Below, piece by piece: positions 1-64,000 of a DNA stretch of 64,000 bases (position 1 is its first letter; each line of letters starts with the position of its first letter). The DNA lies in the NCBI RefSeq assembly GCF_014196455.1, contig NZ_JACIDS010000002.1, positions 930,001 through 994,000 on the forward strand, in the 5' to 3' direction. The DNA is from Kaistia hirudinis. Lineage in GTDB: Bacteria; Pseudomonadota; Alphaproteobacteria; Rhizobiales; Kaistiaceae. The translations under genes and the position numbers were made by a program. The notes beneath the pieces are model-generated. The model saw only the letters and a program-made list of their open reading frames with translations, had not been told where the DNA came from and ran no database searches.

Positions 1-2
1 GC

Positions 3-1106
3 CGCGATCCGCGCCTCGTCGTCGTGATTCTGCGCGGCGCGCTCGACGGTCTCGCCGTCGTGCCGCCGATCGGCGATCCGGCCTATGCGTCGCTCCGTGG
101 CGATCTCGCCGTCGGAGCGCCCAAAATCGGCGGCGCATCGCAGCTCGACGGCATCTTCGCGCTCAACGACGCGATGCCGAATTTCCGCCGCCGCTTCGCG
201 AGCGGCGAGGCGACGGTGGTGCATGCCGTGGCGACGCCTTATCGCGACCGCTCCCATTTCGACGGCCAGGACGTGCTGGAGAACGGCACCGAGAATCCGC
301 GCTTCAGCGATTCGGGCTGGCTCAATCGGGCTGTCGCCGCGCTCCCGAAGGGCGATGCCGTGCGGCCGGTCGCCGGCCTCGCCGTCAGCCCGGTCGTGCC
401 GCTGGTGCTGCGCGGCGACGCGCCGGTCTTCACCTGGATGCCGACCAATTTGCAGGCGAGCGGGCCCGATACGGCCGACCGGCTGCTGAGCCTCTACACC
501 CATTCCGACCAGGAGCTTGCCCGCATCTTCGCGGCCGGCCGCAAGATCGACATGCTGGCCGGAACCGGCGGCGCGCCGGGCCGGGACATGGCCGGGCAGT
601 TCCGCTCGGTCGCGGCGGGCACCGGCAAGCTGCTGGCGCGCGAGGACGGTCCGCGCGTGGCCGCCATCAGCTATGACGGCTGGGACACCCATGCGCAGGA
701 GGGGCCGGAGGATGGAAGGCTCGACAAGCTGCTCCAGGCGCTCGACGGCGCGTTCGACGCTCTCGCTCTGCAACTCGGGCCGGCCTGGAAGGACACGGTC
801 GTGGTGGCGGTGACCGAGTTTGGCCGCACCGCGCAGATGAACGGGACGGACGGGACGGATCACGGCACGGGCACGGTGGCGCTGCTTCTTGGCGGCGCCG
901 TGCGGGGCGGGAGGATCGTCGCCGACTGGCCGGGGCTGGGTCCGACCCAGCTCTATCAGGGCCGCGACTTGAAGCCGACGACGGATCTCCGCGCCGTGCT
1001 CAAGGGCGTGCTCCGCGACCATCTCGGTATCTCGGAACGCGTCCTTGCAAACGACGTCTTCCCCGGCAGCCTGATGGCGAAGCCGTTGGACAATCTGATC
1101 GCGTGA
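3..1106 (+). CDS. DUF1501 family protein, 5' end outside the window
   Basis: The frame is open to the left window edge. Reading in from the edge it gives DPRLVVVILRGALDG, the usual first strand of DUF1501 proteins, so the GTG at 24 is an internal valine and the true start lies upstream. DUF1501 belongs to the alkaline phosphatase-like fold; members are often exported through the Tat route, but the signal region is not visible here. Family motifs seen are SYDGWDTHAQEG, a TEFGRT block and a DHGTGTVALLLGG block near the C-terminus, where metal-binding residues are expected. The substrate is unknown. Such genes often follow a DUF1800 gene, which would lie outside the window. Confidence 0.85.
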   Translation, partial: RDPRLVVVILRGALDGLAVVPPIGDPAYASLRGDLAVGAPKIGGASQLDGIFALNDAMPNFRRRFASGEATVVHAVATPYRDRSHFDGQDVLENGTENPRFSDSGWLNRAVAALPKGDAVRPVAGLAVSPVVPLVLRGDAPVFTWMPTNLQASGPDTADRLLSLYTHSDQELARIFAAGRKIDMLAGTGGAPGRDMAGQFRSVAAGTGKLLAREDGPRVAAISYDGWDTHAQEGPEDGRLDKLLQALDGAFDALALQLGPAWKDTVVVAVTEFGRTAQMNGTDGTDHGTGTVALLLGGAVRGGRIVADWPGLGPTQLYQGRDLKPTTDLRAVLKGVLRDHLGISERVLANDVFPGSLMAKPLDNLIA

Positions 1107-1123
1107 GGCAATCGCGGGCGGAG

Positions 1124-2452
1124 CTATTCGCCCGCGATCTTGAGCGAAGGACGCGTGCCGGCGAGATCGCGCCGGCGCAGCGCCTCTTCGGACTGCCAGA
1201 TATAGTCGCGCGTCATCGGCAGCGCGTGCTGATCGCGCACGATCTGGATCTGGAAGTTCATCATATCCTGATAGCGGAACGCCGTCTCGGACGCCGCCAG
1301 GTAGAACTCCCACATCCGGCAGAAGCGCTCGTCATAGAGCGCCTTGACCTCGTCCCAGCGCGCCAGGAACCGTTCGCGCCACGCCTTCAGCGTCTCCGCA
1401 TAGTGCAGGCGCAGGATCTCGATATCCGTGACCTTGAGCCCGGCCCGCTCGATCGCCGGCAGCACCTCGGAGAGCGAGGGAATGTAGCCGCCCGGGAAGA
1501 TGTATTTGTGGATCCAGGAATTGGTTTCCCCGGGCCCGTCGAAGCGCCCGATCGAGTGCAGCACCATGACGCCGTCATCGGTCAGCAGGTCGCGAACCTT
1601 CTTGAAGAACTCGTCATAGTGCCCGACGCCGACATGCTCGAACATGCCGACGGAGACGATCCGGTCGAACCGGCTCTTCAGCGAGCGATAATCCTGGAGC
1701 AGGAAGCGCGTGCGATGGGCGAGATCCTGCTCGCCGGCGCGCGCGTTCGACACCTTGTGCTGCTCTTCCGAGAGCGTCACGCCGGTGACGTCGACATCGG
1801 CGTGATTGGCGAGGAAGAGGCCAAGGCCGCCCCAGCCCGATCCGATGTCGAGCACGCGCTGGCCCGACTGGAGCGCCAGCTTGGCCGCCAGATGCCGCTT
1901 CTTGGCGTATTGCGCATCCTCGAGCGTCGTTTCCGGCGTCTCGAAATAGGCGCAGGAATATTGCTGGTCGCTGTCGAGGAAGAGCGAATAGAGCCGCCCG
2001 TCGAGGTCGTAATGGTGGGCGACGTTCTGCTTGGCGCGGAACGGCGTGTTCCACTGGCGGACCCGCCGCGTCATCACGCGCAGCCGGTAGATGATTCGCG
2101 CCCAGAGGGTGCGACCGCCGCCACCGATGTTCTGCAGCGTGACGGCGAGGAAATCGTAGATCGAGCCCTTCTCGACCACGAAGGTGCCGTCCATGAACGC
2201 CTCGCCGAGCTTGAGCTCGGGATTGAGGAAGAGCTGGCGAAGGGCCTTGTTCGTCGTCACGCGGACGCGAACGGTCTCCCCGCTGCCATCGCCGAAGCGA
2301 TGGACCTTGCCGCTAGGGTCAACGAATTCGAGCGAGCCCTTCACGAGGACCCGCGACAGATAGTTGACGAGCAACTGGTTCATGGCGATCCGCTGCCCTT
2401 TCTCCTGAGGCCTCGTTTCACCGAGGGCAAGCTTATGTTTCGCCGGTTTCAT
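1124..2452 (-). CDS. cfa: Cyclopropane-fatty-acyl-phospholipid synthase
   Basis: Transfers a methylene group from S-adenosylmethionine to unsaturated acyl chains of membrane phospholipids, usually on entry to stationary phase or under acid stress. Residues 200-215 carry the SAM-binding loop (VLDIGSGWGGLGLFLA). NVAHHYDL (143-150) and QYSCAYF (164-170) are the conserved substrate-side blocks of the Cfa family. The N-terminal lipid-binding domain spans roughly residues 25-125, and the total of 442 residues is slightly long. An internal ATG at 2383 (MNQLLVNYL) follows an AGGAGAAAGGG stretch and matches the family N-terminus better, so the first 23 residues may not be translated. The gene is monocistronic, with the rplI terminator just upstream. 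Confidence 0.93.
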   Translation of the reverse strand: MKPAKHKLALGETRPQEKGQRIAMNQLLVNYLSRVLVKGSLEFVDPSGKVHRFGDGSGETVRVRVTTNKALRQLFLNPELKLGEAFMDGTFVVEKGSIYDFLAVTLQNIGGGGRTLWARIIYRLRVMTRRVRQWNTPFRAKQNVAHHYDLDGRLYSLFLDSDQQYSCAYFETPETTLEDAQYAKKRHLAAKLALQSGQRVLDIGSGWGGLGLFLANHADVDVTGVTLSEEQHKVSNARAGEQDLAHRTRFLLQDYRSLKSRFDRIVSVGMFEHVGVGHYDEFFKKVRDLLTDDGVMVLHSIGRFDGPGETNSWIHKYIFPGGYIPSLSEVLPAIERAGLKVTDIEILRLHYAETLKAWRERFLARWDEVKALYDERFCRMWEFYLAASETAFRYQDMMNFQIQIVRDQHALPMTRDYIWQSEEALRRRDLAGTRPSLKIAGE

Positions 2453-2535
2453 CCGACCGTCACATGAATGTTAGCCTCGATTTCGCCATGATTACAAGCG
2501 CGTGGGCGTGACCCGAAAAGCACGCTTCCCAAATG

Positions 2536-2569
2536 AAAAAAGGAGCGCCCCGGCAAACCGGGGCGCTCC
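2536..2569 (-). terminator. Rho-independent terminator of the rpsF-rplI operon
   Basis: A perfect 12-bp stem (2542-2553 paired with 2558-2569, arm GGAGCGCCCCGG) with a 4-nt loop. Read on the minus strand it is followed directly by six T residues (2541-2536). It lies 32 nt past the rplI stop codon. Confidence 0.93.
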
Positions 2570-2601
2570 CTTGAAAGTAAGGCGTCCTTGGCGTCGGAGG
2601 A

Positions 2602-3162
2602 TCAGACCTCTTCGTCGCCTTCTTCGGCCTCGAGAGCTTCCTCGTCCTCGAGCGGCTCGAGCTCGAAGGTCTCGCGGACCGTGAGGTCCTCGCCGCGCTG
2701 CTGCCGCTCGGCCTCGTCGGCGCTGCGGGCGACGTTTACGGTCACGGTCGATTCGACTTCCGGATGCAGGGCGATCGTGATCGCATGCAGGCCGATCGTC
2801 TTGATCGGGTGATCGAGGACGACCTGGTTGCGGGCGATCGAGAAGCCGGCCTCGGTGGCGATGTCGGCGATATCGCGGCTCGACACCGAACCGTAGAGCT
2901 GGCCGGTCTCGCCCGCCTGGCGCACGACCACGAAGATCTGGCCGTTGAGCTTCTCGGCGACCGTGCCCGCTTCCTGCTTGCGCTCGAGGTTACGGGCCTC
3001 GAGATGAACCTTCTCGTTCTCGAAGCGCTTCTTGTTCGCCTCGGTGGCGCGGAGCGCCTTGCCCTGCGGCAGCAGGAAGTTACGGGCGAAGCCGTCCTTG
3101 ACGTGCACGATCTCGCCCATCTGGCCGAGCTTGGCGACGCGTTCCAGCAGAATGACGTCCAT
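2602..3162 (-). CDS. rplI: 50S ribosomal protein L9
   Basis: L9 binds 23S rRNA near the L1 stalk base and helps maintain reading frame. The N-terminal RNA-binding domain is clear: it opens [16 protein letters not shown] and continues [17 protein letters not shown] long central helix and the C-terminal domain ([11 protein letters not shown]) follow. The protein has 186 residues, longer than the roughly 150 of E. coli because of an acidic tail rich in Glu and Asp over the last 25 residues, a common alphaproteobacterial trait. GGAGATCAAT precedes the ATG. It is the last gene of the rpsF-rpsR-DUF2232-rplI unit and is followed by a strong terminator. Confidence 0.97.
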
Positions 3163-3212
3163 ATTGATCTCCTTTAGTTCGTCAGTTCATTCGATTGAGG
3201 GATAAGGGTATT

Positions 3213-4139
3213 TCAGCTCTGCCGCCGCCTTCTGAGGCCGAGCAGCGTATCGGCTAGTCCGCCGATCGCCGCGACCGCGATCGGCAGGGCGAAGAGCACG
3301 GTTGCGAGATAGGTGGCAAAGAGGATCGCGCCGCGGCCCGGCCGCGCGGCGAGCGCGAAATGCAGCAGTCCGAAGCCGGTCATGGCGAAGGCGCAGACGC
3401 TGGCACCGAGGAAGGTGCCGCCGATATAGCCGACCGGTCCGGGAAAGAACCAGGCGAGCAGGCCGAGGCCGAACACGACCGCGCCAAGCTGCGGCAGCGA
3501 CACGGTCCAGACCGGGGTCCAGGGCCGCTGCAACTGTCCGGACATGCGGGCGATTCGCGCGCCGAGCCAGCTGTTGAAGACGATGACCGTGAGCACCAGC
3601 ACGGTGCTCGTGATCGGCATCAGCGAGACGCTCATGCTGACGATCGGCTCGAGATCGGCACGGCTCGGCGCGTCGCTGCCTGCGCCGGCAAACATGGCCT
3701 CGGCGCCGGTCAGCACCATGTCGGTCCAGCTCTTCGGATGATAGCCGAACATCATCCCGACCAGGATCACGGCGATGGCTGCAGCGATGGTGAGGCGGAA
3801 CAGGACGCGATCGAGCGGAAACCACTCGCGCTCCTCGGAGGCTGCCGCGTTCTGACGTGAGAGGCCGATCAGATGCGCCGCCCAGGCGACGGGCGCGCCG
3901 AAGGCGAGAAGGTGGAAGATGCCGGATTGCGGGGCGAGCACTGCCCCGATCAGGGCTGCCGCAAAGCCGGCGCCGATCGCGCCCGCGAGCGTTCCGAAGC
4001 CGAGACCGGCAATGGCGATGGGGAGAGGGGAGAGCAGGAAGAGCGGCAGCGCGAGCGTCGTTCCCGTCACGAGGCCTGCAAAGAGCAGGGCCGCCGCGAG
4101 GCCGGCTCCGAGGCCGACGAGGATGTTGCGTGCCGTCAT
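3213..4139 (-). CDS. DUF2232 multi-pass membrane protein
   Basis: Integral membrane protein of 308 residues with about eight hydrophobic segments; the N-terminus (MTARNILVGLGAGLAAALLF) enters the membrane almost at once. It belongs to the DUF2232 (YybS-like) family, related by fold to energy-coupling S-components, with no assigned substrate. In Hyphomicrobiales it is typically found, as here, between rpsR and rplI, and it lies 50 nt before rplI. I chose the ATG at 4139 because it gives the family N-terminus. The frame extends to 4193, but the extra residues (MRAQWLRTSNRSRGGTAN) are polar and unlike the family. Confidence 0.85.
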   Translation of the reverse strand: MTARNILVGLGAGLAAALLFAGLVTGTTLALPLFLLSPLPIAIAGLGFGTLAGAIGAGFAAALIGAVLAPQSGIFHLLAFGAPVAWAAHLIGLSRQNAAASEEREWFPLDRVLFRLTIAAAIAVILVGMMFGYHPKSWTDMVLTGAEAMFAGAGSDAPSRADLEPIVSMSVSLMPITSTVLVLTVIVFNSWLGARIARMSGQLQRPWTPVWTVSLPQLGAVVFGLGLLAWFFPGPVGYIGGTFLGASVCAFAMTGFGLLHFALAARPGRGAILFATYLATVLFALPIAVAAIGGLADTLLGLRRRRQS

Positions 4140-4207
4140 GTTCGCTGTCCCGCCGCGAGAGCGGTTAGAGGTGCGTAGCCATTGCGCCCGCACCCCAACC
4201 CGGATGG

Positions 4208-4261
4208 ATCGGCGGTGACCCGCCGATGGAAACGCGCCGTCCGGTCCGTCCGGGCGGCGCG
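4208..4261 (-). terminator. Tandem hairpins between rpsR and the DUF2232 gene
   Basis: Two stem-loops lie in the 129-nt gap after rpsR. The first on the minus strand pairs CGCGCCG with CGGCGCG (4255-4261 with 4233-4239) and is followed by TTTCC. The second is a perfect 8-bp stem (4208-4215 with 4220-4227). They may attenuate read-through from the ribosomal protein genes into the membrane protein gene. The T-run is short, so termination would be partial. Confidence 0.4.
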
Positions 4262-4268
4262 CGTCGTC

Positions 4269-4544
4269 TTACTTGATGACGTAGGGCAGCAGGCCGAGAT
4301 AGCGCGCGCGCTTGATGGCCTGGGCCAGCTCGCGCTGCTTCTTGGCCGAGACGGCCGTGATGCGCGAGGGAACGATCTTGCCGCGCTCGGAGATGTAGCG
4401 CTGCAGCAGCCGCACGTCCTTGTAGTCGATCTTCGGCGCGTTCGGGCCGGAGAACGGGCAGGTCTTGCGACGGCGGAAGAACGGGCGGCGCTGGCCGCCG
4501 GAGCTCGAACTGGTCGAGGCGCTGGAAGTGCCGAACTCAGCCAT
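4269..4544 (-). CDS. rpsR: 30S ribosomal protein S18
   Basis: S18 pairs with S6 on the platform of the 30S subunit. The conserved core is complete: [15 protein letters not shown], then [20 protein letters not shown] and a basic helix ([20 protein letters not shown]). The first 16 residues are a Ser/Thr-rich extension. The total of 91 residues is slightly above average. The start codon overlaps the rpsF stop (TAATG), which implies translational coupling of the two partner proteins. Confidence 0.97.
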
Positions 4545-5023
4545 TATTCTGCTCCACCTTCACTCTCTTCGGAACGGGGACGACGCTCGCCGCGGAAACC
4601 ACCGCCGCCGCCGTCACGATCGCCACCACGGAAGCCGCCGCTGCGCGGACGGTCGCCACGGTCGCCGAAGCGGCCGCCACGGTCGTCACGATCATCGCGA
4701 TCGCGCTTCTGGAGCATGGCCGACTGGCCTTCTTCCAGAGCCTCGACGCGGATCGTCAGGACGCGCAGAACGTCTTCGTTGATGCGCTGCTGACGCTCCA
4801 TCTCGGCGACGGCGGCAGCCGGCGCGTCGATATTGAGGAGCGTGTAGTGAGCCTTGCGGTTCTTGCGGATGCGGAACGCAACCGACTTGATGCCCCACTG
4901 CTCGATCTTGGCGACGGAGCCGCCATTGGCCTCGATGATGCCCTTGAACTGCTCGGTCAGCGTCTCGACCTGCTGTGCCGACACATCCTGTCGGGACAGA
5001 AATACGTGCTCGTAAAGCGGCAT
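4544..5023 (-). CDS. rpsF: 30S ribosomal protein S6
   Basis: S6 forms a heterodimer with S18 in the 30S platform. The ferredoxin-like fold ([20 protein letters not shown] through the [11 protein letters not shown] helix) covers residues 1-105. It is followed by a disordered tail of about 50 residues rich in Arg, Asp and Gly, as in many alphaproteobacterial S6 proteins. The protein has 159 residues. It heads the ribosomal operon, so the promoter must lie in the 435-nt gap to 5458. GAAGGGCACT lies just before the ATG. Confidence 0.97.
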
Positions 5024-5458
5024 AGTGCCCTTCCTTCGATCTTCCCGGCGCCAAGCCTCACCGAAGCCTTAGAGAAAGGCGGATCGGTTCACTTCGAGAG
5101 CGGAGACACGGGAAGACGGGATCCTTTTCGATCCCTGCGGCGAACCGCCTTCCGTTCAACCCCCGGCCGGGTGTCATTGCGACGGGCGGTCCATATACGC
5201 GATCGGCTTGAAAAGCAAGGATGGCTTGCCGGAGGAAACTCTCCGGCCGCGCCGTTCGCGCGGGCTTTCCCGCTGAGCGCGTGTCGCTCGGATCGTCGCG
5301 GCCCGGAAAGCTTCGATCAGAATTTGTGATGCAATCATCATGATCATATACTTTTCTTCGCCCGTGGGCGGAGGCATAGTGCCGGTCCTTTCAGGACCAG
5401 CGGAACGCCCGCCTTTCGGCTCGCCCTTCCTCGGTCATCTCATCGAGGTATCGGAAAA
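5024..5458. other. Divergent intergenic region between rpsF and the MFS gene
   Basis: 435 nt without a convincing gene. It must carry the rpsF operon promoter and leader on the minus strand and the MFS promoter on the plus strand. Two small hairpins are visible (GGTCC-TTTCA-GGACC near 5391-5405 and CGCCC-GT-GGGCG just before it). I could not identify a confident promoter hexamer pair or the known S6:S18 leader fold. The short frames here have no ribosome binding site or family resemblance. Confidence 0.4.
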
Positions 5459-6682
5459 GTGAGCCAGAGCGCATCAGCCACGCCCGGCGCGGCGGGGCGA
5501 GACCTCGCCCAGAAGACGGCCTTCGGCATCCTCGTCGCGATCAGCCTGTCGCATCTGCTCAACGATCTGATGCAGTCGGTGATCTCGGCGATCTATCCGA
5601 TCCTGAAGGACGAGTTCGCGCTCGACTTCAGCCAGATCGGCATGATCCAGCTCGTCTTCCAGCTCACCGCCTCGATCCTGCAGCCGATCGTCGGCATCTA
5701 TACAGACAAGCGGCCGATGCCGTTCTCCCTGCCGATCGGCATGGGCTTCACGCTGATCGGCCTGCTGCTGCTGGCAAGTGCCACCAGCTATCCACTGATC
5801 CTGCTTTCGGTGGCGATGATCGGCCTCGGCTCCTCGATCTTCCATCCCGAATCCTCGCGCGTCGCCCGCATGGCGTCGGGTGGACGGCACGGCCTCGCGC
5901 AGTCGCTGTTCCAGGTCGGCGGCAATTTCGGCTCGGCCGTCGGGCCGCTGCTGGCCGCGCTGATCATCCTGCCGCGCGGGCAGGGCGCGGTCGCCTGGTT
6001 CGCGGTCGCGGCGCTGATCGGCATCATGCTGCTGTCGCGCGTCGGCATCTGGTATCGCGCGCAGCACCGCGCCGGCATCGGCAAGAAGGCGGTCCACGCC
6101 GTCGCCTCGGCGCTGCCGCGACGGCTGGTCATCCGCTCCGTCGTCATCCTGGCCGTGCTGATCTTCTCCAAGTTCTTCTACATGGCGTCGCTGACCAGCT
6201 ACTACACCTTCTTCCTGATCGACCGCTTCGGCGTTTCCGTCCGCGATTCGCAGATCTTCCTGTTCATCTTCCTGGGCGCAGTGGCGGCCGGAACGGTGGC
6301 GGGCGGGCCGATCGGCGACAGGTTCGGCCGCAAGTTCGTGATCTGGTTCTCGATCCTCGGCGTCCTGCCGTTCACGCTGCTGCTGCCGCACGCCTCGCTG
6401 CCCTGGACGGTCGTGCTGACCGTTATCATCGGCTTCGTCCTGTCCTCGGCGTTCCCGGCGATCATCGTCTATGCGCAGGAGCTCGTGCCCGGAAAGGTCG
6501 GCCTCGTCTCGGGCCTCTTCTTCGGCTTCGCCTTCGGCATGGGCGGCATCGGCGCGGCGGCGCTCGGCGAACTGGCGGACATGACCTCGATCGAGTTCGT
6601 CTTCCAGATCTGCGCCTTCCTGCCGCTGCTCGGACTGTTGACGATGTTCCTGCCGAATGTCGCACCCCCGAAACGGCACTGA
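5459..6682 (+). CDS. MFS transporter, fosmidomycin-resistance (Fsr) type
   Basis: Twelve-helix major facilitator protein of 407 residues, predicted to export small molecules across the inner membrane by proton antiport. Family features include LSHLLNDLMQSVISAIYPIL in helix 1, GIYTDKRPMPF in the first cytoplasmic loop, a GSSIFHPESSRVARMASGGR segment, FQVGGNFGSAVGPL, and GPIGDRFGRKF in the second half. These match the Fsr/YfnC group, known for fosmidomycin resistance in E. coli, although the native substrate is uncertain. The start is a GTG with GGAAAA a few bases upstream; no ATG gives a better N-terminus. It is transcribed alone. Confidence 0.88.
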   Translation: MSQSASATPGAAGRDLAQKTAFGILVAISLSHLLNDLMQSVISAIYPILKDEFALDFSQIGMIQLVFQLTASILQPIVGIYTDKRPMPFSLPIGMGFTLIGLLLLASATSYPLILLSVAMIGLGSSIFHPESSRVARMASGGRHGLAQSLFQVGGNFGSAVGPLLAALIILPRGQGAVAWFAVAALIGIMLLSRVGIWYRAQHRAGIGKKAVHAVASALPRRLVIRSVVILAVLIFSKFFYMASLTSYYTFFLIDRFGVSVRDSQIFLFIFLGAVAAGTVAGGPIGDRFGRKFVIWFSILGVLPFTLLLPHASLPWTVVLTVIIGFVLSSAFPAIIVYAQELVPGKVGLVSGLFFGFAFGMGGIGAAALGELADMTSIEFVFQICAFLPLLGLLTMFLPNVAPPKRH

Positions 6683-6724
6683 TTTCGCCATTTTCCCGCC
6701 GTTTTGGCGGCGTCCTTGGCCGCC

Positions 6725-7699
6725 ATGTCGAAACGTGCCCTGATCCTTCCGCTCGCTTTGCTGCTGCCGACGCTCGCATTCGCCGATCCGCCGGCCGCCT
6801 GTTTTTCGCCCTCCGACCTCGCCGGCAAGGCCGGTGAGAACCTCTCGCGCCGCGCCGGCGCGGCGGACCGCGTCGCCGTGCCAGCCGCCGAGCCCGCGCT
6901 CTGGTCGGGTCCGGCGGATGCCGGCACGGGCGTGGTGCGACGCGTCAAGTTGCCGGCCGGCGAGAAGCTGATCGCATTGACCTTCGATCTCTGCGAGGCC
7001 GGCGGCGAAGTTGCGGGCTATGACGGCGCGGTCGTCGATACGCTCCGCGCGCAGGGCGCGCCCGCGACCTTCTTCATGGGCGGGCGCTGGGCGCAGAGCC
7101 ATGAGCAGCGCGCCATGCAGCTTCTCGCCGATCCGCTCTTCGAGGTCGGCAACCACACCTATGATCATGCCAATCTCGATCGCGCCGATGCGGCCAAGGT
7201 CGCGCAGGAGATCGGCCGGACCGAGGCTGTGCTGAAGGAGCTTCGCGCGCGCGTCGCGTCCGTCTGCCCGGCAGCGGGTACGCCGGCGGCGAGCGGTCTG
7301 TTCCGCTTCCCCTATGGTTCGTGTTCGCCCGAGAGCCTCGCCGCGGTTCGGGCGATGGGCGAGACGCCGATCCAGTGGGATGTCGTGTCAGGCGATCCGT
7401 CGGGCATCGGCGCCGGGCCGATGGCCAAGGGCGTGCTCGCGCGGGTGAAGCCGGGCTCGATCATCGTCATGCACGCCAATGGGCGCGGCAAGCACACCGC
7501 CGAAGCGCTGAAGACGATCATTCCGAAGCTGAAGGCGCAGGGCTATCGCTTCGTCACGGTCGGCACGCTGCTCAAGGCCGGGACCGCGCAGACCAACGAC
7601 GCCTGCTTCGTCGAGAAGCCGGGCGACACCGCCCGCTACGACAAGCCGTCCAAGAAGGACGGGGTGCCGGGGGCCAGCGCGAAGCCTGCCCCCGGCTGA
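6725..7699 (+). CDS. Secreted polysaccharide deacetylase family protein
   Basis: NodB-type carbohydrate esterase 4 protein of 324 residues that would remove N- or O-acetyl groups from a polysaccharide outside the cytoplasm. An N-terminal signal peptide (MSKRALILPLALLLPTLAFA) is clear, which is why I take the ATG at 6725 rather than the one at 6704. Catalytic motifs in order are LTFDLCEAGG (motif 1), NHTYDHAN (the H-x3-H zinc pair), RFPYG (motif 3), IQWDVVSGDP and IIVMHANG. Motif 1 has TFDL where classic NodB enzymes have TFDD, so one zinc ligand is replaced. The C-terminal 50 residues are Pro/Lys-rich. Confidence 0.9.
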   Translation: MSKRALILPLALLLPTLAFADPPAACFSPSDLAGKAGENLSRRAGAADRVAVPAAEPALWSGPADAGTGVVRRVKLPAGEKLIALTFDLCEAGGEVAGYDGAVVDTLRAQGAPATFFMGGRWAQSHEQRAMQLLADPLFEVGNHTYDHANLDRADAAKVAQEIGRTEAVLKELRARVASVCPAAGTPAASGLFRFPYGSCSPESLAAVRAMGETPIQWDVVSGDPSGIGAGPMAKGVLARVKPGSIIVMHANGRGKHTAEALKTIIPKLKAQGYRFVTVGTLLKAGTAQTNDACFVEKPGDTARYDKPSKKDGVPGASAKPAPG

Positions 7700-7704
7700 G
7701 TTGG

Positions 7705-7983
7705 TCATTGCGCCGGGACGCCCGACGAGCTGTCGAACTGCGACGGGTCCTCGGAGAAGCCGATGGCCTTCTTGCCTTCGAACGTCACGTTCACCTGCTC
7801 GCCGGGGCGAACGCCGATGAGCTGCGAGGGGTTCTCCACCGTATACTGATGCCCGTTATCGAGGGCGATCTGGCCGGTCTGCTGGTTCATGCCGGTCACG
7901 CGGCCGCTGTCGAAGTCGACGGCGAAGGCGGGGGCCGCGGCCATCAGGAGGGCGGCCGGAGCGAGGATTGCGATGGCTTTCAT
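7705..7983 (-). CDS. DUF1344 family small exported protein
   Basis: 92-residue protein beginning with a signal peptide (MKAIAILAPAALLMAAAPAF). The mature part (VDFDSGRVTGMNQQTGQIAL, then VRPGEQVNVTFEGKKAI) matches DUF1344, short beta-rich proteins common in Hyphomicrobiales with no known function. The frame is open to 8316, but only the ATG at 7983 is preceded by a ribosome binding site (GTGGAGTTATCCG) and yields a signal peptide. It ends a few bases from the deacetylase gene, which it converges on. Confidence 0.8.
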   Translation of the reverse strand: MKAIAILAPAALLMAAAPAFAVDFDSGRVTGMNQQTGQIALDNGHQYTVENPSQLIGVRPGEQVNVTFEGKKAIGFSEDPSQFDSSSGVPAQ

Positions 7984-8260
7984 CGGATAACTCCACGTCT
8001 TTCGATCCCGTCTCCCTTCCCGCTCGGGGGATGCGTGAAGGAGACACAATGGATCTGGCGCCCTCCATTTCCAAGGCAACGGTCCGGCGCCGACATGAAC
8101 GAATTTTAATAAGGCGGCCATGTTTTTTCGCGTTGCGCGCCAACCCGCCCCCGGGCCGGAAAGCCGGGCGGACTTGACTTCGCGGGCCGGAAAAGCGATT
8201 AGCCGCCGCCGATGGAGCCCCTGTTTTCGGGGACAGAACTCGACGAGGAGCGCGTTTCGG

Positions 8261-9202
8261 ATGACGACGGCGCTGACGTTTCCGGGGCAGGGCAGCCAGG
8301 CTGTCGGAATGGGCAAGGCGCTGGCCGAGGCTCATCCCGCGGCAGCCGCAGTCTTTCAGGAAGTTGACGAGGCGCTCGGCGAGAAGCTCTCCTCGGTCAT
8401 CTTCGAAGGCCCGATCGACACCTTGACGCTGACGGCCAACGCGCAGCCGGCGCTGATGGCGGTGAGCCTCGCGGCCATGCGGGCGCTCGAGGCCGAGGGC
8501 CTCGTGCTCGAGAAGGCCGCTTCCTATGTTGCCGGCCATTCCCTCGGCGAATATTCGGCCCTCGCGGCGGCCGGAAGCCTGTCGCTCGCCGATGCCGCGC
8601 GCCTGCTGCGCATTCGCGGCCGGGCCATGCAGGCGGCGGTTCCCGTGGGCGAGGGCGCCATGGCGGCGCTGCTCGGCCTCGATTTCGAGGCGGCGACGGC
8701 CGTCGCCGCCGAGGCGGCCGGTTCCGACATCTGCCAGGCCGCCAATGATAATGGCCCGGGCCAGGTCGTCATTTCCGGCACGCGCGCCGCGGTCGAGCGT
8801 GCGCTCGAAATCGCCAAGGCGAAGGGCGCCAAGCGCGCGATCCTTCTGCCGGTGAGCGCGCCGTTCCATTGCCGCCTGATGCAGCCGGCCGCCGACGCGA
8901 TGGCCGAGGCGCTGGCCTCCGTCGAGATCGCCGCGCCGCGCGTGCCGATCGTCGCCAATGTGCTCGCCTATCCGATCAGCGATCCGGTCGAGATCCGCGA
9001 TCGCCTCGTCCAGCAGGTTACCGGCATGGTGCGCTGGCGCGAATCGGTCGAATGGCTCGCCGCGAACGGTGTCGATCGCCTCGTCGAAGTCGGCGCCGGC
9101 AAGGTGCTGAGCGGTCTCGCCAAGCGGATCGCGCCGGGTGCCACGACGCTCGCCGTCGGCCAGCCGGAAGACGTGCCCGCGGCCATCGCCGCTTTGACCT
9201 GA
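8261..9202 (+). CDS. fabD: Malonyl-CoA:ACP transacylase
   Basis: Moves malonyl groups from CoA to acyl carrier protein, supplying elongation units for fatty acid synthesis. The protein has 313 residues. LTFPGQGSQAVGMGK opens the fold, GHSLGEYSA carries the catalytic serine (Ser94), and SAPFHCRLM holds the paired histidine. The ATG at 8261 is chosen because it places the FPGQGSQ motif at the normal position; the frame runs further upstream without family similarity. fabG starts 14 nt downstream, so the two are co-transcribed. Confidence 0.97.
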   Translation: MTTALTFPGQGSQAVGMGKALAEAHPAAAAVFQEVDEALGEKLSSVIFEGPIDTLTLTANAQPALMAVSLAAMRALEAEGLVLEKAASYVAGHSLGEYSALAAAGSLSLADAARLLRIRGRAMQAAVPVGEGAMAALLGLDFEAATAVAAEAAGSDICQAANDNGPGQVVISGTRAAVERALEIAKAKGAKRAILLPVSAPFHCRLMQPAADAMAEALASVEIAAPRVPIVANVLAYPISDPVEIRDRLVQQVTGMVRWRESVEWLAANGVDRLVEVGAGKVLSGLAKRIAPGATTLAVGQPEDVPAAIAALT

Positions 9203-9216
9203 AGGAGAGGGTTCTG

Positions 9217-9954
9217 ATGTTCGATCTGACCGGCAAGCGCGCGCTCGTCACAGGCGCGAGCGGCGGCATCGGCAAGGCGATCGCCACGCAGCTGCACGGG
9301 CAGGGCGCGACCGTCGCGCTCTCCGGAACCCGCCGCGAGGCTCTCGACGCGCTCGCGGCCGAACTCGGCGAACGCGCCCATGTGTTCCCGGCGAATCTCG
9401 CCTCGTCCGACGAGGTCGAGGCGCTGGTCCCCGCCGTCGAAGAAGCGCTGGGCGGTCTCGACATTCTCGTCAACAATGCCGGTATCACGCGCGACATGCT
9501 GTTTGCGCGGCTTTCGGACGAAGCCTGGGCGCAGGTGCTCGACGTCAATCTGACGGCGCCCTTCCGCCTCGCGCGCGCCGCGCTCCGCGGCATGATGCGC
9601 CAGCGCTCCGGCCGCATCATCAACATCTCTTCCGTGGTCGCCGTAACCGGCAATCCGGGGCAGGGCAACTATACCGCCGCCAAGGCCGGCCTCATCGGTA
9701 TGTCCAAGTCGCTCGCGAGCGAGGTGGCCGGCCGCAACATCACCGTGAACTGCGTTGCCCCCGGTTTCATCGAGACCGCGATGACCGACGTGCTGAACGA
9801 AAAGATTCGTGCGGCGATCCTGGAGCGCGTGCCGGCGAAGCGACTCGGCAGCGGTGAAGAAGTCGCCTCCGCAGTCGTGTATCTCGCCTCCGACGAAGCG
9901 GCCTATGTCACCGGCCAGACGCTGCACGTCAACGGCGGCATGGCTATGATCTAA
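9217..9954 (+). CDS. fabG: 3-oxoacyl-ACP reductase
   Basis: NADPH-dependent reduction of 3-ketoacyl-ACP in each round of fatty acid elongation. A classic short-chain dehydrogenase of 245 residues: TGASGGIGKAIA binds the cofactor, NNAGITRDML is the conserved strand 4 block, and the active site is the ISS serine with YTAAK. The C-terminus (ASDEAAYVTGQTLHVNGGMAM) is typical of FabG. GAAGGAGAGG precedes the ATG at good spacing. It sits directly after fabD and before acpP, the standard order. Confidence 0.97.
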   Translation: MFDLTGKRALVTGASGGIGKAIATQLHGQGATVALSGTRREALDALAAELGERAHVFPANLASSDEVEALVPAVEEALGGLDILVNNAGITRDMLFARLSDEAWAQVLDVNLTAPFRLARAALRGMMRQRSGRIINISSVVAVTGNPGQGNYTAAKAGLIGMSKSLASEVAGRNITVNCVAPGFIETAMTDVLNEKIRAAILERVPAKRLGSGEEVASAVVYLASDEAAYVTGQTLHVNGGMAMI

Positions 9955-10220
9955 AAGGGAAATCCCGACCGGTTTCCGGCAGCGCCGGCCGTGCCCGCAG
10001 AGGGGGCGGCGGCGCTGGTCAAGGTTTGGAAACTGTGTTAGGACCGCCCATCGATCGGACTGCTCTTCGAGCGCGGGGCTACGACGAAGCAGCGGATTGA
10101 CGGTGACACCAGACTAGTGACGATATCGCGGAACGATTACGGGAACTGCGCCGAACGATGCATTCCCGGTGCGAGAGGTCGCACAGAGTTTAATGAAACG
10201 AGCAAGTCGAGGTTTGAGAA
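9955..10220 (+). promoter_or_regulatory. acpP upstream region with candidate promoter
   Basis: 266 nt between fabG and acpP without a gene. acpP is normally made in large excess over FabG and often has its own promoter. A TTGACG at 10097-10102 followed after 18 nt by CGATAT (10121-10126) is a candidate -35/-10 pair. This is a pattern match only. Confidence 0.35.
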
Positions 10221-10457
10221 ATGAGCGATATCGCTGACCGGGTTAAGAAGATCGTCATCGAGCACCTCGGCGTCGAAGCCGACAAGGTGACCGAGGGCGC
10301 GAGCTTCATCGACGACCTCGGCGCGGACAGCCTCGACACGGTCGAGCTGGTCATGGCCTTCGAGGAAGAGTTCGGCGTCGAGATTCCGGACGATGCCGCC
10401 GAGACGATCCTGACCGTCGGCGACGCCGTCAGCTTCCTCGAGAAGAACGCCGGCTGA
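10221..10457 (+). CDS. acpP: Acyl carrier protein
   Basis: Carries growing acyl chains on a 4'-phosphopantetheine arm. It has 78 residues and is strongly acidic. The attachment site [10 protein letters not shown] is intact, with Ser37 as the modified residue, followed by the recognition helix [28 protein letters not shown] stretch precedes the ATG. It lies between fabG and fabF, as in most proteobacteria. Confidence 0.98.
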
Positions 10458-10530
10458 GCCTCCGGCTTACGCCAGAGCACAGACAAGAACGGCGGCCGGA
10501 TTCGATCTGAGTCCGGTCCGGGAGAAGCGC

Positions 10531-11793
10531 ATGAGACGTGTCGTCGTTACCGGGATGGGTATGGTGTCGCCGCTCGGTTGCGGCGTCGAACCATCTTGGC
10601 AGAATCTCGTCGCCGGCCGCAGTGGCGCCGCGCGGATCACCGAGTTTGAAGTCGACGACCTGCCTTGCCAGATTGCGTGCGCGATCCCACGCGGCTCGAA
10701 GGACGAGGGCAAGTACAGTCCCGACGACTGGATGGAGCCCAAGGAGCAGCGCAAGGTCGACGAGTTCATCGTCTATGCGATGGCCGCGGCCGACCAGGCG
10801 GTGCATGATTCGGGCTGGCTCCCCACTAATTACGAGGACCAGATCCGCACCGGCGTGCTGATCGGCTCGGGCATTGGCGGGCTCCAGGGCATCGTCGAGG
10901 CCGGCCATGTCCTCCGTGACCGGGGACCGCGGCGCATCAGCCCGTTCTTCATCACGGGCCGCCTGATCAATCTGGCCTCGGGGCAGGTATCGATCCGCTT
11001 CGGCTTCAAGGGTCCGAACCATTCGGTGGTCACCGCCTGCTCAACCGGCGCGCATGCGATCGGCGATGCGGCGCGGCTGATCGCGCTCGATGATGCCGAC
11101 GTCATGGTCGCCGGCGGCACCGAGAGCCCGATCTCGCGCATCGGCATTGCCGGCTTCGCCGCCTGCAAGGCGCTCTCGACGGGCTTCAACGACCGTCCCA
11201 CCCAGGCCTCGCGCCCCTATGACCGCGACCGCGACGGTTTCGTCATGGGCGAGGGCTCGGGCATCGTCGTCCTGGAAGAGCGCGAACACGCTCTTGCGCG
11301 TGGCGCCAAGATCTATGGCGAGGTCATCGGCTACGGCCTCTCCGGCGACGCCTATCACATCACCGCTCCGACCCCGGATGGCGACGGCGCCTATCGCTGC
11401 ATGACCGCAGCGCTGAAGCGCGCCGGCGTCTCGCCGTCGGACGTGGACTATGTGAACGCCCACGGCACCTCGACGATGGCGGACGAGATCGAACTCGCCG
11501 CGGTCGAGCGCGTGCTCGGCAATGCCGCCTCGACGACGTCGATGTCCTCCACCAAGTCGGCGACCGGCCATCTGCTCGGCGCTGCCGGCGCGGTCGAGGC
11601 GATCTTCTCGCTGCTCGCGATCCGCGACCAGATCGCGCCGCCGACGATCAATCTCGACAATCCCTCGGTCGAGACGGCCATCGATCTCGTGCCGAACGTC
11701 GCGCGCCCGCGCAAGATCGACGTCGCCGTGTCGAATTCCTTCGGATTCGGCGGCACCAATGCCTCGCTGGTGTTCCGCCGGCACGAGGTCTGA
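10531..11793 (+). CDS. fabF: 3-oxoacyl-ACP synthase II (beta-ketoacyl-ACP synthase)
   Basis: Condenses malonyl-ACP with acyl-ACP, including the palmitoleate to cis-vaccenate step. The protein has 420 residues. The thiolase-fold active site is complete: Cys170 in VTACSTGAHAIGDA, one histidine in NAHGTSTMADE and the second in ATGHLLGAAGAVEA. It ends with the usual SNSFGFGGTNASLVF block. The gene starts 73 nt after acpP with GGAGAAGCGC before the ATG. A GC-rich inverted repeat (about 11811-11832) lies just past the stop but lacks a T-run. Confidence 0.97.
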   Translation: MRRVVVTGMGMVSPLGCGVEPSWQNLVAGRSGAARITEFEVDDLPCQIACAIPRGSKDEGKYSPDDWMEPKEQRKVDEFIVYAMAAADQAVHDSGWLPTNYEDQIRTGVLIGSGIGGLQGIVEAGHVLRDRGPRRISPFFITGRLINLASGQVSIRFGFKGPNHSVVTACSTGAHAIGDAARLIALDDADVMVAGGTESPISRIGIAGFAACKALSTGFNDRPTQASRPYDRDRDGFVMGEGSGIVVLEEREHALARGAKIYGEVIGYGLSGDAYHITAPTPDGDGAYRCMTAALKRAGVSPSDVDYVNAHGTSTMADEIELAAVERVLGNAASTTSMSSTKSATGHLLGAAGAVEAIFSLLAIRDQIAPPTINLDNPSVETAIDLVPNVARPRKIDVAVSNSFGFGGTNASLVFRRHEV

Positions 11794-11926
11794 TCCCGAC
11801 GACGCAGGCCCGCCCGCCGCTTTATGGCGGGCGCCTTCGCGCTTTCGCCATAATCGTCCATACAGTCGCCTGAAGGGTTCCGGCTGCTCCGCGCCTGATT
11901 CCCTCGGATCCGAAAAGTAGGGTGTT

Positions 11927-13285
11927 ATGAACGATTCGAGCCTGCCTGACGGAGCTGCTCAGAAGAACGTCACGGATGACGTAAGGGCGCCCGACGTCGG
12001 ACAGCGGATCAATCCGCGTAGCCCGGGCGAGACCCTGCGCCCCGAGCGGCTGCCGCCCCCGCCGACGCGTTCGAAGCAGGCCCGCCATCCCCTCGTGATC
12101 GTCATGAACTTCGCCATGACGATCATCGTCGTCGGCGTGCTCGGCGTCGCCGGCGTGTTCTTCTTCGGCAAGATGCGCTTCGAGGAGCGCAGCCATTTCG
12201 ACCAGCCGCGGACCGTCTCCATCGACCGTGGCATGGGCCTGTCGACGATCGCCGAGACGCTGCATGAGCGCGGGCTGATCTCGTCGAAATGGATCTTCAT
12301 CGCCGGCGTGCGCGCCGCGCGCGTCCAGGACGACCTCAAGGCCGGCGAATATCTGATCCCCGCGCATTCGAGCATGCGCGAAATCATGAACGAGCTCGTC
12401 AGCGGCAAGTCGATCGTCTACTCGGTGACCATTCCCGAGGGGCTGACGTCGCAGCAGATCGTGGACCGGCTCAATGCCGATCCCGTGCTGATCGGTGCGG
12501 TTGCCGAGGTTCCCGCCGAGGGCACGCTTCTCCCCGACACCTATCGCTACACGCGCGGCGATTCGCGCCAGAACATCATCGACCGGATGATCCGCGAGCG
12601 GGATCGCGTGCTGACCGCCGTCTGGAACAGCCGCGACAAGGATCTGCCGATCGAGACGCAGGACCAGCTCGTCACGCTCGCCTCGATCGTGGAGAAGGAG
12701 ACGGGCATGGCGGATGAGCGCAGCCGCGTCGCCGCCGTCTTCATCAATCGCATCAAGCAGAACATGCGCCTGCAGTCGGACCCGACCGTGATCTACGGCG
12801 TCTATGGCGGTGCCGGGCTGCCGAGCGGCGCGTCGATCACCAAGGCCGACCTGGACGCCGAGAACGACTACAACACCTACAAGATCGCCGGCCTGCCGAA
12901 GGGGCCGATCGCCAATCCAGGCAAGGCGTCGCTCGCCGCGGTCGCCAATCCATCGCGCACGAAGGATCTCTATTTCGTCGCCGACGGCACGGGTGGGCAC
13001 TCCTTCTCGGAGACCTATCAGGAGCATCGCAAGAACGTCGCGCGCTACCGCCAGGTGCTGGCGAAGCAGAAGGCGGATGGCACCGCGACGGCGGCGCTCG
13101 CCGGCGGTCCGGGCGATGCGCTCGACGAAGATCCGGCCGCTGCGGGCCAGGATCCGGCGGCGGAGAGCCCGGCGGATGCCACGGATGGCAGCGCTGCGAA
13201 CGACACCGCGGGCTATGATGTCCCGGCCAAGCCCGAGCCCTCGCCGGGCACCCCGACGCCCAAGCGCAAGCCGAACGCCGGCTAG
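11927..13285 (+). CDS. mltG: Endolytic murein transglycosylase MltG
   Basis: Cuts nascent glycan strands in peptidoglycan and so limits their length. The protein has 452 residues. A cytoplasmic Pro-rich N-terminus is followed by one membrane helix (about 54-77, VIVMNFAMTIIVVGVLGVAG), a LysM-like domain and the YceG catalytic domain, with the expected glutamate in LASIVEKETG and the downstream MRLQSDPTVIYG and YNTYKIAGLPKGPI blocks. The last 80 residues are a disordered Ala/Pro/Asp tail. It follows fabF, a widespread arrangement. Confidence 0.95.
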   Translation: MNDSSLPDGAAQKNVTDDVRAPDVGQRINPRSPGETLRPERLPPPPTRSKQARHPLVIVMNFAMTIIVVGVLGVAGVFFFGKMRFEERSHFDQPRTVSIDRGMGLSTIAETLHERGLISSKWIFIAGVRAARVQDDLKAGEYLIPAHSSMREIMNELVSGKSIVYSVTIPEGLTSQQIVDRLNADPVLIGAVAEVPAEGTLLPDTYRYTRGDSRQNIIDRMIRERDRVLTAVWNSRDKDLPIETQDQLVTLASIVEKETGMADERSRVAAVFINRIKQNMRLQSDPTVIYGVYGGAGLPSGASITKADLDAENDYNTYKIAGLPKGPIANPGKASLAAVANPSRTKDLYFVADGTGGHSFSETYQEHRKNVARYRQVLAKQKADGTATAALAGGPGDALDEDPAAAGQDPAAESPADATDGSAANDTAGYDVPAKPEPSPGTPTPKRKPNAG

Positions 13286-13374
13286 GCGTTTTCCTGCCAG
13301 CCATTGCCAATCTTGAGCGCAGCCGGGCCCCGGACTACTGTCGCTTTCTTTCGGCGCGGAGCCTCGGACGATCC

Positions 13375-14262
13375 ATGACGTTGATGAGCATGACGGGCTT
13401 TGCCCGCGCCGCCGGTGCCGGCTTCGGCTATCGCTGGGCCTGGGAACTGCGGAGCGTGAACGGCAAGGGCCTCGATGTGCGCCTCCGCCTTCCGCCCGGT
13501 CAGGATCATCTCGACCAGCCGGCGCGCGAGCGCATCGGCGGGCGGCTGCATCGCGGCAGTCTTCAGGCGAGCCTGTCGCTGCAGCGCGAGGCGAGCGCCA
13601 CCAAGCTCAAGGTCAATGAGGAACTGCTTGCTTCGCTGCTCGAGCTGATGCGCCGCGTCGGCGCCGAGATCGCGGCGGCTCCGCCGACCCTTGATGGCAT
13701 CTTGGCGATCCGCGGCGTCGTCGAGACGGTGGATGCCGAGGACGACCCCGAAGCGGTCGCGGCGGTCAGCGCCCGTATTCTCGACGATCTCGACATCGCG
13801 CTCGCCGAGCTGGTGGTCGCGAGGGCGCGCGAGGGCGCGCAGCTCGGGGCGATCCTCGGCGCGCGGCTGGATGAGGTCGACCGGCTGCGGGCCGCTGCCG
13901 AGACCGCGCCCGCGCGCACGCCGGAGGCCATTCGCGTCCGCCTCGCCGAACAGGTGGCGAACCTCCTCGGCGCCTCGCCGGCGCTCGACCCTGACCGGCT
14001 CTATCAGGAGGCGGCGCTGCTGGCGACGCGCGCCGATATCCGCGAGGAGCTCGACCGCCTGGAGGCGCATGTCGGCGCCGCCCGTGCGCTGCTCGCCGAG
14101 GGTGGCGCGGTCGGCCGCAAGCTCGATTTCCTCGCGCAGGAATTCAATCGCGAGACCAACACGCTGTGTTCCAAGGCGAATGATCGCTCGTTGACGGCGA
14201 TCGGCCTCGAACTCAAGGCAGCCGTCGACCAACTGCGCGAGCAGGTCCAGAATCTCGAATAG
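13375..14262 (+). CDS. yicC: YicC/YloC family endoribonuclease
   Basis: Member of the YicC family, shown in E. coli and Bacillus to be a metal-dependent endoribonuclease involved in RNA turnover. The 295 residues begin with the signature MSMTGFARA and [18 protein letters not shown]. The C-terminal DUF1732 half ends with the family block [20 protein letters not shown] and a final helix ([17 protein letters not shown]). The gene sits 13 nt upstream of gmk, the common conserved pairing. The N-terminal MTL may be skipped in favour of the ATG three codons later. Confidence 0.93.
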
Positions 14263-14275
14263 GAATGAGCCGTTC

Positions 14276-14968
14276 ATGACGCCAATCGGAACGAGGACAA
14301 CGGCGGCGGTGACCGCGGCCAGCGCCAAGTCGGAGCGCAGGGGGCTCATGCTGGTCCTCTCCTCGCCCTCGGGCGCGGGCAAATCCACGATCGCGCGCCA
14401 CCTCATGGAGCAGGACAAGGACATCGTGCTGTCCGTGTCGGTGACGACGCGCGGGCGCCGGCCGAGCGAGATCGAGGGGGTGCACTACCACTTCATCGAC
14501 CAGGAGACGTTCGATCGCATGCGCGATCATGGCGACCTGCTCGAATGGGCGCAGGTGCACGGCAATTGCTACGGCACGCCGAAGGCGCCGGTGGAGAAGG
14601 CGCTGTCGTCGGGGCTCGACGTGCTGTTCGATATCGACTGGCAGGGCGCGGACCAGGTCGCCAAGGCCATGCCGCAGGATCTCGTGCGGATCTTCGTCCT
14701 GCCGCCGACCATGACCGAACTCGCCGCGCGGCTCGAGCGCCGGGCGGAGGACAAGCCCGATGTGATCGCGCGCCGCCTCGCCAATGCGCGGGGCGAGATC
14801 TCACACTGGCGCGACTATGACTATGTCATCATCAACAAGGACCTGCAGACCTCGCTGCAGAAGGCACAGGCGATCCTCTACGCCGAGCGCATGAAGCGCG
14901 CCCGCACGACCTGGCTCGAGGCGTTCGTCGAGGAATTGCTGTCCGAGGAGATCGAGAGCGGCGGCTGA
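14276..14968 (+). CDS. gmk: Guanylate kinase
   Basis: Phosphorylates GMP to GDP with ATP. The protein has 230 residues. The P-loop is [10 protein letters not shown] (about 29-38). GMP-binding residues lie in [20 protein letters not shown], and the lid segment in [19 protein letters not shown]. The first 20 residues are an extra low-complexity leader, so translation could begin at the internal ATG of GLMLVLSS, but the upstream ATG overlaps the spacing expected from yicC. It ends 9 nt from the convergent rsmA. Confidence 0.96.
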
Positions 14969-14977
14969 GCCGCCGGC

Positions 14978-15847
14978 TCACGCCGTTCCGGGTTCGCCCG
15001 CGCGCTGCGCCGAAAGCGCATTGGCGAGGCGCACGAAACCCGCGACGTCGATCTCCTCCGCTCGTGCGGTCTCGACCAGGCCCGCAGTGGCCAGAAGCGG
15101 TAGCGGATCGACGCCGAGGCTCTTGAGGCTCTGGCGCAGCATCTTCCGCCTCTGGCCGAAGGCGGCTGCCGTGACGCGCTCCAGCGCGGCGCGGTCGCAG
15201 GGCAGGGGCTCGGCTCGCGGAATAAGTTCGACGACCGATGACACGACCTTCGGCGGCGGCGTGAACGCCTTGGGCGAGATGTCGAACAGCAGCCGCGCCT
15301 CGGCGCGCCAGCCGGCGAGCACCGCCAGCCGGCCATAGGCATCGTCGTCCGGCGTCGCGACGATCCGTTCCGCGACCTCGCGCTGGAACATCAGCGTCAT
15401 CCGATCGAAGAATGGCGGCCAGGGTTCGGTCTGGAGCCAGCCGATCAGCAGCGGCGTCGCGATATTGTAGGGCAGGTTGGCGACGATCCGCACAGGCCCC
15501 GCGGCGGGCGCCAATGCCCGGTAGTCCGTCGCGAGCGCATCGCCCTCGATGACCTCGAGCCGACCCGGATAATGCGCCGCGATCTCGGCGAGCGCCTCCA
15601 GGCAGCGCGCGTCGCGCTCGATCGCGACGACCTTCTCGGCGCCTTCCATCAGCAGCGCACGGGTAAGACCGCCAGGTCCCGGACCAACCTCGATGACGGT
15701 AACGCCCTTCAGCGGACCCGCGGAGCGGGCGATTCGACCCGTGAGATTGAGATCGAGCAGGAAGTTCTGGCCGAGCGCCTTGACCGCCCGGAGGCCATGC
15801 CGCGCGATGACGTCGCGTAGCGGCGGCAATCCATCCATGGCGTTCAC
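14978..15847 (-). CDS. rsmA: 16S rRNA (adenine1518/1519-N6) dimethyltransferase
   Basis: KsgA-type enzyme that dimethylates two adjacent adenines in the terminal hairpin of 16S rRNA late in 30S assembly. The protein has 289 residues. [16 protein letters not shown] is the N-terminal signature, [16 protein letters not shown] the SAM site, and [13 protein letters not shown] the NLPY catalytic motif. The assigned start is a GTG at 15847 whose first four bases overlap the pdxA stop (GTGA). An ATG at 15838 gives a protein three residues shorter. It is the last gene of the lptF-to-rsmA unit. Confidence 0.96.
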
Positions 15848-16902
15848 GCGATCTGCCTGGCCGAGCTGTGTTCTGCTCTGTAGTCGGCCTCATGCCGCGC
15901 CAGTTCGTCGGCGAGGCGAAGCGCCGCCGCAAGGCTGGAGAAGTCCGCCTGGCCCGTGCCCGCGATGTCGAAGGCGGTGCCGTGATCCGGCGAGGTGCGG
16001 ATGAAGGGGAGGCCGAGCGTGACGTTCACCGTCTCGGAGAAGGCGATCGTCTTGGTCGGGATCAGCGCCTGGTCGTGATACATGCACAGCGCGACGTCAT
16101 AGCGGGTCCGTGCGGCCGGATGGAACATCGTATCCGGCGAGAGCGGTCCGATCGCGTCGATGCCTTCCTCCTGCAGCGCGGCAACCGCCGGCCGGAGGAC
16201 TGCATCGTCCTCGGTTCCCATTACGCCACCTTCGCCAGCATGCGGATTGAGGCCGGCGACGGCGATTCGGGGCCGCGCTATGCCGAATCGGCGGCGCATC
16301 TCATTGTCGATGGTGCGCCCGGTCGAGATGATCAGCCGATCGGTGATCATGCCGGGCACCGACGCGATCGGCACATGGATCGTCGCCGGAACGGCACGCA
16401 GTCCTGGCCCGGCCAGCATCATGACCGGCCGCGCCGGGCTGCCGCTCCAGGCAGCCGAGAGCATGCCCAGGAACTCGGTATGCCCGGGATGCTGGAAGCC
16501 GGCATCGAATAGGATCTTCTTGTTGATCGGATTGGTGACGATCGCGGAGGCGAGGCCGGCCCGCACGTCGCCCACCGCGCGCGCAATCGCCTCGATCACG
16601 CCGAGCGCAGCGGTCCGCTCAGGGCGGCCCGGCTCGGCAAAGGCTTTCGATTCGAGTGGTACGACAGGCAGCGCATGCGGAAAGACCGCGGCCGCGTCGG
16701 CGGCGGCGATGGTCTCGATCGGGATGTCGAGGCCCAGCCTTTCCGCGCGATCCCGAAGCACGTCGGGATCGGCAAGGCAGTAAAATGCCGGAAGCGAACG
16801 CTCACGCCACGCTTTCCACGCCATCAGCGTGACATCGGGACCGATGCCGGCCGGCTCACCCATCGTCAGGGCGAGGGGACGAAATGTTTCAGTCTGCGCC
16901 AT
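15844..16902 (-). CDS. pdxA: 4-hydroxythreonine-4-phosphate dehydrogenase
   Basis: Oxidises 4-phosphohydroxy-L-threonine in the DXP-dependent pathway to pyridoxal 5'-phosphate. The protein has 352 residues, slightly longer than E. coli PdxA. Recognisable blocks are [12 protein letters not shown] at the N-terminus, GHTEFLGML, the metal-binding [16 protein letters not shown] and [15 protein letters not shown]. It lies 4 nt downstream of the surA-like gene and overlaps rsmA by 4 nt, the same surA-pdxA-ksgA order as in E. coli. Confidence 0.96.
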
Positions 16903-16906
16903 GGCC

Positions 16907-17839
16907 CTAGTTATAGGAGATTATGGCGTCCTTTCGAAGCTCCGCCTTCACCGTCTTGTCGAGATCCTTCGTCTGCTCGGCGGTCAGGCGGCGCTCGACC
17001 TCGGCGCGGACGCCGGCCGTGCTCTGGATTTCCTTGACCGAGCACACGGCAATGACCTCGACGCCACGGGCGGAGACCTCCGGCTTCAGCGTGCCGCCGG
17101 CCGGGACCTTGGCCAGCGCCTCGGCGAAATCGCCTTCGATCTGGCTGGTGTCGCGGCGGCCCGCGTCGACGACGACCACACCCTTCAGCGCCTTCGCCTG
17201 GTTCAGGCTGTTGTCACAGCCCGAGAAACGCTGGCGGAAAGCCTCGGCCTCGCGCTGGCGCTGCGGCACCAGACCGGGCGGCGAGCCCTTCGGCACGACG
17301 AACACGATCTGCTGCAGCCGGTATTCCTTCATCGTCGCCGCGTCGGCATTGATGCCTTCCTTGGCGAGCTCGGCCTGGATGTCGGCCTCGCTGACATCGG
17401 CCGAGGCGGCGCTCGCCTTGGCGCGCATGACGTTGCCGAACATGATCTGGGCGCGCAGCAGCTTGCGCAGTGAATCGGGCTCGACCCCGTTCTGCTTAAG
17501 AGCCTTCGAGAAGGCCTCCGGCGAGAGCTTGACCTGTTTCGCGATGCCGTTGAAGCGCTGATCGATCTGGGCGTCGGGCACCGATATGTTGCGCTTCTTG
17601 GCGGCCTGATCCACGAGCGTCTCGTCGATCAGATCCTCAAGCGCCTGCTTCGGATTGGTCTTCTGATGGAACAGCGTCAGCATCTTGACGCGCTGGCTGA
17701 CGTCGTAGCTCGTGATCGGCTGGCCGTTGACGGTCGCCTTGACGGCGGCCTGCTGCGCTGCGGCTGGCTGAGCCATGGCGAAGGCGGTCGCCAGAACGAG
17801 CGCCGTCAGGAACGCAGCCCTTCGAATGACAGTCTGCAT
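16907..17839 (-). CDS. SurA-like periplasmic peptidyl-prolyl isomerase/chaperone
   Basis: Periplasmic chaperone thought to escort outer membrane proteins such as LptD. It has a signal peptide (MQTVIRRAAFLTALVLATAF, cleaved after MAQPAAA), a SurA N-terminal domain (VNGQPITSYDVSQRVKML, then ALEDLIDETLVDQAAKKRNI) and a shortened parvulin-like region (EYRLQQIVFVVPKGSP). The 310 residues allow one isomerase domain, not the two of E. coli SurA. The frame is open to 17947, with further ATGs at 17860 and 17884. I prefer 17839 because it gives a clean signal peptide, although no strong ribosome binding site decides the start. It lies between lptD and pdxA. Confidence 0.85.
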   Translation of the reverse strand: MQTVIRRAAFLTALVLATAFAMAQPAAAQQAAVKATVNGQPITSYDVSQRVKMLTLFHQKTNPKQALEDLIDETLVDQAAKKRNISVPDAQIDQRFNGIAKQVKLSPEAFSKALKQNGVEPDSLRKLLRAQIMFGNVMRAKASAASADVSEADIQAELAKEGINADAATMKEYRLQQIVFVVPKGSPPGLVPQRQREAEAFRQRFSGCDNSLNQAKALKGVVVVDAGRRDTSQIEGDFAEALAKVPAGGTLKPEVSARGVEVIAVCSVKEIQSTAGVRAEVERRLTAEQTKDLDKTVKAELRKDAIISYN

Positions 17840-17956
17840 GGCTGAAATCGTCGATCCCATCTCTAGCTGTATCGCGCGGCGCATGCTCTGCGTCCAACCC
17901 CTCCAAACAGCAGAAATCCGGCAAAAGCATGAAGCTGCCGGATCCATTCCGCTCGA

Positions 17957-20347
17957 TCAGTTGCTGGAGCCGCCGAGATCGCTCTTGAATTGCGTCCCGC
18001 CGATCGTGCGGAGCTGAAGGCTGACCATCAGGGACTTGGAGGTCTGCAGGTCGGTGTAGTCCTGCGTCGTCTCGCTATAGGCGATCGAGAACGTCGTGCA
18101 CTCGTCGTCATAGGCGAGGCCGAGGCTGTTGCCGGCCATCTGGTCTTCGTGGAAGTCCCAGGCGAGCGAACCGAACAGGCGCCACGTCTCGGTGAACTGC
18201 CAGGAAGCACGTCCGCTCACCGTGTCCGTCTCCTGGCCCGCATACGAGCTAGCGATGGCGGGCTGCTCGCGAAGGAAGAGATAGGACGCCGACGCGGTGA
18301 CGTTGCCCGCCTTGCCTGTCGCCGTGATCTGCGCCTGGTTGAGGTCAAGCGTGCTCCCGTCGAGGCGCGCATTCGCCGTCAGGAAATAGCCCGCGCCGCC
18401 GTCGAGGGTCATGCTGCCGACATAGTCGGACACGTTGCTCTCGAGGCCGGAGACGGCGCCCGTCTGGGTCACGTCCTGGACGGCGAAGGAGTTGAGGCCG
18501 GCGATCTGGTAGGACTGGCCCACGACGCCGCGAATGGTCGCGATCTCGCCGAGATCGGCGACATAGCGGAAGCCCACATTGGCGCGCGTGCCGCCTTCGA
18601 CGCGGTCATAGCCGGAGAACTTGTCCCAGGCGAAGAGCGAGGCGTCGTCGAAGACGAGGCTCTGCGCGTCTTCGTTCGGCAGCTTGCCGGCGAGCTGTTC
18701 GTCGGGACGCGCGATGATCTGCGCGATCGGCTCGATGACGACGGAAGAGCTGCCGGACGCCATCAGGATCGGCCAGCGCCATTCCATGCCGCCCGCCGGC
18801 ATGATGCGGCCATAGCCGCCATTGTCATACACGCCGGGGAACTGCTGCTGGTCGAGATAGAACGCGTCGCCCTTCAGATAGGCGAAGGGCTTGAACACCA
18901 TGCCCATCGGGCCGATCTGGCTGCTCTCCCACGTCCACTCGGTGCTGGCGCGGTTGAAATTGCCATAGATGCCGAGTAGCGCGTCGCCCTGCTTGTAGTA
19001 GCCGAGATTGTCGGAATCGACATAGTCGGTCTGCTGGCGCGTCAGGCTGACGACGTTGTTCTTCATCGAGAGCTGGCCGCCCAGGATCGGGTCCTGGAAG
19101 ATGTAGCTCTGGTCGGCCACCGGCGCGACGATCGGCTGGCGTTCCTGATTGTACTGGTCCCCGGTATCGTTGGTCAGGACCTGGAAATAATAGCCGCGCA
19201 GATCGAAATAGTTGGTCGCGCTCTGGCCGGTCAGGTGCAGCGTCGAGACGGCGACATCGTTCGAGGCCGAGAGAACACTGTAATCGCGCGTGAACGTGCG
19301 GTCGGACATCGCGGTGACGTCCCAGCCCAGCGTCCAGAGCTTGTTCAGATAGTATTCGCCGATCGTGCGCACGCCGCCGCGGAACTGGATGTCGCCGGAA
19401 TTGCGCGTGCCGCTCTCGACGAAGGCTTCCGGATCGAGCTGGTCGATGCCGGCCGCCGAAATGCTGTACTGGCCGAAGTCGAGGCGATGACGCCAATCGA
19501 AGTCGAGCAGCAGGCCCTGGCGCGTATAGGCGACGGGCGTGAAGGTGAGGTCATAATTCGCGGCGGGCGCCCAGAAATAGGGAACCTTCACGAAGGCGCC
19601 GAGCGCGGACTTGTATCCGGCCGACGGAACCAGAAAGCCGCTCTTGCGTTTCACGGTCGGATCGGGCGCCGAGAAAGCCGGGAAATAGGCGACCGGCATT
19701 CCGAGAAACTCGAGGCTCGCGGACCGGAAATAGATCATATGCTCGTTGTGGTCGACGATGATCCGGGCCGCCTTGACCTGCCAGACCGGCGCCTTCTTCG
19801 GATTTTCGCGGCAGGGTTCGCAAGCCGTGTAGACGCCGCGATAGAAGGTCGTCGTCTTGCCCTGGTCGCGATAGGCCTTCTCGGCCGCAAAATGCGTCTG
19901 GTCGGGCGTGTCGAGCCGGAGCGCGGAGACGAAGCCGGTGGCGAAGTCATCCGTGATGTCGATCGTATCGGCGGTCACCACGGTGCCCGTCTTGTCGACG
20001 ATCTTCACGCCGCCCTCGGCGATCATCTTCTTGTTTTTCTGGTCGTAGCTGACCTTCTGCGCTTCCAGTGTGTAGCCGTCATAATAGATTTTGACCGCGC
20101 CCACGGCCGAAACCGTGGATTTGTCATAGTCATAGACGAGCTGGTCGGACTCCAGGAGCATCTTGGCGCCCGGCTCGGTCTTGAGCCCGGATTCGCCGGC
20201 GAAGCCCAGGGAGCCGGCCACCGACTGGACCGACTGTGCGGAAGCGGGAGAAGCAACCAGCATCGCGCACAGGGCCACCGCAGCGGCTGCGCGAAGGGAC
20301 TTCAGCAAGCATTTCCCGCCGCCATGAAGGACGGCAAAGCGGTTCAT
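17957..20347 (-). CDS. lptD: LPS-assembly protein LptD
   Basis: Outer membrane barrel that inserts lipopolysaccharide into the outer leaflet. It has 796 residues with a signal peptide (residues 1-37, ending SPASA). An OstA/LptA-like jelly-roll N-domain (LLESDQLVYDYDKSTVSAVG through EGGVKIVDKTG) is followed by the long strand-rich barrel with KSGFLVPSAGYKSALGAFVK and the C-terminal SLQLRTIGG. CEPC and a later single Cys (DECTTFSIAYSE) are candidates for the disulfides needed for activity. The start at 20347 overlaps the lptG stop as ATGA, which favours it over the upstream option at 20410. Confidence 0.95.
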   Translation of the reverse strand: MNRFAVLHGGGKCLLKSLRAAAAVALCAMLVASPASAQSVQSVAGSLGFAGESGLKTEPGAKMLLESDQLVYDYDKSTVSAVGAVKIYYDGYTLEAQKVSYDQKNKKMIAEGGVKIVDKTGTVVTADTIDITDDFATGFVSALRLDTPDQTHFAAEKAYRDQGKTTTFYRGVYTACEPCRENPKKAPVWQVKAARIIVDHNEHMIYFRSASLEFLGMPVAYFPAFSAPDPTVKRKSGFLVPSAGYKSALGAFVKVPYFWAPAANYDLTFTPVAYTRQGLLLDFDWRHRLDFGQYSISAAGIDQLDPEAFVESGTRNSGDIQFRGGVRTIGEYYLNKLWTLGWDVTAMSDRTFTRDYSVLSASNDVAVSTLHLTGQSATNYFDLRGYYFQVLTNDTGDQYNQERQPIVAPVADQSYIFQDPILGGQLSMKNNVVSLTRQQTDYVDSDNLGYYKQGDALLGIYGNFNRASTEWTWESSQIGPMGMVFKPFAYLKGDAFYLDQQQFPGVYDNGGYGRIMPAGGMEWRWPILMASGSSSVVIEPIAQIIARPDEQLAGKLPNEDAQSLVFDDASLFAWDKFSGYDRVEGGTRANVGFRYVADLGEIATIRGVVGQSYQIAGLNSFAVQDVTQTGAVSGLESNVSDYVGSMTLDGGAGYFLTANARLDGSTLDLNQAQITATGKAGNVTASASYLFLREQPAIASSYAGQETDTVSGRASWQFTETWRLFGSLAWDFHEDQMAGNSLGLAYDDECTTFSIAYSETTQDYTDLQTSKSLMVSLQLRTIGGTQFKSDLGGSSN

Positions 20348-21462
20348 CCGTCCTCCCTGTTCAGCAAGACCGTAATGCTCGCGAGAGTCGCGACGAGGGG
20401 CGGAGACCAAGCTGCAATCGCCGGATTCACGACGCCACTCCTCCCCAATCCTATCGCCAACTCCGACACAACATAAAGCACGAAGCCCACGATCACGCCA
20501 GTCAGAATCACCTGTCCGAGGTCCCTCGAACGGGAGAAGCGGAGCGAGACTGTGGATGCCACGAGCACCATGGCGAGGAACAGGATGGGCTGCGCGAGAA
20601 GCGACTGGTAGCGCATCTCATAGCCCGTGCTCGGAACGCCGGAACGCTTTGATATCTCAATGAAATCAGGGAGAGACCAGAACGAGATCGTCTCGGGATT
20701 CGCCAGCTGCTGGCTGACCTGGTCGGGCCGCAGGTCGGTCGGCAGCTCCAACTTGTCGACATGGACGGGACGCTCCGACATCCGCGTCAGGGTGGTGTCG
20801 TGCAGCACCCATTTCCCCGGCTCGTACTCGGCCGAACGGGCGTCGATTCGGCGGTCCAGCCTGTTGTCCAGATCGAACACGAAGGCCGTCACGCCGGCGA
20901 GCGACAGGCCCTTGTTGTAACTGTTCTTCGCGCCGAGGATCGAGCTTCCCTCGAGGCCCGACTGCCGCAGCCAGATCGGAGCGCCCTGCTGGGTCTCGCC
21001 ATCGGTCGGCGAACCGGTCGCCTCCGCGGTGAGGCGATTGAGGATCCGTATCGACTCTTCCTTCAACTCCGTGGCGAGCGGATTGAAGGCCGTTGTGGCC
21101 AAAATGCCGAAGATCAGCGCAACGACGCAGGCAGGCAGAATGAACTGCCAGGCCGACAGGCCGGAGGCGCGCGCCACGACGAGCTCGAGTTGGCGATTGG
21201 CCAGGACGAAGCTCGCCATGGCCGCGAACAGCACGGTGAAGGGGAGGGCGCGCTCGATGACGGTCGGCACGCGCGTCAGCGAGATGACGAGGTACCAGAA
21301 GGCGTCGAAGTTCTCGCGCTGCACGGAGCGGCGGGCGAGCTCCAGATAGTCGACGAACGCGATGAGGACGAAGACCACCAGGAAGATGATGAAAGCCATC
21401 CGCGCGAAGCGCTTGGCGAAATAGAAGCTCAGCGTGGGATGGCGCAGCATGTCAGGCACCAT
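20344..21462 (-). CDS. lptG: LPS export ABC transporter permease LptG
   Basis: Inner membrane permease partner of LptF in the LptB2FG complex that extracts LPS and pushes it along the Lpt bridge. It has 372 residues. An N-terminal helix with coupling region (FYFAKRFARMAFIIFLVV), the ARASGLSAWQFILP block near helix 3, a large periplasmic beta-jellyroll (about 130-270) and three C-terminal helices match the YjgQ family. It overlaps lptF by 11 nt and lptD by 4 nt, so translation of all three is probably coupled. Confidence 0.95.
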   Translation of the reverse strand: MVPDMLRHPTLSFYFAKRFARMAFIIFLVVFVLIAFVDYLELARRSVQRENFDAFWYLVISLTRVPTVIERALPFTVLFAAMASFVLANRQLELVVARASGLSAWQFILPACVVALIFGILATTAFNPLATELKEESIRILNRLTAEATGSPTDGETQQGAPIWLRQSGLEGSSILGAKNSYNKGLSLAGVTAFVFDLDNRLDRRIDARSAEYEPGKWVLHDTTLTRMSERPVHVDKLELPTDLRPDQVSQQLANPETISFWSLPDFIEISKRSGVPSTGYEMRYQSLLAQPILFLAMVLVASTVSLRFSRSRDLGQVILTGVIVGFVLYVVSELAIGLGRSGVVNPAIAAWSPPLVATLASITVLLNREDG

Positions 21463-22621
21463 CCGTGACGCGACGCCGCGGCAGCAGCCGCTGCAGGGAT
21501 TCGACCACGAGCGATCCGATGCCTTCCGAGCTCGAGAACTTGAAGCCGCGCATGATCGCCACGATCGAGATCACGATCCCAACGATGGGAAGCGCATAGA
21601 GCGCCGGGATGGCAACCGGGTGATTGGCCGACAGACCCGCTAGCATGAGTCCGCCGACGCGCAGCCCCGTCGCAACGAGGACGGTGCCGAGCATGACGAC
21701 GCCACGGCCGCGGCGCGTCGTCTGCGCCTGGCCGAGTGCGAGCACGGGCAGGATCGCGAACAGAAGCGTGTAGAGCGGGCTCGACAGGCGGTCATGCAGC
21801 TCGGCGGGGAAGGAGTCCGGCCGCTTCTGGAATTCCGGGTCGTTCGGATCGGGCGAGAGGAGATAGGACGTGTCGCGCTCGGCGGCCTTGAGCGAGGGAA
21901 GGGCAGCGGCGCTCGTGAAGGTCGAGAGGTCGAAGGCGTAGGATTCGAACTGGATGACGGACATTGAATCCTTGTCCGAGGCGCGCTGCTGGATCGTCCC
22001 GTTCTGCATCACCAGGAATGTGCCGAGCGGGTTCTTCAGCACCTGGCCCTTCTCGGCGATATAGACGTTGCTCTGGCCGGGCTCGCGCTCGTCGCGGATG
22101 AAGATGCCCTCCATCGTCCCGTCCGGCTTGCGGTCGCGGATGTGGAAGACCAACTGGTCGCCGATCGGGACGAAGGCGCCCTCCTGGACGAAGCTCGAGA
22201 TCAGGTCCGTGTTCACATTGGTGATGAGGTCGCGGAAGGATTGCAGCGAACGCGGCACGAGATAGAGCGACATGCCCGCGACGACGAGCGTGCCGAGCAC
22301 GCCGAGCAGCAGGGCCGGCCGCAGGATCATCGCCGGCGAGGCGCCGCTGGCGTTGATGATGACGAGCTCCGAATCCGCGTTCAGCTGGTTCAGCGTGTAG
22401 ATCACCCCGATCAGCACCGCGACCGGGCAGACGATCAACAGCAGTCCCGGGAAGATGAGGCCCGAGACGTGCAGGAAGGTCAGGATGCTCTGGCCCTTGG
22501 AGGTGATGAGGTTCAGTTCACGCAGCGCCTGGCTGAGCCAGACTGTGCCGGCGAGCCCGCCAAGGCTCAGCAGGCAAGCGCCGAGCATGCGCTTGAAGAC
22601 GTACCAGCCGATCAGCTTCAT
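21452..22621 (-). CDS. lptF: LPS export ABC transporter permease LptF
   Basis: Second permease of the LptB2FG exporter. It has 389 residues. MKLIGWYVFKRMLGACLLSL begins helix 1. NADSELVIINASGASPAMI is the coupling/helix 2-3 block, and a periplasmic domain (about 120-270) separates the two sets of three membrane helices. The frame includes a GTG four codons upstream (22633), but the ATG at 22621 gives the family N-terminus. It is the first gene of the lptF-lptG-lptD-surA-pdxA-rsmA unit, so the promoter should lie in the 276-nt gap to pepA. Confidence 0.95.
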   Translation of the reverse strand: MKLIGWYVFKRMLGACLLSLGGLAGTVWLSQALRELNLITSKGQSILTFLHVSGLIFPGLLLIVCPVAVLIGVIYTLNQLNADSELVIINASGASPAMILRPALLLGVLGTLVVAGMSLYLVPRSLQSFRDLITNVNTDLISSFVQEGAFVPIGDQLVFHIRDRKPDGTMEGIFIRDEREPGQSNVYIAEKGQVLKNPLGTFLVMQNGTIQQRASDKDSMSVIQFESYAFDLSTFTSAAALPSLKAAERDTSYLLSPDPNDPEFQKRPDSFPAELHDRLSSPLYTLLFAILPVLALGQAQTTRRGRGVVMLGTVLVATGLRVGGLMLAGLSANHPVAIPALYALPIVGIVISIVAIMRGFKFSSSEGIGSLVVESLQRLLPRRRVTDGA

Positions 22622-22897
22622 GCCGAGGCACACTCCACCCGCATGACGACATCCTTTCGGCCGGCGCGGCAGGCTGCCGTCCGATGGTGTGTCCTGGTCG
22701 ACGGACGTGCCCCGCGTCCGCTATTGCATGATGGGTGAACCATTTAGGTGAATGCACCGCTAATGAACGCGCTTAACGATGCGTGAATGTCTACAGCGAT
22801 ATCGCGGCCCTTGCCAGAGGGCCGCTGCGGACGGCAATCTCGCCCGCAAGTGCATGTTGGCATCCCGCCCGACGTTCCAGTTCCCCGAAAGCCTCCG
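22622..22897. promoter_or_regulatory. Divergent promoter region between lptF and pepA
   Basis: 276 nt that must drive the Lpt operon leftwards and pepA-holC rightwards. It is less GC-rich than the flanking genes around 22735-22800. I do not see a hexamer pair I trust, and no small gene is convincing. Confidence 0.4.
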
Positions 22898-24400
22898 ATG
22901 ACCGAGATATCCACAGTCAGCTTCCGCAAGAGCGCCCCTTCCGACAAGGGCACGGCCGTCTTCCTTACCGATGACGGCCTGAAGCTGCCGCCGGCGGCCG
23001 AGGCGGCGGGCGTCGGGGCGCTGCTCGCGCGGGCGGCGACGGCGGCCTCCTACAAGGGCGCGCGCTTTGCCGTGCTCGACGTGCTGGTGCCGGCCGGAAC
23101 GGAGTTCGATCGAGTCCTGCTCGTCGGGCTCGGCAAGGCTGGCGAGCTCGCCGAGGCCGATTATCCGCGGCTCGGCGGCGCGCTGATGGGCGCGCTCCGG
23201 CGCGGCGAGTCGGCGACCCTCTTCGCTGAAGCGCCGGATGGCGCTGCGCTCACGCCCGACCAGGCCGCCGAGATCGCGCTCGGCGCGGTGCTGCGCTCCT
23301 ACAGCTTCGACCGCTACAAGAGCCGGCGGAACGGGGAGGGCGACGACGCCAAGAAGAAGGCGCCGGCCGCGCTCGAGATCATCCATCCCGAGGCCGGCAA
23401 GGCGAAGAAGGCCTGGGCCGCCCGCGAGGCCGTCGCCGAGGGCGCCATCCTGGCGCGCGAACTGGTCAACGAACCGGCCAATGTGCTCGGCACCGTCGAA
23501 TTCGCGGAGAAGGCGGAGAGCCTCGAGCGGCTCGGCGTCACGGTCGAGGTGCTGACCGAGAAGCAGATGAAGAAGCTCGGCATGCGCGCGCTGCTCGGCG
23601 TCAACCAGGGTTCGGTCCGCCCACCCCGCCTCGTTGCGCTGCACTGGAACGGTGCTGAATCGAAGGAGCGCCCCGTCGCCTTCGTCGGCAAGGGCGTCGT
23701 CTTCGATACGGGTGGCATCTCGATCAAGCCGGCCGGCGGCATGGAGGACATGAAGGGCGACATGGGCGGTGCCGCCGCCGTGGTCGGCCTCATCCATGCG
23801 CTGGCGAGCCGCAAGGCGAAGGCCAATGTCGTCGGCATCATCGGCCTCGTCGAGAACATGCCCGACGGCAATGCGCAGCGCCCCGGCGATATCGTAGAGG
23901 CCGCGTCCGGCACGACGATCGAGATCATCAACACGGATGCCGAAGGCCGCCTCGTGCTGGCCGATGCGCTCTGGTACGTGCAGAAGGAGTTCGATCCGCG
24001 CGTGATCGTCGATCTCGCCACGCTGACCGGCGCGATCATCGTCGCGCTCGGCCATGATCATGCCGGCCTCTTCTCGACCGATGATACGCTCGCAAGCGCG
24101 CTCGCCAAGGCCGGCGAGGCGACGGGCGAAAAGGTCTGGCGCATGCCGCTCGGCCAAGCCTATGACAAACAGATCGAATCGAAGTTCGCGGACATCAAGA
24201 ACACCGGTGGGCGCGACGCCGGCTCGATCACGGCGGCGCAGTTCCTGAAGCGTTTCGTCAAGGACGGCACGCCCTGGGCTCATCTCGACATCGCCGGAAC
24301 GGCGATGAGCTCGCCGCAGTCGGAAACCAACCGCTCCTGGGCGTCCGGCTGGGGTGTACGCCTGCTCGACCGCCTCGTCGCCGACAATTACGAGGGCTGA
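22898..24400 (+). CDS. pepA: Leucyl aminopeptidase (M17 family)
   Basis: Cytoplasmic hexameric, two-metal aminopeptidase that removes N-terminal residues from peptides; E. coli PepA also binds DNA. It has 500 residues. The catalytic domain carries [31 protein letters not shown] and the signature [25 protein letters not shown] at 22898 is the natural start; the frame runs 37 codons further upstream without similarity. It is followed 16 nt later by holC, the frequent pepA-holC pair. Confidence 0.95.
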
Positions 24401-24416
24401 TGCGCGTGCGCGCCCC

Positions 24417-24866
24417 ATGACGGAGGTCCTCTTCTACCATCTGCAGCGCCAGCCGCTCGAGGCGGTCCTGCCGCCCATGCTCGAGAAATGCCTCGAGCGA
24501 GGTTGGCGCGTCGTGGTCGAGGCGGGCTCGCCCGAGCGCTGCGAGGCGCTCGACGCGCTGCTGTGGACCTGGCGCGAGGAATCCTTCCTGCCGCATGGGA
24601 CGTGGCGCGATCCGAACGCGCCGCGCACGCCGATCGTACTCACGGCCGACAACGCCAATCCGAACGCAGCGAGCGTGCGCTTCCTGGTCGATGGCGCGCC
24701 GATCGGCGATGCGGCCGGCTATGACCGCATCGTGCTGCTCTTCGACGGCAATGATCCCGATGCACTCGATGCGGCGCGGGGCGCCTGGCGCCAGGTGAAG
24801 GCCGCAGGCCACGCGGCCACCTATTGGCAGCAATCCGAGGCCGGGCGCTGGGAGAAGAAGGCCTGA
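24417..24866 (+). CDS. holC: DNA polymerase III chi subunit
   Basis: Chi links the clamp loader to single-strand binding protein at the fork. It has 149 residues. The N-terminus MTEVLFYHLQRQPLEAVLP and the block RVVVEAGSPERCEALDALLW, followed by DDSFLPHG-like ESFLPHGTW, fit HolC, and the end (HAATYWQQSEAGRWEKKA) is typical of alphaproteobacterial members. Translation is likely coupled to pepA, whose stop lies 16 nt upstream. Confidence 0.92.
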   Translation: MTEVLFYHLQRQPLEAVLPPMLEKCLERGWRVVVEAGSPERCEALDALLWTWREESFLPHGTWRDPNAPRTPIVLTADNANPNAASVRFLVDGAPIGDAAGYDRIVLLFDGNDPDALDAARGAWRQVKAAGHAATYWQQSEAGRWEKKA

Positions 24867-24882
24867 GGTGCCGGTCCGCCGT

Positions 24883-26043
24883 TCAGGGAACGGCGATCAG
24901 CAGCAGATAGGCGACAAAGATCACCAGATGGACGCCGCCGGTCATCGCGTTCGTGCGCCCGGTGCCGAAGCTGACCATGCTGACCGAGAGCGCGATCACC
25001 AGCAGCGTCACGTCACCGAGGGCGAGGCCGAGCGTCAGGCCGCGCCCCGTGATGAGGCTCGCCACCGCGACGACGGGGATGGTGAGCCCGATCGTCGCGC
25101 AGGCCGAACCGAGCGCGACGTTGATGCTGCGCTGCAACTCGTTGCGATTGGCCGCCTTGATGGCCGAGATCGATTCGGGAAGGAGCACGAGCGTCGCGAT
25201 GAAGGCGCCGACGATCGCATCCGACTGCGGCACCTGGAGTTCCGCGAGGCTCTGCTCGATGCCCGCAGCGACATATTCGGCGAGCAGCACGATGCCGACG
25301 AGGCCGATCAGCATCAGGACGAAGCGGATCTTCAGCCCGCCCGCGGCGGCCGCGTGTCCGCCATGCTCCGGCGGACCCAGATCATCGACGAAGTCGTGGC
25401 GGTGGCGCGTCATCTGCGCGAACAGGAACGACCCGTAGAGCAGGAGGCAGAGCAGGCTCACGAAGACGAGCTGCAAGGTCGAGAAATTGCCCACACCCGC
25501 GGTCAGGGTGAAATCGGGCAGCACGAGCGTCAGTCCGGTCAGCGCGATCAGCACGGCGAGCAGTGCGCTTGTGCCCTGGCGATTCAGATCCTGCTCGCGG
25601 TGGCGCAGCCCGCCGACCGTCAGGCAGATGCCGACGACGCCGGCACAGACGATCATCACTGTCGAAAACACGGATTCACGCGCCAGGGTCGGGTTGTTCG
25701 CGCCGTGCATCATCATCGAAACGATGACCGACGCCTCGATCGCCGTCACGGCGATGGTGAGCACGAGCGTGCCATAGGGCTCGCCGATGCGATGGGCGAT
25801 AGCCTCGGCATGGCGCAGCACGACGAAGACCGTCCAAACCATTATGCCGACGATGGGGAGCGTCAGGAAGGCTTCATACGGCATTGGGACGCCGTCCATT
25901 CCCGTCTTCCCAAGATGCAGCATCAAGGCGAGGGCCAGTGCGATGAGGGGAAGAAACGCCGATCCGATCGATCCGCCCGCTCGCGTGACGAAATCGGCTT
26001 GCGGGCGCGCGGTCATCTGGATCTCCTCCGGCGTCTGCGGCAT
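24883..26043 (-). CDS. Calcium/cation:proton antiporter, CaX (ChaA-like) family
   Basis: Inner membrane cation exchanger of 386 residues with about eleven helices. The two inverted alpha-repeats of the CaCA superfamily are visible: GTLVLTIAVTAIEASVIVSM in the first half and LLPESISAIKAANRNELQRS followed by NVALGSACATIGLTIPVV in the second, each with the transport-site acidic residue. A His-rich loop (HRHDF, PPEHGGHAA) lies between them. Two ATGs have good ribosome binding sites: 26043 (GGAGGACACG) and 26016 (GGAGGAGATCCAG). I report the longer form. It converges on holC with a 16-nt gap. Confidence 0.88.
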   Translation of the reverse strand: MPQTPEEIQMTARPQADFVTRAGGSIGSAFLPLIALALALMLHLGKTGMDGVPMPYEAFLTLPIVGIMVWTVFVVLRHAEAIAHRIGEPYGTLVLTIAVTAIEASVIVSMMMHGANNPTLARESVFSTVMIVCAGVVGICLTVGGLRHREQDLNRQGTSALLAVLIALTGLTLVLPDFTLTAGVGNFSTLQLVFVSLLCLLLYGSFLFAQMTRHRHDFVDDLGPPEHGGHAAAAGGLKIRFVLMLIGLVGIVLLAEYVAAGIEQSLAELQVPQSDAIVGAFIATLVLLPESISAIKAANRNELQRSINVALGSACATIGLTIPVVAVASLITGRGLTLGLALGDVTLLVIALSVSMVSFGTGRTNAMTGGVHLVIFVAYLLLIAVP

Positions 26044-26087
26044 CGTGTCCTCCGGCGTGGATAGGCTTTGTCGGTCTGGGCCGGCGA

Positions 26088-27980
26088 TCAGCCGTCGGCC
26101 GCGGCGCTCTCGTAATCCGACGACATTTCGAGCCATGATTCTTCCGCCGCGGCGAGGGCCGCGGCGGCGTCGGCGCGCGACTTGGCGAGCGATCCGGCCT
26201 TGGCTGGGTCGCGCAGATAGAGATTACCGTCGGCGAGCTGCGCGTCGAGCTTCTGAATCTCTTTCTGAAGTTTCTCCATCAAGGATTCGGCGTCCTTGAT
26301 CTTTTTCCTGAGCGGCGCGAGCTCGGCGCGCCTTTGCGCCTGCTCGCGGCGGCGATCCTGCGCCGAGGCGGATTTGCCCGCTTCGTCGCGGCGCGCCGAC
26401 GCGGCGCCATCGTCCGGACCCTGCAGGATCAGCCGGCGATAATCCTCCATGTCGCCCTCGAAGGGCGCGACGCCGCCATTGGCGACTAGGATCAGCCGGT
26501 CGACGGTCGCCTCGACGAGATGGCGGTCATGGCTGATGAGGATGACGGCGCCCGGAAAATCGTTGAGGGCCAGCACCAGCGCTTCGCGGCTGTCGATGTC
26601 GAGATGGTTCGTCGGCTCGTCGAGGATCAGGAGGTTCGCGCCGCGGAAGGTGGCGAGGCCGAGCAGCAGCCGCGCCCGCTCGCCGCCGGAGAGTTCGCGC
26701 GCCGGCGTATCCATCTTGGCGGTCGGGAAGCCCATGGCGCCGACCCGCGCGCGCACCTGCGATTCCGTCGCGTCCGGCATCAGCGACCGGATATGCTCGA
26801 CCGGGCTCTCGGCCGGTCGCAGTTCGTCGAGTTGGTGCTGCGCGAAGAAGGCGATCTCCATCCGGTCGGCGCGGCGCAGCGATCCCGACATCGGCTCCAT
26901 CCGGCCGGAGATGAGCTTCGCCAGCGTCGATTTGCCGTTGCCGTTCGCGCCGAGCAGGCCGATCCGGTCCTCGGTGTCGATCCTGAGGTCGATCCGTTTC
27001 AGGATCGGCTTCTCGGCCTCATAGCCGACCGAGACGCCATCGAGCGCGATGATCGGCGGCGACAGGCGACGGGCGGGCGGCGGGAACGAGAACGGCGTCA
27101 CGTCGTCATCGACGATGCCGGCGATCGGCTGCAGCTTTTCGAGCGCCTTCATGCGCGACTGCGCCTGCCGCGCCTTGGAGGCTTTGGCCTTGAAGCGATC
27201 GACGAAGGCCTGGAGATGCTGGCGCTGCTCGTCCTGCTTCTTCTTCAGCTTCTGCTGCAGTGCCTGCTTCTCACGGCGCTGGCGGTCGAACGAATCGTAG
27301 CCGCCGCGATAGGCGACGAGCTTGCCCGCATCGAGATGCACGATCATGTCGACGGCGCGATTGAGCAGGTCGCGGTCGTGGCTGATCAGGAACACGGTGT
27401 GCGGATAGCGCCCGACATAGCTTTCGAGCCACATCGTGCCTTCGAGATCGAGATAATTGGTCGGCTCGTCGAGCAGGAGCAGGTCGGGCTCCGAGAAGAG
27501 CACCGCCGCGAGCGCGACGCGCATGCGCCAGCCGCCGGAAAAGGCGGAGCAGGGACGGCGCTGCGCCTCCGCGTCGAAGCCGAGGCCGGACAGAATCGCG
27601 CCGGCCCGCGCCTCGGCGGAATGGGCGCCGATATCGGCGAGGCGCAGCTGGATCTCGGCGATGCGGGCGGGATCGTGCGCGGTCTCCGCCTCGGCGAGCA
27701 GCGCCGTGCGCTCGCGATCGGCATCGAGCACGAAATCGATCAGCGACTGCTCCGTGCCGGGCGCCTCCTGCGCCACCTGGCCGATGCGCGCGCCGCGCGG
27801 CAGGCCGATGGACCCGCTCTCCGGCGCGATCTCGCCGGTGACGAGCTTGAACAGGGTCGTCTTGCCCGCGCCATTGCGGCCGACGAAGCCGGCCTTCACG
27901 CCATCAGGCAGCGCGATGGAGGCGCCTTCGAGGAGCGTTCGGCCGGCAATCCGATAGGTGACGTCGTTGACATGCAGCAT
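26088..27980 (-). CDS. ABC-F family ATP-binding protein
   Basis: Soluble protein with two ABC cassettes and no membrane domain; ABC-F proteins act on ribosomes during stalled or early elongation. It has 630 residues. The first cassette has GRNGAGKTT, FSGGWRMRV and LLLLDEPTNYLD; the second GANGNGKST, LSGGERARLL and LLILDEPTNHLD. Between them lies the charged linker (QQKLKKKQDEQRQHLQAF), and the C-terminus is a coiled coil (about 545-625). The layout is closest to the YheS/Uup group, not EttA. No resistance phenotype can be inferred. Confidence 0.92.
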   Translation of the reverse strand: MLHVNDVTYRIAGRTLLEGASIALPDGVKAGFVGRNGAGKTTLFKLVTGEIAPESGSIGLPRGARIGQVAQEAPGTEQSLIDFVLDADRERTALLAEAETAHDPARIAEIQLRLADIGAHSAEARAGAILSGLGFDAEAQRRPCSAFSGGWRMRVALAAVLFSEPDLLLLDEPTNYLDLEGTMWLESYVGRYPHTVFLISHDRDLLNRAVDMIVHLDAGKLVAYRGGYDSFDRQRREKQALQQKLKKKQDEQRQHLQAFVDRFKAKASKARQAQSRMKALEKLQPIAGIVDDDVTPFSFPPPARRLSPPIIALDGVSVGYEAEKPILKRIDLRIDTEDRIGLLGANGNGKSTLAKLISGRMEPMSGSLRRADRMEIAFFAQHQLDELRPAESPVEHIRSLMPDATESQVRARVGAMGFPTAKMDTPARELSGGERARLLLGLATFRGANLLILDEPTNHLDIDSREALVLALNDFPGAVILISHDRHLVEATVDRLILVANGGVAPFEGDMEDYRRLILQGPDDGAASARRDEAGKSASAQDRRREQAQRRAELAPLRKKIKDAESLMEKLQKEIQKLDAQLADGNLYLRDPAKAGSLAKSRADAAAALAAAEESWLEMSSDYESAAADG

Positions 27981-28037
27981 GGCCGGCTATGTGCCGCGCC
28001 GGCCGTGCCTATGCAAGGGCGCGATTGCGCGCGGCCG

Positions 28038-28868
28038 TCAGCTGCGGCTCTCGATGTCGCGCAGGATCAGCTGGCCGTGATAGGCCGACAGCTCGTAGCA
28101 GAGCACGAGTTCGTTCCGGTCGGCGTCATAGCGCGACGTCGCTTCGCCGCAATGCATCGCGCGCACCTTGGGCGGCGCGGCGAAGTCATAGGTGGCGCCG
28201 AGCTTCGCCGCGACCTCCTCGAGCACGTGATTGTCCTCGAGAATGGTGGCCTCGGCGACGTCCTGGTCGACGGGTGGGTCATAGGCGATCGGCAGGGCCG
28301 GTCCGGTAGTGCCGGCCGGGCGCAGGATTGCCTTCAGCGACGATTTCCAGTGCTCCACGGACTTCCGCCAGCTCTCGGCGCAGGCCATGCGCTTCGGCGC
28401 GGAAAGCCCCATGGCCTCGGCGATGTCGGCGAAGCCGTCCGGATCCGAGCCCGCCATGGCGCAGGCGATCGCGCTGGCGCGGGCCTCGTCGACCGAATGG
28501 GCGTCGGGAAGCGTCGCATGGCCGCCGGGCGCGACGCCCTGCTGGTGCGCGGCGAGGCGATACGAATCAATCGCATCGACCAGCGTCTGGTTGCCGGCAC
28601 CGGAGCGCGGCTCGAGCAGCGTCAGGGTCGCGAAACGATCCGCCGTCTCCTCGTCGGCGGGCCCGAGGCCATAGCGCATCGCCATCATGTGGCCGGCTTG
28701 GTGATAAAGCGCGAAAACGGCGTTGCCGACGATGAAGTCGACGATCTCGGCCATCTCCGAGTCGCTCAGCTGATCCGGTGTCCGCGGCTCGATATCCGGA
28801 ACGGCCGCCTCGGCTGCGAACGGGAGAAACAGGGCCAAAACGGCCGGGAAAATCAATGTAAGACGCAA
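28038..28868 (-). CDS. DUF4344 putative metallopeptidase with altered active site
   Basis: Exported protein of 276 residues with a signal peptide (MRLTLIFPAVLALFLPFAAE, then AA). It matches DUF4344: a helix expected to carry HExxH, then DEETADRFATLTLLE, and HSVDEARASAIACAMAGSDP. The expected zinc motif reads YHQAGH (His56-Gln57-Ala58-Gly59-His60), and the codon is CAA, so the catalytic Glu is replaced by Gln. The two histidines and the downstream acidic block remain, so metal binding may survive without hydrolysis. Alternatively the protein uses another base. It stands alone, 57 nt after the ABC-F gene start. Confidence 0.75.
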   Translation of the reverse strand: MRLTLIFPAVLALFLPFAAEAAVPDIEPRTPDQLSDSEMAEIVDFIVGNAVFALYHQAGHMMAMRYGLGPADEETADRFATLTLLEPRSGAGNQTLVDAIDSYRLAAHQQGVAPGGHATLPDAHSVDEARASAIACAMAGSDPDGFADIAEAMGLSAPKRMACAESWRKSVEHWKSSLKAILRPAGTTGPALPIAYDPPVDQDVAEATILEDNHVLEEVAAKLGATYDFAAPPKVRAMHCGEATSRYDADRNELVLCYELSAYHGQLILRDIESRS

Positions 28869-28974
28869 GATTCTGCCAAAATAAGCGGAAACGATGCGTC
28901 ATGCTGCGCCCCAAGGGATGGCGAAGCAAGCAACCATCGGCTCGGTCCAAAGATTTAATCCGGACCGTGACGCC

Positions 28975-29250
28975 TCAGGCCGCGAGGTCCGGCGCGAAGG
29001 CGGGCAGGGGACGGCGGCGCCCCGCGCCGGCCTCGCCCTGACGTCCGGTGCGGACCGCCGCGATCAGCCGATAGGGCATTTCTGCGAGCAAGCCGCTGTC
29101 GTCCTCGAAGGCCACGCCATCCTCATGGCAAGCGAGACTGCCGCCCACGAGATGGGCGGTGCCGTCGCTGCCCTCCAGTTCCAGCCAGCCGGCTCGGCGC
29201 TCGGTCTCATCAGCCAGATGGGCGATGAAGTCACGAAGATGCTCGTTCAT
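28975..29250 (-). CDS. Small hypothetical protein
   Basis: 91 residues, not recognised. MNEHLRDFIAHLADETERRA is a short amphipathic helix. The middle is mixed and acidic, and the end is Arg/Pro-rich. GGAGAAGAGCC stands right before the ATG, and the upstream small gene ends 12 nt away, so the pair forms a unit. I judge it real from the ribosome binding site and codon-level composition, not from similarity. Confidence 0.55.
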   Translation of the reverse strand: MNEHLRDFIAHLADETERRAGWLELEGSDGTAHLVGGSLACHEDGVAFEDDSGLLAEMPYRLIAAVRTGRQGEAGAGRRRPLPAFAPDLAA

Positions 29251-29262
29251 GGCTCTTCTCCG

Positions 29263-29490
29263 TCACGGTTCGTTTCCGTCCTGGCGTCCACCGCGCCGTT
29301 CCAGCCGCGCCGAGGTCACGATGCGGCCGCGCACATAGCCGAAGGACAGGCTGTCGGCGACGCCGTCGCCATAGATCAGCAGCATCTCGATCGCCGAGCG
29401 GGCGTCGCCGCCATGCGCGCTCAGGATGTCGTCGATGCGCTCCTGCATCGGATCCCGCGTTTCGATCGAGTCGGTCCTGACCATATTCAT
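29263..29490 (-). CDS. Small hypothetical protein, first of a two-gene unit
   Basis: 75 residues. The core (ERIDDILSAHGGDARSAIEM, then SLSFGYVRGRI) resembles the short helical hypothetical proteins found repeatedly in Hyphomicrobiales, with the pattern D-A-R/Ibranched helix and a terminal SxGYxRG block. No function is known. The start could also be the ATG two codons later or that of MQERIDD. It is followed by the 91-residue gene above with a 12-nt gap. Confidence 0.55.
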   Translation of the reverse strand: MNMVRTDSIETRDPMQERIDDILSAHGGDARSAIEMLLIYGDGVADSLSFGYVRGRIVTSARLERRGGRQDGNEP

Positions 29491-30037
29491 CCCCGGCTTT
29501 CTATGTTCCTATTTTGTTCTCATGGAGGCCGAAGTCAAGATGCGGGCTTTCGAGGACGGATTTCTTGGAGATATCGGCTGGAAGCCGGGCACGCGCCGCG
29601 ATCGTGCGCCGTTCAGCCGGCTTGTGCCGTACGGCGCTCTCATGAGCGGCCGAGCGCGCAGTACTAGCTGGCTCACGGCCTATTCGACTTCGCGATGAAC
29701 CATGCCGGCCTTCGGGCCGGCACGGATCTCTTGCGATCAGGCCTTGGAATCGGCGGGAATTTCGATCGGCGCGCGCTCGGGGAGGTGCTCACCGGCATTG
29801 GCGAACGCCGAAAGGCTTTGCGTCGGCACCGTTCGCGCGGTGCGCTTCATCCGCATGCCGGGGCGCCGGGGGAGGGCAACGAAGACGGGGGGCTCAGTCT
29901 GCAAGCCATCATGCCAAGTCTGCACATCGTCCTCCCTCGACCACGCTTGATCACGGAATAATACACGCTGAAACGCTTCGTGCCACCCTTCCCGCGCACA
30001 CGATTTTTTGAATCGGCGCGCGGGATGGATTTGGGCG
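29491..30037. other. Gene-poor stretch with one possible small gene and a hairpin
   Basis: 547 nt. The only candidate is a minus-strand frame at 29737-29925 (listed separately). A strong hairpin, TGCCGGCC and GGCCGGCA around 29702-29722, lies beyond its stop. Plus-strand frames around 29426-29698 and 29702-29950 have no convincing start signals or composition. The AT content rises around 29935-30015. Confidence 0.35.
29737..29925 (-). CDS. Possible small basic protein
   Basis: 62 residues, unknown. The sequence runs MQTWHDGLQTEPPVFVALPR, a basic patch ([10 protein letters not shown]) and an acidic end (LPERAPIEIPADSKA). GAGGGAGGACG lies immediately before the ATG, with a rather short spacer, and an inverted repeat lies 15-35 nt past the stop. 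These two signals are the only support. Confidence 0.38.
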   Translation of the reverse strand: MQTWHDGLQTEPPVFVALPRRPGMRMKRTARTVPTQSLSAFANAGEHLPERAPIEIPADSKA

Positions 30038-30547
30038 CTACGGCAGCGGCTCAGCCATCGCGACCTTCGCGTGCTCGCCGACCGCCGGCTTGGCGCCGGT
30101 TGCGGCGGCAGCGAGCATGAGCACCGAGGCGACCAGCGAGTTGCCGGAGTCCCAATATTCCGCCTGGGTCGGCTCGACGGTCAGAAGGCGGATCGTCGGA
30201 TCGTCGGGCGAATCCCACCATGCCTTCGCAAAGGGCGACCAGAGCTCCCGGATCATCTCGCGGTCATTGGAGAGGGTCGCCTCGCCCCGCATCACGAGAT
30301 ATTTCGGGTGATCGGCGAAGCCGAGCGTCACCGGCGAAGCGCCGACGTCGCGATAGCGAATGCCGTCATCCTCGACGAGGAAGAAGATCGCGCGCCGGTC
30401 GGCATCGACATGGGCCGTCAGCGGCCACTGCGCGATCGCCTCGCCATCGCGTCGGGTGAACAAGGCGAACTGGATCTTCCGCGCGAGCTTCCACACATGC
30501 TCTTCGAGCTCGGCGGGGGTCTTCGAGACGTCTTCTTCGTTGGCCAT
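30038..30547 (-). CDS. Pyridoxamine 5'-phosphate oxidase family (general stress protein 26-like)
   Basis: 169 residues with the FMN-binding split-barrel fold. [20 protein letters not shown] begins the barrel. The blocks [20 protein letters not shown] and [20 protein letters not shown], then [10 protein letters not shown], match the GS26/pyridox_oxase_2 group, which binds flavin but has no proven substrate in most members. AAGGAGAACGGA before the ATG at 30547 decides the start over the in-frame ATG at 30616. DinB ends 56 nt upstream of this start on the same strand. Confidence 0.85.
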
Positions 30548-30602
30548 TCCGTTCTCCTTTTCGGTAAAGGAAGAACGTCGCCCGTCCGCGATGGTTGCGC
30601 GC

Positions 30603-31118
30603 CTATCCGAGCCCAATCCCGGTCTCGCGCTGGAACAGCAGCAGATCGAGCCCCTCGACGGCGTTCCGCCCGCCGATCCGCGTCAAGATCGCCGTCGCCT
30701 GGCCGCGATGGTGAGTCTGGTGGTTGAAGAAGTGGGCGAGGCCGGTGGCGAGCGGCTGGCGGATTTCAGCCGGGTTGGTGATCGTGCGGTAGGAGAAGGA
30801 GCCGGCGAGCGCGGCTTCGTCGAGCGTGTCGATATAGGCGATGATGCGCTCGTCCTCGGCCTGCATCAGACCGGCGAGTTCGTGGATGTCGGTGGTCAGG
30901 ATCTCGTCGAGCCGTGTCTGGGTGGGACCTGTGCCGGTGAAGCGGCGCATCCAGATCCGGTTGGTGACGACGATGTGGTTCAGCGTGCCGCAGACCGATC
31001 CGAAGAAGGCGCCGTGATCGGCCAGGAAATCGTCGGGGGCGAGCATTGCGGCGGCCTTGAGCACGCGCGCGTCGGCCCAGCGATTATAGCCGGCGAACAT
31101 CGAAAAATGAGCCTTCAC
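30603..31118 (-). CDS. DinB family protein
   Basis: 171-residue four-helix bundle of the DinB/YfiT type, a metal-binding fold used by several thiol-dependent transferases. The three expected histidines are present: one in [14 protein letters not shown] and two in [25 protein letters not shown] is the usual N-terminal helix. The specific reaction is unknown; DinB itself is DNA-damage induced, but many members respond to other stress or use bacillithiol, mycothiol or glutathione. It may be co-transcribed with the following stress protein. Confidence 0.9.
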
Positions 31119-31352
31119 GGCAACTCCCTGCGTTTCCCCGGTGATCGGTGCCGGCTGGGACGACCCGAGCGCGACGTCACCTCGCGCTGTGCTGGCCGCT
31201 GCCGGCTTGTTCTGTTCGCCAAGCCTAGCCGCCTGCCGGCGGGGCCGGCAAGGGGGCGATGGCGCGCCGTCGAGCCGGGATCGCTTGCCGCATCAGGGCT
31301 CTCCGGCTATACAGCGCGCGACTTTTCAACCGTCGAAATGACAGGATCCGAT

Positions 31353-31775
31353 ATGGCGATCGAACGCACCTTCTCGATGATCAAGCCCGATGCGACGCGG
31401 CGCAACCTCACCGGCAAGATCACGGCGAAGCTCGAGGAGGCCGGCCTGCGCGTCGTCGCCTCGAAGCGCGTCTGGATGTCGCGCGCGCAGGCCGAGGGCT
31501 TCTACGCCGTCCACAAGGAGCGGCCCTTCTTCGGCGAGCTGGTCGAGACGATGACCGCGGGCCCGACCGTCGTGCAGGTTCTGGAAGGCGAGAACGCCAT
31601 CCTGAAGAACCGCGAAGTCATGGGCGCGACCAACCCGGCCAATGCGGCCGAGGGCACGATCCGCAAGGAATTCGCCGTCTCGATCGGCGAGAATTCGGTC
31701 CACGGTTCGGATGCGCCGGAGACGGCCGCGCAGGAGATCGCTTACTGGTTCTCCGGCGTCGAACTCGTCGGCTGA
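31353..31775 (+). CDS. ndk: Nucleoside diphosphate kinase
   Basis: Transfers the gamma phosphate from ATP to other nucleoside diphosphates through a phosphohistidine. It has 140 residues, the standard length. The opening [20 protein letters not shown] and the active site [14 protein letters not shown] (His117) are intact. The start at 31353 is fixed by the family N-terminus; the open frame to its left is meaningless. It is monocistronic, in a 234-nt gap from DinB. Confidence 0.97.
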
Positions 31776-31838
31776 ACGGATCGGGGCAAGCCCCCGGAAC
31801 GATCCGCGAGCGTTGCCTTGAGGCCGGCTTTGTCGGCC

Positions 31839-32282
31839 TCATTCGCGTCCGGCGTCGCGATAGCTCGCGCGGTTGACCCAGCGGTCGACCAGATTGAACG
31901 TCAGATTGTTCATGTCGCCGCCGAGACGCTTCATCTGCGCGTCGACATGCCTGAGGCGCCGCAGCAGGGTCAGCGACATGCGCGGCCTGTCCGCGTCCGC
32001 GACCTTGGCACCGGCCTGGCGGTTCGCCCGCGCAGCCCGGCTTTCCGCGCGATATTCGTCAAACGCCGTGCGCAGAAACGCGACTACGATGCCGAGCGCG
32101 CCAGCGAGGAAGCCCGCAAGCACCGTGCGGAACTGAAAGTCATTGAGATCGGGCCGATCGGAATAGATCAGCCCATTGAGCATGACCGAAGCGAAGCTGA
32201 CCGCAAGCGCCATAATGAAGGCAAGCCAATAACTGCGCAAAAGCCAGCCAATCGCGACGGCGGCAATCGCTGAAAAAATCAT
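31839..32282 (-). CDS. Hypothetical membrane protein
   Basis: 147 residues. Two or three N-terminal hydrophobic segments (MIFSAIAAVAIGWLLRSYWL, AFIMALAVSFASVML, FLAGALGIVVAFL) are followed by a basic, helical cytoplasmic half (EYRAESRAARANRQAGAKVA and RHVDAQMKRLGGDMNNL). No family recognised. It converges on ndk with 63 nt between. The ribosome binding site is weak. Confidence 0.55.
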   Translation of the reverse strand: MIFSAIAAVAIGWLLRSYWLAFIMALAVSFASVMLNGLIYSDRPDLNDFQFRTVLAGFLAGALGIVVAFLRTAFDEYRAESRAARANRQAGAKVADADRPRMSLTLLRRLRHVDAQMKRLGGDMNNLTFNLVDRWVNRASYRDAGRE

Positions 32283-32384
32283 AAGTCAATCCATCTACCG
32301 CCCGCGACCGGAGCATGTCGCAACGTGCCCTTGACGGCAAGATGGATCGTTCATGATTGACAAATGATTGACGCGGCGTGCCGC

Positions 32385-33008
32385 TCACGAAAGCGGCACG
32401 GCCACCACCTTGCGATAGGCCGGCCGCGTCAGGAGCCGGCCATACCAGGCCGCGATCGCCGGGAAATCCGGGCGTTCGGTGGGTATCTGGAACCATTCGT
32501 GGATCAGCGTGCCGAGCGGGAAGTCGCCGATGCCGAGGCGCTGGCCCGAGAGATAGGGCCGCTCGGCAAGTTCCGCCTCCGCAAGCGGAAGCAGTGTTGC
32601 GCAGCGCGCGAGGGCCGATTCGACCGCCGCGCTGTCGCGCTCTCCGTCCGCCGCGCGCAGCGCATTCGCGGTCAGGTCGCGGAAGGGCTGGGAGAAGGTG
32701 GAGATCGTCCAGTCCATCCAGCGATCGGCGAGCACACGGCGGGCCGGATCCGGCTCGTGGAGCACGCCGTCGGAATAGCGCGCCGCGAGATAGCGCACGA
32801 TGCTGTGCGACTGCCAGACGACGAGGCCGTCATCGTCGATCGTCGGCTCCAGGCCGCGCGGCGCTGCCGGGCGCTGCGGCGTACCGCCCGCGGCCGTGAA
32901 GGGGTTGCTCATCGTGCCGATGTGCTCATAGGCGAGGCCGATCTCCTCGGCGCACCAGACCACCTTCTTCACATTGTTGGAGAAATCGCGCCCCCAGATC
33001 CGCAGCAT
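32385..33008 (-). CDS. Glutathione S-transferase family protein (copy 1 of a tandem pair)
   Basis: 207 residues with an N-terminal thioredoxin-like domain (MLRIWGRDFSNNVKKVVWCA) and an all-helical C-domain ending GQRLGIGDFPLGTLIHEWFQ and YRKVVAVPLS. The N-terminal active site region has SNNVKK in place of the usual Tyr/Ser/Cys motif. The protein between residues 34 and 60 (MSNPFTAAGGTPQRPAAPRG) differs most from its neighbour, where the glutathione-binding VP loop would be, so this copy may be diverging. The start at 33008 is set by alignment with copy 2. Confidence 0.85.
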   Translation of the reverse strand: MLRIWGRDFSNNVKKVVWCAEEIGLAYEHIGTMSNPFTAAGGTPQRPAAPRGLEPTIDDDGLVVWQSHSIVRYLAARYSDGVLHEPDPARRVLADRWMDWTISTFSQPFRDLTANALRAADGERDSAAVESALARCATLLPLAEAELAERPYLSGQRLGIGDFPLGTLIHEWFQIPTERPDFPAIAAWYGRLLTRPAYRKVVAVPLS

Positions 33009-33120
33009 GCCGGCCTTCCCATCGATTCGCCGGCGACATGCCGGCGTCGGCGGTGGGATGCACCGCGGCGGGCGCGGGCGCAACCGCCGCTCCGCAGCCA
33101 GCATGCCGGGATGGACCGCG

Positions 33121-33741
33121 TCAGCTGAGCGGCAGGGCCACCGCCTTGCGATAGGCCGGGCGCGCGTTCAGCCGCGCATACCAGGCTTCGATCGCCGGCG
33201 TCGGCGGGCGGTCGATCGGCATCTGGAACCAGCCATGAATGAACACGCCGAGGGGGAAATCGCCGATGCCGAGCCGCTCGCCGGAGAGGAAGGGCTGCTC
33301 GGAAAGCGCCGCTTCGACAATCGGAAGCAGTGCGGCGCATTGCTTGAGGCCCGAGGCGCTCTCGGCCTCGTTGCGCTTTTCCGGCGGCAGGCGGATCACG
33401 TTCCAGAACACGTCACGGAAGGGCCGCGCGAAATTGGACGTCGTCCAGTCCATCCAGCGGTCGGCGAGGGCGCGTCGGCCGGGATCGGTCTCGTATAGAC
33501 CCCCATCCGAATAGCGGGCGGCGAGGTAGCGCACAATCGCGTTCGATTCCCACAGCACGATGCCGTCGTCTTCGATCGTCGGCACGAGCCCGTTCGGGTT
33601 GAGCGCGCGATATTCCGCGCTGTCGACCACACCGAAGGCTCCGCCCGCCGGAATGTGCTCATAGGCGAGGCCGATCTCCTCCGCGCACCAGAGCACCTTC
33701 TTCACATTGTTGGAATTGTCGCGCCCCCAGATCCGAAGCAT
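33121..33741 (-). CDS. Glutathione S-transferase family protein (copy 2 of a tandem pair)
   Basis: 206 residues. MLRIWGRDNSNNVKKVLWCA starts the thioredoxin-like domain. LNPNGLVPTIEDDGIVLWES is the intact glutathione-binding loop (cis-Pro and ES), and the C-domain ends GERLGIGDFPLGVFIHGWFQ. It closely resembles the downstream copy (32385-33008) in both halves. The two are separated by 112 nt and read the same way, which indicates tandem duplication. Substrate unknown. Confidence 0.9.
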   Translation of the reverse strand: MLRIWGRDNSNNVKKVLWCAEEIGLAYEHIPAGGAFGVVDSAEYRALNPNGLVPTIEDDGIVLWESNAIVRYLAARYSDGGLYETDPGRRALADRWMDWTTSNFARPFRDVFWNVIRLPPEKRNEAESASGLKQCAALLPIVEAALSEQPFLSGERLGIGDFPLGVFIHGWFQMPIDRPPTPAIEAWYARLNARPAYRKAVALPLS

Positions 33742-33816
33742 GGCGGAACTCCCTTGCCGTTGCGGCGCGAGAGTGCCGGATTGCGCGCGCGATTGCACGC
33801 CCCCGATGGTCGCAGT

Positions 33817-34278
33817 TCAATCCTTCCAGCGCGCCTTGGCGTCGTCGTCGCTCGCCTTGGCCGCGACCCATCCGGTCGGCGTGCCGTCGCGCGCGTGCTC
33901 CTTCTTCCAGAAGGGGGCGTGGGTCTTGAGGAAATCCATGACGAATTCGGCCGCCTCGAACGCCGCGTGCCGGTGGGTGGAGGCGGCGACCACGACGACG
34001 ATCGTCTCGCCCGGCCGGATGCGGCCATGGCGGTGAATGACCGTGAGGGCGGAAACCTCCCAGCGCTCGGCCGCCTGCGCGGCGATGCGGCCGATCTCCT
34101 TCTCCGCCATGCCGGGATAATGCTCGAGCTCCAGCGCATCGAGCCGGCCGTCCTCGTCGCGGCAGAGACCGGTGAAGCTGACCACGGCGCCGATATCGCT
34201 CCGCCCCGCCTGGATCGCCGCGATTTCTCCCGCCGTGTCGATCGGGTCCGCGGTGATCAGCGTGCGCAGCGTCGCCAT
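33817..34278 (-). CDS. moaE: Molybdopterin synthase catalytic subunit
   Basis: MoaE forms a heterotetramer with MoaD and inserts dithiolene sulfur into precursor Z to give molybdopterin. It has 153 residues. GAVVSFTGLCRDEDGRLDAL, LEHYPGMAEKEI, the IHRHGRIRPGE block and the C-terminal FWKKEHARDGTPTGWV are the conserved regions, including the catalytic lysine. It starts 3 nt after the moaD stop. Confidence 0.96.
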   Translation of the reverse strand: MATLRTLITADPIDTAGEIAAIQAGRSDIGAVVSFTGLCRDEDGRLDALELEHYPGMAEKEIGRIAAQAAERWEVSALTVIHRHGRIRPGETIVVVVAASTHRHAAFEAAEFVMDFLKTHAPFWKKEHARDGTPTGWVAAKASDDDAKARWKD

Positions 34279-34281
34279 GGC

Positions 34282-34533
34282 CTATCCTCCGGTCATGGGG
34301 GGAAACAGGGCAACTTCGCGCACGCCCGCGATCGGGGCGTCGCGCTCGGCATGGTCCTGGTCCAGCGCAACGCGGATCGCGTCCGGCTCGGCCAGGGCGA
34401 ACGCATAGGTCTCGCCGCGTCCCTGCAGCCAGCCGAGCAGATCGCCGACGGTCGCGACCGAGTCGGGTGGCTCAACCGTCTCCTCCGCCGTGCCGATCCG
34501 CTCGCGGACCCAGGCGAAATAGCGCAGCTTCAA
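34282..34533 (-). CDS. moaD: Molybdopterin synthase sulfur carrier subunit
   Basis: 83-residue ubiquitin-like carrier whose C-terminal Gly-Gly (PPMTGG) becomes a thiocarboxylate. LKLRYFAWVRERIGTAEETV is the family N-terminus. The start is a TTG at 34533 whose bases overlap the pgsA stop (TTGA), so translation is probably coupled. No ATG is available in the right place. It is immediately followed by moaE, its partner. Confidence 0.93.
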   Translation of the reverse strand: MKLRYFAWVRERIGTAEETVEPPDSVATVGDLLGWLQGRGETYAFALAEPDAIRVALDQDHAERDAPIAGVREVALFPPMTGG

Positions 34534-35141
34534 GGCTCTTCCTCCAGGATATGGCTCAGGCCAGCCCGGAAATAATCGTAGCCCGTATAGAGCGTCACGA
34601 TCGCCGCGATCCACAAGAGCACGAGGCCGATGAGGGTCGTATAGGGGAAATGGACATCGCCGGCGGGTCCTGCAAGGAGGAAGCCGAGCGCCACCATCTG
34701 CGTTGCCGTCTTCCATTTGGCGAGCCGCGTCACGGGCACGCTGACGCGAAGTTCGGCCAGATATTCGCGCAGGCCCGAAACGAGGATTTCGCGCGACAGG
34801 ATGATCAGCGCCGCCCAGATCGACAGATTGTCGATCGTGCGTTCGAAGACGAGGGCGAGGATACAGGCCGAGACGAGCAGCTTGTCGGCGATCGGATCGA
34901 GCATGCGTCCGAGCGAGGATTGCTGCTTCCAGATTCGGGCCAGATAGCCGTCGAAATAATCGGTGATCGAGGCGACGATGAAGAGCGCGAGCGCGATCCA
35001 TCGCCATTGGTCGCGTCCTCCGACCACGCAGAAGACGACGAGCGGGACCGCAAGGATGCGGCCATAGGTCAGAATGTTCGGCAAGGACAGCAGCAGCGCG
35101 CGCTGCGGTCGTCTCGCCTCGAAGCCGCGCAGCTGGCTCAT
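34530..35141 (-). CDS. pgsA: CDP-diacylglycerol-glycerol-3-phosphate 3-phosphatidyltransferase
   Basis: Makes phosphatidylglycerol phosphate, the committed step to phosphatidylglycerol and cardiolipin. Membrane protein of 203 residues with about five helices. The CDP-alcohol phosphotransferase signature is complete (DYFDGYLARIW, then SLGRMLDPIADK: D-x2-D-G-x2-A-R-x8-G-x3-D-x3-D). It overlaps moaD by 4 nt. In many Hyphomicrobiales uvrC lies directly upstream of pgsA; here uvrC is about 21 kb away. Confidence 0.96.
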   Translation of the reverse strand: MSQLRGFEARRPQRALLLSLPNILTYGRILAVPLVVFCVVGGRDQWRWIALALFIVASITDYFDGYLARIWKQQSSLGRMLDPIADKLLVSACILALVFERTIDNLSIWAALIILSREILVSGLREYLAELRVSVPVTRLAKWKTATQMVALGFLLAGPAGDVHFPYTTLIGLVLLWIAAIVTLYTGYDYFRAGLSHILEEEP

Positions 35142-35345
35142 CGCGTCCCCCGGAGCATGGTTCCTGATAGCCTATCGTCCCGCCCGGTCACAAGGAAATG
35201 CCGTCGACGGGCTCACTCATGTCTGAATCCCTAGACGGCTGACATAGAGATCACATGTTGCATCGGTAAGGGGGACGGCACGTTTCGTCAGCCGTCTCTC
35301 TCGCTTTCCGCCGCTTCATAGCGGCTTCTTGGCTCCGGAGGAGCG
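35142..35345. promoter_or_regulatory. Divergent promoter region between pgsA and dgkA
   Basis: 204 nt between divergently transcribed genes. It should hold both promoters. It contains no convincing gene and no clear repeat. Confidence 0.35.
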
Positions 35346-35720
35346 ATGCGCGCCTGGATCGATCATTTCGGCAAGGCCTTCGGCTGGTCGCTGTCGGGCC
35401 TGCGCATTCTCGTGACGAGCGAGATGGCCGCGCGCATGGAGCTGGCGGCTGCTGCCGCCGGCCTCGCCTGGATCGCGTGGCTCGGGCGCTCGTGGCAGGA
35501 GATCGGCGTCTATGTGATTCTCTGCCTCGTGACGCTGGCGGTGGAGGCGCTGAACACGGCCGTCGAGACCATCGTCGACGAGATCTCGCCGGGCCGTTCG
35601 TCCTTCGCCGGCCGGGCCAAGGATCTCGGCTCGGCGGCGGTGTTCCTCATGCTCGGTGCGACCGGGCTCTATGTGCTTGGCCTCACCGCGGCGACCGTGC
35701 TCAGCCGCGCGTCGGCTTGA
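35346..35720 (+). CDS. dgkA: Diacylglycerol kinase
   Basis: Small trimeric inner membrane kinase that recycles diacylglycerol to phosphatidic acid. It has 124 residues and three hydrophobic helices. The catalytic block EALNTAVETIVDEISPG with the later AKDLGSAAV is fully conserved. CCGGAGGAGCG precedes the ATG. It lies opposite pgsA, another phospholipid gene, and its last 20 nt overlap the 3' end of the convergent flavin reductase gene. Confidence 0.96.
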   Translation: MRAWIDHFGKAFGWSLSGLRILVTSEMAARMELAAAAAGLAWIAWLGRSWQEIGVYVILCLVTLAVEALNTAVETIVDEISPGRSSFAGRAKDLGSAAVFLMLGATGLYVLGLTAATVLSRASA

Positions 35721-36267
35721 GCGCCTCGGCCCAGATCGCGAGTTCGTCGAGCATCGACTTCGCGCTGGCGAGGATCAGTTCGTTCGGCTGCAGGCGGTCG
35801 TCATCGCCGATGAGCGAGGCGACCATCGGCAGCGCGACGCCCTGCGGGATCGGCATGACGTTGAGCGTCGTCAGCTGCTGCTTCAGCGCCTGCGCGGCGC
35901 GAAGACCGGCGGAGACGCCGCCATAGCTGACGATGCCGGCCGGCTTGCGGCCCCATTCGCTGTAGACGAAGTCGAGCGCGTTCACGAGCGCGGGCGGGGC
36001 GAAGTAATTGTATTCCGGCGTCACGATGGCGTAGGCATCCGCCGATTCGACGCTGGCGCTCCAGGCCTTGGTATGGGCGTGCTCGTACTGCTTGAGGCGC
36101 GGATGGCGCGGCTCGTCATAGACCGGCAGCTTGAAGTCGGCGAGATCGACGAGCGTGGCATCGAACGCTCCATGCGCGCGGGCATAGTCGTTGAACCAGG
36201 TGGCGATGGTCGGGCCGATCCGACCCGGCCGCGTGCTGCCGATGATGACGTTGAGCTTCAGGGCCAT
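35701..36267 (-). CDS. NADPH-dependent FMN reductase family protein
   Basis: 188-residue flavodoxin-fold protein. GSTRPGRIG at residues 10-18 is the FMN phosphate-binding loop and VTPEYNYFAPPALVNALD is the second flavin-contact block typical of the ArsH/YieF/azoreductase group. It probably reduces quinones, chromate or azo compounds with NAD(P)H, but the substrate cannot be told. It ends inside the tail of dgkA on the other strand. Confidence 0.9.
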   Translation of the reverse strand: MALKLNVIIGSTRPGRIGPTIATWFNDYARAHGAFDATLVDLADFKLPVYDEPRHPRLKQYEHAHTKAWSASVESADAYAIVTPEYNYFAPPALVNALDFVYSEWGRKPAGIVSYGGVSAGLRAAQALKQQLTTLNVMPIPQGVALPMVASLIGDDDRLQPNELILASAKSMLDELAIWAEALKPTRG

Positions 36268-36491
36268 GGGCCTCTTCCAAAGGTGGGCGGATGATAAGGT
36301 TCAGCTAGTCTCGTTGTTGCTGCAGCGCAACCGTCCCGATGGCATCATCCGGTGAACAGCCTGTCGTCCGCCCGGCCCCCTAGTCGCCGCCCCATGGTCC
36401 GCCTTGGCAGGCGCGCGCACCGCGGCTATGAGGAACGCCCGCGCAGACGGACGTCCCCAAGGGCGCCGTGATCCGCCGAGCCGAGGACGCC

Positions 36492-36761
36492 ATGAGCAAC
36501 GAGCTTCCCGATCGCCTGTCGAGCGATCCCCGCAGCCCCTTCTACGACGCCGCCCTCCTGGAGCGTGGCATCGGCATCCGCTTCAAGGGTGTCGAGAAGA
36601 CCAATGTCGAGGAATATTGCATCAGCGAAGGCTGGGTGCGCGTCGCTGCCGGCAAGGCGCGCGACCGGTTCGGCAATCCGCTGACGATCAAGCTGACCGG
36701 CCCGGTCGAGGCTTATCTCCGCGACGAGCCTTCGGCGGGCGGCGAGGGCGAGGCCGGCTGA
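36492..36761 (+). CDS. DUF3297 family protein
   Basis: 89 residues, a good full-length match to DUF3297: LPDRLSSDPRSPFYDAALLE, GIRFKGVEKTNVEEYCISEG, and ARDRFGNPLTIKLTGPVEAY. Its function is unknown and it is found mostly in proteobacteria. The chosen ATG follows GAGGACGCC; the frame runs eight codons further upstream. Its last 49 nt overlap the convergent trhO gene. Confidence 0.88.
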   Translation: MSNELPDRLSSDPRSPFYDAALLERGIGIRFKGVEKTNVEEYCISEGWVRVAAGKARDRFGNPLTIKLTGPVEAYLRDEPSAGGEGEAG

Positions 36762-37534
36762 GACCGGCCTTCGGGCGGCGTCCGCTCGACGAGACCATGG
36801 CCGAGGGCGATGCGCTCGTCGAAGACGAAGCAGTCGCCGCGCCAGCGGCTTTCCTCGGGCGGCACGGTTTCGAGATAGCGCAGGATGCCGCCCTTGAGGT
36901 GGTAGACCTCGTCGAAGCCTTCCGACTTGAGCAGCGCGCTGGCCTTCTCGCAGCGGATTCCGCCGGTACAGAACATGGCGACGCGCTTGTGGCGCGCCGG
37001 ATCGAGATTTTCGCGAACGAAGGCCGGAAAGGCCGAGAATGTCTCGGTCTGCGGATCGAGCGCCCGCTCGAACGTGCCCATCGCGACCTCGAAATGGTTG
37101 CGCGTGTCGACGACGAGCACCTCGGGATCCGCGATAAGCGCATTCCAGTCTTCCGGCTCGACATAGGTGCCGACGATCTCCGTCGGATCGACCGCGGGCA
37201 GGCCGATCGTCACGATCTCCGCCTTCACCTTCACCTTGAGGCGTCCGAACGGCTTTTCCGACGCGCGGGAGAACTTGATCTCCATGCCGTCCAGCCTTCC
37301 GGCGAAGGCGGCGCCTCGATCGAGTTCCGCGACCAGCGCGTCGATCGCCGCATCGCTGCCGGCCACGGTGCCGTTGATGCCCTCGCGAGCGAGGATCAGC
37401 GTGCCGCAGATCTCCCGCGCCGAGCAGAAGTCGCGCACCCTATCGGCGAGCACCTCGCAATCGGGCAGCGCGGCGAATTTGTAGAGAGCGGCAACCTTGA
37501 AGCTCATGGCACTCTGGACGGATGAGTTGGGCAT
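36713..37534 (-). CDS. trhO: tRNA uridine(34) hydroxylase, rhodanese-like
   Basis: TrhO (YceA) makes 5-hydroxyuridine at wobble position 34 of tRNA using oxygen. It has 273 residues. The N-terminal acylphosphatase-like domain (KVAALYKFAALPDCEVLADR, ILAREGINGTVAGS) is followed by a rhodanese domain with the catalytic cysteine in FCTGGIRCEKAS (Cys189) and the HLKGGILRYLETV block. The start at 37534 follows AAGAGGCGGG; an alternative ATG at 37507 (MSFKVAALY) fits the family start slightly better but has no ribosome binding site. Confidence 0.94.
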   Translation of the reverse strand: MPNSSVQSAMSFKVAALYKFAALPDCEVLADRVRDFCSAREICGTLILAREGINGTVAGSDAAIDALVAELDRGAAFAGRLDGMEIKFSRASEKPFGRLKVKVKAEIVTIGLPAVDPTEIVGTYVEPEDWNALIADPEVLVVDTRNHFEVAMGTFERALDPQTETFSAFPAFVRENLDPARHKRVAMFCTGGIRCEKASALLKSEGFDEVYHLKGGILRYLETVPPEESRWRGDCFVFDERIALGHGLVERTPPEGRSQPASPSPPAEGSSRR

Positions 37535-37688
37535 CGGGCCCGCCTCTTAGCACGTGCCATCCGGCGGGCAAAAGGACGGGATGGCGCGGCGGACGCTCCG
37601 CTTCTTCACCCAAACCCCTACGAATTGCGTCCGGCGATCCCCATATAGCCCTTCGTCGCCCGTATTGGGCCTTGATAAGGGGAGATCC

Positions 37689-38693
37689 ATGCACCGCCTG
37701 AAGCGCTTCACCGCACCGCTCGCCATCCTCGCCATTGCGTTGGTCGCAAGCCTTTCGGTCGTCGACAGCGCAGATGCGCGGCGTGGCGGCAGCTTTGGCA
37801 GCCGTGGCGCGCGAACCTATTCTGCGCCCGCTCCGACGGCCACCGCTCCCGGCGCTTCGGCGCCGATCCAGCGCTCGATGACCGAGCCCTCCCGTGCCGC
37901 GACCCCGGCGCAGGCCGCGGCGCCTTCGCGCGGTGGCTTCTTTGGCGGCTTCGGCGGATCGCTTCTCGGCGGTCTCGCGCTCGGCGGCCTGATCGGCATG
38001 ATGATGGGCCACGGCTTTGGCGGCCTCGCCGGCGGCCTCGGCTTCCTGCTTCAGATCGCACTGATCGGCTTCGGCGTCATGATGCTGATGCGCTTCCTCG
38101 CCAATCGCAATCGTCCGGCCGCAGCGGCCGGCGGCGCGCCGCTTTCCGGCGGCCCGGCGATGCGCGAGAACCTCGATGGCCGCGGGCAGGGCGCTCCTGC
38201 GTTCGGCGGTCTCGGCGGCTTCGGCCTTGGCAGCGGCGCGGCGAAGCCCAGCCGTCCGGCCAACGCCCGCAACGCGCAGGACGAGATCGGCATTCTCGAT
38301 TCCGACCTCGACGTCTTCGAGCAGCGCCTCGCCGAAGTGCAGTCCGCCTTCTCGCGTGAGGACTATGCGGCCCTTCGCGCGGTGACCACGCCGGAGATCA
38401 TGTCCTATCTCTCGGAGGAGCTTTCGCAGAACGCGACGAGCGGCGTCCGCAACGATGTCAGCGACGTCAAGCTGCTCCAGGGCGATCTTGCAGAAGCGTG
38501 GCGCGAAGGCGACACGGATTATGCTACAGTGGCCATGCGCTACGAAAGCCGCGACGTCATGCGCGACCGGACGAGTGGCGCGATCGTGTCGGGTGATCCT
38601 GACAAGCCGACCGAGACAGCCGAAATCTGGACTTTCACCCGAAGGGGTGGTCAGGACTGGAAGCTTTCGGCTATTCAGGACGTTCGCCCGTAA
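37689..38693 (+). CDS. Tim44-like domain membrane protein
   Basis: 334 residues. A signal/anchor (MHRLKRFTAPLAILAIALVA) is followed by a low-complexity Arg/Ala/Pro stretch, a Gly-rich hydrophobic hairpin (GGLALGGLIGMMMGHGF and LLQIALIGFGVMMLMRFL, about residues 90-140), and a C-terminal Tim44-like/NTF2-type domain (from EIGILDSDLDVFEQRLAEVQ to EIWTFTRRGGQDWKLSAIQD). Proteins of this layout are widespread in proteobacteria, but their role in bacteria is not settled. GGGGAGATCC precedes the ATG. Confidence 0.87.
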   Translation: MHRLKRFTAPLAILAIALVASLSVVDSADARRGGSFGSRGARTYSAPAPTATAPGASAPIQRSMTEPSRAATPAQAAAPSRGGFFGGFGGSLLGGLALGGLIGMMMGHGFGGLAGGLGFLLQIALIGFGVMMLMRFLANRNRPAAAAGGAPLSGGPAMRENLDGRGQGAPAFGGLGGFGLGSGAAKPSRPANARNAQDEIGILDSDLDVFEQRLAEVQSAFSREDYAALRAVTTPEIMSYLSEELSQNATSGVRNDVSDVKLLQGDLAEAWREGDTDYATVAMRYESRDVMRDRTSGAIVSGDPDKPTETAEIWTFTRRGGQDWKLSAIQDVRP

Positions 38694-38772
38694 GGCGATT
38701 CCGGGGGTGGCATCCGCCGCCCCCGTTTTGACGACCTGAGAAATCACGCAGGTCGGAAAGGAGCAGTAGGCA

Positions 38773-39030
38773 TTGCAGGTATTGGTTAGAGACAACAACG
38801 TCGATCAGGCACTCAAGGTGCTCAAGAAGAAGATGCAGCGCGAAGGCATCTTCCGTGAACTGAAGCTCCGCGGCTCCTACGAGAAGCCGTCCGAGAAGCG
38901 CGTGCGCGAGAAGGCCGAGGCGGTTCGCCGTGCCCGCAAGCTCGCTCGCAAGCAGGCTATCCGCGAGGGACTGATCGCCGGCCCCAAGCCCAAGCCGAAG
39001 AAGTTCGGAGCGCCGCGTCGCCCCGTCTGA
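38773..39030 (+). CDS. rpsU: 30S ribosomal protein S21
   Basis: S21 helps base-pairing between mRNA and the 3' end of 16S rRNA. It has 85 residues. [20 protein letters not shown] and [20 protein letters not shown] are the family core, with a Lys/Arg/Pro-rich alphaproteobacterial tail. The start is a TTG at 38773 with AAAGGAG about 11 nt upstream; no ATG or GTG fits. It is followed by a terminator. Confidence 0.95.
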
Positions 39031-39159
39031 AGACCGGTGCGCGCCGCACCGTCGATCGTGTCACAAGTCGATTGCGAATTTCGGCAGCATGACGTGGATT
39101 TTTGGTTCGCGTCCGCACGCTGCGTGACTTCCGGATCAGCGACGATCGAGCATGGAGCA

Positions 39160-39183
39160 GGGGCCGTCACGGCCCCTTTCTTC
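39160..39183 (+). terminator. Rho-independent terminator downstream of rpsU
   Basis: A 7-bp GC stem (GGGGCCG at 39160-39166 with CGGCCCC at 39170-39176), 3-nt loop, followed by TTTCTTC. It lies 130 nt after the rpsU stop, so the transcript has a long 3' untranslated region. Confidence 0.75.
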
Positions 39184-39411
39184 GTCTGCGCACATGAACG
39201 ATCATCTCGACGCGTGCCTCCCCGGCGGCATCGTCGGGGTCTTCGCTTACCTGTCGTCATGTGGTGGACCGATTTGCGGCCCACGGCATGGCGATAAGGG
39301 TGCTGTCGCCGATCCGCCGCGGCGATACCGCCCATCCCGCGCTGTTTCGTTTCGCCGGGATTGGCCTTAAGACTGGGCCCGGGCCCCCGTTCAAATCCCC
39401 GAGACCCGCGA

Positions 39412-40116
39412 ATGGCGAAGCTTTCCGCGATCGGCTTCGATGCCGACGATACGCTCTGGCAGAACGAGCAGTTCTACCGCCTGACAGAGACGCGCTTTCT
39501 TGAACTCTTGTCCGAGCACGGCGAGAGGCAGGTGCTCGCCGACCGCCTCCTGGAGGCGGAAAAGCGCAACCTCGCCCTCTATGGCTTTGGCATCAAGGGC
39601 TTCACCCTCTCCATGATCGAGACGGCGATCGAGGTGACGGACGGGCGCGTCAGCACCGCCGTGATCGAGAAGATCCTCGCCGCCGGCCGCGATTTGCTGC
39701 GCCATCCCGTCGAGACGCTGCCGCATGCGCGCGACGCGCTGGAGCGCCTTTCGGGCGCCTATCGCATCATCATGATCACCAAGGGCGATCTCTTCGACCA
39801 GGAGCGCAAGCTCGCCCAGTCCGGCCTTGGCGATCTGTTCGACGCCGTCGAGATCGTCTCGGACAAGGCGCGCGTCACCTATGAGCGCATCTTCACCCGC
39901 CATGCCGACGGGCCGGAGCATGCCGTCATGGTCGGCAATTCGCTGAAATCCGACATCGTGCCCGTGATCCAGGCCGGCGGCTGGGGCATCTATGTCCCGC
40001 ACGACCTGACCTGGAGCGTCGAGCACGCCGAGACGCCGACGGAGGCCGAACGCTTCCGCGAAATCCGCGATCTTTCGGAGTTGCCGGACCTGGTGCGCGA
40101 GATCGCGGCCGCGTAG
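39412..40116 (+). CDS. HAD family hydrolase
   Basis: 234-residue haloacid dehalogenase-superfamily phosphatase. Motif I is FDADDTLWQNE (nucleophile and acid/base Asp; DADDT rather than the usual DxDGT), motif II lies in IIMITKGD, the lysine of motif III in IVSDKARVTYERI, and motif IV in VGNSLKSDIVPV. Between I and II lies a helical C1 cap. It resembles the YjjG/phosphoglycolate phosphatase-like group. The substrate cannot be assigned. The ATG at 39412 is chosen for the motif I spacing; the frame extends to a TTG at 39361. Confidence 0.9.
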   Translation: MAKLSAIGFDADDTLWQNEQFYRLTETRFLELLSEHGERQVLADRLLEAEKRNLALYGFGIKGFTLSMIETAIEVTDGRVSTAVIEKILAAGRDLLRHPVETLPHARDALERLSGAYRIIMITKGDLFDQERKLAQSGLGDLFDAVEIVSDKARVTYERIFTRHADGPEHAVMVGNSLKSDIVPVIQAGGWGIYVPHDLTWSVEHAETPTEAERFREIRDLSELPDLVREIAAA

Positions 40117-40171
40117 CGCGGCGCATGTCTTGTCGGAATCGGGCGTCGAATACCAACCCACCCAGACAAAG

Positions 40172-40283
40172 CTCCGTCATCCCGGGCTCTTGACCCGGGA
40201 TCCATCCAGCCGTGCTGCTAGCTATCTGGATTCCCAATGCTCCGGATGCATGGATCCCGGATCAAGTCCGGGATGACGGCGGA
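40172..40283. repeat. Intergenic palindromic repeat, copy 1
   Basis: About 105 bp between the HAD and HerA-like genes, imperfectly palindromic end to end. The left arm begins GTCATCCCGGGCTCTTGACC (40176) and the right arm ends with its near-complement AAGTCCGGGATGAC (to 40277); ATGGATCCCGG sits inside the right arm. The same ends recur at 51026-51118 and 61440-61533. It would fold into a long hairpin if transcribed and could act as a bidirectional terminator. Confidence 0.85.
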
Positions 40284-40333
40284 GTGGGTTGCGCCGTCGG
40301 TGCTTCAATCAAAGCAGGAATAGCTCCAGACAG

Positions 40334-41854
40334 CTATTCCGCCGCTTCGGAAGGCGGGCTGAAGGCGGAGGGGCCGCGCGCGTCGGCGGCCGTGGTTTCG
40401 AGACCGATATCGGGCAGCACGGCCGCGCGATTGCCGCGAATGTCGATGCGCATCACGACATGGCCGGTCTTTTCGAGATGCTTGAGGCGGCTCCGCGCCC
40501 GGCCGGCCGAATGCGTGCCGGCGCGATGCGCGAGTTCCAGATCGGACGGGCAGGGTTCGCTCGCGATCGCGGCGGTGGCGAGTGCCAGATAGACGAGCTG
40601 CAGATCTTCCGGCAGGTCGCGCGCGATCGTCTGCGCGGTCTCGAAGGCGGCCTCGCCCAGCGCCGGCCGGCCGATGCGCGCCCGCGCGATGTTCTGCGCC
40701 AGGCGAAATTCGGGCAGCGGCAGCGGCGTGCCGCCGAGCCGGTCGATCCGGCAGCGGACGAGGAAATCCTGGTAGAGCACGGCCTCGGGGCGAAAAAGCG
40801 CCTCCGGCTCGGCCAGCATCATGTCGATGATCGCGCGATGGGCGGCGGCGCGCTCCTCCGGCGGCAGGCCGGACAGCTCCTCTTCGGCCGGCGCGGCCGA
40901 GACAGGGCGTTCGCGTAGCAGCCGCTCGAGGATCTCGTTAGTCGTCGGCTGCGGCGGCGCGACGGGGCGGCGCTCGGCGGGCGGGCGCTGCGATTCGACC
41001 GGCACGGGCGCCAGGACGAGGTCGCGCGTCTCCTCCGTGCCCTGCTCGGGCAGCGGCATCAGCTTCGGCGTGCCGGCGCGCGGCTGCGTCTCGACCGCGC
41101 CGACCACGACGGGCAGGGGCCGGCGGGACAGGGCAGGGCCGAGGGCGACGAACTCGCCGCGCTGCAATTCGCGGAACGTCTCCGCCTGGCGCCGTTCGAG
41201 GCCGAGCAGGTCGGCGGCGCGCACCATGTCGATATCGAGGAAGGTGCGGCCCATCAGGAAGTTGGATGCCTCGGCCGCGACATTCTTGGCGAGCTTGGCG
41301 AGGCGCTGCGTCGCGATGATGCCGGCGAGGCCGCGCTTGCGGCCGCGGCACATCAGGTTGGTCATCGCGCCGAGCGAGAGCTTGCGCGCCTCTTCGGAAA
41401 CCTCGCCCGCAACGGCCGGCGCGAAGAGCTGCGCCTCGTCGACGACGACCAGCGCGGGAAACCAGAAATCGCGCTCGCAATCGAACAGCGCGTTCAGGAA
41501 GGTGCCGGCCGCGCGCATCTGCATCTCGGCGTCGAGGCTTTCGAGATTGAGCACGGCGGAAACGCGATGTTGGCGCACGCGCCGCGCGATCGTGTCGAGC
41601 TCGGCGAGCCCCCGCTCCGCGTCGAGCACGACATGGCCGAATCGCTCCGACAGCGACGCGAAATCGCCCTCAGGATCGATGATGACCTGCTGCACGAAGG
41701 CGGCGCTCTGTTCGAGGATGCGGCGCAGGAGATGCGACTTGCCGGAGCCCGAATTGCCCTGCACGAGCAGGCGCGTCGCCAGCAACTCCTCGACGTCCAT
41801 CAGCGCCGGTCCGCCGCCGGACGTTGCAGGATTGCGGCCGAGTTCGATCTGCAT
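40334..41854 (-). CDS. HerA-like/DUF87 ATPase
   Basis: 506 residues. The N-terminal P-loop is VQGNSGSGKS (Walker A, residues 33-40), Walker B LVVVDEAQLF, and an arginine/sensor region in TQRLAKLAKNVAAEASNFLM, all of the FtsK/HerA type with a DUF87 core. The middle is a Pro-rich linker (PAERRPVAPPQPTTNE) and the end a helical domain (LELAHRAGTHSAGRARSRLK) that could be a winged helix. HerA is usually paired with the NurA nuclease; no such gene is next to it. The start at 41854 follows GGGAGAAAGGCG. Confidence 0.82.
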   Translation of the reverse strand: MQIELGRNPATSGGGPALMDVEELLATRLLVQGNSGSGKSHLLRRILEQSAAFVQQVIIDPEGDFASLSERFGHVVLDAERGLAELDTIARRVRQHRVSAVLNLESLDAEMQMRAAGTFLNALFDCERDFWFPALVVVDEAQLFAPAVAGEVSEEARKLSLGAMTNLMCRGRKRGLAGIIATQRLAKLAKNVAAEASNFLMGRTFLDIDMVRAADLLGLERRQAETFRELQRGEFVALGPALSRRPLPVVVGAVETQPRAGTPKLMPLPEQGTEETRDLVLAPVPVESQRPPAERRPVAPPQPTTNEILERLLRERPVSAAPAEEELSGLPPEERAAAHRAIIDMMLAEPEALFRPEAVLYQDFLVRCRIDRLGGTPLPLPEFRLAQNIARARIGRPALGEAAFETAQTIARDLPEDLQLVYLALATAAIASEPCPSDLELAHRAGTHSAGRARSRLKHLEKTGHVVMRIDIRGNRAAVLPDIGLETTAADARGPSAFSPPSEAAE

Positions 41855-42037
41855 CCGTCGCCTTTCTCCCGCATGGGGGCGGGCGACGCTTTCTAGCACG
41901 GCCGGCACCGCGCGCCTGAGATCACAAAGCCGCAGTCCACAGAAAGCGCCGGAGCGTCGGATGGCCGCGTTCCGACAGGTACGCTAGAATTCGCTCGAGG
42001 TTCGCCATGCATGGCGACCAGGCCCGAGAGGACGACC

Positions 42038-44437
42038 ATGCAGACATATCTGGCGCTCGCCGCCGTCGGCCTGCTTTCGGCTGTGATCGCGAGCGGCACC
42101 CCGATGCCGACCCCGGCCCATGCCGAGACGGTGTCACCGGCAGAGGCGCGGACAATCGCGAAGGAAGCAACCATCTACGGCTTCCCGATGGTCGACAGCT
42201 ACCGCATCCAATATTCCTATTTCGTCGATCGCAGCAGTCCCGAGTTCAAGGCGTCGTGGAACACGATCGTCAACAATGCGCGGGTCTATACGCCGGCCGA
42301 CAAGGCGATCCAGACGCCGAATTCGGACACGCCCTATTCTTACGTCGGTGCCGATCTGCGCGCCGAACCGATCGTCCTGTCGGTGCCGGCGATCGAGAAG
42401 GAGCGATATTATTCGCTCCAGTTCATCGACATGTACACGTTCAACTTCGCCTATGTCGGCAGCCGTGCGACGGGCAATGGTGCAGGCAATTATCTGCTCG
42501 CCGGGCCGGGCTGGAAGGGCAAGACGCCGGCCGGAATCAAGAAGGTGATCCGGTCCGAGACGGACTTTGCGTTCGTTCTCTACCGGACCCAGCTCTTCGA
42601 TCCGGCCGATATCGACAACGTCAAGAAGATCCAGGCCGGCTACAAGGTTCAGCCGCTCTCGGCGTTCCTCGGCAAGGCGCCGCCGCCGGCCGCGCCGCCG
42701 GTCGATTTCGTCAAGCCGCTCTCGCCCGAAGCGGAGCGGACATCGCCGGAGTTCTTCCCAATCCTGAACTTCCTCATGGGCTTCACGTCGCCCAACCCGG
42801 CGGAGACCAAGATCCGGGCCCGCTTCGCCAGGATCGGTGTCGGACCTGACGGGACGTTCGACGCGAAGACGCTGAGCCCGGAGATGCTGGACGCCATCAA
42901 GGGCGGCATGGCGGATGCCTGGGAAACCCTCGACACCTACAAGAAGACCGAGATCGACACCGGCAAGGCGACTTCCTCCGCCGGTTTCGGCACACGAGCC
43001 CATCTGAACGGCGACTATCTCGCCCGCATGGCCGGTGCGGCGTTTGGCATCTACGGCAATTCGGCCGCCGAGGCGCTCTATCCGGCCTATTTCGTCGACA
43101 GTGAAGGCCAGCCGCTGAACGGCGCGAACCGCTATCAGCTTCGCTTTGCGCCCGGCCAGTTGCCGCCGGTCAAGGCGTTCTGGTCGCTCACCATGTACGA
43201 GCTTCCGGAAAGCCTGCTCTATGCGAACGCGCTCGACCGCTATCTGATCAACTCGCCTATGCTGCCGAGCCTCAAGCGCGACGCCGACGGCGGCATAACG
43301 CTCTATCTCCAGCATGACAGCCCCGGAGCGGACAAGGAATCCAACTGGCTGCCCGCGCCGCAGGGACCGTTCCTGGCGGTGATGCGGCTCTATTGGCCGG
43401 AGCAGGCCGCGGTCGACGGCAAATGGAAATCGCCGCCGCTGACGAAGATCGCCGAGAAGAAAGCCGATGCGCCGGCGACGGGCGACGTCATCCCGGTCAC
43501 GGTCGACAATTTCATCCGGGCCGAAAGCGATCTCTATTTTGCGAGCATCGTGAAGGATGGCGCATTCGGCAGTTTCCTGCACCGCCGCGAGCCGGCGGCC
43601 ATCGACAACCAGACTGTGATCCGCCTCAACCGCGACACGCTCTATTCGTCCGCGCTCTTCGATCTCGCGGCGGGGCCCGTCACCATCACGCTGCCCGACG
43701 CAGGCAAGCGTTTCATGTCGATGCAGTGGATCAACGAGGACCACTACACCCCTGCCGTGCTCTATGGCGGCGGCGCCTACACGGTCGACCGGGAGAAGGC
43801 CGGTTCGCGCTATCTCGTCGCCGCCATCCGGACCTTCGTCGATCCGAACGATCCGAAGGATATCGCCGCTGTCCACGCGTTGCAGGACGCGATCAAGGTC
43901 GAGCAGCCGGGCGGGCTCGGCCGTTTCGAGGTGCCGAATTTCGACCCGCAAAGTCAGAAGAAGGTGCGCGATGCGCTCCTCGTCCTCGGCGCGACGATCC
44001 CGGACTTCAAGCAGGCCTTCGGCACGAAACTGGAGGTCGATCCGATCCGTCACCTGATCGGCACGGCAACGGGCTGGGGCGGCAATCCGGACAAGGACGC
44101 GGTCTATCTGAACGTCACGCCGGAAAGGAACAACGGCAAGACGGTCTATCGTCTCGACGTGAAGGATGTGCCGGTCGACGGCTTCTGGTCGGTCAGCGTC
44201 TACAATGCCGAGGGCTATTACCAGCCGAACACGCTCGATGCCTATTCGCTGAACAACGTCACGGCGAAGAAGGGCAAGGACGGCGCGATCGCGATCCAGT
44301 TCGGCGGTTGCGACGGCAAGGTCGAGAACTGCCTGCCGATCGAGCCGGGATGGAACTATACGGTCCGCCTCTATCGGCCCCAGGCGTCGATCCTTGATGG
44401 GACCTGGACGTTTCCGGCCCCGCAGCCGGTCGAGTAA
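42038..44437 (+). CDS. Secreted protein with two DUF1254/DUF1214 units
   Basis: 799 residues with a signal peptide (MQTYLALAAVGLLSAVIASG, ending AHA). The first half holds DUF1254 (about 35-165: ATIYGFPMVDSYRIQYSYFV, then YTPADKAIQTPNSDTPYSYV) and DUF1214 (about 340-465, FWSLTMYELPESLLYANALD). From about residue 480 a second unit follows: FIRAESDLYFASIVKDGAFG, NQTVIRLNRDTLYSSALFDL, and a DUF1214-type C-terminus (DGFWSVSVYNAEGYYQPNTL). Most family members carry one such pair in about 450 residues, so this is a fusion or internal duplication. Function unknown. GAGAGGACGACC precedes the chosen ATG. Confidence 0.88.
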   Translation: MQTYLALAAVGLLSAVIASGTPMPTPAHAETVSPAEARTIAKEATIYGFPMVDSYRIQYSYFVDRSSPEFKASWNTIVNNARVYTPADKAIQTPNSDTPYSYVGADLRAEPIVLSVPAIEKERYYSLQFIDMYTFNFAYVGSRATGNGAGNYLLAGPGWKGKTPAGIKKVIRSETDFAFVLYRTQLFDPADIDNVKKIQAGYKVQPLSAFLGKAPPPAAPPVDFVKPLSPEAERTSPEFFPILNFLMGFTSPNPAETKIRARFARIGVGPDGTFDAKTLSPEMLDAIKGGMADAWETLDTYKKTEIDTGKATSSAGFGTRAHLNGDYLARMAGAAFGIYGNSAAEALYPAYFVDSEGQPLNGANRYQLRFAPGQLPPVKAFWSLTMYELPESLLYANALDRYLINSPMLPSLKRDADGGITLYLQHDSPGADKESNWLPAPQGPFLAVMRLYWPEQAAVDGKWKSPPLTKIAEKKADAPATGDVIPVTVDNFIRAESDLYFASIVKDGAFGSFLHRREPAAIDNQTVIRLNRDTLYSSALFDLAAGPVTITLPDAGKRFMSMQWINEDHYTPAVLYGGGAYTVDREKAGSRYLVAAIRTFVDPNDPKDIAAVHALQDAIKVEQPGGLGRFEVPNFDPQSQKKVRDALLVLGATIPDFKQAFGTKLEVDPIRHLIGTATGWGGNPDKDAVYLNVTPERNNGKTVYRLDVKDVPVDGFWSVSVYNAEGYYQPNTLDAYSLNNVTAKKGKDGAIAIQFGGCDGKVENCLPIEPGWNYTVRLYRPQASILDGTWTFPAPQPVE

Positions 44438-44545
44438 GCGCTACGAGGCGGGCCGGACCCCGCCCTGCGTGAGGAATGCGCGCGCCGGAGTTGCCGATCG
44501 GCGACAGGCCGGCCCGCCGCAGCCGCTGTATCCAGGGAGGCCGCC

Positions 44546-44968
44546 ATGGTGCGTGTCGTCGGTATCGATCATCTCGTCATCCGCGTCGGCGACTATGAGC
44601 GCTCCAAGGCGTTTTATGGCCGCCTGTTCGAATTCCTCGGCTTCTTCGTGCTCGGCGACTATGGCGACCAGATCGGCTGGAGCAATGGCAAGACGCGCTT
44701 CTGGATCGGCGAGGCGGATGCCGAGGGCAAGAAACACAAGCACCGCCTCGGCAATATCGGCTTCCACCATTACGCCTTCGAGCTGCGCAGCCGGAAGGAC
44801 GTCGACGCGCTCGAGGCTTTCCTGAAGCGCGAGGGCGTCACGATCGTCGACCCCGCCGCCGAGTATTACGACGATTACTACGCCGTATTCTTCCTCGACC
44901 CGGACGGTCTGAAGCTCGAAGGCATGAAGTGGGGCGAGATGACCAAGAAGGCCGCGCGCGCGAAATAG
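44546..44968 (+). CDS. VOC (glyoxalase/dioxygenase fold) family protein
   Basis: 140 residues forming the two paired beta-alpha-beta3 modules of the vicinal oxygen chelate fold. IDHLVIRVGDYERSKAFYGR supplies the first metal histidine, GFHHYAFELRS the second and DPDGLKLEGM the C-terminal glutamate. CAGGGAGGCCGCC lies before the ATG. The reaction could be isomerisation, ring cleavage or antibiotic binding and cannot be told. Confidence 0.9.
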   Translation: MVRVVGIDHLVIRVGDYERSKAFYGRLFEFLGFFVLGDYGDQIGWSNGKTRFWIGEADAEGKKHKHRLGNIGFHHYAFELRSRKDVDALEAFLKREGVTIVDPAAEYYDDYYAVFFLDPDGLKLEGMKWGEMTKKAARAK

Positions 44969-45160
44969 ATCGCTCTTCCGCGGCCGACAGCGCAATATGA
45001 TGCTCCCAATTCGACAATTGGGTCAAAAATCTTCATGTCGTCTCAACGCCTCGCGCTATAGCCTTCGCGAGATGGTCCCCGACGCGGTTCGCGCGGCGAA
45101 TCGGTGGTGATCGGTCGCGTCCGTCCTGTCCAAACGGGCAGGCGATGGAGGAATGGTTTC

Positions 45161-45478
45161 ATGAAGGCTGCGCAGACAACGAACCGGGGAGCGCTTCCCG
45201 CCCTTGCCGGCGTGATGCTCTTTGCGCTCGGGCTGGCCGGTGCGCCGACGACGGCCGCGGCGGTCGTCTACTGCAAGACCGTGGGCGTTCCGCAAGGCTG
45301 CGTCGCGCGGCCGACGGCGCCCGTCGTCTATTGCACGCGTCCCGGCTATCCGGCCGGCTGCTACGACAAGGGCGCGCCGGGCGTCGGCGTTACCCCCGGT
45401 GTCGGCGCCGGAGCCCCGGGCGTCGGCGTCCAGCCGATGAATCGCGGCGGCCCGGTCAATCGTCTCGGCGTTCGCTGA
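45161..45478 (+). CDS. Small secreted Cys/Pro/Gly-rich repeat protein
   Basis: 105 residues. A signal peptide (about 1-34) precedes two short Cys-bearing repeats (VVYCKTVGVPQGCVARPTAP and VVYCTRPGYPAGC) and a Gly/Val/Pro tail (PGVGVTPGVGAGAPGVGVQP). Similar short proteins occur in Hyphomicrobiales without known function; a cell-envelope role is likely. The ATG at 45161 is preceded by GGAGGAATGGTTTC. The next small secreted protein starts 29 nt downstream. Confidence 0.75.
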   Translation: MKAAQTTNRGALPALAGVMLFALGLAGAPTTAAAVVYCKTVGVPQGCVARPTAPVVYCTRPGYPAGCYDKGAPGVGVTPGVGAGAPGVGVQPMNRGGPVNRLGVR

Positions 45479-45507
45479 AGCGGCGCCTGCTCAAGGAAGG
45501 AAACGCA

Positions 45508-45786
45508 ATGAAGAAGTCCATGATGGTGGCCGCGGCCCTGCTGCTCAGCGGTTTCGCCGGCAACGCCTATGCCGACGCCGCGGGCGCCGTGACCTGTGCG
45601 GCCGGTCTCAGCGGCGACGCCAAGACGATCTATGACGCGACGGCGCCGAACGTCACCGCCGGTGCCGATATCCGCGCCCTCGTCACGACCCAGACCAAGA
45701 GCCTCGTCATGAACGGCACGATCGGCCGCGGCGGCGCCAAGGCAGCCGCGACGGCCGCCGGCGCCTGCCTCGCCATGCTGCCGTAA
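45508..45786 (+). CDS. Small secreted hypothetical protein
   Basis: 92 residues with a signal peptide (MKKSMMVAAALLLSGFAGNA). The mature part is Ala/Gly/Thr-rich with two cysteines (AVTCAAGLSGDAKTIYDATA and AAGACLAMLP), which could form one disulfide. Unknown function. GGAAGGAAACGCA gives a strong ribosome binding site. It shares the unit with the gene before it and ends 24 nt before a terminator. Confidence 0.75.
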   Translation: MKKSMMVAAALLLSGFAGNAYADAAGAVTCAAGLSGDAKTIYDATAPNVTAGADIRALVTTQTKSLVMNGTIGRGGAKAAATAAGACLAMLP

Positions 45787-45810
45787 GCGGTCATCCCGCT
45801 TTCCAATGAG

Positions 45811-45844
45811 AAAAGGCCCGGCGGAGCGATCCGCCGGGCCTTTT
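45811..45844. terminator. Strong bidirectional terminator
   Basis: A perfect 15-bp inverted repeat (45811-45825 with 45830-45844; arm AAAAGGCCCGGCGGA) with a 4-nt loop, giving T-runs on both strands. It ends the two small secreted-protein genes and also the slipin remnant that points towards it. Confidence 0.93.
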
Positions 45845-45852
45845 CTTTGTCG

Positions 45853-46084
45853 TCAGGCCGCCTTCGTCTCGAGGCGGAAGAGGTCCTTCAGCATGGCCTC
45901 CAGCCCCTTGCCGTCCGAGGCGTGCAGATCGACGCGGCCGATCTTCTCGACCAGCCTTTCGAGCGATTCGAGCTCCTTCAGGCGCAGCAGCAGGGGATTG
46001 TCCTCCATGGGCTTCGCCGTATTAAGCAGCGAACGCGTCGCCGCCGTCTCCTCCTGGCGACGGATCAGGGTTCCGATGACCCCA
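45853..46084 (-). pseudogene. 3' remnant of a slipin/stomatin-type (SPFH) gene
   Basis: Read on the minus strand, the frame ending at 45853 gives TLIRRQEETAATRSLLNTAK, then PMEDNPLLLRLKELESLERL and a closing helix (MLKDLFRLETKAA). This is the pattern of slipin C-termini (an AATRSLLNTAK-type helix followed by NPxLLRLKELExLE). The frame stays open for about 40 more codons upstream into sequence of different character (FWKNDEGCVHWLWPDGKIVQ), then meets TAG, and has no plausible start. The N-terminal three-quarters, including the SPFH domain, is missing. I read it as the stump left when the island to its right arrived; recognition is from memory of the family. Confidence 0.5.
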
Positions 46085-46135
46085 AAGTTCTTTGGCGGGG
46101 ACTGGACGATCTTGCCATCAGGCCATAGCCAATGA

Positions 46136-46295
46136 ACGCAACCTTCATCATTTTTCCAGAACTCGGAGACACACTTCGGCTACCAGCGATGCCGTTCGGG
46201 CTTCAAGCCTCTCGCCAATCAGTCCCCCATAATGATGTCACTTGGTCTGAAATATAGTAACGAGGGCTTCCGCCACAAAGCCCGGAGCAAGGCAG
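46136..46295. other. Left edge of an A/T-richer segment
   Basis: 160 nt without a gene. Base composition changes here from the surrounding GC-rich style to visibly more A and T (for example CATTTTTCCAGAA and GAAATATAGTAA). This shift continues to about 47960. No insertion sequence ends or target duplications are recognisable. Confidence 0.45.
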
Positions 46296-46637
46296 ATGGA
46301 AGACAGCCGACCCGTCTCACCGTGCATCGATCAGACCGAGAAGGACATCGAAACCTACTATCGGCATGCAGAGATCGGGCAAACAGCCGTGGTGCGGCAC
46401 ACGCAAGGCCATATGCTTCAATACGTGATCTCGGAAATCGAAGGCGGAAACCGTGGGCGCGTCTACGTCCGCAATGCAGGCGCCTTCTACATGAAGCATG
46501 GAAAGAACTGCTTTCATCCGAAGGGGCAGACCACGCTTGTTGTGCCGACCGATGACGTTTTGGCGTGGGCGAAGGAGCATCCGCAGGGGGAGTTCGGGTA
46601 TTCCGTATATCGGTCCACCCGCCTAGTCGGACGCTGA
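46296..46637 (+). CDS. Hypothetical protein in the A/T-richer segment
   Basis: 113 residues, not recognised. The sequence (QTEKDIETYYRHAEIGQTAV, RGRVYVRNAGAFYMKHGKNC, TLVVPTDDVLAWAKEHPQGE) has the balanced composition of a real globular protein and low-GC codon choice unlike the flanking genes. GCAAGGCAG precedes the ATG. It converges on the next gene. It was probably acquired together with it. Confidence 0.6.
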   Translation: MEDSRPVSPCIDQTEKDIETYYRHAEIGQTAVVRHTQGHMLQYVISEIEGGNRGRVYVRNAGAFYMKHGKNCFHPKGQTTLVVPTDDVLAWAKEHPQGEFGYSVYRSTRLVGR

Positions 46638-46674
46638 AATCAACCTTCTCCTACTATACAACAAGTCTCTGGTT

Positions 46675-47733
46675 TTACGCTTTGGGCCACGTGGGCCGGA
46701 CGTCAGATTTGTCCAGCGGGGTATAGACCGGGTCGGCTCCGTCCTCCACAAGCGGGCTGAACGTTCCCGGCTTTTGGGCATAACGGTCCACCCACAAGTC
46801 TACGGTTGCTTGCTTGACGTTCACCATGCAGTTCACCATGTCCGAACCCGCTTCCGTACGGCGGTACATCGACTGCGAGTTGTTCGGCCAATGCACGGCG
46901 AAGCCGCACATCATATCGCGGTCATCGACCAGAACTTCCATCAGCCCTTTGTAGTGGCTGTCATATGGTATCGCCTGCCCCTTCCTCGCTCCCCATACCA
47001 GGCGTGCATCAACATCAAGTTGGAAGAAGGCGGCGATGAACGCTTTTGCCTTGGTAATCAGGGCATCGAGTTCGTCGTACGTTAGTTTAAACGCCTTCGT
47101 ACCGCTGATCCCGCTACGTGACCGGAAATCATCCTCGGTTAGGATGAAATCGGAATGCTGAACCGCGTTTCGCAATCGGCTGTTGTAAAACTCGTCATAC
47201 ATGTCGCCTACTGCCAAACCAGCATCTTTCGACAGCTGCTTTATCAGTTCGATTTTTCGACCTGTCCGTATGCCGTTCTTGGCGAAGTTATTCTGTTCCT
47301 TCGCAGTGAGGAAATCGAAATACGGATTGGGGCTGTAGCCCTTTCCCAAACGGAAGCGCAGGAGGTTCATGATTACCTCGTACGGCGCGTCCATTTCGAC
47401 AATGTGGCTGTACAGCAGCAAGCCAAGTCTCCACACCGTCCAACCATCGGGGAACCGATCTTCGGGAAGCTCAAGCTTCATCAACCGATTGAGGTCATTC
47501 AATATGTTCCTGCTTTCGGCGTACGGGTCCCAGCCCTTGTCCTCCATTCCGAGGACACGAAGCAGAGAAGCGAAGTAGCGGATTATATCGTTACTGATTG
47601 GGTCTTCTGGCAGAAACAGAGGCTCTAGGACCTTTATGAACCGATCCCTGTGGCCCTCAAAAACTGCTTCTGGATCGTAGTCGCCCATGAAATCAATTGC
47701 TTGAGAGCTTTGAAGTGGCGGCAAATCTAGCAT
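46675..47733 (-). CDS. Hypothetical protein with a HEPN-like R-x4-H motif
   Basis: 352 residues from the ATG at 47733; a TTG at 47790 and an ATG at 47688 are other possible starts, and none has a clear ribosome binding site. The protein is mostly helical. DEFYNSRLRNAVQHSDFILT (motif R188-N-A-V-Q-H193) matches the R-x4-6-H signature of HEPN domains, found in RNases of toxin, CRISPR and phage-exclusion systems and in many uncharacterised helical proteins. The upstream part (FASLLRVLGMEDKGWDPYAE) and the C-terminal DMVNCMVNVKQATVDLWVDR are unassigned. Codon use is A/T-richer than the neighbourhood. Whether it is a nuclease is inference. Confidence 0.65.
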   Translation of the reverse strand: MLDLPPLQSSQAIDFMGDYDPEAVFEGHRDRFIKVLEPLFLPEDPISNDIIRYFASLLRVLGMEDKGWDPYAESRNILNDLNRLMKLELPEDRFPDGWTVWRLGLLLYSHIVEMDAPYEVIMNLLRFRLGKGYSPNPYFDFLTAKEQNNFAKNGIRTGRKIELIKQLSKDAGLAVGDMYDEFYNSRLRNAVQHSDFILTEDDFRSRSGISGTKAFKLTYDELDALITKAKAFIAAFFQLDVDARLVWGARKGQAIPYDSHYKGLMEVLVDDRDMMCGFAVHWPNNSQSMYRRTEAGSDMVNCMVNVKQATVDLWVDRYAQKPGTFSPLVEDGADPVYTPLDKSDVRPTWPKA

Positions 47734-48242
47734 CAAAGAATAGGCGGGCTTGCATGCAAACGCAAAGGTTGTCTCAACCGCTGGAATCAAGGTGCGTTGC
47801 CGTCGCAGCTTGTTTGCTACATGAGGGGCGGCTTTCTGAGATCCTTATCCGAAACCCGCCTTTCCCCTTCCTACCCCGAAGCGCACATTCGCGACGGCAG
47901 GCCTGGAGGTTGCTTGGATCCATAGCGGACGTCAGTACCGAGCCATAGTCCGCGGAGGTAGAACTTGGGTGCGACCGTGCGGAATAGAACCGGCAGCCTT
48001 CCGCCTGTCGACGGATGCTCTTTCTCTGCGCTACGGACGCCCCACAGGCGTGGGGAACGGCGAGCGCAGAAGTAGTCCGGACCGGAGATCATATGTCCTC
48101 AGACGGCTCACGGTCCCGCGGCCGTTGACAGAAATCGTCGGCGCTGTCGGATTGTTCGGGCGCGGTTGTCGATTCAGCGCCGGCTCGTTCGTCGTCAGAT
48201 TGGCGATCCTGCCGCAGACGAACCTGCTTCGAGGAGCAACCC
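47734..48242. other. Intergenic stretch with tRNA-like sequence and repeat-like DNA
   Basis: 509 nt without a supported protein gene. It contains the degenerate tRNA-like sequence listed separately, a small hairpin directly beside it (CCCCAC at 48040-48045 with GTGGGG at 48050-48055), and around 47870-47945 a segment whose minus strand reads DVRYGSK in one frame, reminiscent of a short interspersed repeat family in Hyphomicrobiales genomes. GC content returns to the local norm after about 47960. Confidence 0.4.
47968..48040 (-). pseudogene. Degenerate tRNA-like sequence
   Basis: On the minus strand GCGTCCGTAGCGCAGAGAAA followed by GAGCATCCG is close to the 5' half of a typical tRNA. The acceptor arms GCGTCCG and CGGTCGC pair at six of seven positions and are followed by ACC. 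An anticodon-like stem (TCCGT/GCGGA) closes a loop of only six bases. The T-loop reads TTCTATT, with a pyrimidine where a purine is expected, and its stem has mismatches. D-stem position 12 is G opposite A. The set of defects suggests a decayed tRNA, perhaps the relic of an integration site, not a working gene. Confidence 0.42.
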
Positions 48243-48659
48243 ATGCCCAAGATGATCTTCCTGAACCTGCCGGTGCGCGATCTGGCCGCCTCGACGCGCT
48301 TTTACGAGGCCATTGGCTTCACAAAGAATCCGCAGTTCAGCAATGAGCAGGCGAGCTGCATGGTCTGGTCGGACGAGATCTATTTCATGCTGCTCGTGCC
48401 CGATTTCTACGCCACCTTCACATCGAAGCCGATCGCCGACGCGCATGCGACGAGCCCGCATCTGATCGCGCTTTCCTTCGACAGCCGCGCAGAGGTCGAT
48501 GCGATCGTGGCCAAGGCTTCCGAGGCGGGTGGGACGGGCGATTTCCGGCCGCCGCAGGAACTGGGCTTCATGTATGGCCGCACCTTCGAGGATCCCGACG
48601 GCAATGGCTTCGAGCCGTTCTGGATGGATCCGGCCGCGGCGTCCGGCGGCGGCGGCTGA
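48243..48659 (+). CDS. VOC family protein (glyoxalase-like)
   Basis: 138 residues. KMIFLNLPVRDLAASTRFYE starts the first VOC module. The metal-site positions are weak, with no histidine in strand one (FLNLPV), which matches the YP_001-type VOC group without the canonical ligand. The end (GRTFEDPDGNGFEPFWMDPA) supplies the glutamate. CGAGGAGCAACCC precedes the ATG. Function unknown. Confidence 0.9.
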   Translation: MPKMIFLNLPVRDLAASTRFYEAIGFTKNPQFSNEQASCMVWSDEIYFMLLVPDFYATFTSKPIADAHATSPHLIALSFDSRAEVDAIVAKASEAGGTGDFRPPQELGFMYGRTFEDPDGNGFEPFWMDPAAASGGGG

Positions 48660-48675
48660 GCGCGCCGGTCCGGCG

Positions 48676-49398
48676 TTACCCGCTCGCCGTCATCACGCGA
48701 AACACCTCGCCCGAGCCCGCGTCGCGAATGAGGTCCACGCGTTCGCCGTTCCAGTGATAGTCGAGGTGGCGGCCCTGCATGGCGTTGGCGGCGAGGTCGG
48801 GGAACAGCAGTGCCGCGCACTGGCCGCCGGGCAGGCGGACGCTCGGATAGAGGATGCCTTCCGAGCCGGCGGCGCGGAGCGCGGCGCCGAGCCGCTGGCT
48901 TTCGGCATAGCTGTCCGGTGAAAGATAGCGGGCGCGGTCAGCAAGTTGGCTGACATCGTGCAGTTCGGCCGCGACATCGAGCAGGATCTCGCGGAACTGC
49001 GAGGTCCAGCCCGGCGCCTCGCGTGTCGCCGCCATGAAGCGGCCATGGTGGTGCATGGTCTCGAACAGCGCCACCTCGAAGGTTCGCCCGACATAGAGCA
49101 GGCCGAAGGCGCCATCGGAAAAGCGGCTCGGCCGGTCGCGGCTGACATGGGTGAACGGCGCCATCAGATAGGACGCGCCGGGTCCGGAAACGCGGCGCTC
49201 GGCCGGGACGAGATCGAGATTGCCGATCGTCTCCATCAGGCGCGGATTGGTCTTCTGCTCCGCGGCGATCAGCAGCGGCCAGTCGGCCGGATCGGCAATG
49301 TCCTCGAACAGGTCGACCGGCGGATAGATCGAGCGGATGATCCGCACGCCCGGCTTCCACGCGACGCGGCGGATCGGGATCGCGGCGAGGTCGCTCAC
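48676..49398 (-). CDS. RES domain toxin of a RES-Xre toxin-antitoxin pair
   Basis: 240-residue RES domain protein. Characterised members (MbcT, ParT, Res) degrade or transfer from NAD+. Key blocks are VRIIRSIYPP with the conserved Arg, GASYLMAPFTHVS, LLYVGRTFEVALFETMHHHG with the expected Tyr and Glu, and a C-terminal SEGILYPSVRLPGGQCAALL. The GTG start at 49398 overlaps the antitoxin stop as GTGA, the usual coupling with the antitoxin first. Which NAD reaction it performs cannot be told. Confidence 0.88.
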   Translation of the reverse strand: MSDLAAIPIRRVAWKPGVRIIRSIYPPVDLFEDIADPADWPLLIAAEQKTNPRLMETIGNLDLVPAERRVSGPGASYLMAPFTHVSRDRPSRFSDGAFGLLYVGRTFEVALFETMHHHGRFMAATREAPGWTSQFREILLDVAAELHDVSQLADRARYLSPDSYAESQRLGAALRAAGSEGILYPSVRLPGGQCAALLFPDLAANAMQGRHLDYHWNGERVDLIRDAGSGEVFRVMTASG

Positions 49399-49808
49399 CA
49401 GGCGCCGCGCTCCGCATCGAGATAGCGGCGCACGCGCATCAGATCGGTCAGCTCGCCATTGAGCATCACGGCCAGTGCCGTCTTGTCGCCGAAGGCCGCG
49501 TTCGGCTTGCGCACCCAGGCATAGGCCCGGTCCGCTTCCTTGAAGATCAGGCGAAGCGCCTTGTGGATCCCCATCAGATTGGACATGCGCGTGCGCTGGT
49601 CGCGGTCGATGCGGCCGGGATTGCCGGCCTTCCAGCGCGCGAAGGTGCGCGGGGCGACATCCAAGAGGATCGCGGCTTCGGCATCGGTCAAATTCCAGAG
49701 GCGGAACAGATTGAGCGAGGCGCGCAGCAGCGCCCCGGCCTCGGCATCGCTGATCGGCTCGGGCGAGAAGTCGGCGGCGCGCGCTGCGATCGGAACGACA
49801 TGCGGCAT
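49395..49808 (-). CDS. Antitoxin Xre/MbcA/ParS-type (DUF2384)
   Basis: 137 residues. An N-terminal helix-turn-helix region (FRLWNLTDAEAAILLDVAPR, TFARWKAGNP) is followed by the DUF2384 toxin-binding part (MSNLMGIHKALRLIFKEADR, AYAWVRKPNAAFGDKTALAV, MLNGELTDLMRVRRYLDA). It should neutralise the RES protein and repress the operon. AAGGAGACTGCG fixes the ATG at 49808, although the frame has an ATG nine codons earlier. A possible operator lies just upstream. Confidence 0.88.
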   Translation of the reverse strand: MPHVVPIAARAADFSPEPISDAEAGALLRASLNLFRLWNLTDAEAAILLDVAPRTFARWKAGNPGRIDRDQRTRMSNLMGIHKALRLIFKEADRAYAWVRKPNAAFGDKTALAVMLNGELTDLMRVRRYLDAERGAW

Positions 49809-49828
49809 CGCAGTCTCCTTGATGACGA

Positions 49829-49852
49829 ATGGCATATATATGGCTAAGTTTA
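49829..49852 (-). promoter_or_regulatory. Candidate -10/operator of the RES-Xre operon
   Basis: The palindromic core CATATATATG (49833-49842) sits in an otherwise GC-rich gap 21 nt before the antitoxin start. It could serve as -10 region and autoregulatory operator. Only the palindrome is seen; its role is inferred from other Xre-type antitoxins. Confidence 0.4.
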
Positions 49853-49952
49853 GTCAAACGGCAAGATGGCGACGCAGGCTTCGAAGAAGACTGGCCAGAA
49901 GGTCTCCGAATTGCATCATGGCAGGGGCCTTTCGCAGCGCCAGGGACCGCCC

Positions 49953-50915
49953 ATGACCGACCATTTCCTGAAAGCCACGCCGCAGACCGTGCAATGGGGC
50001 CGTTTCGCCGCCGCGACCAAGCCGGTGCTCACCGTGCAGTCTGGCGACCGCGTCGTGATCGAGACGTTTACGGGGCCGCCAGGGCTGCTGCCGCCGGAAG
50101 GGCAGGGGATGCATGTTGCGCCGGCTCTGCTCGAAATCCATGCAGCCGACCTCCCGATGCGCTTCGGCCATCTGCTGACGGGTCCGGTGGCCATCGCGGG
50201 CGCCGAGCCCGGCGACATGCTGGAGGTGCGGATCGAAAGGATAGAGCTCGGCGCCGATTGGGGCTTTAACGCGCTGGTGCCGTTCGAGGGCACGCTGCCG
50301 GATGATTTCATCCTCCCCGCGCTCGACTTGATCCACATCCCGATCGACCGGGCCAAGAACACCTGCCGTCTGCCCTTCGGGCCGGAGCTGAAGCTCGCGC
50401 CCTTCTTCGGCGTCATGGGCGTGGCGCCGCCGACGCACTATGGCGAACTCTCCTCGCGCGAGCCGCGCCTCCATGGCGGCAATCTCGACAACAAGGACCT
50501 CGGCGCCGGCTCGACGCTTTTTCTGCCGGTCTGGGCGGAGGGCGCGAATTTCCTCTGCGGCGATGGCCATGGCGTGCAGGGCCATGGCGAGGTCTGCATC
50601 ACGGCGCTCGAAACCGCGCTCACCGGCACCTTCACCTTCATCCTGCACAAGAAGACGGGTACCGAACCTCTGCTCAAGCTGCCGCGCGCCGAAACGCCGA
50701 CCCATTACATGACCATGGGCTTCGACGAAGACCTCGACGAGGCGATGCGCATCGCGCTCCGCGACATGATCGCCTTCATCACCACCGCCCGCACCGCAAT
50801 GACCCCCGCCGACGCCTACCGCCTCTGCTCGCTCGCCGCCGATTTCCACGTGACGCAGACGGTGAATGGCGAGAAGGGCGTGCACGGGATGTTGGCGAAG
50901 GAGGTGTTGGGGTGA
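49953..50915 (+). CDS. Acetamidase/formamidase family protein
   Basis: 320 residues. Hydrolyses short amides such as formamide or acetamide to ammonia and the acid. Family blocks are GDRVVIETFTGPP near the N-terminus, GPVAIAGAEPGDMLEVRIER, the metal-site region GVAPPTHYGELSSREPRLHG followed by GNLDNKDLGAGSTLFLPVW, and GDGHGVQGHGEVCITALE. The ATG at 49953 fits the family start; the open frame to 49866 extends over the toxin-antitoxin promoter. It probably has its own promoter and reads away from that pair. Confidence 0.92.
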   Translation: MTDHFLKATPQTVQWGRFAAATKPVLTVQSGDRVVIETFTGPPGLLPPEGQGMHVAPALLEIHAADLPMRFGHLLTGPVAIAGAEPGDMLEVRIERIELGADWGFNALVPFEGTLPDDFILPALDLIHIPIDRAKNTCRLPFGPELKLAPFFGVMGVAPPTHYGELSSREPRLHGGNLDNKDLGAGSTLFLPVWAEGANFLCGDGHGVQGHGEVCITALETALTGTFTFILHKKTGTEPLLKLPRAETPTHYMTMGFDEDLDEAMRIALRDMIAFITTARTAMTPADAYRLCSLAADFHVTQTVNGEKGVHGMLAKEVLG

Positions 50916-51025
50916 GGGCCGCGCTCGACGACAGTGGCCGGGTCCCGTCTTCACGTCCGGTAAGGTCCTCGGCCAAAGCCGTTTCCAGCGCTTGGGAATA
51001 GGCCGCGCATCAGGTCCCATTCTCA

Positions 51026-51118
51026 GTCATCCCGGCGGACGTCGGGATCCATGCAGCCTGAGGCGTCACATCGTCTGGTACCTCGGCTGTATGGATCCCG
51101 GGTCAAGCCCGGGATGAC
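51026..51118. repeat. Intergenic palindromic repeat, copy 2
   Basis: The left arm begins GTCATCCCGG (51026) and contains CATGCAGCCTGAGGCGT. The right arm ends ATGGATCCCGGGTCAAGCCC followed by GGGATGAC (to 51118). It shares ends with copies at 40172 and 61440. Its left arm is the reverse complement of the segment ACGCCTCAGGCTG in copy 3, so the copies are versions of one mobile or amplified element. Confidence 0.85.
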
Positions 51119-51279
51119 GGCGGAGCGTGGGGCGACGCTAGAGAATAGCCGTCTCGCAGAGCCGTCCTGGAGCTGAACCTCCTCACCCGACGCTACGTGG
51201 CCTCGTCGCCTCCTCGCCCCGCCATCACGCCGCACCCCGCCCCCTTGCATTCCCTCCCACTTTGGCGTCTCCTATGTAC

Positions 51280-51297
51280 GTTACGTTATAACATTAC
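51280..51297 (+). promoter_or_regulatory. Zur-type zinc-responsive operator
   Basis: GTTACGTTATAACATTAC, an 18-bp near-perfect palindrome (one mismatched pair), 11 nt before the CobW gene start. It fits the GTTATAAC-centred Zur boxes known in alphaproteobacteria. The site would overlap the promoter, so zinc-loaded Zur should shut off the gene and zinc starvation should open it. Confidence 0.8.
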
Positions 51298-51308
51298 ATG
51301 AGGAACGC

Positions 51309-52532
51309 ATGTCGCGTCTGTCTGGCTTGGATCGGCGTCTGCCGGTCACGGTGCTCTCCGGCTTTCTCGGTGCCGGGAAGACGACCCTGCTCAACCATGT
51401 GCTCAACAATCGCGAGGGGCGGAAGGTTGCCGTCATCGTCAACGACATGTCGGAGGTCAATATCGACGCCGATCTCGTCCGGGATGGCGGGGCGGGGCTG
51501 TCGCGCACCGATGAGAAGCTGGTCGAGATGACCAATGGCTGCATCTGCTGCACGCTGCGCGACGATCTGCTCGCCGAAGTGCGCCGCCTCGCCGCCGAAG
51601 GCCGGTTCGATTGCCTGCTGATTGAGAGCACCGGCATCGCCGAGCCGCTGCCGGTGGCCGCGACCTTCGATTTTCGCGACGAGGCCGGGCAGTCGCTGTC
51701 GGATGTCGCTCAGCTCGACGCGATGGTGACCGTCGTGGATGCCGTCAACCTGCTCAAGGACTACACCTCGCATGACCTGCTCGCCGATCGGGGCGAGACG
51801 GCCGGCGAGGGCGATTTCCGCACGCTCGTGGATCTGCTTGTCGAGCAGATCGAATTCGCGGATGTCGTCGTCATCAACAAGGTCCGCGATGTCACGCCCG
51901 ATGCGCTGGCCGATGTCCGCCGCGTCGTGCGCGGGCTCAATGCCGATGCGCGCATCGTCGAGACCGATTTCGCCAAGGCGCCGCTCGACCTGGTCCTCGA
52001 TACGGGGCTCTATGATCCGGAACGCTCGCGCGCGCATCCGCTCTGGATGAAGGAGCTCTACCACCACGAGGATCACGTGCCCGAGACGGAGGAGTATGGC
52101 ATCCGCTCCTTCGTCTACCGTGCGCGCCGTCCGTTTCATCCCGCGCGCCTCTACAAGGCGCTTGGCCGCGGCTTTCCCGGCGTCGTCCGCGCCAAGGGCC
52201 ATTTCTGGATCGCGACGCGGCCAGCCTGGCTGGCCGAGCTCTCGATCGCCGGCTCGATCCTGCGCACCGAGGGCCTCGGCTATTGGTGGGCGGCCGTGCC
52301 GCGCGAGCGCTGGCCGCGCGACGAGGAGAGCGTTGCGATGATGCGCCGCAACTGGACGCCGACCTGGGGCGACCGGCGGCAGGAACTCGTCTTCATCGGC
52401 GGTCCCGCCATGGACGAGGCCGCGATCCGCGCCGTGCTCGACAATTGCCTCTATGGCAGCGTGACCACGGGCCTGACGCAGGCGGCCGCCAATCTGGACG
52501 ATCCGTTCCCGCATTGGGGCAGGGTGGCGTGA
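51309..52532 (+). CDS. CobW/COG0523 family GTP-binding metallochaperone, probably zinc-related
   Basis: 407 residues. The G domain has Walker [13 protein letters not shown] (residues 17-28), the metal-binding [11 protein letters not shown] (Cys78, Cys80, Cys81), a Walker B-like [11 protein letters not shown] and VVINKVRD for guanine recognition. The CobW C-terminal domain follows ([20 protein letters not shown]). A metal-binding HHEDH lies at about residue 257. COG0523 proteins transfer metals to client enzymes during limitation. The Zur-type operator in front indicates the zinc branch, not cobalamin synthesis. GAGGAACGC precedes the ATG. Confidence 0.92.
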
Positions 52533-52541
52533 ACGAGGCTT

Positions 52542-52567
52542 AGCCCCGGTCCGTCACGGACCGGGCT
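52542..52567. terminator. Hairpin between convergent cobW-like and kaiB genes
   Basis: AGCCCCGGTCCG and CGGACCGGGCT form an 11-bp stem with one bulged C and a 3-nt loop. There is no T-run on either side, so termination may be weak. Its position between two convergent stops supports a bidirectional role. Confidence 0.45.
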
Positions 52568-52571
52568 CCGG

Positions 52572-52874
52572 TCAGAGCGAGAGACGCTCGACAACGGCGT
52601 CGCGGTCGGACAGGTCGCCGACGATCAGGATCCGCCGGCCCGCGCGGATCGAGACCAGCGAAGGCGTCGCGAAGATCTGGCGGGAGAAGGCGGCCTTCGG
52701 ATCGCGCCGCACATCGACGACCACGACGTCGTCGGGGCGCGATGCCAGCCGGCTGACGATCTCGTCCAGATTGTCGATGGCACGCCGCGACGACAGGTTG
52801 TCGCCGGCCACATAGAGCTCCAGAATGTGGCGATCGCAGCCACGCTCTTCGGCATTGTTCGACAGGGCCATCAT
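52572..52874 (-). CDS. kaiB: KaiB-like clock protein
   Basis: 100 residues with the thioredoxin-like KaiB signature: LELYVAGDNLSSRRAIDNLD, VVVVDVRRDPKAAFSRQIFA, then TPSLVSIRAGRRILIVGDLS and DRDAVVERL. In cyanobacteria KaiB refolds and binds the KaiC CI ring; in alphaproteobacteria kaiBC pairs without kaiA have been linked to timing and stress. Its ATG overlaps the kaiC stop as ATGA, so both are translated together. No kaiA is in the window. Confidence 0.9.
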   Translation of the reverse strand: MMALSNNAEERGCDRHILELYVAGDNLSSRRAIDNLDEIVSRLASRPDDVVVVDVRRDPKAAFSRQIFATPSLVSIRAGRRILIVGDLSDRDAVVERLSL

Positions 52875-54589
52875 GGCGCCTCTTCTGAACCGGCAGTGTG
52901 GCTGGCCCGCGCATTGCTCCGCAACTGGCTCAGTTCCTCCCGCCGCTCCTCCTCCTGTCGACCGATCTCTTTCGACCGGCCGACGAAGACGGCAAACTCG
53001 CTCTGCTTTTCGGCAAGTTCATGGCTGAGGTCGGCAATGCGGCGTTCCGTCTCCTCGATCGAGCGCCGGAGCAGCCGGGCGCGTTCGGCTGCGGCGAATT
53101 CGGCCGCCTCCGCCGCCAGATGATTGGCGCGTTCCTTTTGCCAGCGCAGCGAGCCCATCAGAACCGCTCCGTCCTCGACATAAGCATCGGCGATCGTGAT
53201 GCCGCGACTGTCCAGCAGCAGCTCGCCGACTTGGTTGGAGTGCGCCGTGCCGCGGGACTTGACGATGGTCAATGCCCGGTTGCGTTCTCCGTTGTTCACG
53301 ACGTAGGATAGATGAATCCAGTTGTCGCACAAGGTCGAGACATAAGAGCGCGAGGATTCGGCTTCCGTCGCGTTGCGTTCGAGCAGGCTGGTCAGGACGA
53401 CCGTGATCCCTTCGCGCTTGCAGAACTGGGTCAGCCGGCGCACGGCGCTTTGCGAACTTGGCGAGGCCGTGAAGATCGAGATCGGATCGATCATCACATG
53501 GCGCGGCGCATGCCGCCTGATCTGGTCGAGGATCTCGTGCACGAATTCATCCGGGCCGGCCGATCGATCCGCCATGCCGTGAATCCTGAGCAGGCCCGAG
53601 GCGAGGTGCGCGGAGAGGTCGGTGCAGACAGAGGCGACGTTGCGCACGATCTCCTTCGGCGCCTCGTCGAAGCTGATGCCGAGCGCCCTCTCGCCGCGTT
53701 CGCAGACGGCGGCCAGGAAGCGGGTGCCGAGGGTCGTCTTCGCCGTGCCGGGCGCGCCGGACAGAAGCGTGCTGGATCCGCGAAAAAGGCCGCCGCCGAG
53801 CATGGTGTCGAGGCGCGCAATGCCGGTGGGCAGCCGTTCCGTCGAAACGGGAATGGCGGGCGGCTCCGGATTGGTCGCGTCCACCACGATTCCGCTGGCC
53901 GTCATGACGAAGGCGACGCGTCCCTGGGCATGGGCGGAGCTGCGGTATTTCTGGATCGCAACGCCGCGGGTCGAGAAGCCGTCTTCCGCGTCGCGGCTCA
54001 GTTCGACGACGCAATCGGCCATGTAGAGCGCCATCTCCTCGAAGCCGGCGCCGCGAAGCGGGCTCGCTTTCACGGTGACGATCACCGTGCCGGGATGCGA
54101 TTCGACATAGCTTTGCAGCCGGACGAGTTCGCCCCGCTGCGCGCTGTGCGAATCGAGGATCGTCAGCAGCGCGTCGATCCCGTCGAGCACCACGAAGGGC
54201 GGGGCACCCGAATCCCCGGCGCCTTCGATCGCCGACAGCAGGCCGCCAATATCGAAACCGCCGCTGATCATCATGTCCGGATCGGGGCGGCCATCCACGA
54301 ACAGCAGCTGGCCGGCATCGACGAGCCGCTGCACGTCCCAATCGAAGGAATTCATGTCCGACAGCGCGCTCCGCGGCGACTGCTCGAACGAGATGAAGAG
54401 GCCGGTCCGGCCAGTTTGGCGGATCATGTTCAGCATCGCCTGCATGGCGAAGACCGTCTTGCCGGTTCCGGCGGCGCCGATGACCGCGGTGACACGGCCG
54501 AGCGGCAGGCCGCCTGCGGACATGACGTCGAACCCGGCGATTCCCGTCGGAATCTTGTCGGGTCGGATCGACCCGATCGTCTCGGCCAT
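52871..54589 (-). CDS. kaiC: KaiC-like two-domain ATPase/autokinase
   Basis: 572 residues. CI holds Walker A GAAGTGKT (38-45), ISFEQSP (68-72; the second of the usual two glutamates is Gln70) and a FVVLDGIDALL Walker B. CII holds Walker A GAPGTAKT (278-285), ISFDEAP (305-311) and VMIDPISIF. The segment SYVSTLCD aligns with the KaiC phosphorylation site, keeping Ser418-Thr419. Beyond about residue 480 comes a long charged coiled coil (EETERRIADLSHELAEKQSE) absent from cyanobacterial KaiC. The start at 54589 is chosen by alignment; the frame runs to 54718. It lies 53 nt after the EAL gene and overlaps kaiB. Confidence 0.92.
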   Translation of the reverse strand: MAETIGSIRPDKIPTGIAGFDVMSAGGLPLGRVTAVIGAAGTGKTVFAMQAMLNMIRQTGRTGLFISFEQSPRSALSDMNSFDWDVQRLVDAGQLLFVDGRPDPDMMISGGFDIGGLLSAIEGAGDSGAPPFVVLDGIDALLTILDSHSAQRGELVRLQSYVESHPGTVIVTVKASPLRGAGFEEMALYMADCVVELSRDAEDGFSTRGVAIQKYRSSAHAQGRVAFVMTASGIVVDATNPEPPAIPVSTERLPTGIARLDTMLGGGLFRGSSTLLSGAPGTAKTTLGTRFLAAVCERGERALGISFDEAPKEIVRNVASVCTDLSAHLASGLLRIHGMADRSAGPDEFVHEILDQIRRHAPRHVMIDPISIFTASPSSQSAVRRLTQFCKREGITVVLTSLLERNATEAESSRSYVSTLCDNWIHLSYVVNNGERNRALTIVKSRGTAHSNQVGELLLDSRGITIADAYVEDGAVLMGSLRWQKERANHLAAEAAEFAAAERARLLRRSIEETERRIADLSHELAEKQSEFAVFVGRSKEIGRQEEERREELSQLRSNARASHTAGSEEAP

Positions 54590-54642
54590 GCGTGCCACTC
54601 CAGTCCAGCGTCCGCACTGACCCACGTCGGCCGCGAACCAGC

Positions 54643-56262
54643 TTACTCGGTGATCAAGGCCGACAAATCCGAGACTGGCAAGGGGGGCGAATAGAGATAT
54701 CCCTGACCCGCATCGCACCAGATGCCCTGAAGAAAATCAGCCTGGGCGGCTGTCTCGACGCCCTCCGCGATGATCCTCATCCCCAGGCTGTGGCCCATGG
54801 CGACGATCGCGCGCGTGATCGCGCCGGCAGCCTTGTCGCCGGGCAGTTCCCGGATGAAGGAGCGATCGATCTTCAGATGGTCGGCCGGGAAGCGGTTGAG
54901 ATAGGAGAGGCTCGAATAGCCCGTTCCGAAGTCGTCGATGGCGATCGTCACCCCCAGGGCGTGGATCGCCGCCAGCGGACGCAGTCCGGCCTCGCCTTCC
55001 GGCATCAGCTGGCTCTCCGTGATTTCCAGCACCAGCCGCTGGGGTGGCAGACCGGATTCCGCGAGGATGGCGCGGACCGCATCGATGAAGCCCGGATGCC
55101 GGAGCTGGATCGGGGAGACATTGACCGAGACGGAGAGCTGTCCGGGCAGGCGGGCGATGTCGGAACAGGCCTTCGCCAGCACCCATCGCCCGAGCGCGTC
55201 GATCAGGCCGGTCCGCTCGGCCAGGGGGATGAAGACCGTCGGCGCGACGGCATCGCCGCCCGGCTGCTGCCAGCGCGCCAGTGCCTCGACGCTCGTGACG
55301 CTTCCGGAGGACATGTCGATCTGCGGCTGATAGAGGACGACGATCTCCCCGCGCGTCCAGGCGTCCTTGAGTTTCGCCGCGAGCGGCGCGTCGGCGGTCG
55401 AAATCTGCCGCCGCGCGCCGCGCAAGGAGCGTTTCGTGTCGTCGATCAGCGCGACGATGACGGCGCCGATCAGCAGGGCCGAGAGGATCGGGAGCGCTTC
55501 GATCGTCGCCTGCGGGCCGAACACCGTGGCGATGACCGCCACCAGAAGCAGCGGGGCGGCGACGAGAAGCAGGCGCCGCCGGACGAGACTGCCGCTCGAC
55601 TTCCTGGCGAGGACCCGGCGCATGGGCGTCTTGTCCGCGACGGATGCCAGGATGGCCGTCCCGCCGAGCAGGCCACCGGCCATGGTCGGCGCCGCCAACT
55701 GGCCGAAGAAGCCCTGCAGATGCGTGGCGTAGCCGATCGCGACAGCGCCGACGATCAGAAGCGCGAGGCCACTCGTCAGCTGGGCGAGGGCATAGCGGCG
55801 CAACTGCATGGAAATAACTGCGGCTGCGAGGCCGATCATCATCACCATGGTCTGGGGACTCATGCCGACCGGCGACCCTGCCAGGGCTTCGGCCGCCAGG
55901 CGGGCCCGGAAAGGCGAGATTGAACTGAACGCCTCGGGCCTTCCGCTCGCAACAGTGATCAGTCGAAATGCGACGATCCCCGCCGTGATCATCGACAGGG
56001 TGACGGCAAAGGCACGGTTCGCCCGCTCACGCCGCGGCGCGTAGCGCCTGCCAGAAGCCCAAATGGCGGCGCCGAGCGCGACCAGGCAGATCGCGGTCCA
56101 GGGGTGCGACGTCATGTGCACCGGCCCGACCCGCCAGAGTGGTGTACTATGCAATGAGTAGTTGAAGAGAACCAGCGCGCCCGTGGCGATGCACCCGCAG
56201 GCAAGCGCCGTCGACGTTATGCGCGCGCCGCGGATAGCCCACTGCCTGTATCGCCTCGACAA
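54643..56262 (-). CDS. Membrane-anchored EAL domain cyclic di-GMP phosphodiesterase
   Basis: 539 residues. The N-terminal 275 residues hold about seven to eight hydrophobic helices of a probable sensor. No GGDEF domain is present. The EAL domain (about 297-535) has every catalytic element: QPQID, E326 in VEALARW, N381, E413, DDFGTGYSSLSYL (D443, D444), K464 in LKIDRSFI, AEGVET (E500, E503) and GQGYLYS. It should hydrolyse c-di-GMP to pGpG. The start is a TTG at 56262, with GGGGGAAC about 9 nt upstream; no ATG fits. Same strand as kaiC and 53 nt before it, so probably one operon. Confidence 0.92.
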   Translation of the reverse strand: MSRRYRQWAIRGARITSTALACGCIATGALVLFNYSLHSTPLWRVGPVHMTSHPWTAICLVALGAAIWASGRRYAPRRERANRAFAVTLSMITAGIVAFRLITVASGRPEAFSSISPFRARLAAEALAGSPVGMSPQTMVMMIGLAAAVISMQLRRYALAQLTSGLALLIVGAVAIGYATHLQGFFGQLAAPTMAGGLLGGTAILASVADKTPMRRVLARKSSGSLVRRRLLLVAAPLLLVAVIATVFGPQATIEALPILSALLIGAVIVALIDDTKRSLRGARRQISTADAPLAAKLKDAWTRGEIVVLYQPQIDMSSGSVTSVEALARWQQPGGDAVAPTVFIPLAERTGLIDALGRWVLAKACSDIARLPGQLSVSVNVSPIQLRHPGFIDAVRAILAESGLPPQRLVLEITESQLMPEGEAGLRPLAAIHALGVTIAIDDFGTGYSSLSYLNRFPADHLKIDRSFIRELPGDKAAGAITRAIVAMGHSLGMRIIAEGVETAAQADFLQGIWCDAGQGYLYSPPLPVSDLSALITE

Positions 56263-56423
56263 GATGATGAGTTCCCCCGACGCCCACCATTGAGGTACCG
56301 GGAACCCTGACGGGCCAATTCCTAAGAATCGCCTTAAACCGTCACAGAAACACGGCCCGATCTACCGTGAGTCACGGCTTCGTGACGTCGTCACGCAGAA
56401 CGGGTGCGAGGGCCCGACGGGCG

Positions 56424-58412
56424 TCAATCCGCGCCGGTGTGGAAGAAGTCGTAGATCGTCTGCGCCATCTGGGCCGAGACGCCGGGGGCGCTCATCAGAT
56501 CCTGGATGCTGGCGCGGCTGACGGATTTGGCGGTGCCGAAATGGGCGAGCAAGGCGCGCTTCCGCGTCGGGCCGATACCCTCGATCTCGTCGAGCGGGTT
56601 CTTGGTCAGCGCGGTCTTGCGGCGGGCGCGATGCGAGCCGATGGCGAAACGATGCGCCTCGTCGCGGAGCCGCTGCACGAAATAGAGCACGGGGTCGCGC
56701 GGCTGCAGCATGAAGGGCTCGCGGCCGGGAATGAAGAACTTCTCGCGGCCCGCGTCGCGGTCCGGTCCCTTGGCAATTCCGACAAGCGGGACTTCGCCCT
56801 CGAGGCCGAGTTCCTCGAGGATGCCACGTGCGGCGGAGAGCTGGCCCGCGCCACCATCGATGAAGACGAGATCCGGCCAGGGGCCGAAGCCGTCCTCGTC
56901 GCGCGGCGCATTCTCGCGCGAGCCGTGCTCCTTGACGAGGCGGGAGAACCGGCGCGTCAGCACCTCGCGCATCATGCCGAAATCGTCGCCCGGCGTGATC
57001 TCCTCCGAGCGGATGTTGAACTTGCGGTACTGGTTCTTCACGAAGCCGCCCGGTCCGGCGACGATCATGCCGCCGACGGCGTTGGTGCCCATGATGTGGC
57101 TGTTGTCATAGACCTCGATCCGCTTCGGCGGCCCTTCGAGGCCGAACGCCTCGCCGACGCCTTCGAGCAGCTTGGCCTGGCTCGACGTCTCGGCGAGATT
57201 GCGGCCGAGCGCGTCGCGCGCATTGGTCAGCGCGTGGTCGACGAGGTCCTTCTTCTCGCCGCGCTTCGGCACGGCGATCTCGACCTTGTGGCCGGCATGC
57301 TCGCTGAGCGCCTCGGCGAGGAGGTCCATCTCCTCGATCTCGTGGCTGATCAGGATCAGCCGCGGGCAGGGCTTGTCCTCGTAGAACTGGGCGATGAAGG
57401 CGGCCAGCACCTCGGCCTCGCCGAGCGATTTGTCGGCGCGCGGATAGAAGGCGTGGTTGCCCCAGTTCTGCCCGGTGCGGAAGAAGAACACCTGCACGCA
57501 GCTCTGTCCGCCTTCCTGGTGGACGGCGATCACGTCTGCCTCGTCGACGCCCTGCGGGTTGATGCCCTGGTGCGACTGGACATGGGAGAGGGCGGCGATG
57601 CGGTCGCGATAGATAGCGGCGCGCTCGAAATCGAGCTCGGCGCTCGCCGATTCCATCGCGCGGGCGAGATCGGTGCGGATCGCGCTCGACTTGCCGGAGA
57701 GGAAGCCCTTCGCCTCCTTGACGAGGCCGGCATAGTCGGGAAGCGAGATTTCGCCCGTGCAGGGGGCCGAGCAGCGCTTGATCTGAAAGAGCAGGCAGGG
57801 CCGCGTCCGACTCTCATAGACGCTGTCGGTGCACGTGCGGATCAGGAAGGCGCGCTGGATCGCGTTCACGGTCCGCCCGACGGCGAGCGCCGAGGCGAAG
57901 GGGCCGAAATAGTCGCCCTTCCGCGTATGCGCGCCGCGATGCTTGACGATCTGCGGCGCCTCGTGATCGCCCGTGATCAGGATATAGGGGAACGACTTGT
58001 CGTCGCGCAGCAGCACGTTAAAGCGCGGCCGCAAGCGCTTGATCAGATTCGCTTCCAGCAGCAGCGCTTCCGTCTCGGTGCGCGTGGTGACGAACTCCAT
58101 CGTCGCCGTCTGCTGGATCATGCGAATGATGCGGTTCGACTGCATGCCGATCCGCGTATAGCTCGTCACGCGCTTCTTGAGATTGCGCGCCTTGCCGACA
58201 TAGAGGACCGTGCCCTTGGCGTCGAACATGCGATAGACGCCGGGCGCATTCGGCAGGCGCGTCACGAAATCGGCGATCACGGCCGCGCCCTGGCCGCGCG
58301 GCGTCAGCTCGCCGCCGGCCTCGAAGGCCATCTCCTCGGCGGGGATGTCCCCGGTCGCTTCCGTCTCCGGCGGAACCGGAGCGTTGCCGTCTGGTGTCGT
58401 GCTGTCGTTCAC
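56424..58412 (-). CDS. uvrC: Excinuclease ABC subunit C
   Basis: Makes both incisions in nucleotide excision repair. It has 662 residues. A GIY-YIG nuclease domain ([20 protein letters not shown], residues about 55-75), a Cys-containing segment ([13 protein letters not shown]), a UVR motif ([20 protein letters not shown]), the RNase H-like C-terminal nuclease ([30 protein letters not shown]) and helix-hairpin-helix repeats ([17 protein letters not shown]) are all present. A 40-residue acidic leader is extra. Its ATG overlaps the SDR stop (ATGA). Confidence 0.96.
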
Positions 58413-59164
58413 TCTTTGATCCCTACGACGTCGGGCGTCTCCCAGGCAAGGTGCTGGCCGCCGTCGAGCGCGATCATCTGGCCGGTGATCGAGCCGGTCT
58501 CGTGCAGATAGCGGATCGTGCGGCCGAATTCGGCAAGCTCCGGCCCATGGCCGAGCAGGACCGCCTCGGCCTGGCGCGCGAAATCCGCCGGGTCCTGGCG
58601 CGGCGAGGGCAGGGTCGGGCCGGGGCCAATGGCGTTCACGCGGATGCGCGGGGCAAGCGCCTGCGCCAGCGTCCGCGTCGCGGTGAGCAGCGCCGATTTC
58701 GAAAGCTGGTAGGACAGGAAATGCGGCGTCGTCTTCCAGGCGCGCTGGTCAACCATATTGACGACGAGGCCTTTGGCCGGCGCGGGCAGGGCGCTCGCGA
58801 AGGCATCCGCCAGCAGCACCGGCGCCGTCAGGTTCACGGCCAGCTGGCGCTGGAAGCGTTCGGGATCCAAGTCGCCGATCCCGTCCGCCTCGAAGATCGA
58901 AGCATTGTTGACGAGCAGCGTCGCCGGCCCGAGTCGCTCGGCCACGAGGGCCGGCAGCGCCCGCGTCGCCTCAAGGTCCGCGAGATCGGCAACGACGACG
59001 GTGGACCTGCCACCGCGCGCGCGGATCGCCTCGGCGAGTGCATTGGCCTCGCGCTCCGAGCGATTGCAGTGGATCGCGACCGCATAGCCGTTCGCCGCCA
59101 GATCCTCGACGATCGCCCGCCCGATCCGCCGAGCCCCGCCCGTGACGAGCGCTATCCTGTCCAT
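58409..59164 (-). CDS. Short-chain dehydrogenase/reductase, pteridine-reductase-like
   Basis: 251 residues. The cofactor loop is [12 protein letters not shown], with GARRIG typical of NADPH-dependent PTR1/FolM-type enzymes. [13 protein letters not shown] and the active site YQLSKSAL follow. The usual catalytic Ser is replaced ([10 protein letters not shown]), as in PTR1-like proteins. It may reduce a pterin, but this is not shown. It overlaps uvrC by 4 nt, an arrangement common in Hyphomicrobiales. The start at 59164 gives the standard N-terminus ([10 protein letters not shown]). Confidence 0.9.
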
Positions 59165-59539
59165 ATCCGCACTTCTCTCCCCGCCGCCCATTCGCCGGTA
59201 CTCCTAGATAGGACGGGCGCGCGGATTCGGTAAGCGCCCGCCCGTTTGTCACTTGCCCGGATCGGGACGCTATGACGCGCCGCATGGTGAACGGGCGGAA
59301 ACACCTGTGCCGTCAATGTGGCGTGGCCTCGGTGTCGCCGTTTGAGCCGCGCAAGAAAGATCCATGAAAACAATGTCTTGGGCGGAATGTGCGGCTCTAC
59401 GGCAACGCTGTTCATTGTCCCGAAGTCGCCCCAATTTGCTTGCCCTTCCGCCGCATTGCGGCGGTTGATTGGGGCATCGGCCGATGCGTCTCCGGTGCGT
59501 GGCCGTGGTGTTTCATGTTGTGTACCGCTGGAGAACACG
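59165..59539. promoter_or_regulatory. Divergent region and structured leader of the Omp25-like gene
   Basis: 375 nt between the SDR and porin genes. Near the porin it contains a nested inverted repeat: outer arms CCCCAAT (59429-59435) and ATTGGGG (59468-59474) enclose an inner 6-bp stem CCGCCG (59448-59453) with CGGCGG (59459-59464). It ends 65 nt before the porin start and is probably in the 5' untranslated region. The rest holds no recognisable gene. Confidence 0.45.
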
Positions 59540-60190
59540 ATGCTGCGTATCCGCACTTTCTCGCTCGCCGCCGCGGCTCTCGCGCTCGGCGCGGTCCCGG
59601 CGCTTGCCGCCGACCTTTCCTATAATCCCTCGCCGCTCGTCACGGCCCCCACGGGCTTCACCTGGACCGGGCCCTATCTCGGCGCGATCCTCGGCTATGG
59701 CTGGAGCGATTTCGACGTCCGCAACAATCTCGCCCCGGCGACGCCGACCGCGGAAGGCGGCAAGATCGGCGTCTATGGCGGCTACAACTACGACCTCGGC
59801 AACAACGTCGTGCTCGGCGTCGAAGGCGACCTGAACATCGACAATGTCCGTGGCAATTACGGCTTCGATGGCTCGGTGAAGCAGAACTGGGACGGGACGC
59901 TGCGGGGCCGCGCCGGCTATTCCTTCGGCCGCGTCATGGCCTATGGCACGGGCGGCGGCGCCGTCTCGGGCGCGACCGTCAGCAAGGGCGGCTACGAAAC
60001 CGACAACACCCATTGGGGCTGGACGCTCGGCGCCGGCGTCGAGGCGGCCGTGACCGACCATGTCACCGCGCGCCTCGAATATCAGTACGCGGATTTCGGC
60101 GAGCAGTTTTACCAGACCGGCCCGCTCACCGGCCAGAATGTCGACCTCAACACCAGCACGATCCGCGCTGGCGTCGGCTACAAGTTCTGA
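59540..60190 (+). CDS. Omp25/RopB-like outer membrane beta-barrel protein
   Basis: 216 residues. A signal peptide (MLRIRTFSLAAAALALGAVP, ending ALAAD) is followed by an eight-stranded barrel: WTGPYLGAILGYGWSDFDV, GGYNYDLGNNVVLGVEGDLN, TLRGRAGYSFGRVMAYGTGG, VTARLEYQYADFGEQF, and a terminal strand ending in Phe (STIRAGVGYKF), as required for BAM insertion. It is the major small OMP type of Hyphomicrobiales, with a structural role in the envelope. GGAGAACACG precedes the ATG. A terminator follows. Confidence 0.92.
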   Translation: MLRIRTFSLAAAALALGAVPALAADLSYNPSPLVTAPTGFTWTGPYLGAILGYGWSDFDVRNNLAPATPTAEGGKIGVYGGYNYDLGNNVVLGVEGDLNIDNVRGNYGFDGSVKQNWDGTLRGRAGYSFGRVMAYGTGGGAVSGATVSKGGYETDNTHWGWTLGAGVEAAVTDHVTARLEYQYADFGEQFYQTGPLTGQNVDLNTSTIRAGVGYKF

Positions 60191-60226
60191 CCTTTCTGCC
60201 GCGCGCTCCCACCCCGCACGCGAGAA

Positions 60227-60258
60227 GATGCCCGGGCCCGTCCCGGGCATCGTCTTTT
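60227..60258 (+). terminator. Rho-independent terminator of the Omp25-like gene
   Basis: A perfect 10-bp stem (GATGCCCGGG at 60227-60236 with CCCGGGCATC at 60242-60251), 5-nt loop, then GTCTTTTC. It lies 37 nt past the stop codon. Confidence 0.88.
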
Positions 60259-60269
60259 CGGGGGGATGG

Positions 60270-60914
60270 TCAGGCCGGACGATAGACCTGCGCCATGGCG
60301 CCGGTCGCGAAGACCGAGGCGCTGAGGAGCTTCAGCGTCTTCGGCGCCGCCAGCTCGCTGAAGATCGACTTGCCGCGCCCGAGCAGCACCGGATGCACCA
60401 GCAGGCGCAGTTCGTCGACGAGATCCGCCGCCATCAGACTGCGCGCGAAGCGGACGCCGCCATGCGCGAGGATCGGCTTGCCGCCTTCGGCCTTCAGCCG
60501 CGCGATCGTGCCTTCGAGATCGCCGGAGACGCGCGGCTCGGCCCAGGCCGCCTCGACGGGCGACAGCGCGCGGTCGGCGTCGGTCGCCGCCGTCTCCCCC
60601 GGCGAGATGGCACCGTCTGATTGGCGGATGGCGAGCCGCGCGCGCGGCGGCTCGATGAGCCCGGCGCGCGAGAAGATCACCTTCGGGATCTCGTTCATCG
60701 GCGCGGCGTAGATTTCCGTCGAATAGGGCCAGTAGCTGGCCATGTCGTAATAGGTCCGGCTGCCCATCACATGGACGCCGGCGCTCCAGAGCAGATCCAT
60801 GGTCCAGGCATTGGCGCCCTCGTCCATGGAGGCGAACACCCATTCGACCTGGTTCTCCGGCCCGCAGACGAAGCCATCGGCCGACATCGACATTTTCAGG
60901 ATCAGCGGCCGCAT
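60270..60914 (-). CDS. Dihydrofolate reductase family (RibD C-terminal-like) protein
   Basis: 214 residues with the DHFR/RibD reductase fold: LILKMSMSADGFVCGPENQV, GVHVMGSRTYYDMASYWPYS, KVIFSRAG, and IARLKAEGGKPILAHGGVRF before LVDELRLLVHPVLLGRGKSI. Proteins of this group (YwjB/YyaP-like) use NADPH but are not the housekeeping folate enzyme. The reaction is unknown. GAGGAGGACCGTTC fixes the ATG at 60914. Confidence 0.9.
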   Translation of the reverse strand: MRPLILKMSMSADGFVCGPENQVEWVFASMDEGANAWTMDLLWSAGVHVMGSRTYYDMASYWPYSTEIYAAPMNEIPKVIFSRAGLIEPPRARLAIRQSDGAISPGETAATDADRALSPVEAAWAEPRVSGDLEGTIARLKAEGGKPILAHGGVRFARSLMAADLVDELRLLVHPVLLGRGKSIFSELAAPKTLKLLSASVFATGAMAQVYRPA

Positions 60915-60999
60915 GAACGGTCCTCCTCGATTTAACCGAATGGATAAATAGAAGGAAGAAACAGTCAAGCAGGAGCGGCGGTGAGGCGGCGCCTCCCGT

Positions 61000-61332
61000 T
61001 CAATGCGCCGAGGACTGGGAGAAGGCGTTGATGACGATGACACCGGCGATGATCAGGCCGATGCCGATCAACGCCGCGGCGTCGAGCTTCTGTCCGAAGA
61101 GCAGCCAGGCGGCGCCGGATATCAGGACGATGCCCGTGCCGGACCAGATCGCATAGGCGATGCCGACCGGCAAGACCTTCAGCGTCAGCGACAAGAAGTA
61201 GAACGAAATCACATAGCCGACGATCACGACGAGGGAGGGGATCAGCTTGGTGAACCCATCCGATGCACGCATGGCCGAGGTCGCGATGACCTCCGACACG
61301 ATCGCGATACCGAGATATAGATAGGCAGGCAT
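61000..61332 (-). CDS. Small multidrug resistance (SMR) family transporter
   Basis: 110 residues and four membrane helices, the standard SMR size. Helix 1 carries the essential glutamate ([19 protein letters not shown]). [18 protein letters not shown] is the conserved helix 3-loop block with the YAIWSG signature. This is the EmrE/QacE branch, which exports quaternary ammonium compounds and other cations by proton antiport, although guanidinium export remains possible. The start at 61332 is set by family alignment. Confidence 0.92.
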
Positions 61333-61439
61333 GATCAATCCCCCGCTGGAGGCGGATCTTAGAACAATTCCGCGCAACGGCGTCACGTTCACCTTGTCGT
61401 GAACAAGGACGCGGGCGACGAGGCGCCACCGTCTCCGCC

Positions 61440-61533
61440 GTCATCCCGTGCTCGACACGGGATCCATTCAGCCGAAGCGGCAAACGATCATACGCCTCAG
61501 GCTGTATGGATTCCGGCTTTCGCCGGAATGACG
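61440..61533. repeat. Intergenic palindromic repeat, copy 3
   Basis: Begins GTCATCCCGTGCTCGACACG followed by GGATCCATTCAGC, and ends TATGGATTCCGGCTTTCGCC followed by GGAATGAC. The ends match copies 1 and 2. The interior ACGCCTCAGGCTGTATGGA corresponds to the complement of the left arm of copy 2. It lies between the SMR and inositol-phosphatase-like genes. Confidence 0.85.
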
Positions 61534-61603
61534 GCGTTCCGGGCTAAAGGGCGGACGCTTCACGCCTGCCAGGGCGTCCCTTGGCGGCCCCTTCGCCCCT
61601 CTC

Positions 61604-62446
61604 TCAACCAGCGTATTGCGTCCCGACGAACAGCGCCTTGTGCAGATCGTGCCAGGACTCCTCGGTCGGCGCGAACAGCAGGCCGCCGTCGCGGTGGGCG
61701 GCGAGATAGGGGGTGCCGTCGAAGCGGGCCGAATAGCCGCCGGCTTCGCGGTGGATCAGCCAGCCGGCTGCATGATCCCAGACATTGATCTTGGAATAGA
61801 CGGCGAAATGCGAATTGCCGCTCGCCATCATCCGGTATTCCTGCGCCGCGCAGCGATAATTCGCCGCCGAGCGGGTGTTGGCGAGATTGGCGCAGAGCTG
61901 CGAGCGCAGCGGCTCGGGCAGGGTCGACCAGGAGGCCGTGCCGGACATCTTGGCGGCGGGCTTGGGCGGCGCGACCTCGAGCGGCACGCGCGTGCCGTCC
62001 TTGCCGACCGTGAACGCGCCTTCGCCGCGCACGGCGATCGACCAGTCGCCGGCCACCGGGTCGAGGATGATGCCGCCGACGATCTCGCCGCGGGCGACAA
62101 CCGCCGCCATGACGCCGAACAGGGGCAGGCCGGAGGCGAAGTTCTTGGTGCCGTCGACCGGGTCGACCACGAAGGCGAGATCGGCGCCGTCGAGCTCATC
62201 GAGCAGCGCCGGCCGGGCCGACACGCTCTCCTCGCCGATGACGATCGAGCCGGGGAAGGCCTTCACCAGTGCCGCGGCAATGACCTTTTCAGCCGCGACG
62301 TCGGCATCGGTGACGAGATCCTCGGCCGAGGTCTTCTCGCGGATCGCGCCGGCACCGAGGTGATGGAAACGCGGCATGATCTCGGTTGCGGCGGCTTCAC
62401 GCAGAATCTCGGCGACGGTGTCGGCGTCGCGAACCGAAAAACGCAT
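61604..62446 (-). CDS. Inositol monophosphatase family protein
   Basis: 280 residues of the Li+-sensitive, Mg2+-dependent phosphatase fold. Metal-binding motifs are DLVTDADVAAEKVI, IVIGEES, DPVDGTKNFASGLPLFGVM and WDHAAGWLIHREAGG. The substrate could be inositol phosphate, histidinol phosphate or 3'-phosphoadenosine 5'-phosphate; it is not close enough to CysQ or HisN for me to decide. It stands alone downstream of a glutathione transferase gene. Confidence 0.92.
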   Translation of the reverse strand: MRFSVRDADTVAEILREAAATEIMPRFHHLGAGAIREKTSAEDLVTDADVAAEKVIAAALVKAFPGSIVIGEESVSARPALLDELDGADLAFVVDPVDGTKNFASGLPLFGVMAAVVARGEIVGGIILDPVAGDWSIAVRGEGAFTVGKDGTRVPLEVAPPKPAAKMSGTASWSTLPEPLRSQLCANLANTRSAANYRCAAQEYRMMASGNSHFAVYSKINVWDHAAGWLIHREAGGYSARFDGTPYLAAHRDGGLLFAPTEESWHDLHKALFVGTQYAG

Positions 62447-62487
62447 TGGTCTAGCTCCCCAGGGTCAGATCGGTGTCGCGGCGCAGC

Positions 62488-63090
62488 TCAGCCCTTGGGC
62501 CGCGTCGCGGCGAAGGAGGGCGTGCGGGCCGCGAAATCATCCAGCCAGGCCACCAGGCCGGGATATTGCGCGCGCCAGCTTCCCTCGAACCGCAGGTCGA
62601 GATAGCCGAGCGCGCAGGCGACGGCGATGTGACCAATATGCGTTTCGCCGGAAAGATCGGTCTCGGCCAGCGCCGCGAGCCCGCGCGCGACCTTGTCGGC
62701 ATGGTGCGCCAGCCAGCGATCGCTGCGCAGTGGCTCGTCGCGCCAGCGCTTTTCATAGACCTGCAGCAGCGCCGCATCGAGGACGCCGTCGGCCAGCGCC
62801 TGCAGCACGAGCGCGGGAAAGCGCCGCTCCGCCGCCTGCGGGATGATGCGGCCACCGCCGGCCAGATGGTCGAAATATTCGACGATCACGCGCGAATCAT
62901 AGACGACGCTGCCGTCTTCGAGGACGAGCGCCGGGATCTTGCCGAGTGGATTCTGCTTGCGGATCGTGTCGGCGGGATCGCCGGTATCGGTCGCGACGAC
63001 CTCGATCCGGTCGTAGAGGCCGAGCAGATGCGCGGCGATCTTCACCTTGCGGCCGAAGGGCGAGGCGTCGGACGATCGAAGGATCAGCAT
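62488..63090 (-). CDS. Glutathione S-transferase family protein (YibF-like)
   Basis: 200 residues. MLILRSSDASPFGRKVKIAA gives a Ser-containing N-terminal motif (S-P-F-x-R-K) like E. coli YibF. NPLGKIPALVLEDGSVVYDS is the glutathione loop with cis-Pro and the DS pair. The C-domain is all helical (HIGHIAVACALGYLDLRFEG). It is unlike the tandem pair at 32-34 kb. Substrate unknown. It follows the ribonuclease gene with a 10-nt gap. Confidence 0.92.
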   Translation of the reverse strand: MLILRSSDASPFGRKVKIAAHLLGLYDRIEVVATDTGDPADTIRKQNPLGKIPALVLEDGSVVYDSRVIVEYFDHLAGGGRIIPQAAERRFPALVLQALADGVLDAALLQVYEKRWRDEPLRSDRWLAHHADKVARGLAALAETDLSGETHIGHIAVACALGYLDLRFEGSWRAQYPGLVAWLDDFAARTPSFAATRPKG

Positions 63091-63100
63091 GAAAGGTCTT

Positions 63101-63796
63101 TCAGCGCACAGGCGGCATGACGAGTCGATCGCGGCGACAGGCGCCGCGGTCGACTTCGGGGCAGGGGCGGAAGGCGAGGCTCCGCGTCAGGCAGATCCGC
63201 ACTTCCTTGAGGCGCTGCTGGTCGCAGGCAACGGCGATCGCATTGCTCATCAGCCCCGGATTGACGGCGCGGAAGGCCGCCTCGACCTCGTTCGGCGAGA
63301 CCGTGAGGGGCGCTTCGGGCGCCACGAAGCGCTCGGGAATCTTGACCGTCTCGAAGGCGCGCCGCACGACGTCGAAATACTGGCTCTGGTTCAGCGCGCT
63401 GCAGGTGCCGTGCTGGCGCCATTCATGGCGAACGAGCCCGGGGCTCGGCATGATGTCGAGCATGCCGTCGACGATCGAGCGCGGGACGCCATCGCCGCGC
63501 GGGCTCGAGCAGTCGCTCGGATAGCCCCGCTCATATTGCGGCCACAGCCCGTGCACGACGAAGGCGAAGGGCCGCCCGCCGCACTGGAGGCGGTCGCCCT
63601 TGGCCTTGTTGCTTTCGCAATAGGTCGGCGACCAGGAGAGCGACAGGACATAGAAGGCGAAATCGCCCGGCGTGTCGGCGCGGGCGGGCAGGCTGGCGGC
63701 GGAGAAGAAGACGATCGCCGCCGCGGCGAGGGCGGCCAGCAGACGGCCAAGGGCTCCGGCAGGACGGGAGCCGACGCGGGACGCGAGCCGGCTCAT
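63101..63796 (-). CDS. Secreted ribonuclease T2
   Basis: 231 residues with a signal or anchor segment (about 18-40, LGRLLAALAAAAIVFFSAAS). It cuts single-stranded RNA through 2',3'-cyclic phosphates in the periplasm or outside. Both active site blocks are intact: CAS-1 FVVHGLWPQY (His82) and CAS-2 HEWRQHGTC (His124, Glu125, His129). Cys residues 60, 72, 96 and 132 could form the usual disulfides. It lies 15 nt after a conserved unknown gene cut by the window edge and 10 nt before a glutathione transferase gene. Confidence 0.95.
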   Translation of the reverse strand: MSRLASRVGSRPAGALGRLLAALAAAAIVFFSAASLPARADTPGDFAFYVLSLSWSPTYCESNKAKGDRLQCGGRPFAFVVHGLWPQYERGYPSDCSSPRGDGVPRSIVDGMLDIMPSPGLVRHEWRQHGTCSALNQSQYFDVVRRAFETVKIPERFVAPEAPLTVSPNEVEAAFRAVNPGLMSNAIAVACDQQRLKEVRICLTRSLAFRPCPEVDRGACRRDRLVMPPVR

Positions 63797-63811
63797 CGGC
63801 CGCCTCCCGGC

Positions 63812-64000
63812 CTAGTAGCGAACGGTGCGGCAGCCGCCGTCAAAGACGCGCCACGGATCCTGGCCCGCGACGCAGAATTCGACGCCCCAGCCGATCGAAG
63901 CGAAGCCCTGCCGCTCCTCGATGAGATAGAAGAGGTCGGCCGGCCGGCCGTTGGAGAGCTCGACCTTCGCATGGCAGAAGCGACGATCCAGCAGGCCGGG
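63812..64000 (-). CDS. Conserved hypothetical protein, 5' part outside the window
   Basis: The last 62 codons of a minus-strand gene open to the right window edge. The sequence includes RRFCHAKVELSNGRPADLFY, LIEERQGFASIGWGVEFCVA, and a terminal DGGCRTVRY before TAG. This resembles a short Cys-containing hypothetical protein common in Hyphomicrobiales. No function is known. It may be co-transcribed with the ribonuclease gene 15 nt downstream. Confidence 0.7.
   Translation of the reverse strand, partial: PGLLDRRFCHAKVELSNGRPADLFYLIEERQGFASIGWGVEFCVAGQDPWRVFDGGCRTVRY

Follow-up and report, generated by a model that had tools for sequence, protein, structure and literature searches.

Organization of the EAL–kaiC–kaiB locus

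The window, the whole 64-kb stretch of Kaistia hirudinis DNA that was analysed, carries a unit of three genes on the minus strand in the order EAL, kaiC, kaiB. The first gene (54643..56262) starts with TTG and encodes a predicted membrane EAL phosphodiesterase of 539 aa. It is followed by kaiC (52871..54589, ATG start), whose product of 572 aa has two domains and a C-terminal tail, and by kaiB (52572..52874, 100 aa). A gap of 53 nt (54590–54642) separates the EAL gene from kaiC, and kaiC and kaiB overlap by 4 nt; the coordinates bear out the arrangement reported in the initial annotation, which had also called the genes an apparent operon. The tight spacing and the conserved gene order favour an operon, and from the sequence co-transcription of the three genes is likely. 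A scan of 52300–56700 for sigma-70-type promoters found none (0.5 expected from shuffles). One terminator-like site (54752–54738) falls inside the EAL coding sequence, at its 3′ end; five such sites were predicted in total versus 2.1 expected. The gap between the EAL gene and kaiC did not fold better than its own shuffles (z 0.31).

KaiC, KaiB and the missing KaiA

KaiC matched Pfam in two stretches (1.8e-80), and its score was above the cut-off of PRK09302 (415 vs 408) and below that of the stricter TIGR02655 (245 vs 546). Its best solved relative is KaiC of Rhodobacter (Cereibacter) sphaeroides (8dba, 8.9e-85, residues 11–548 aligned). Walker motifs are present in both CI and CII. The phosphorylatable pair of CII is also present, as Ser418-Thr419 (codons 53333..53338); these predicted autophosphorylation sites are equivalent to S413/S414 of R. 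sphaeroides KaiC, the 8dba chain numbering being offset by 2 in this comparison. KaiC also has the C-terminal extension (about 50 aa) that marks the R. sphaeroides kind: of its 572 residues, the tail comprises approximately 481–572 (52874..53149), and the alignment with the tail of 8dba runs to residue 548.

Alignment to 8dba and a motif table revealed changes at two glutamate positions. The CI motif is FEQ, with the first glutamate kept and the second replaced by Gln70 (54380..54382), at the site of E63 in R. sphaeroides and E78 in S. elongatus. The CII motif is FDE, where Asp308 (53666..53668) replaces the catalytic glutamate, E302 in R. sphaeroides and E318 in S. elongatus. The unit had been described as clock-like, and a KaiBC pair with Walker motifs and Ser-Thr sites is indeed there, but because Gln occupies the second CI position and Asp the CII catalytic position, the label is uncertain for this KaiC. 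The two changes suggest a modified timer, perhaps slower or less autonomous.

KaiB was identified by Pfam (9.5e-12) and by matches to 11 solved KaiB-type sequences; its scores were far under the NCBIfam KaiB cut-offs (45 vs 110 and 44 vs 145 bits). That kaiBC occurs here without kaiA was confirmed: kaiB adjoins kaiC, and the KaiA profile PF07688 had no match anywhere in the genome, which spans 5.26 Mb in 14 contigs with a completeness of 100; the S. elongatus control was positive. Lacking KaiA, the unit is not of the cyanobacterial KaiABC circadian clock type.

The EAL protein

Pfam placed an EAL domain (1.7e-76) at residues 297–527 (54682..55374) and gave no match to GGDEF in this protein. 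Eight positions (E326, N381, E413, D443, D444, K464, E500 and Q520), which we take to be the catalytic residue set, are invariant in all 11 aligned kai-linked EAL domains, in agreement with the earlier statement that the catalytic residues are kept and GGDEF is lacking. With this set kept, the protein is a predicted c-di-GMP phosphodiesterase. Its membrane character, also proposed earlier, was seen by hydropathy as six membrane-like segments in the N-terminal half (approximately residues 1–290, 55393..56262); the same region has eight and seven segments in two K. soli relatives, and none were detected by hydropathy in the Xanthobacteraceae EAL proteins. No Pfam family matched the N-terminal membrane region. 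In AlphaFold models of four EAL protein sequences the EAL domain was usable (block means 65–96), and the N-domain was helical with low confidence (pLDDT about 35–50). A three-row profile of the N-domain found matches in 5 of the 397 genomes of the order, and a relative of the N-domain in genome G066 lies in an open frame that also carries a GGDEF motif.

The K. hirudinis genome has 11 EAL domains. Across 14 Kaistia genomes there are 91 further EAL matches at E <= 1e-40; of these, the two most similar to the window EAL domain were the kai-linked domains of K. soli (254 and 250 bits), and the next reached 215. The EAL gene is inherited together with kaiC.

Distribution of the unit in Kaistia and relatives

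The insert that carries the three genes is discrete, measures some 3.9 kb (52536..56426, ends approximate) and has uvrC on one side and cobW on the other. In four Kaistia genomes uvrC adjoins cobW and the unit is absent; at these sites similarity to the window stops at 56427–56440 and restarts at 52535. The unit was present in 2 of 14 Kaistia genomes. An automated search for related loci confirmed just two relatives. The order EAL–kaiC–kaiB was found again at two different K. soli loci and in one Xanthobacteraceae MAG; the pairing occurs at four loci with KaiC identity of about 60%, and kaiB is retained in all four of these EAL-only members. Conservation of the linkage in relatives, the lack of which the initial annotation had listed among the points that would count against its interpretation, was observed, and the comparison supports a link of kaiBC to a phosphodiesterase gene that persists at differing genomic places. 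The earlier proposal, in which c-di-GMP turnover at the membrane would tie KaiC phosphorylation to the motile/sessile switch, is partly supported.

Since the occurrence is scattered and K. soli holds the unit elsewhere, the unit appears to have been gained, not lost. The cassette has 66.5% G+C, compared with 66.1% for the window as a whole, 63.4% for the 10 kb on the left and 67.2% on the right; its GC3 is inside the range of the neighbouring genes, so composition speaks neither for nor against recent transfer. GAF-GGDEF genes adjoin both K. soli units. A kai-specific role for them was weakened by full-length relatives in Kaistia genomes without kaiC, and the genome of the window itself has a full-length relative (46%) that is unlinked to kai.

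Neighbours of kaiC and the KaiC tree

The three genome sets behind the 145 distinct KaiC matches overlap, and one KaiC was counted per locus. Flanks were retrieved for 89 matches, mostly the best first, and the survey comprised 87 kaiC loci including L009; L012, a repeat of L010, and the neighbours of 56 weaker or second-copy matches were left out. Since genes were called as simple ORFs, their lengths are approximations and those in noisy frames may be missed; neighbours were labelled by profiles seeded in this analysis, not by Pfam, which was also run on 26 neighbour or partner proteins. L147, in which KaiC is split, was included in the kinase/c-di-GMP count and left out of the trees.

Among these 87 loci, 43 had kaiC followed by kaiB: a kinase was found at 31, a c-di-GMP enzyme at 11 and neither at one. 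The linkage that the initial annotation had proposed to look for by surveying kaiC homologues recurs. Counting genes on the same strand as kai and no more than 600 bp away, none of the 43 had both a kinase and a c-di-GMP enzyme; at L147 a kinase is nearby on the opposite strand. At loci with kaiB before kaiC, GGDEF and kinase genes co-occur further out (e.g. L156, L164, L169 and L170). Ten of the 11 c-di-GMP loci encode an EAL domain in which none of the eight positions has changed, and the GGDEF motif differs from GG[DE]EF in five of the six GGDEF-EAL partners. As a rough control, the density of genes for c-di-GMP enzymes next to the kai unit was some five times that in more distant parts of the same stretches.

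The KaiC of the window falls in a fast-evolving clade of 10 members (support 100/99), sister to the clade of R. sphaeroides KaiC; its long branches may attract one another. Eight members have c-di-GMP partners and two, L134 and L135, have kinases, located directly upstream of kaiC in the slot of the EAL gene. The c-di-GMP label requires four changes on the smaller tree and three on the larger. By analogy, the analysis supports the view that the c-di-GMP enzyme occupies the place held by a histidine kinase in most sister loci. Gln at the second CI glutamate was found in all four EAL-only members and in 0 of 81 other KaiC with letters there (L147 was not in the motif table and L139 had no letters at the CI motif).

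Comparison with known systems and interpretation

De Luca et al. described as early as 2011 that kaiBC can be linked to GGDEF/EAL genes (PMC3164672). As in their clusters, a signalling gene adjoins kaiC–kaiB in the window; their partner is ‘immediately downstream’, whereas ours is EAL-only, upstream, membrane-bound by prediction and part of a discrete insert. Figure 4 of that paper may hold closer cases than the window unit. The R. sphaeroides KaiBC hourglass (PMC10076222) shares with the window the lack of KaiA, a tailed two-domain KaiC and the order kaiC then kaiB. It differs in having an HWE histidine kinase after kaiB instead of an EAL enzyme upstream, and intact glutamate pairs (E62/E63 and E302/E303) in KaiC. 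Rhodopseudomonas palustris and Legionella pneumophila likewise have KaiBC systems outside cyanobacteria, of the KaiC2 type; the passages of PMC5520375 compared name no c-di-GMP enzyme, and neither GGDEF nor cyclic di-GMP is a term used in the main text of that paper. In S. elongatus the clock shifts when c-di-GMP changes, although c-di-GMP itself had no consistent in vitro effect on the Kai proteins (PMC13001216). The functional link between c-di-GMP and Kai seen there parallels the one proposed for the window; that study used E. coli enzymes in a KaiABC cyanobacterium, with no genetic linkage.

By a narrow balance we favour a transferable module in which KaiBC resembles that of R. sphaeroides and the usual histidine kinase partner was replaced by an EAL-only membrane c-di-GMP phosphodiesterase, because a single insert carries all three genes, the EAL gene is co-inherited with kaiC, its active-site residues are kept and most sister loci bear kinases. 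The ATP/ADP ratio would drive the ATPase or phosphorylation state of KaiC and KaiB binding; these would gate the phosphodiesterase, which in turn would alter c-di-GMP at the membrane. The cassette suggests that in this lineage the timer may act on c-di-GMP and bypass the usual histidine kinase. Counted against this explanation were the repeated changes of the c-di-GMP label on the trees, the long branches, the presence of kinases in two of the 10 clade members, the membrane-free Xanthobacteraceae EAL proteins, the kinase at L147 and the co-occurrence of GGDEF and kinase genes at loci with kaiB before kaiC.

The EAL enzyme is likelier to be an output than an input. A membrane domain that senses a cue, with the protein or the c-di-GMP level setting the KaiBC state, would agree with the EAL gene being first in the unit, with the multi-segment N-domain and its GGDEF-bearing relative, and with the response of the cyanobacterial clock, but we regard it as unlikely given the inconsistent in vitro effect in S. 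elongatus and the histidine kinases in the sister slot, SasA, the best-known KaiC kinase partner, being an output. Chance adjacency was judged improbable from the gene density beside kai and the co-inheritance of the EAL gene. Three genes that travel as one cassette and act independently would fit the sporadic presence in Kaistia and the 11 EAL domains of the genome; such mere co-location is distinctly unlikely in view of four paired loci, co-inheritance, the rough density control and the tendency reported in 2011.

A doubtful but credible reading, compatible with the replaced-kinase module, is that KaiC is no longer a timer and instead serves the phosphodiesterase as a scaffold or as a switch set by the ATP state, CI hydrolysis being weakened by Gln70. 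The restriction of Gln to EAL-only members agrees with this. In R. sphaeroides KaiC a double E to Q change in CI abolished CI hydrolysis and hampered KaiB binding (PMC10076222), in S. elongatus it left 22% of the ATPase and no KaiB complex (PMC5007536), and E318D in CII was arrhythmic (PMC2777353). However, E77, which is named as the residue that activates water, is kept (as E69 in the window KaiC), and so are the Ser-Thr phosphosites, both Walker motifs and, in all EAL-only members, kaiB. More ambitiously, a distinct KaiC lineage could have swapped the kinase for c-di-GMP hydrolysis, KaiB and the active sites of KaiC having changed to match, and could spread as a self-contained timer cassette that sets c-di-GMP itself, with neither transcription nor two-component signalling in between; this is possible, with the balance somewhat against it.

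For KaiA-free KaiBC outside cyanobacteria, the cassette names a concrete candidate target, an enzyme with a simple assay. It is also a place to seek the factors linking c-di-GMP and Kai in S. elongatus (PMC13001216), and the window KaiC is a natural test of the role of the second CI glutamate. The cassette occurs in a soil genus, and K. soli holds two copies. KaiC genes on plasmids were found in 16 records, R. sphaeroides among them, with a best identity of 38%.

The EAL–kaiC–kaiB unit and its surroundings

The initial annotation described three genes on one strand, and this arrangement was borne out. The genes for an EAL protein (539 aa), KaiC (572 aa) and KaiB (100 aa) lie on the minus strand at 56262-52572, with a gap of 53 nt between the EAL gene and kaiC and an overlap of 4 nt between kaiC and kaiB. 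KaiA, which had been said to be missing, gave no match in the Kaistia hirudinis genome. The kaiC of the window is the sole full KaiC of this genome, and two further matches elsewhere in it are partial and weaker (E 1.5e-10 and E 2.6e-4).

The surroundings of uvrC were compared in 13 other Kaistia genomes. In four of them (L191, L195, L197 and L199) uvrC and cobW adjoin, spaced by about 31 to 480 bp, and no match to EAL, kaiC or kaiB was found at these sites; the other nine were uninformative on the insertion site because the fetched uvrC stretch held no cobW match. Similarity of the window to the four empty sites ends at 56427-56440 and restarts at 52535, thus the insert comprises the three genes plus a short leader. 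Kaistia soli carries two such units (L010 and L011), both away from the uvrC–cobW place, and the unit was not found in L198, the K. soli stretch fetched beside uvrC; L012 repeats the L010 locus, with identical matches, and was not counted. When 91 other EAL matches from 14 Kaistia genomes were compared with the EAL of the window, the nearest were the two kai-linked ones of K. soli. The KaiC of L009, a Xanthobacteraceae MAG locus with the same gene order, groups with L011 among the Kaistia copies (support 99/91), and this nested position in the KaiC trees points to horizontal movement. A GAF-GGDEF gene adjoins each K. soli unit (mutual identity 58%): in one unit it follows kaiB, in the other it lies upstream of the EAL gene in divergent orientation. 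Relatives of these genes are widespread in Kaistia and not restricted to kai loci.

Partners of kaiC in other genomes

KaiC was searched in 397 genomes of the order, 385 of the class and 398 of the phylum, in overlapping sets. We fetched 89 of the 145 distinct matches, which with L009 added gave 87 loci, and the genes lying up to 600 bp from the kai unit were labelled. Loci with kaiC then kaiB (n=43) had a kinase in 31 cases, a c-di-GMP enzyme in 11 and neither in one; those with kaiB before kaiC (n=36) had a kinase in 25, GGDEF in six and neither in five; of eight loci without kaiB, seven had a kinase and one neither. The sampled kinase neighbours were verified by Pfam as HWE or HisKA/HATPase. 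Within 600 bp, none of the 87 loci paired a kinase with a c-di-GMP enzyme on the kai strand; L147 has a kinase on the opposite strand, and in kaiB–kaiC loci GGDEF and kinase genes co-occur beyond 600 bp. In a rough control within the same stretches, c-di-GMP frames were about 5 times denser beside the kai unit than farther away, 20 in 205 kb versus 14 in 759 kb (near frames, edge within 600 bp; near zone, 1.2 kb per side).

The survey for EAL genes adjoining kaiC homologues, suggested in the initial annotation, found an EAL domain in 10 of the 11 c-di-GMP loci of the kaiC-then-kaiB type; the partner in L151 is a GGDEF protein only. Since the GGDEF-EAL partners keep the EAL residues and five of six depart from the GG[DE]EF motif (GGNEF twice, GDDEF, SSRNF and DADHF; intact only in L148), hydrolysis is the predicted activity common to these 10 loci.

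Several loci showed further peculiarities. In L147 (G598, a one-contig genome) kaiC extends over two overlapping open frames, the CI and CII parts, adjoined by kaiB and a GGDEF-EAL gene; a frameshift, an error and a true split are candidate explanations. At L152 (G834) an HD-GYP-like PAS-GAF-HD_5 gene precedes kaiC–kaiB and a GGDEF-EAL gene follows it; this single kai locus may encode two kinds of c-di-GMP hydrolase. L097 and L108 are two divergent kaiC–kaiB loci of one genome (G154), each with a GGDEF-EAL partner. In the kaiB–kaiC loci L163, L166, L167, L168, L171 and L172, kaiC is followed after 103 to 1075 bp by a GGDEF gene with an intact motif, that of L166 spanning two frames, and in five of the six a second kaiB stands between.

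The EAL protein

The protein had been described as an EAL enzyme free of GGDEF with all catalytic residues, and both points held: its Pfam match is EAL alone, and E326, N381, E413, D443, D444, K464, E500 and Q520, which we take to be the catalytic positions of EAL enzymes, are invariant in all 11 aligned domains from 10 kai-linked loci. In this alignment EVL replaces the EAL motif in L010, and the first EAL of L009 has lost E503. Hydropathy indicated about six hydrophobic segments within the N-terminal 290 residues, for which no Pfam family was matched. This region was matched in 2 of 150 order genomes by a single-sequence search and in 5 of 397 by a three-row profile, the profile matches being the three Kaistia kai-linked proteins plus weaker single matches in G066, G256 and G252; the region is probably a sensor domain that few c-di-GMP enzymes carry. 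No membrane N-terminal part was found in either Xanthobacteraceae EAL protein. The relative in G066 (L219) sits in an open frame with a GGDEF motif at its end. The second EAL-only gene of L009 (10860-11819), 1.3 kb downstream, shares 61% identity with the kaiC-adjoining one.

KaiC and KaiB

The solved structure nearest to the window KaiC is that of Rhodobacter sphaeroides (8dba), the likeness extending into the tail; in the trees R. sphaeroides KaiC falls in a separate clade. The clade of the window KaiC has 10 members (support 100/99), eight with c-di-GMP and two with kinase partners, and in both of the latter the kinase lies immediately upstream of kaiC, in the slot of the EAL gene. The c-di-GMP label requires four changes on the smaller tree, two of them forced by starred branches, and three on the larger tree; long branches were flagged in both. 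The clade KaiB proteins diverge from the LPxPxRKIIGDLS-like stretch of other KaiB.

Ser418-Thr419 are the predicted phosphorylation sites. Of 86 KaiC sequences tabulated for their motifs, 85 have letters at the CI glutamate pair, and the second glutamate of that pair is Gln only in the window, L009, L010 and L011. Exactly these four have an EAL-only partner. The CII pair is FDE in eight of the 10 clade members and FEE in L014 and L108; FDE likewise occurs in seven KaiC without kaiB. In CI of S. elongatus, E77 activates water and E78 coordinates magnesium, and in CII the catalytic glutamate is E318, with E318D arrhythmic (PMC2777353). Double E-to-Q replacement in CI abolished CI hydrolysis and hampered KaiB binding in R. 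sphaeroides (PMC10076222), and in S. elongatus it left 22% of ATPase and no KaiB complex (PMC5007536). Glu77 has been mutated singly as a catalytic residue (PMC6549140); no report on E78Q alone was found in the excerpts of KaiC literature searched.

Proposed linkage to c-di-GMP turnover

Linkage of kaiBC with GGDEF/EAL genes is of a known kind, after De Luca et al. (PMC3164672). For EAL-only kai partners, this KaiC clade, the FEQ motif and a cassette, no paper was found in our searches of open-licence literature. According to a 2026 J Bacteriol paper, the S. elongatus clock shifts when c-di-GMP is altered; the KaiB–KaiC rhythm was unaffected, and KaiC phosphorylation not consistently altered, in vitro (PMC13001216). 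In R. sphaeroides KaiC phosphorylation and KaiB binding track the ATP/ADP ratio (PMC10076222). Beyond the conserved gene unit, we infer every step of the mechanism: in the window's lineage the KaiC ring or KaiB would contact the EAL protein, and this contact would gate c-di-GMP hydrolysis at the membrane.

Elsewhere in the window, at 48676-49835 on the minus strand, Pfam identified an Xre/MbcA-type antitoxin gene followed by a RES-domain gene, a known toxin-antitoxin pairing.
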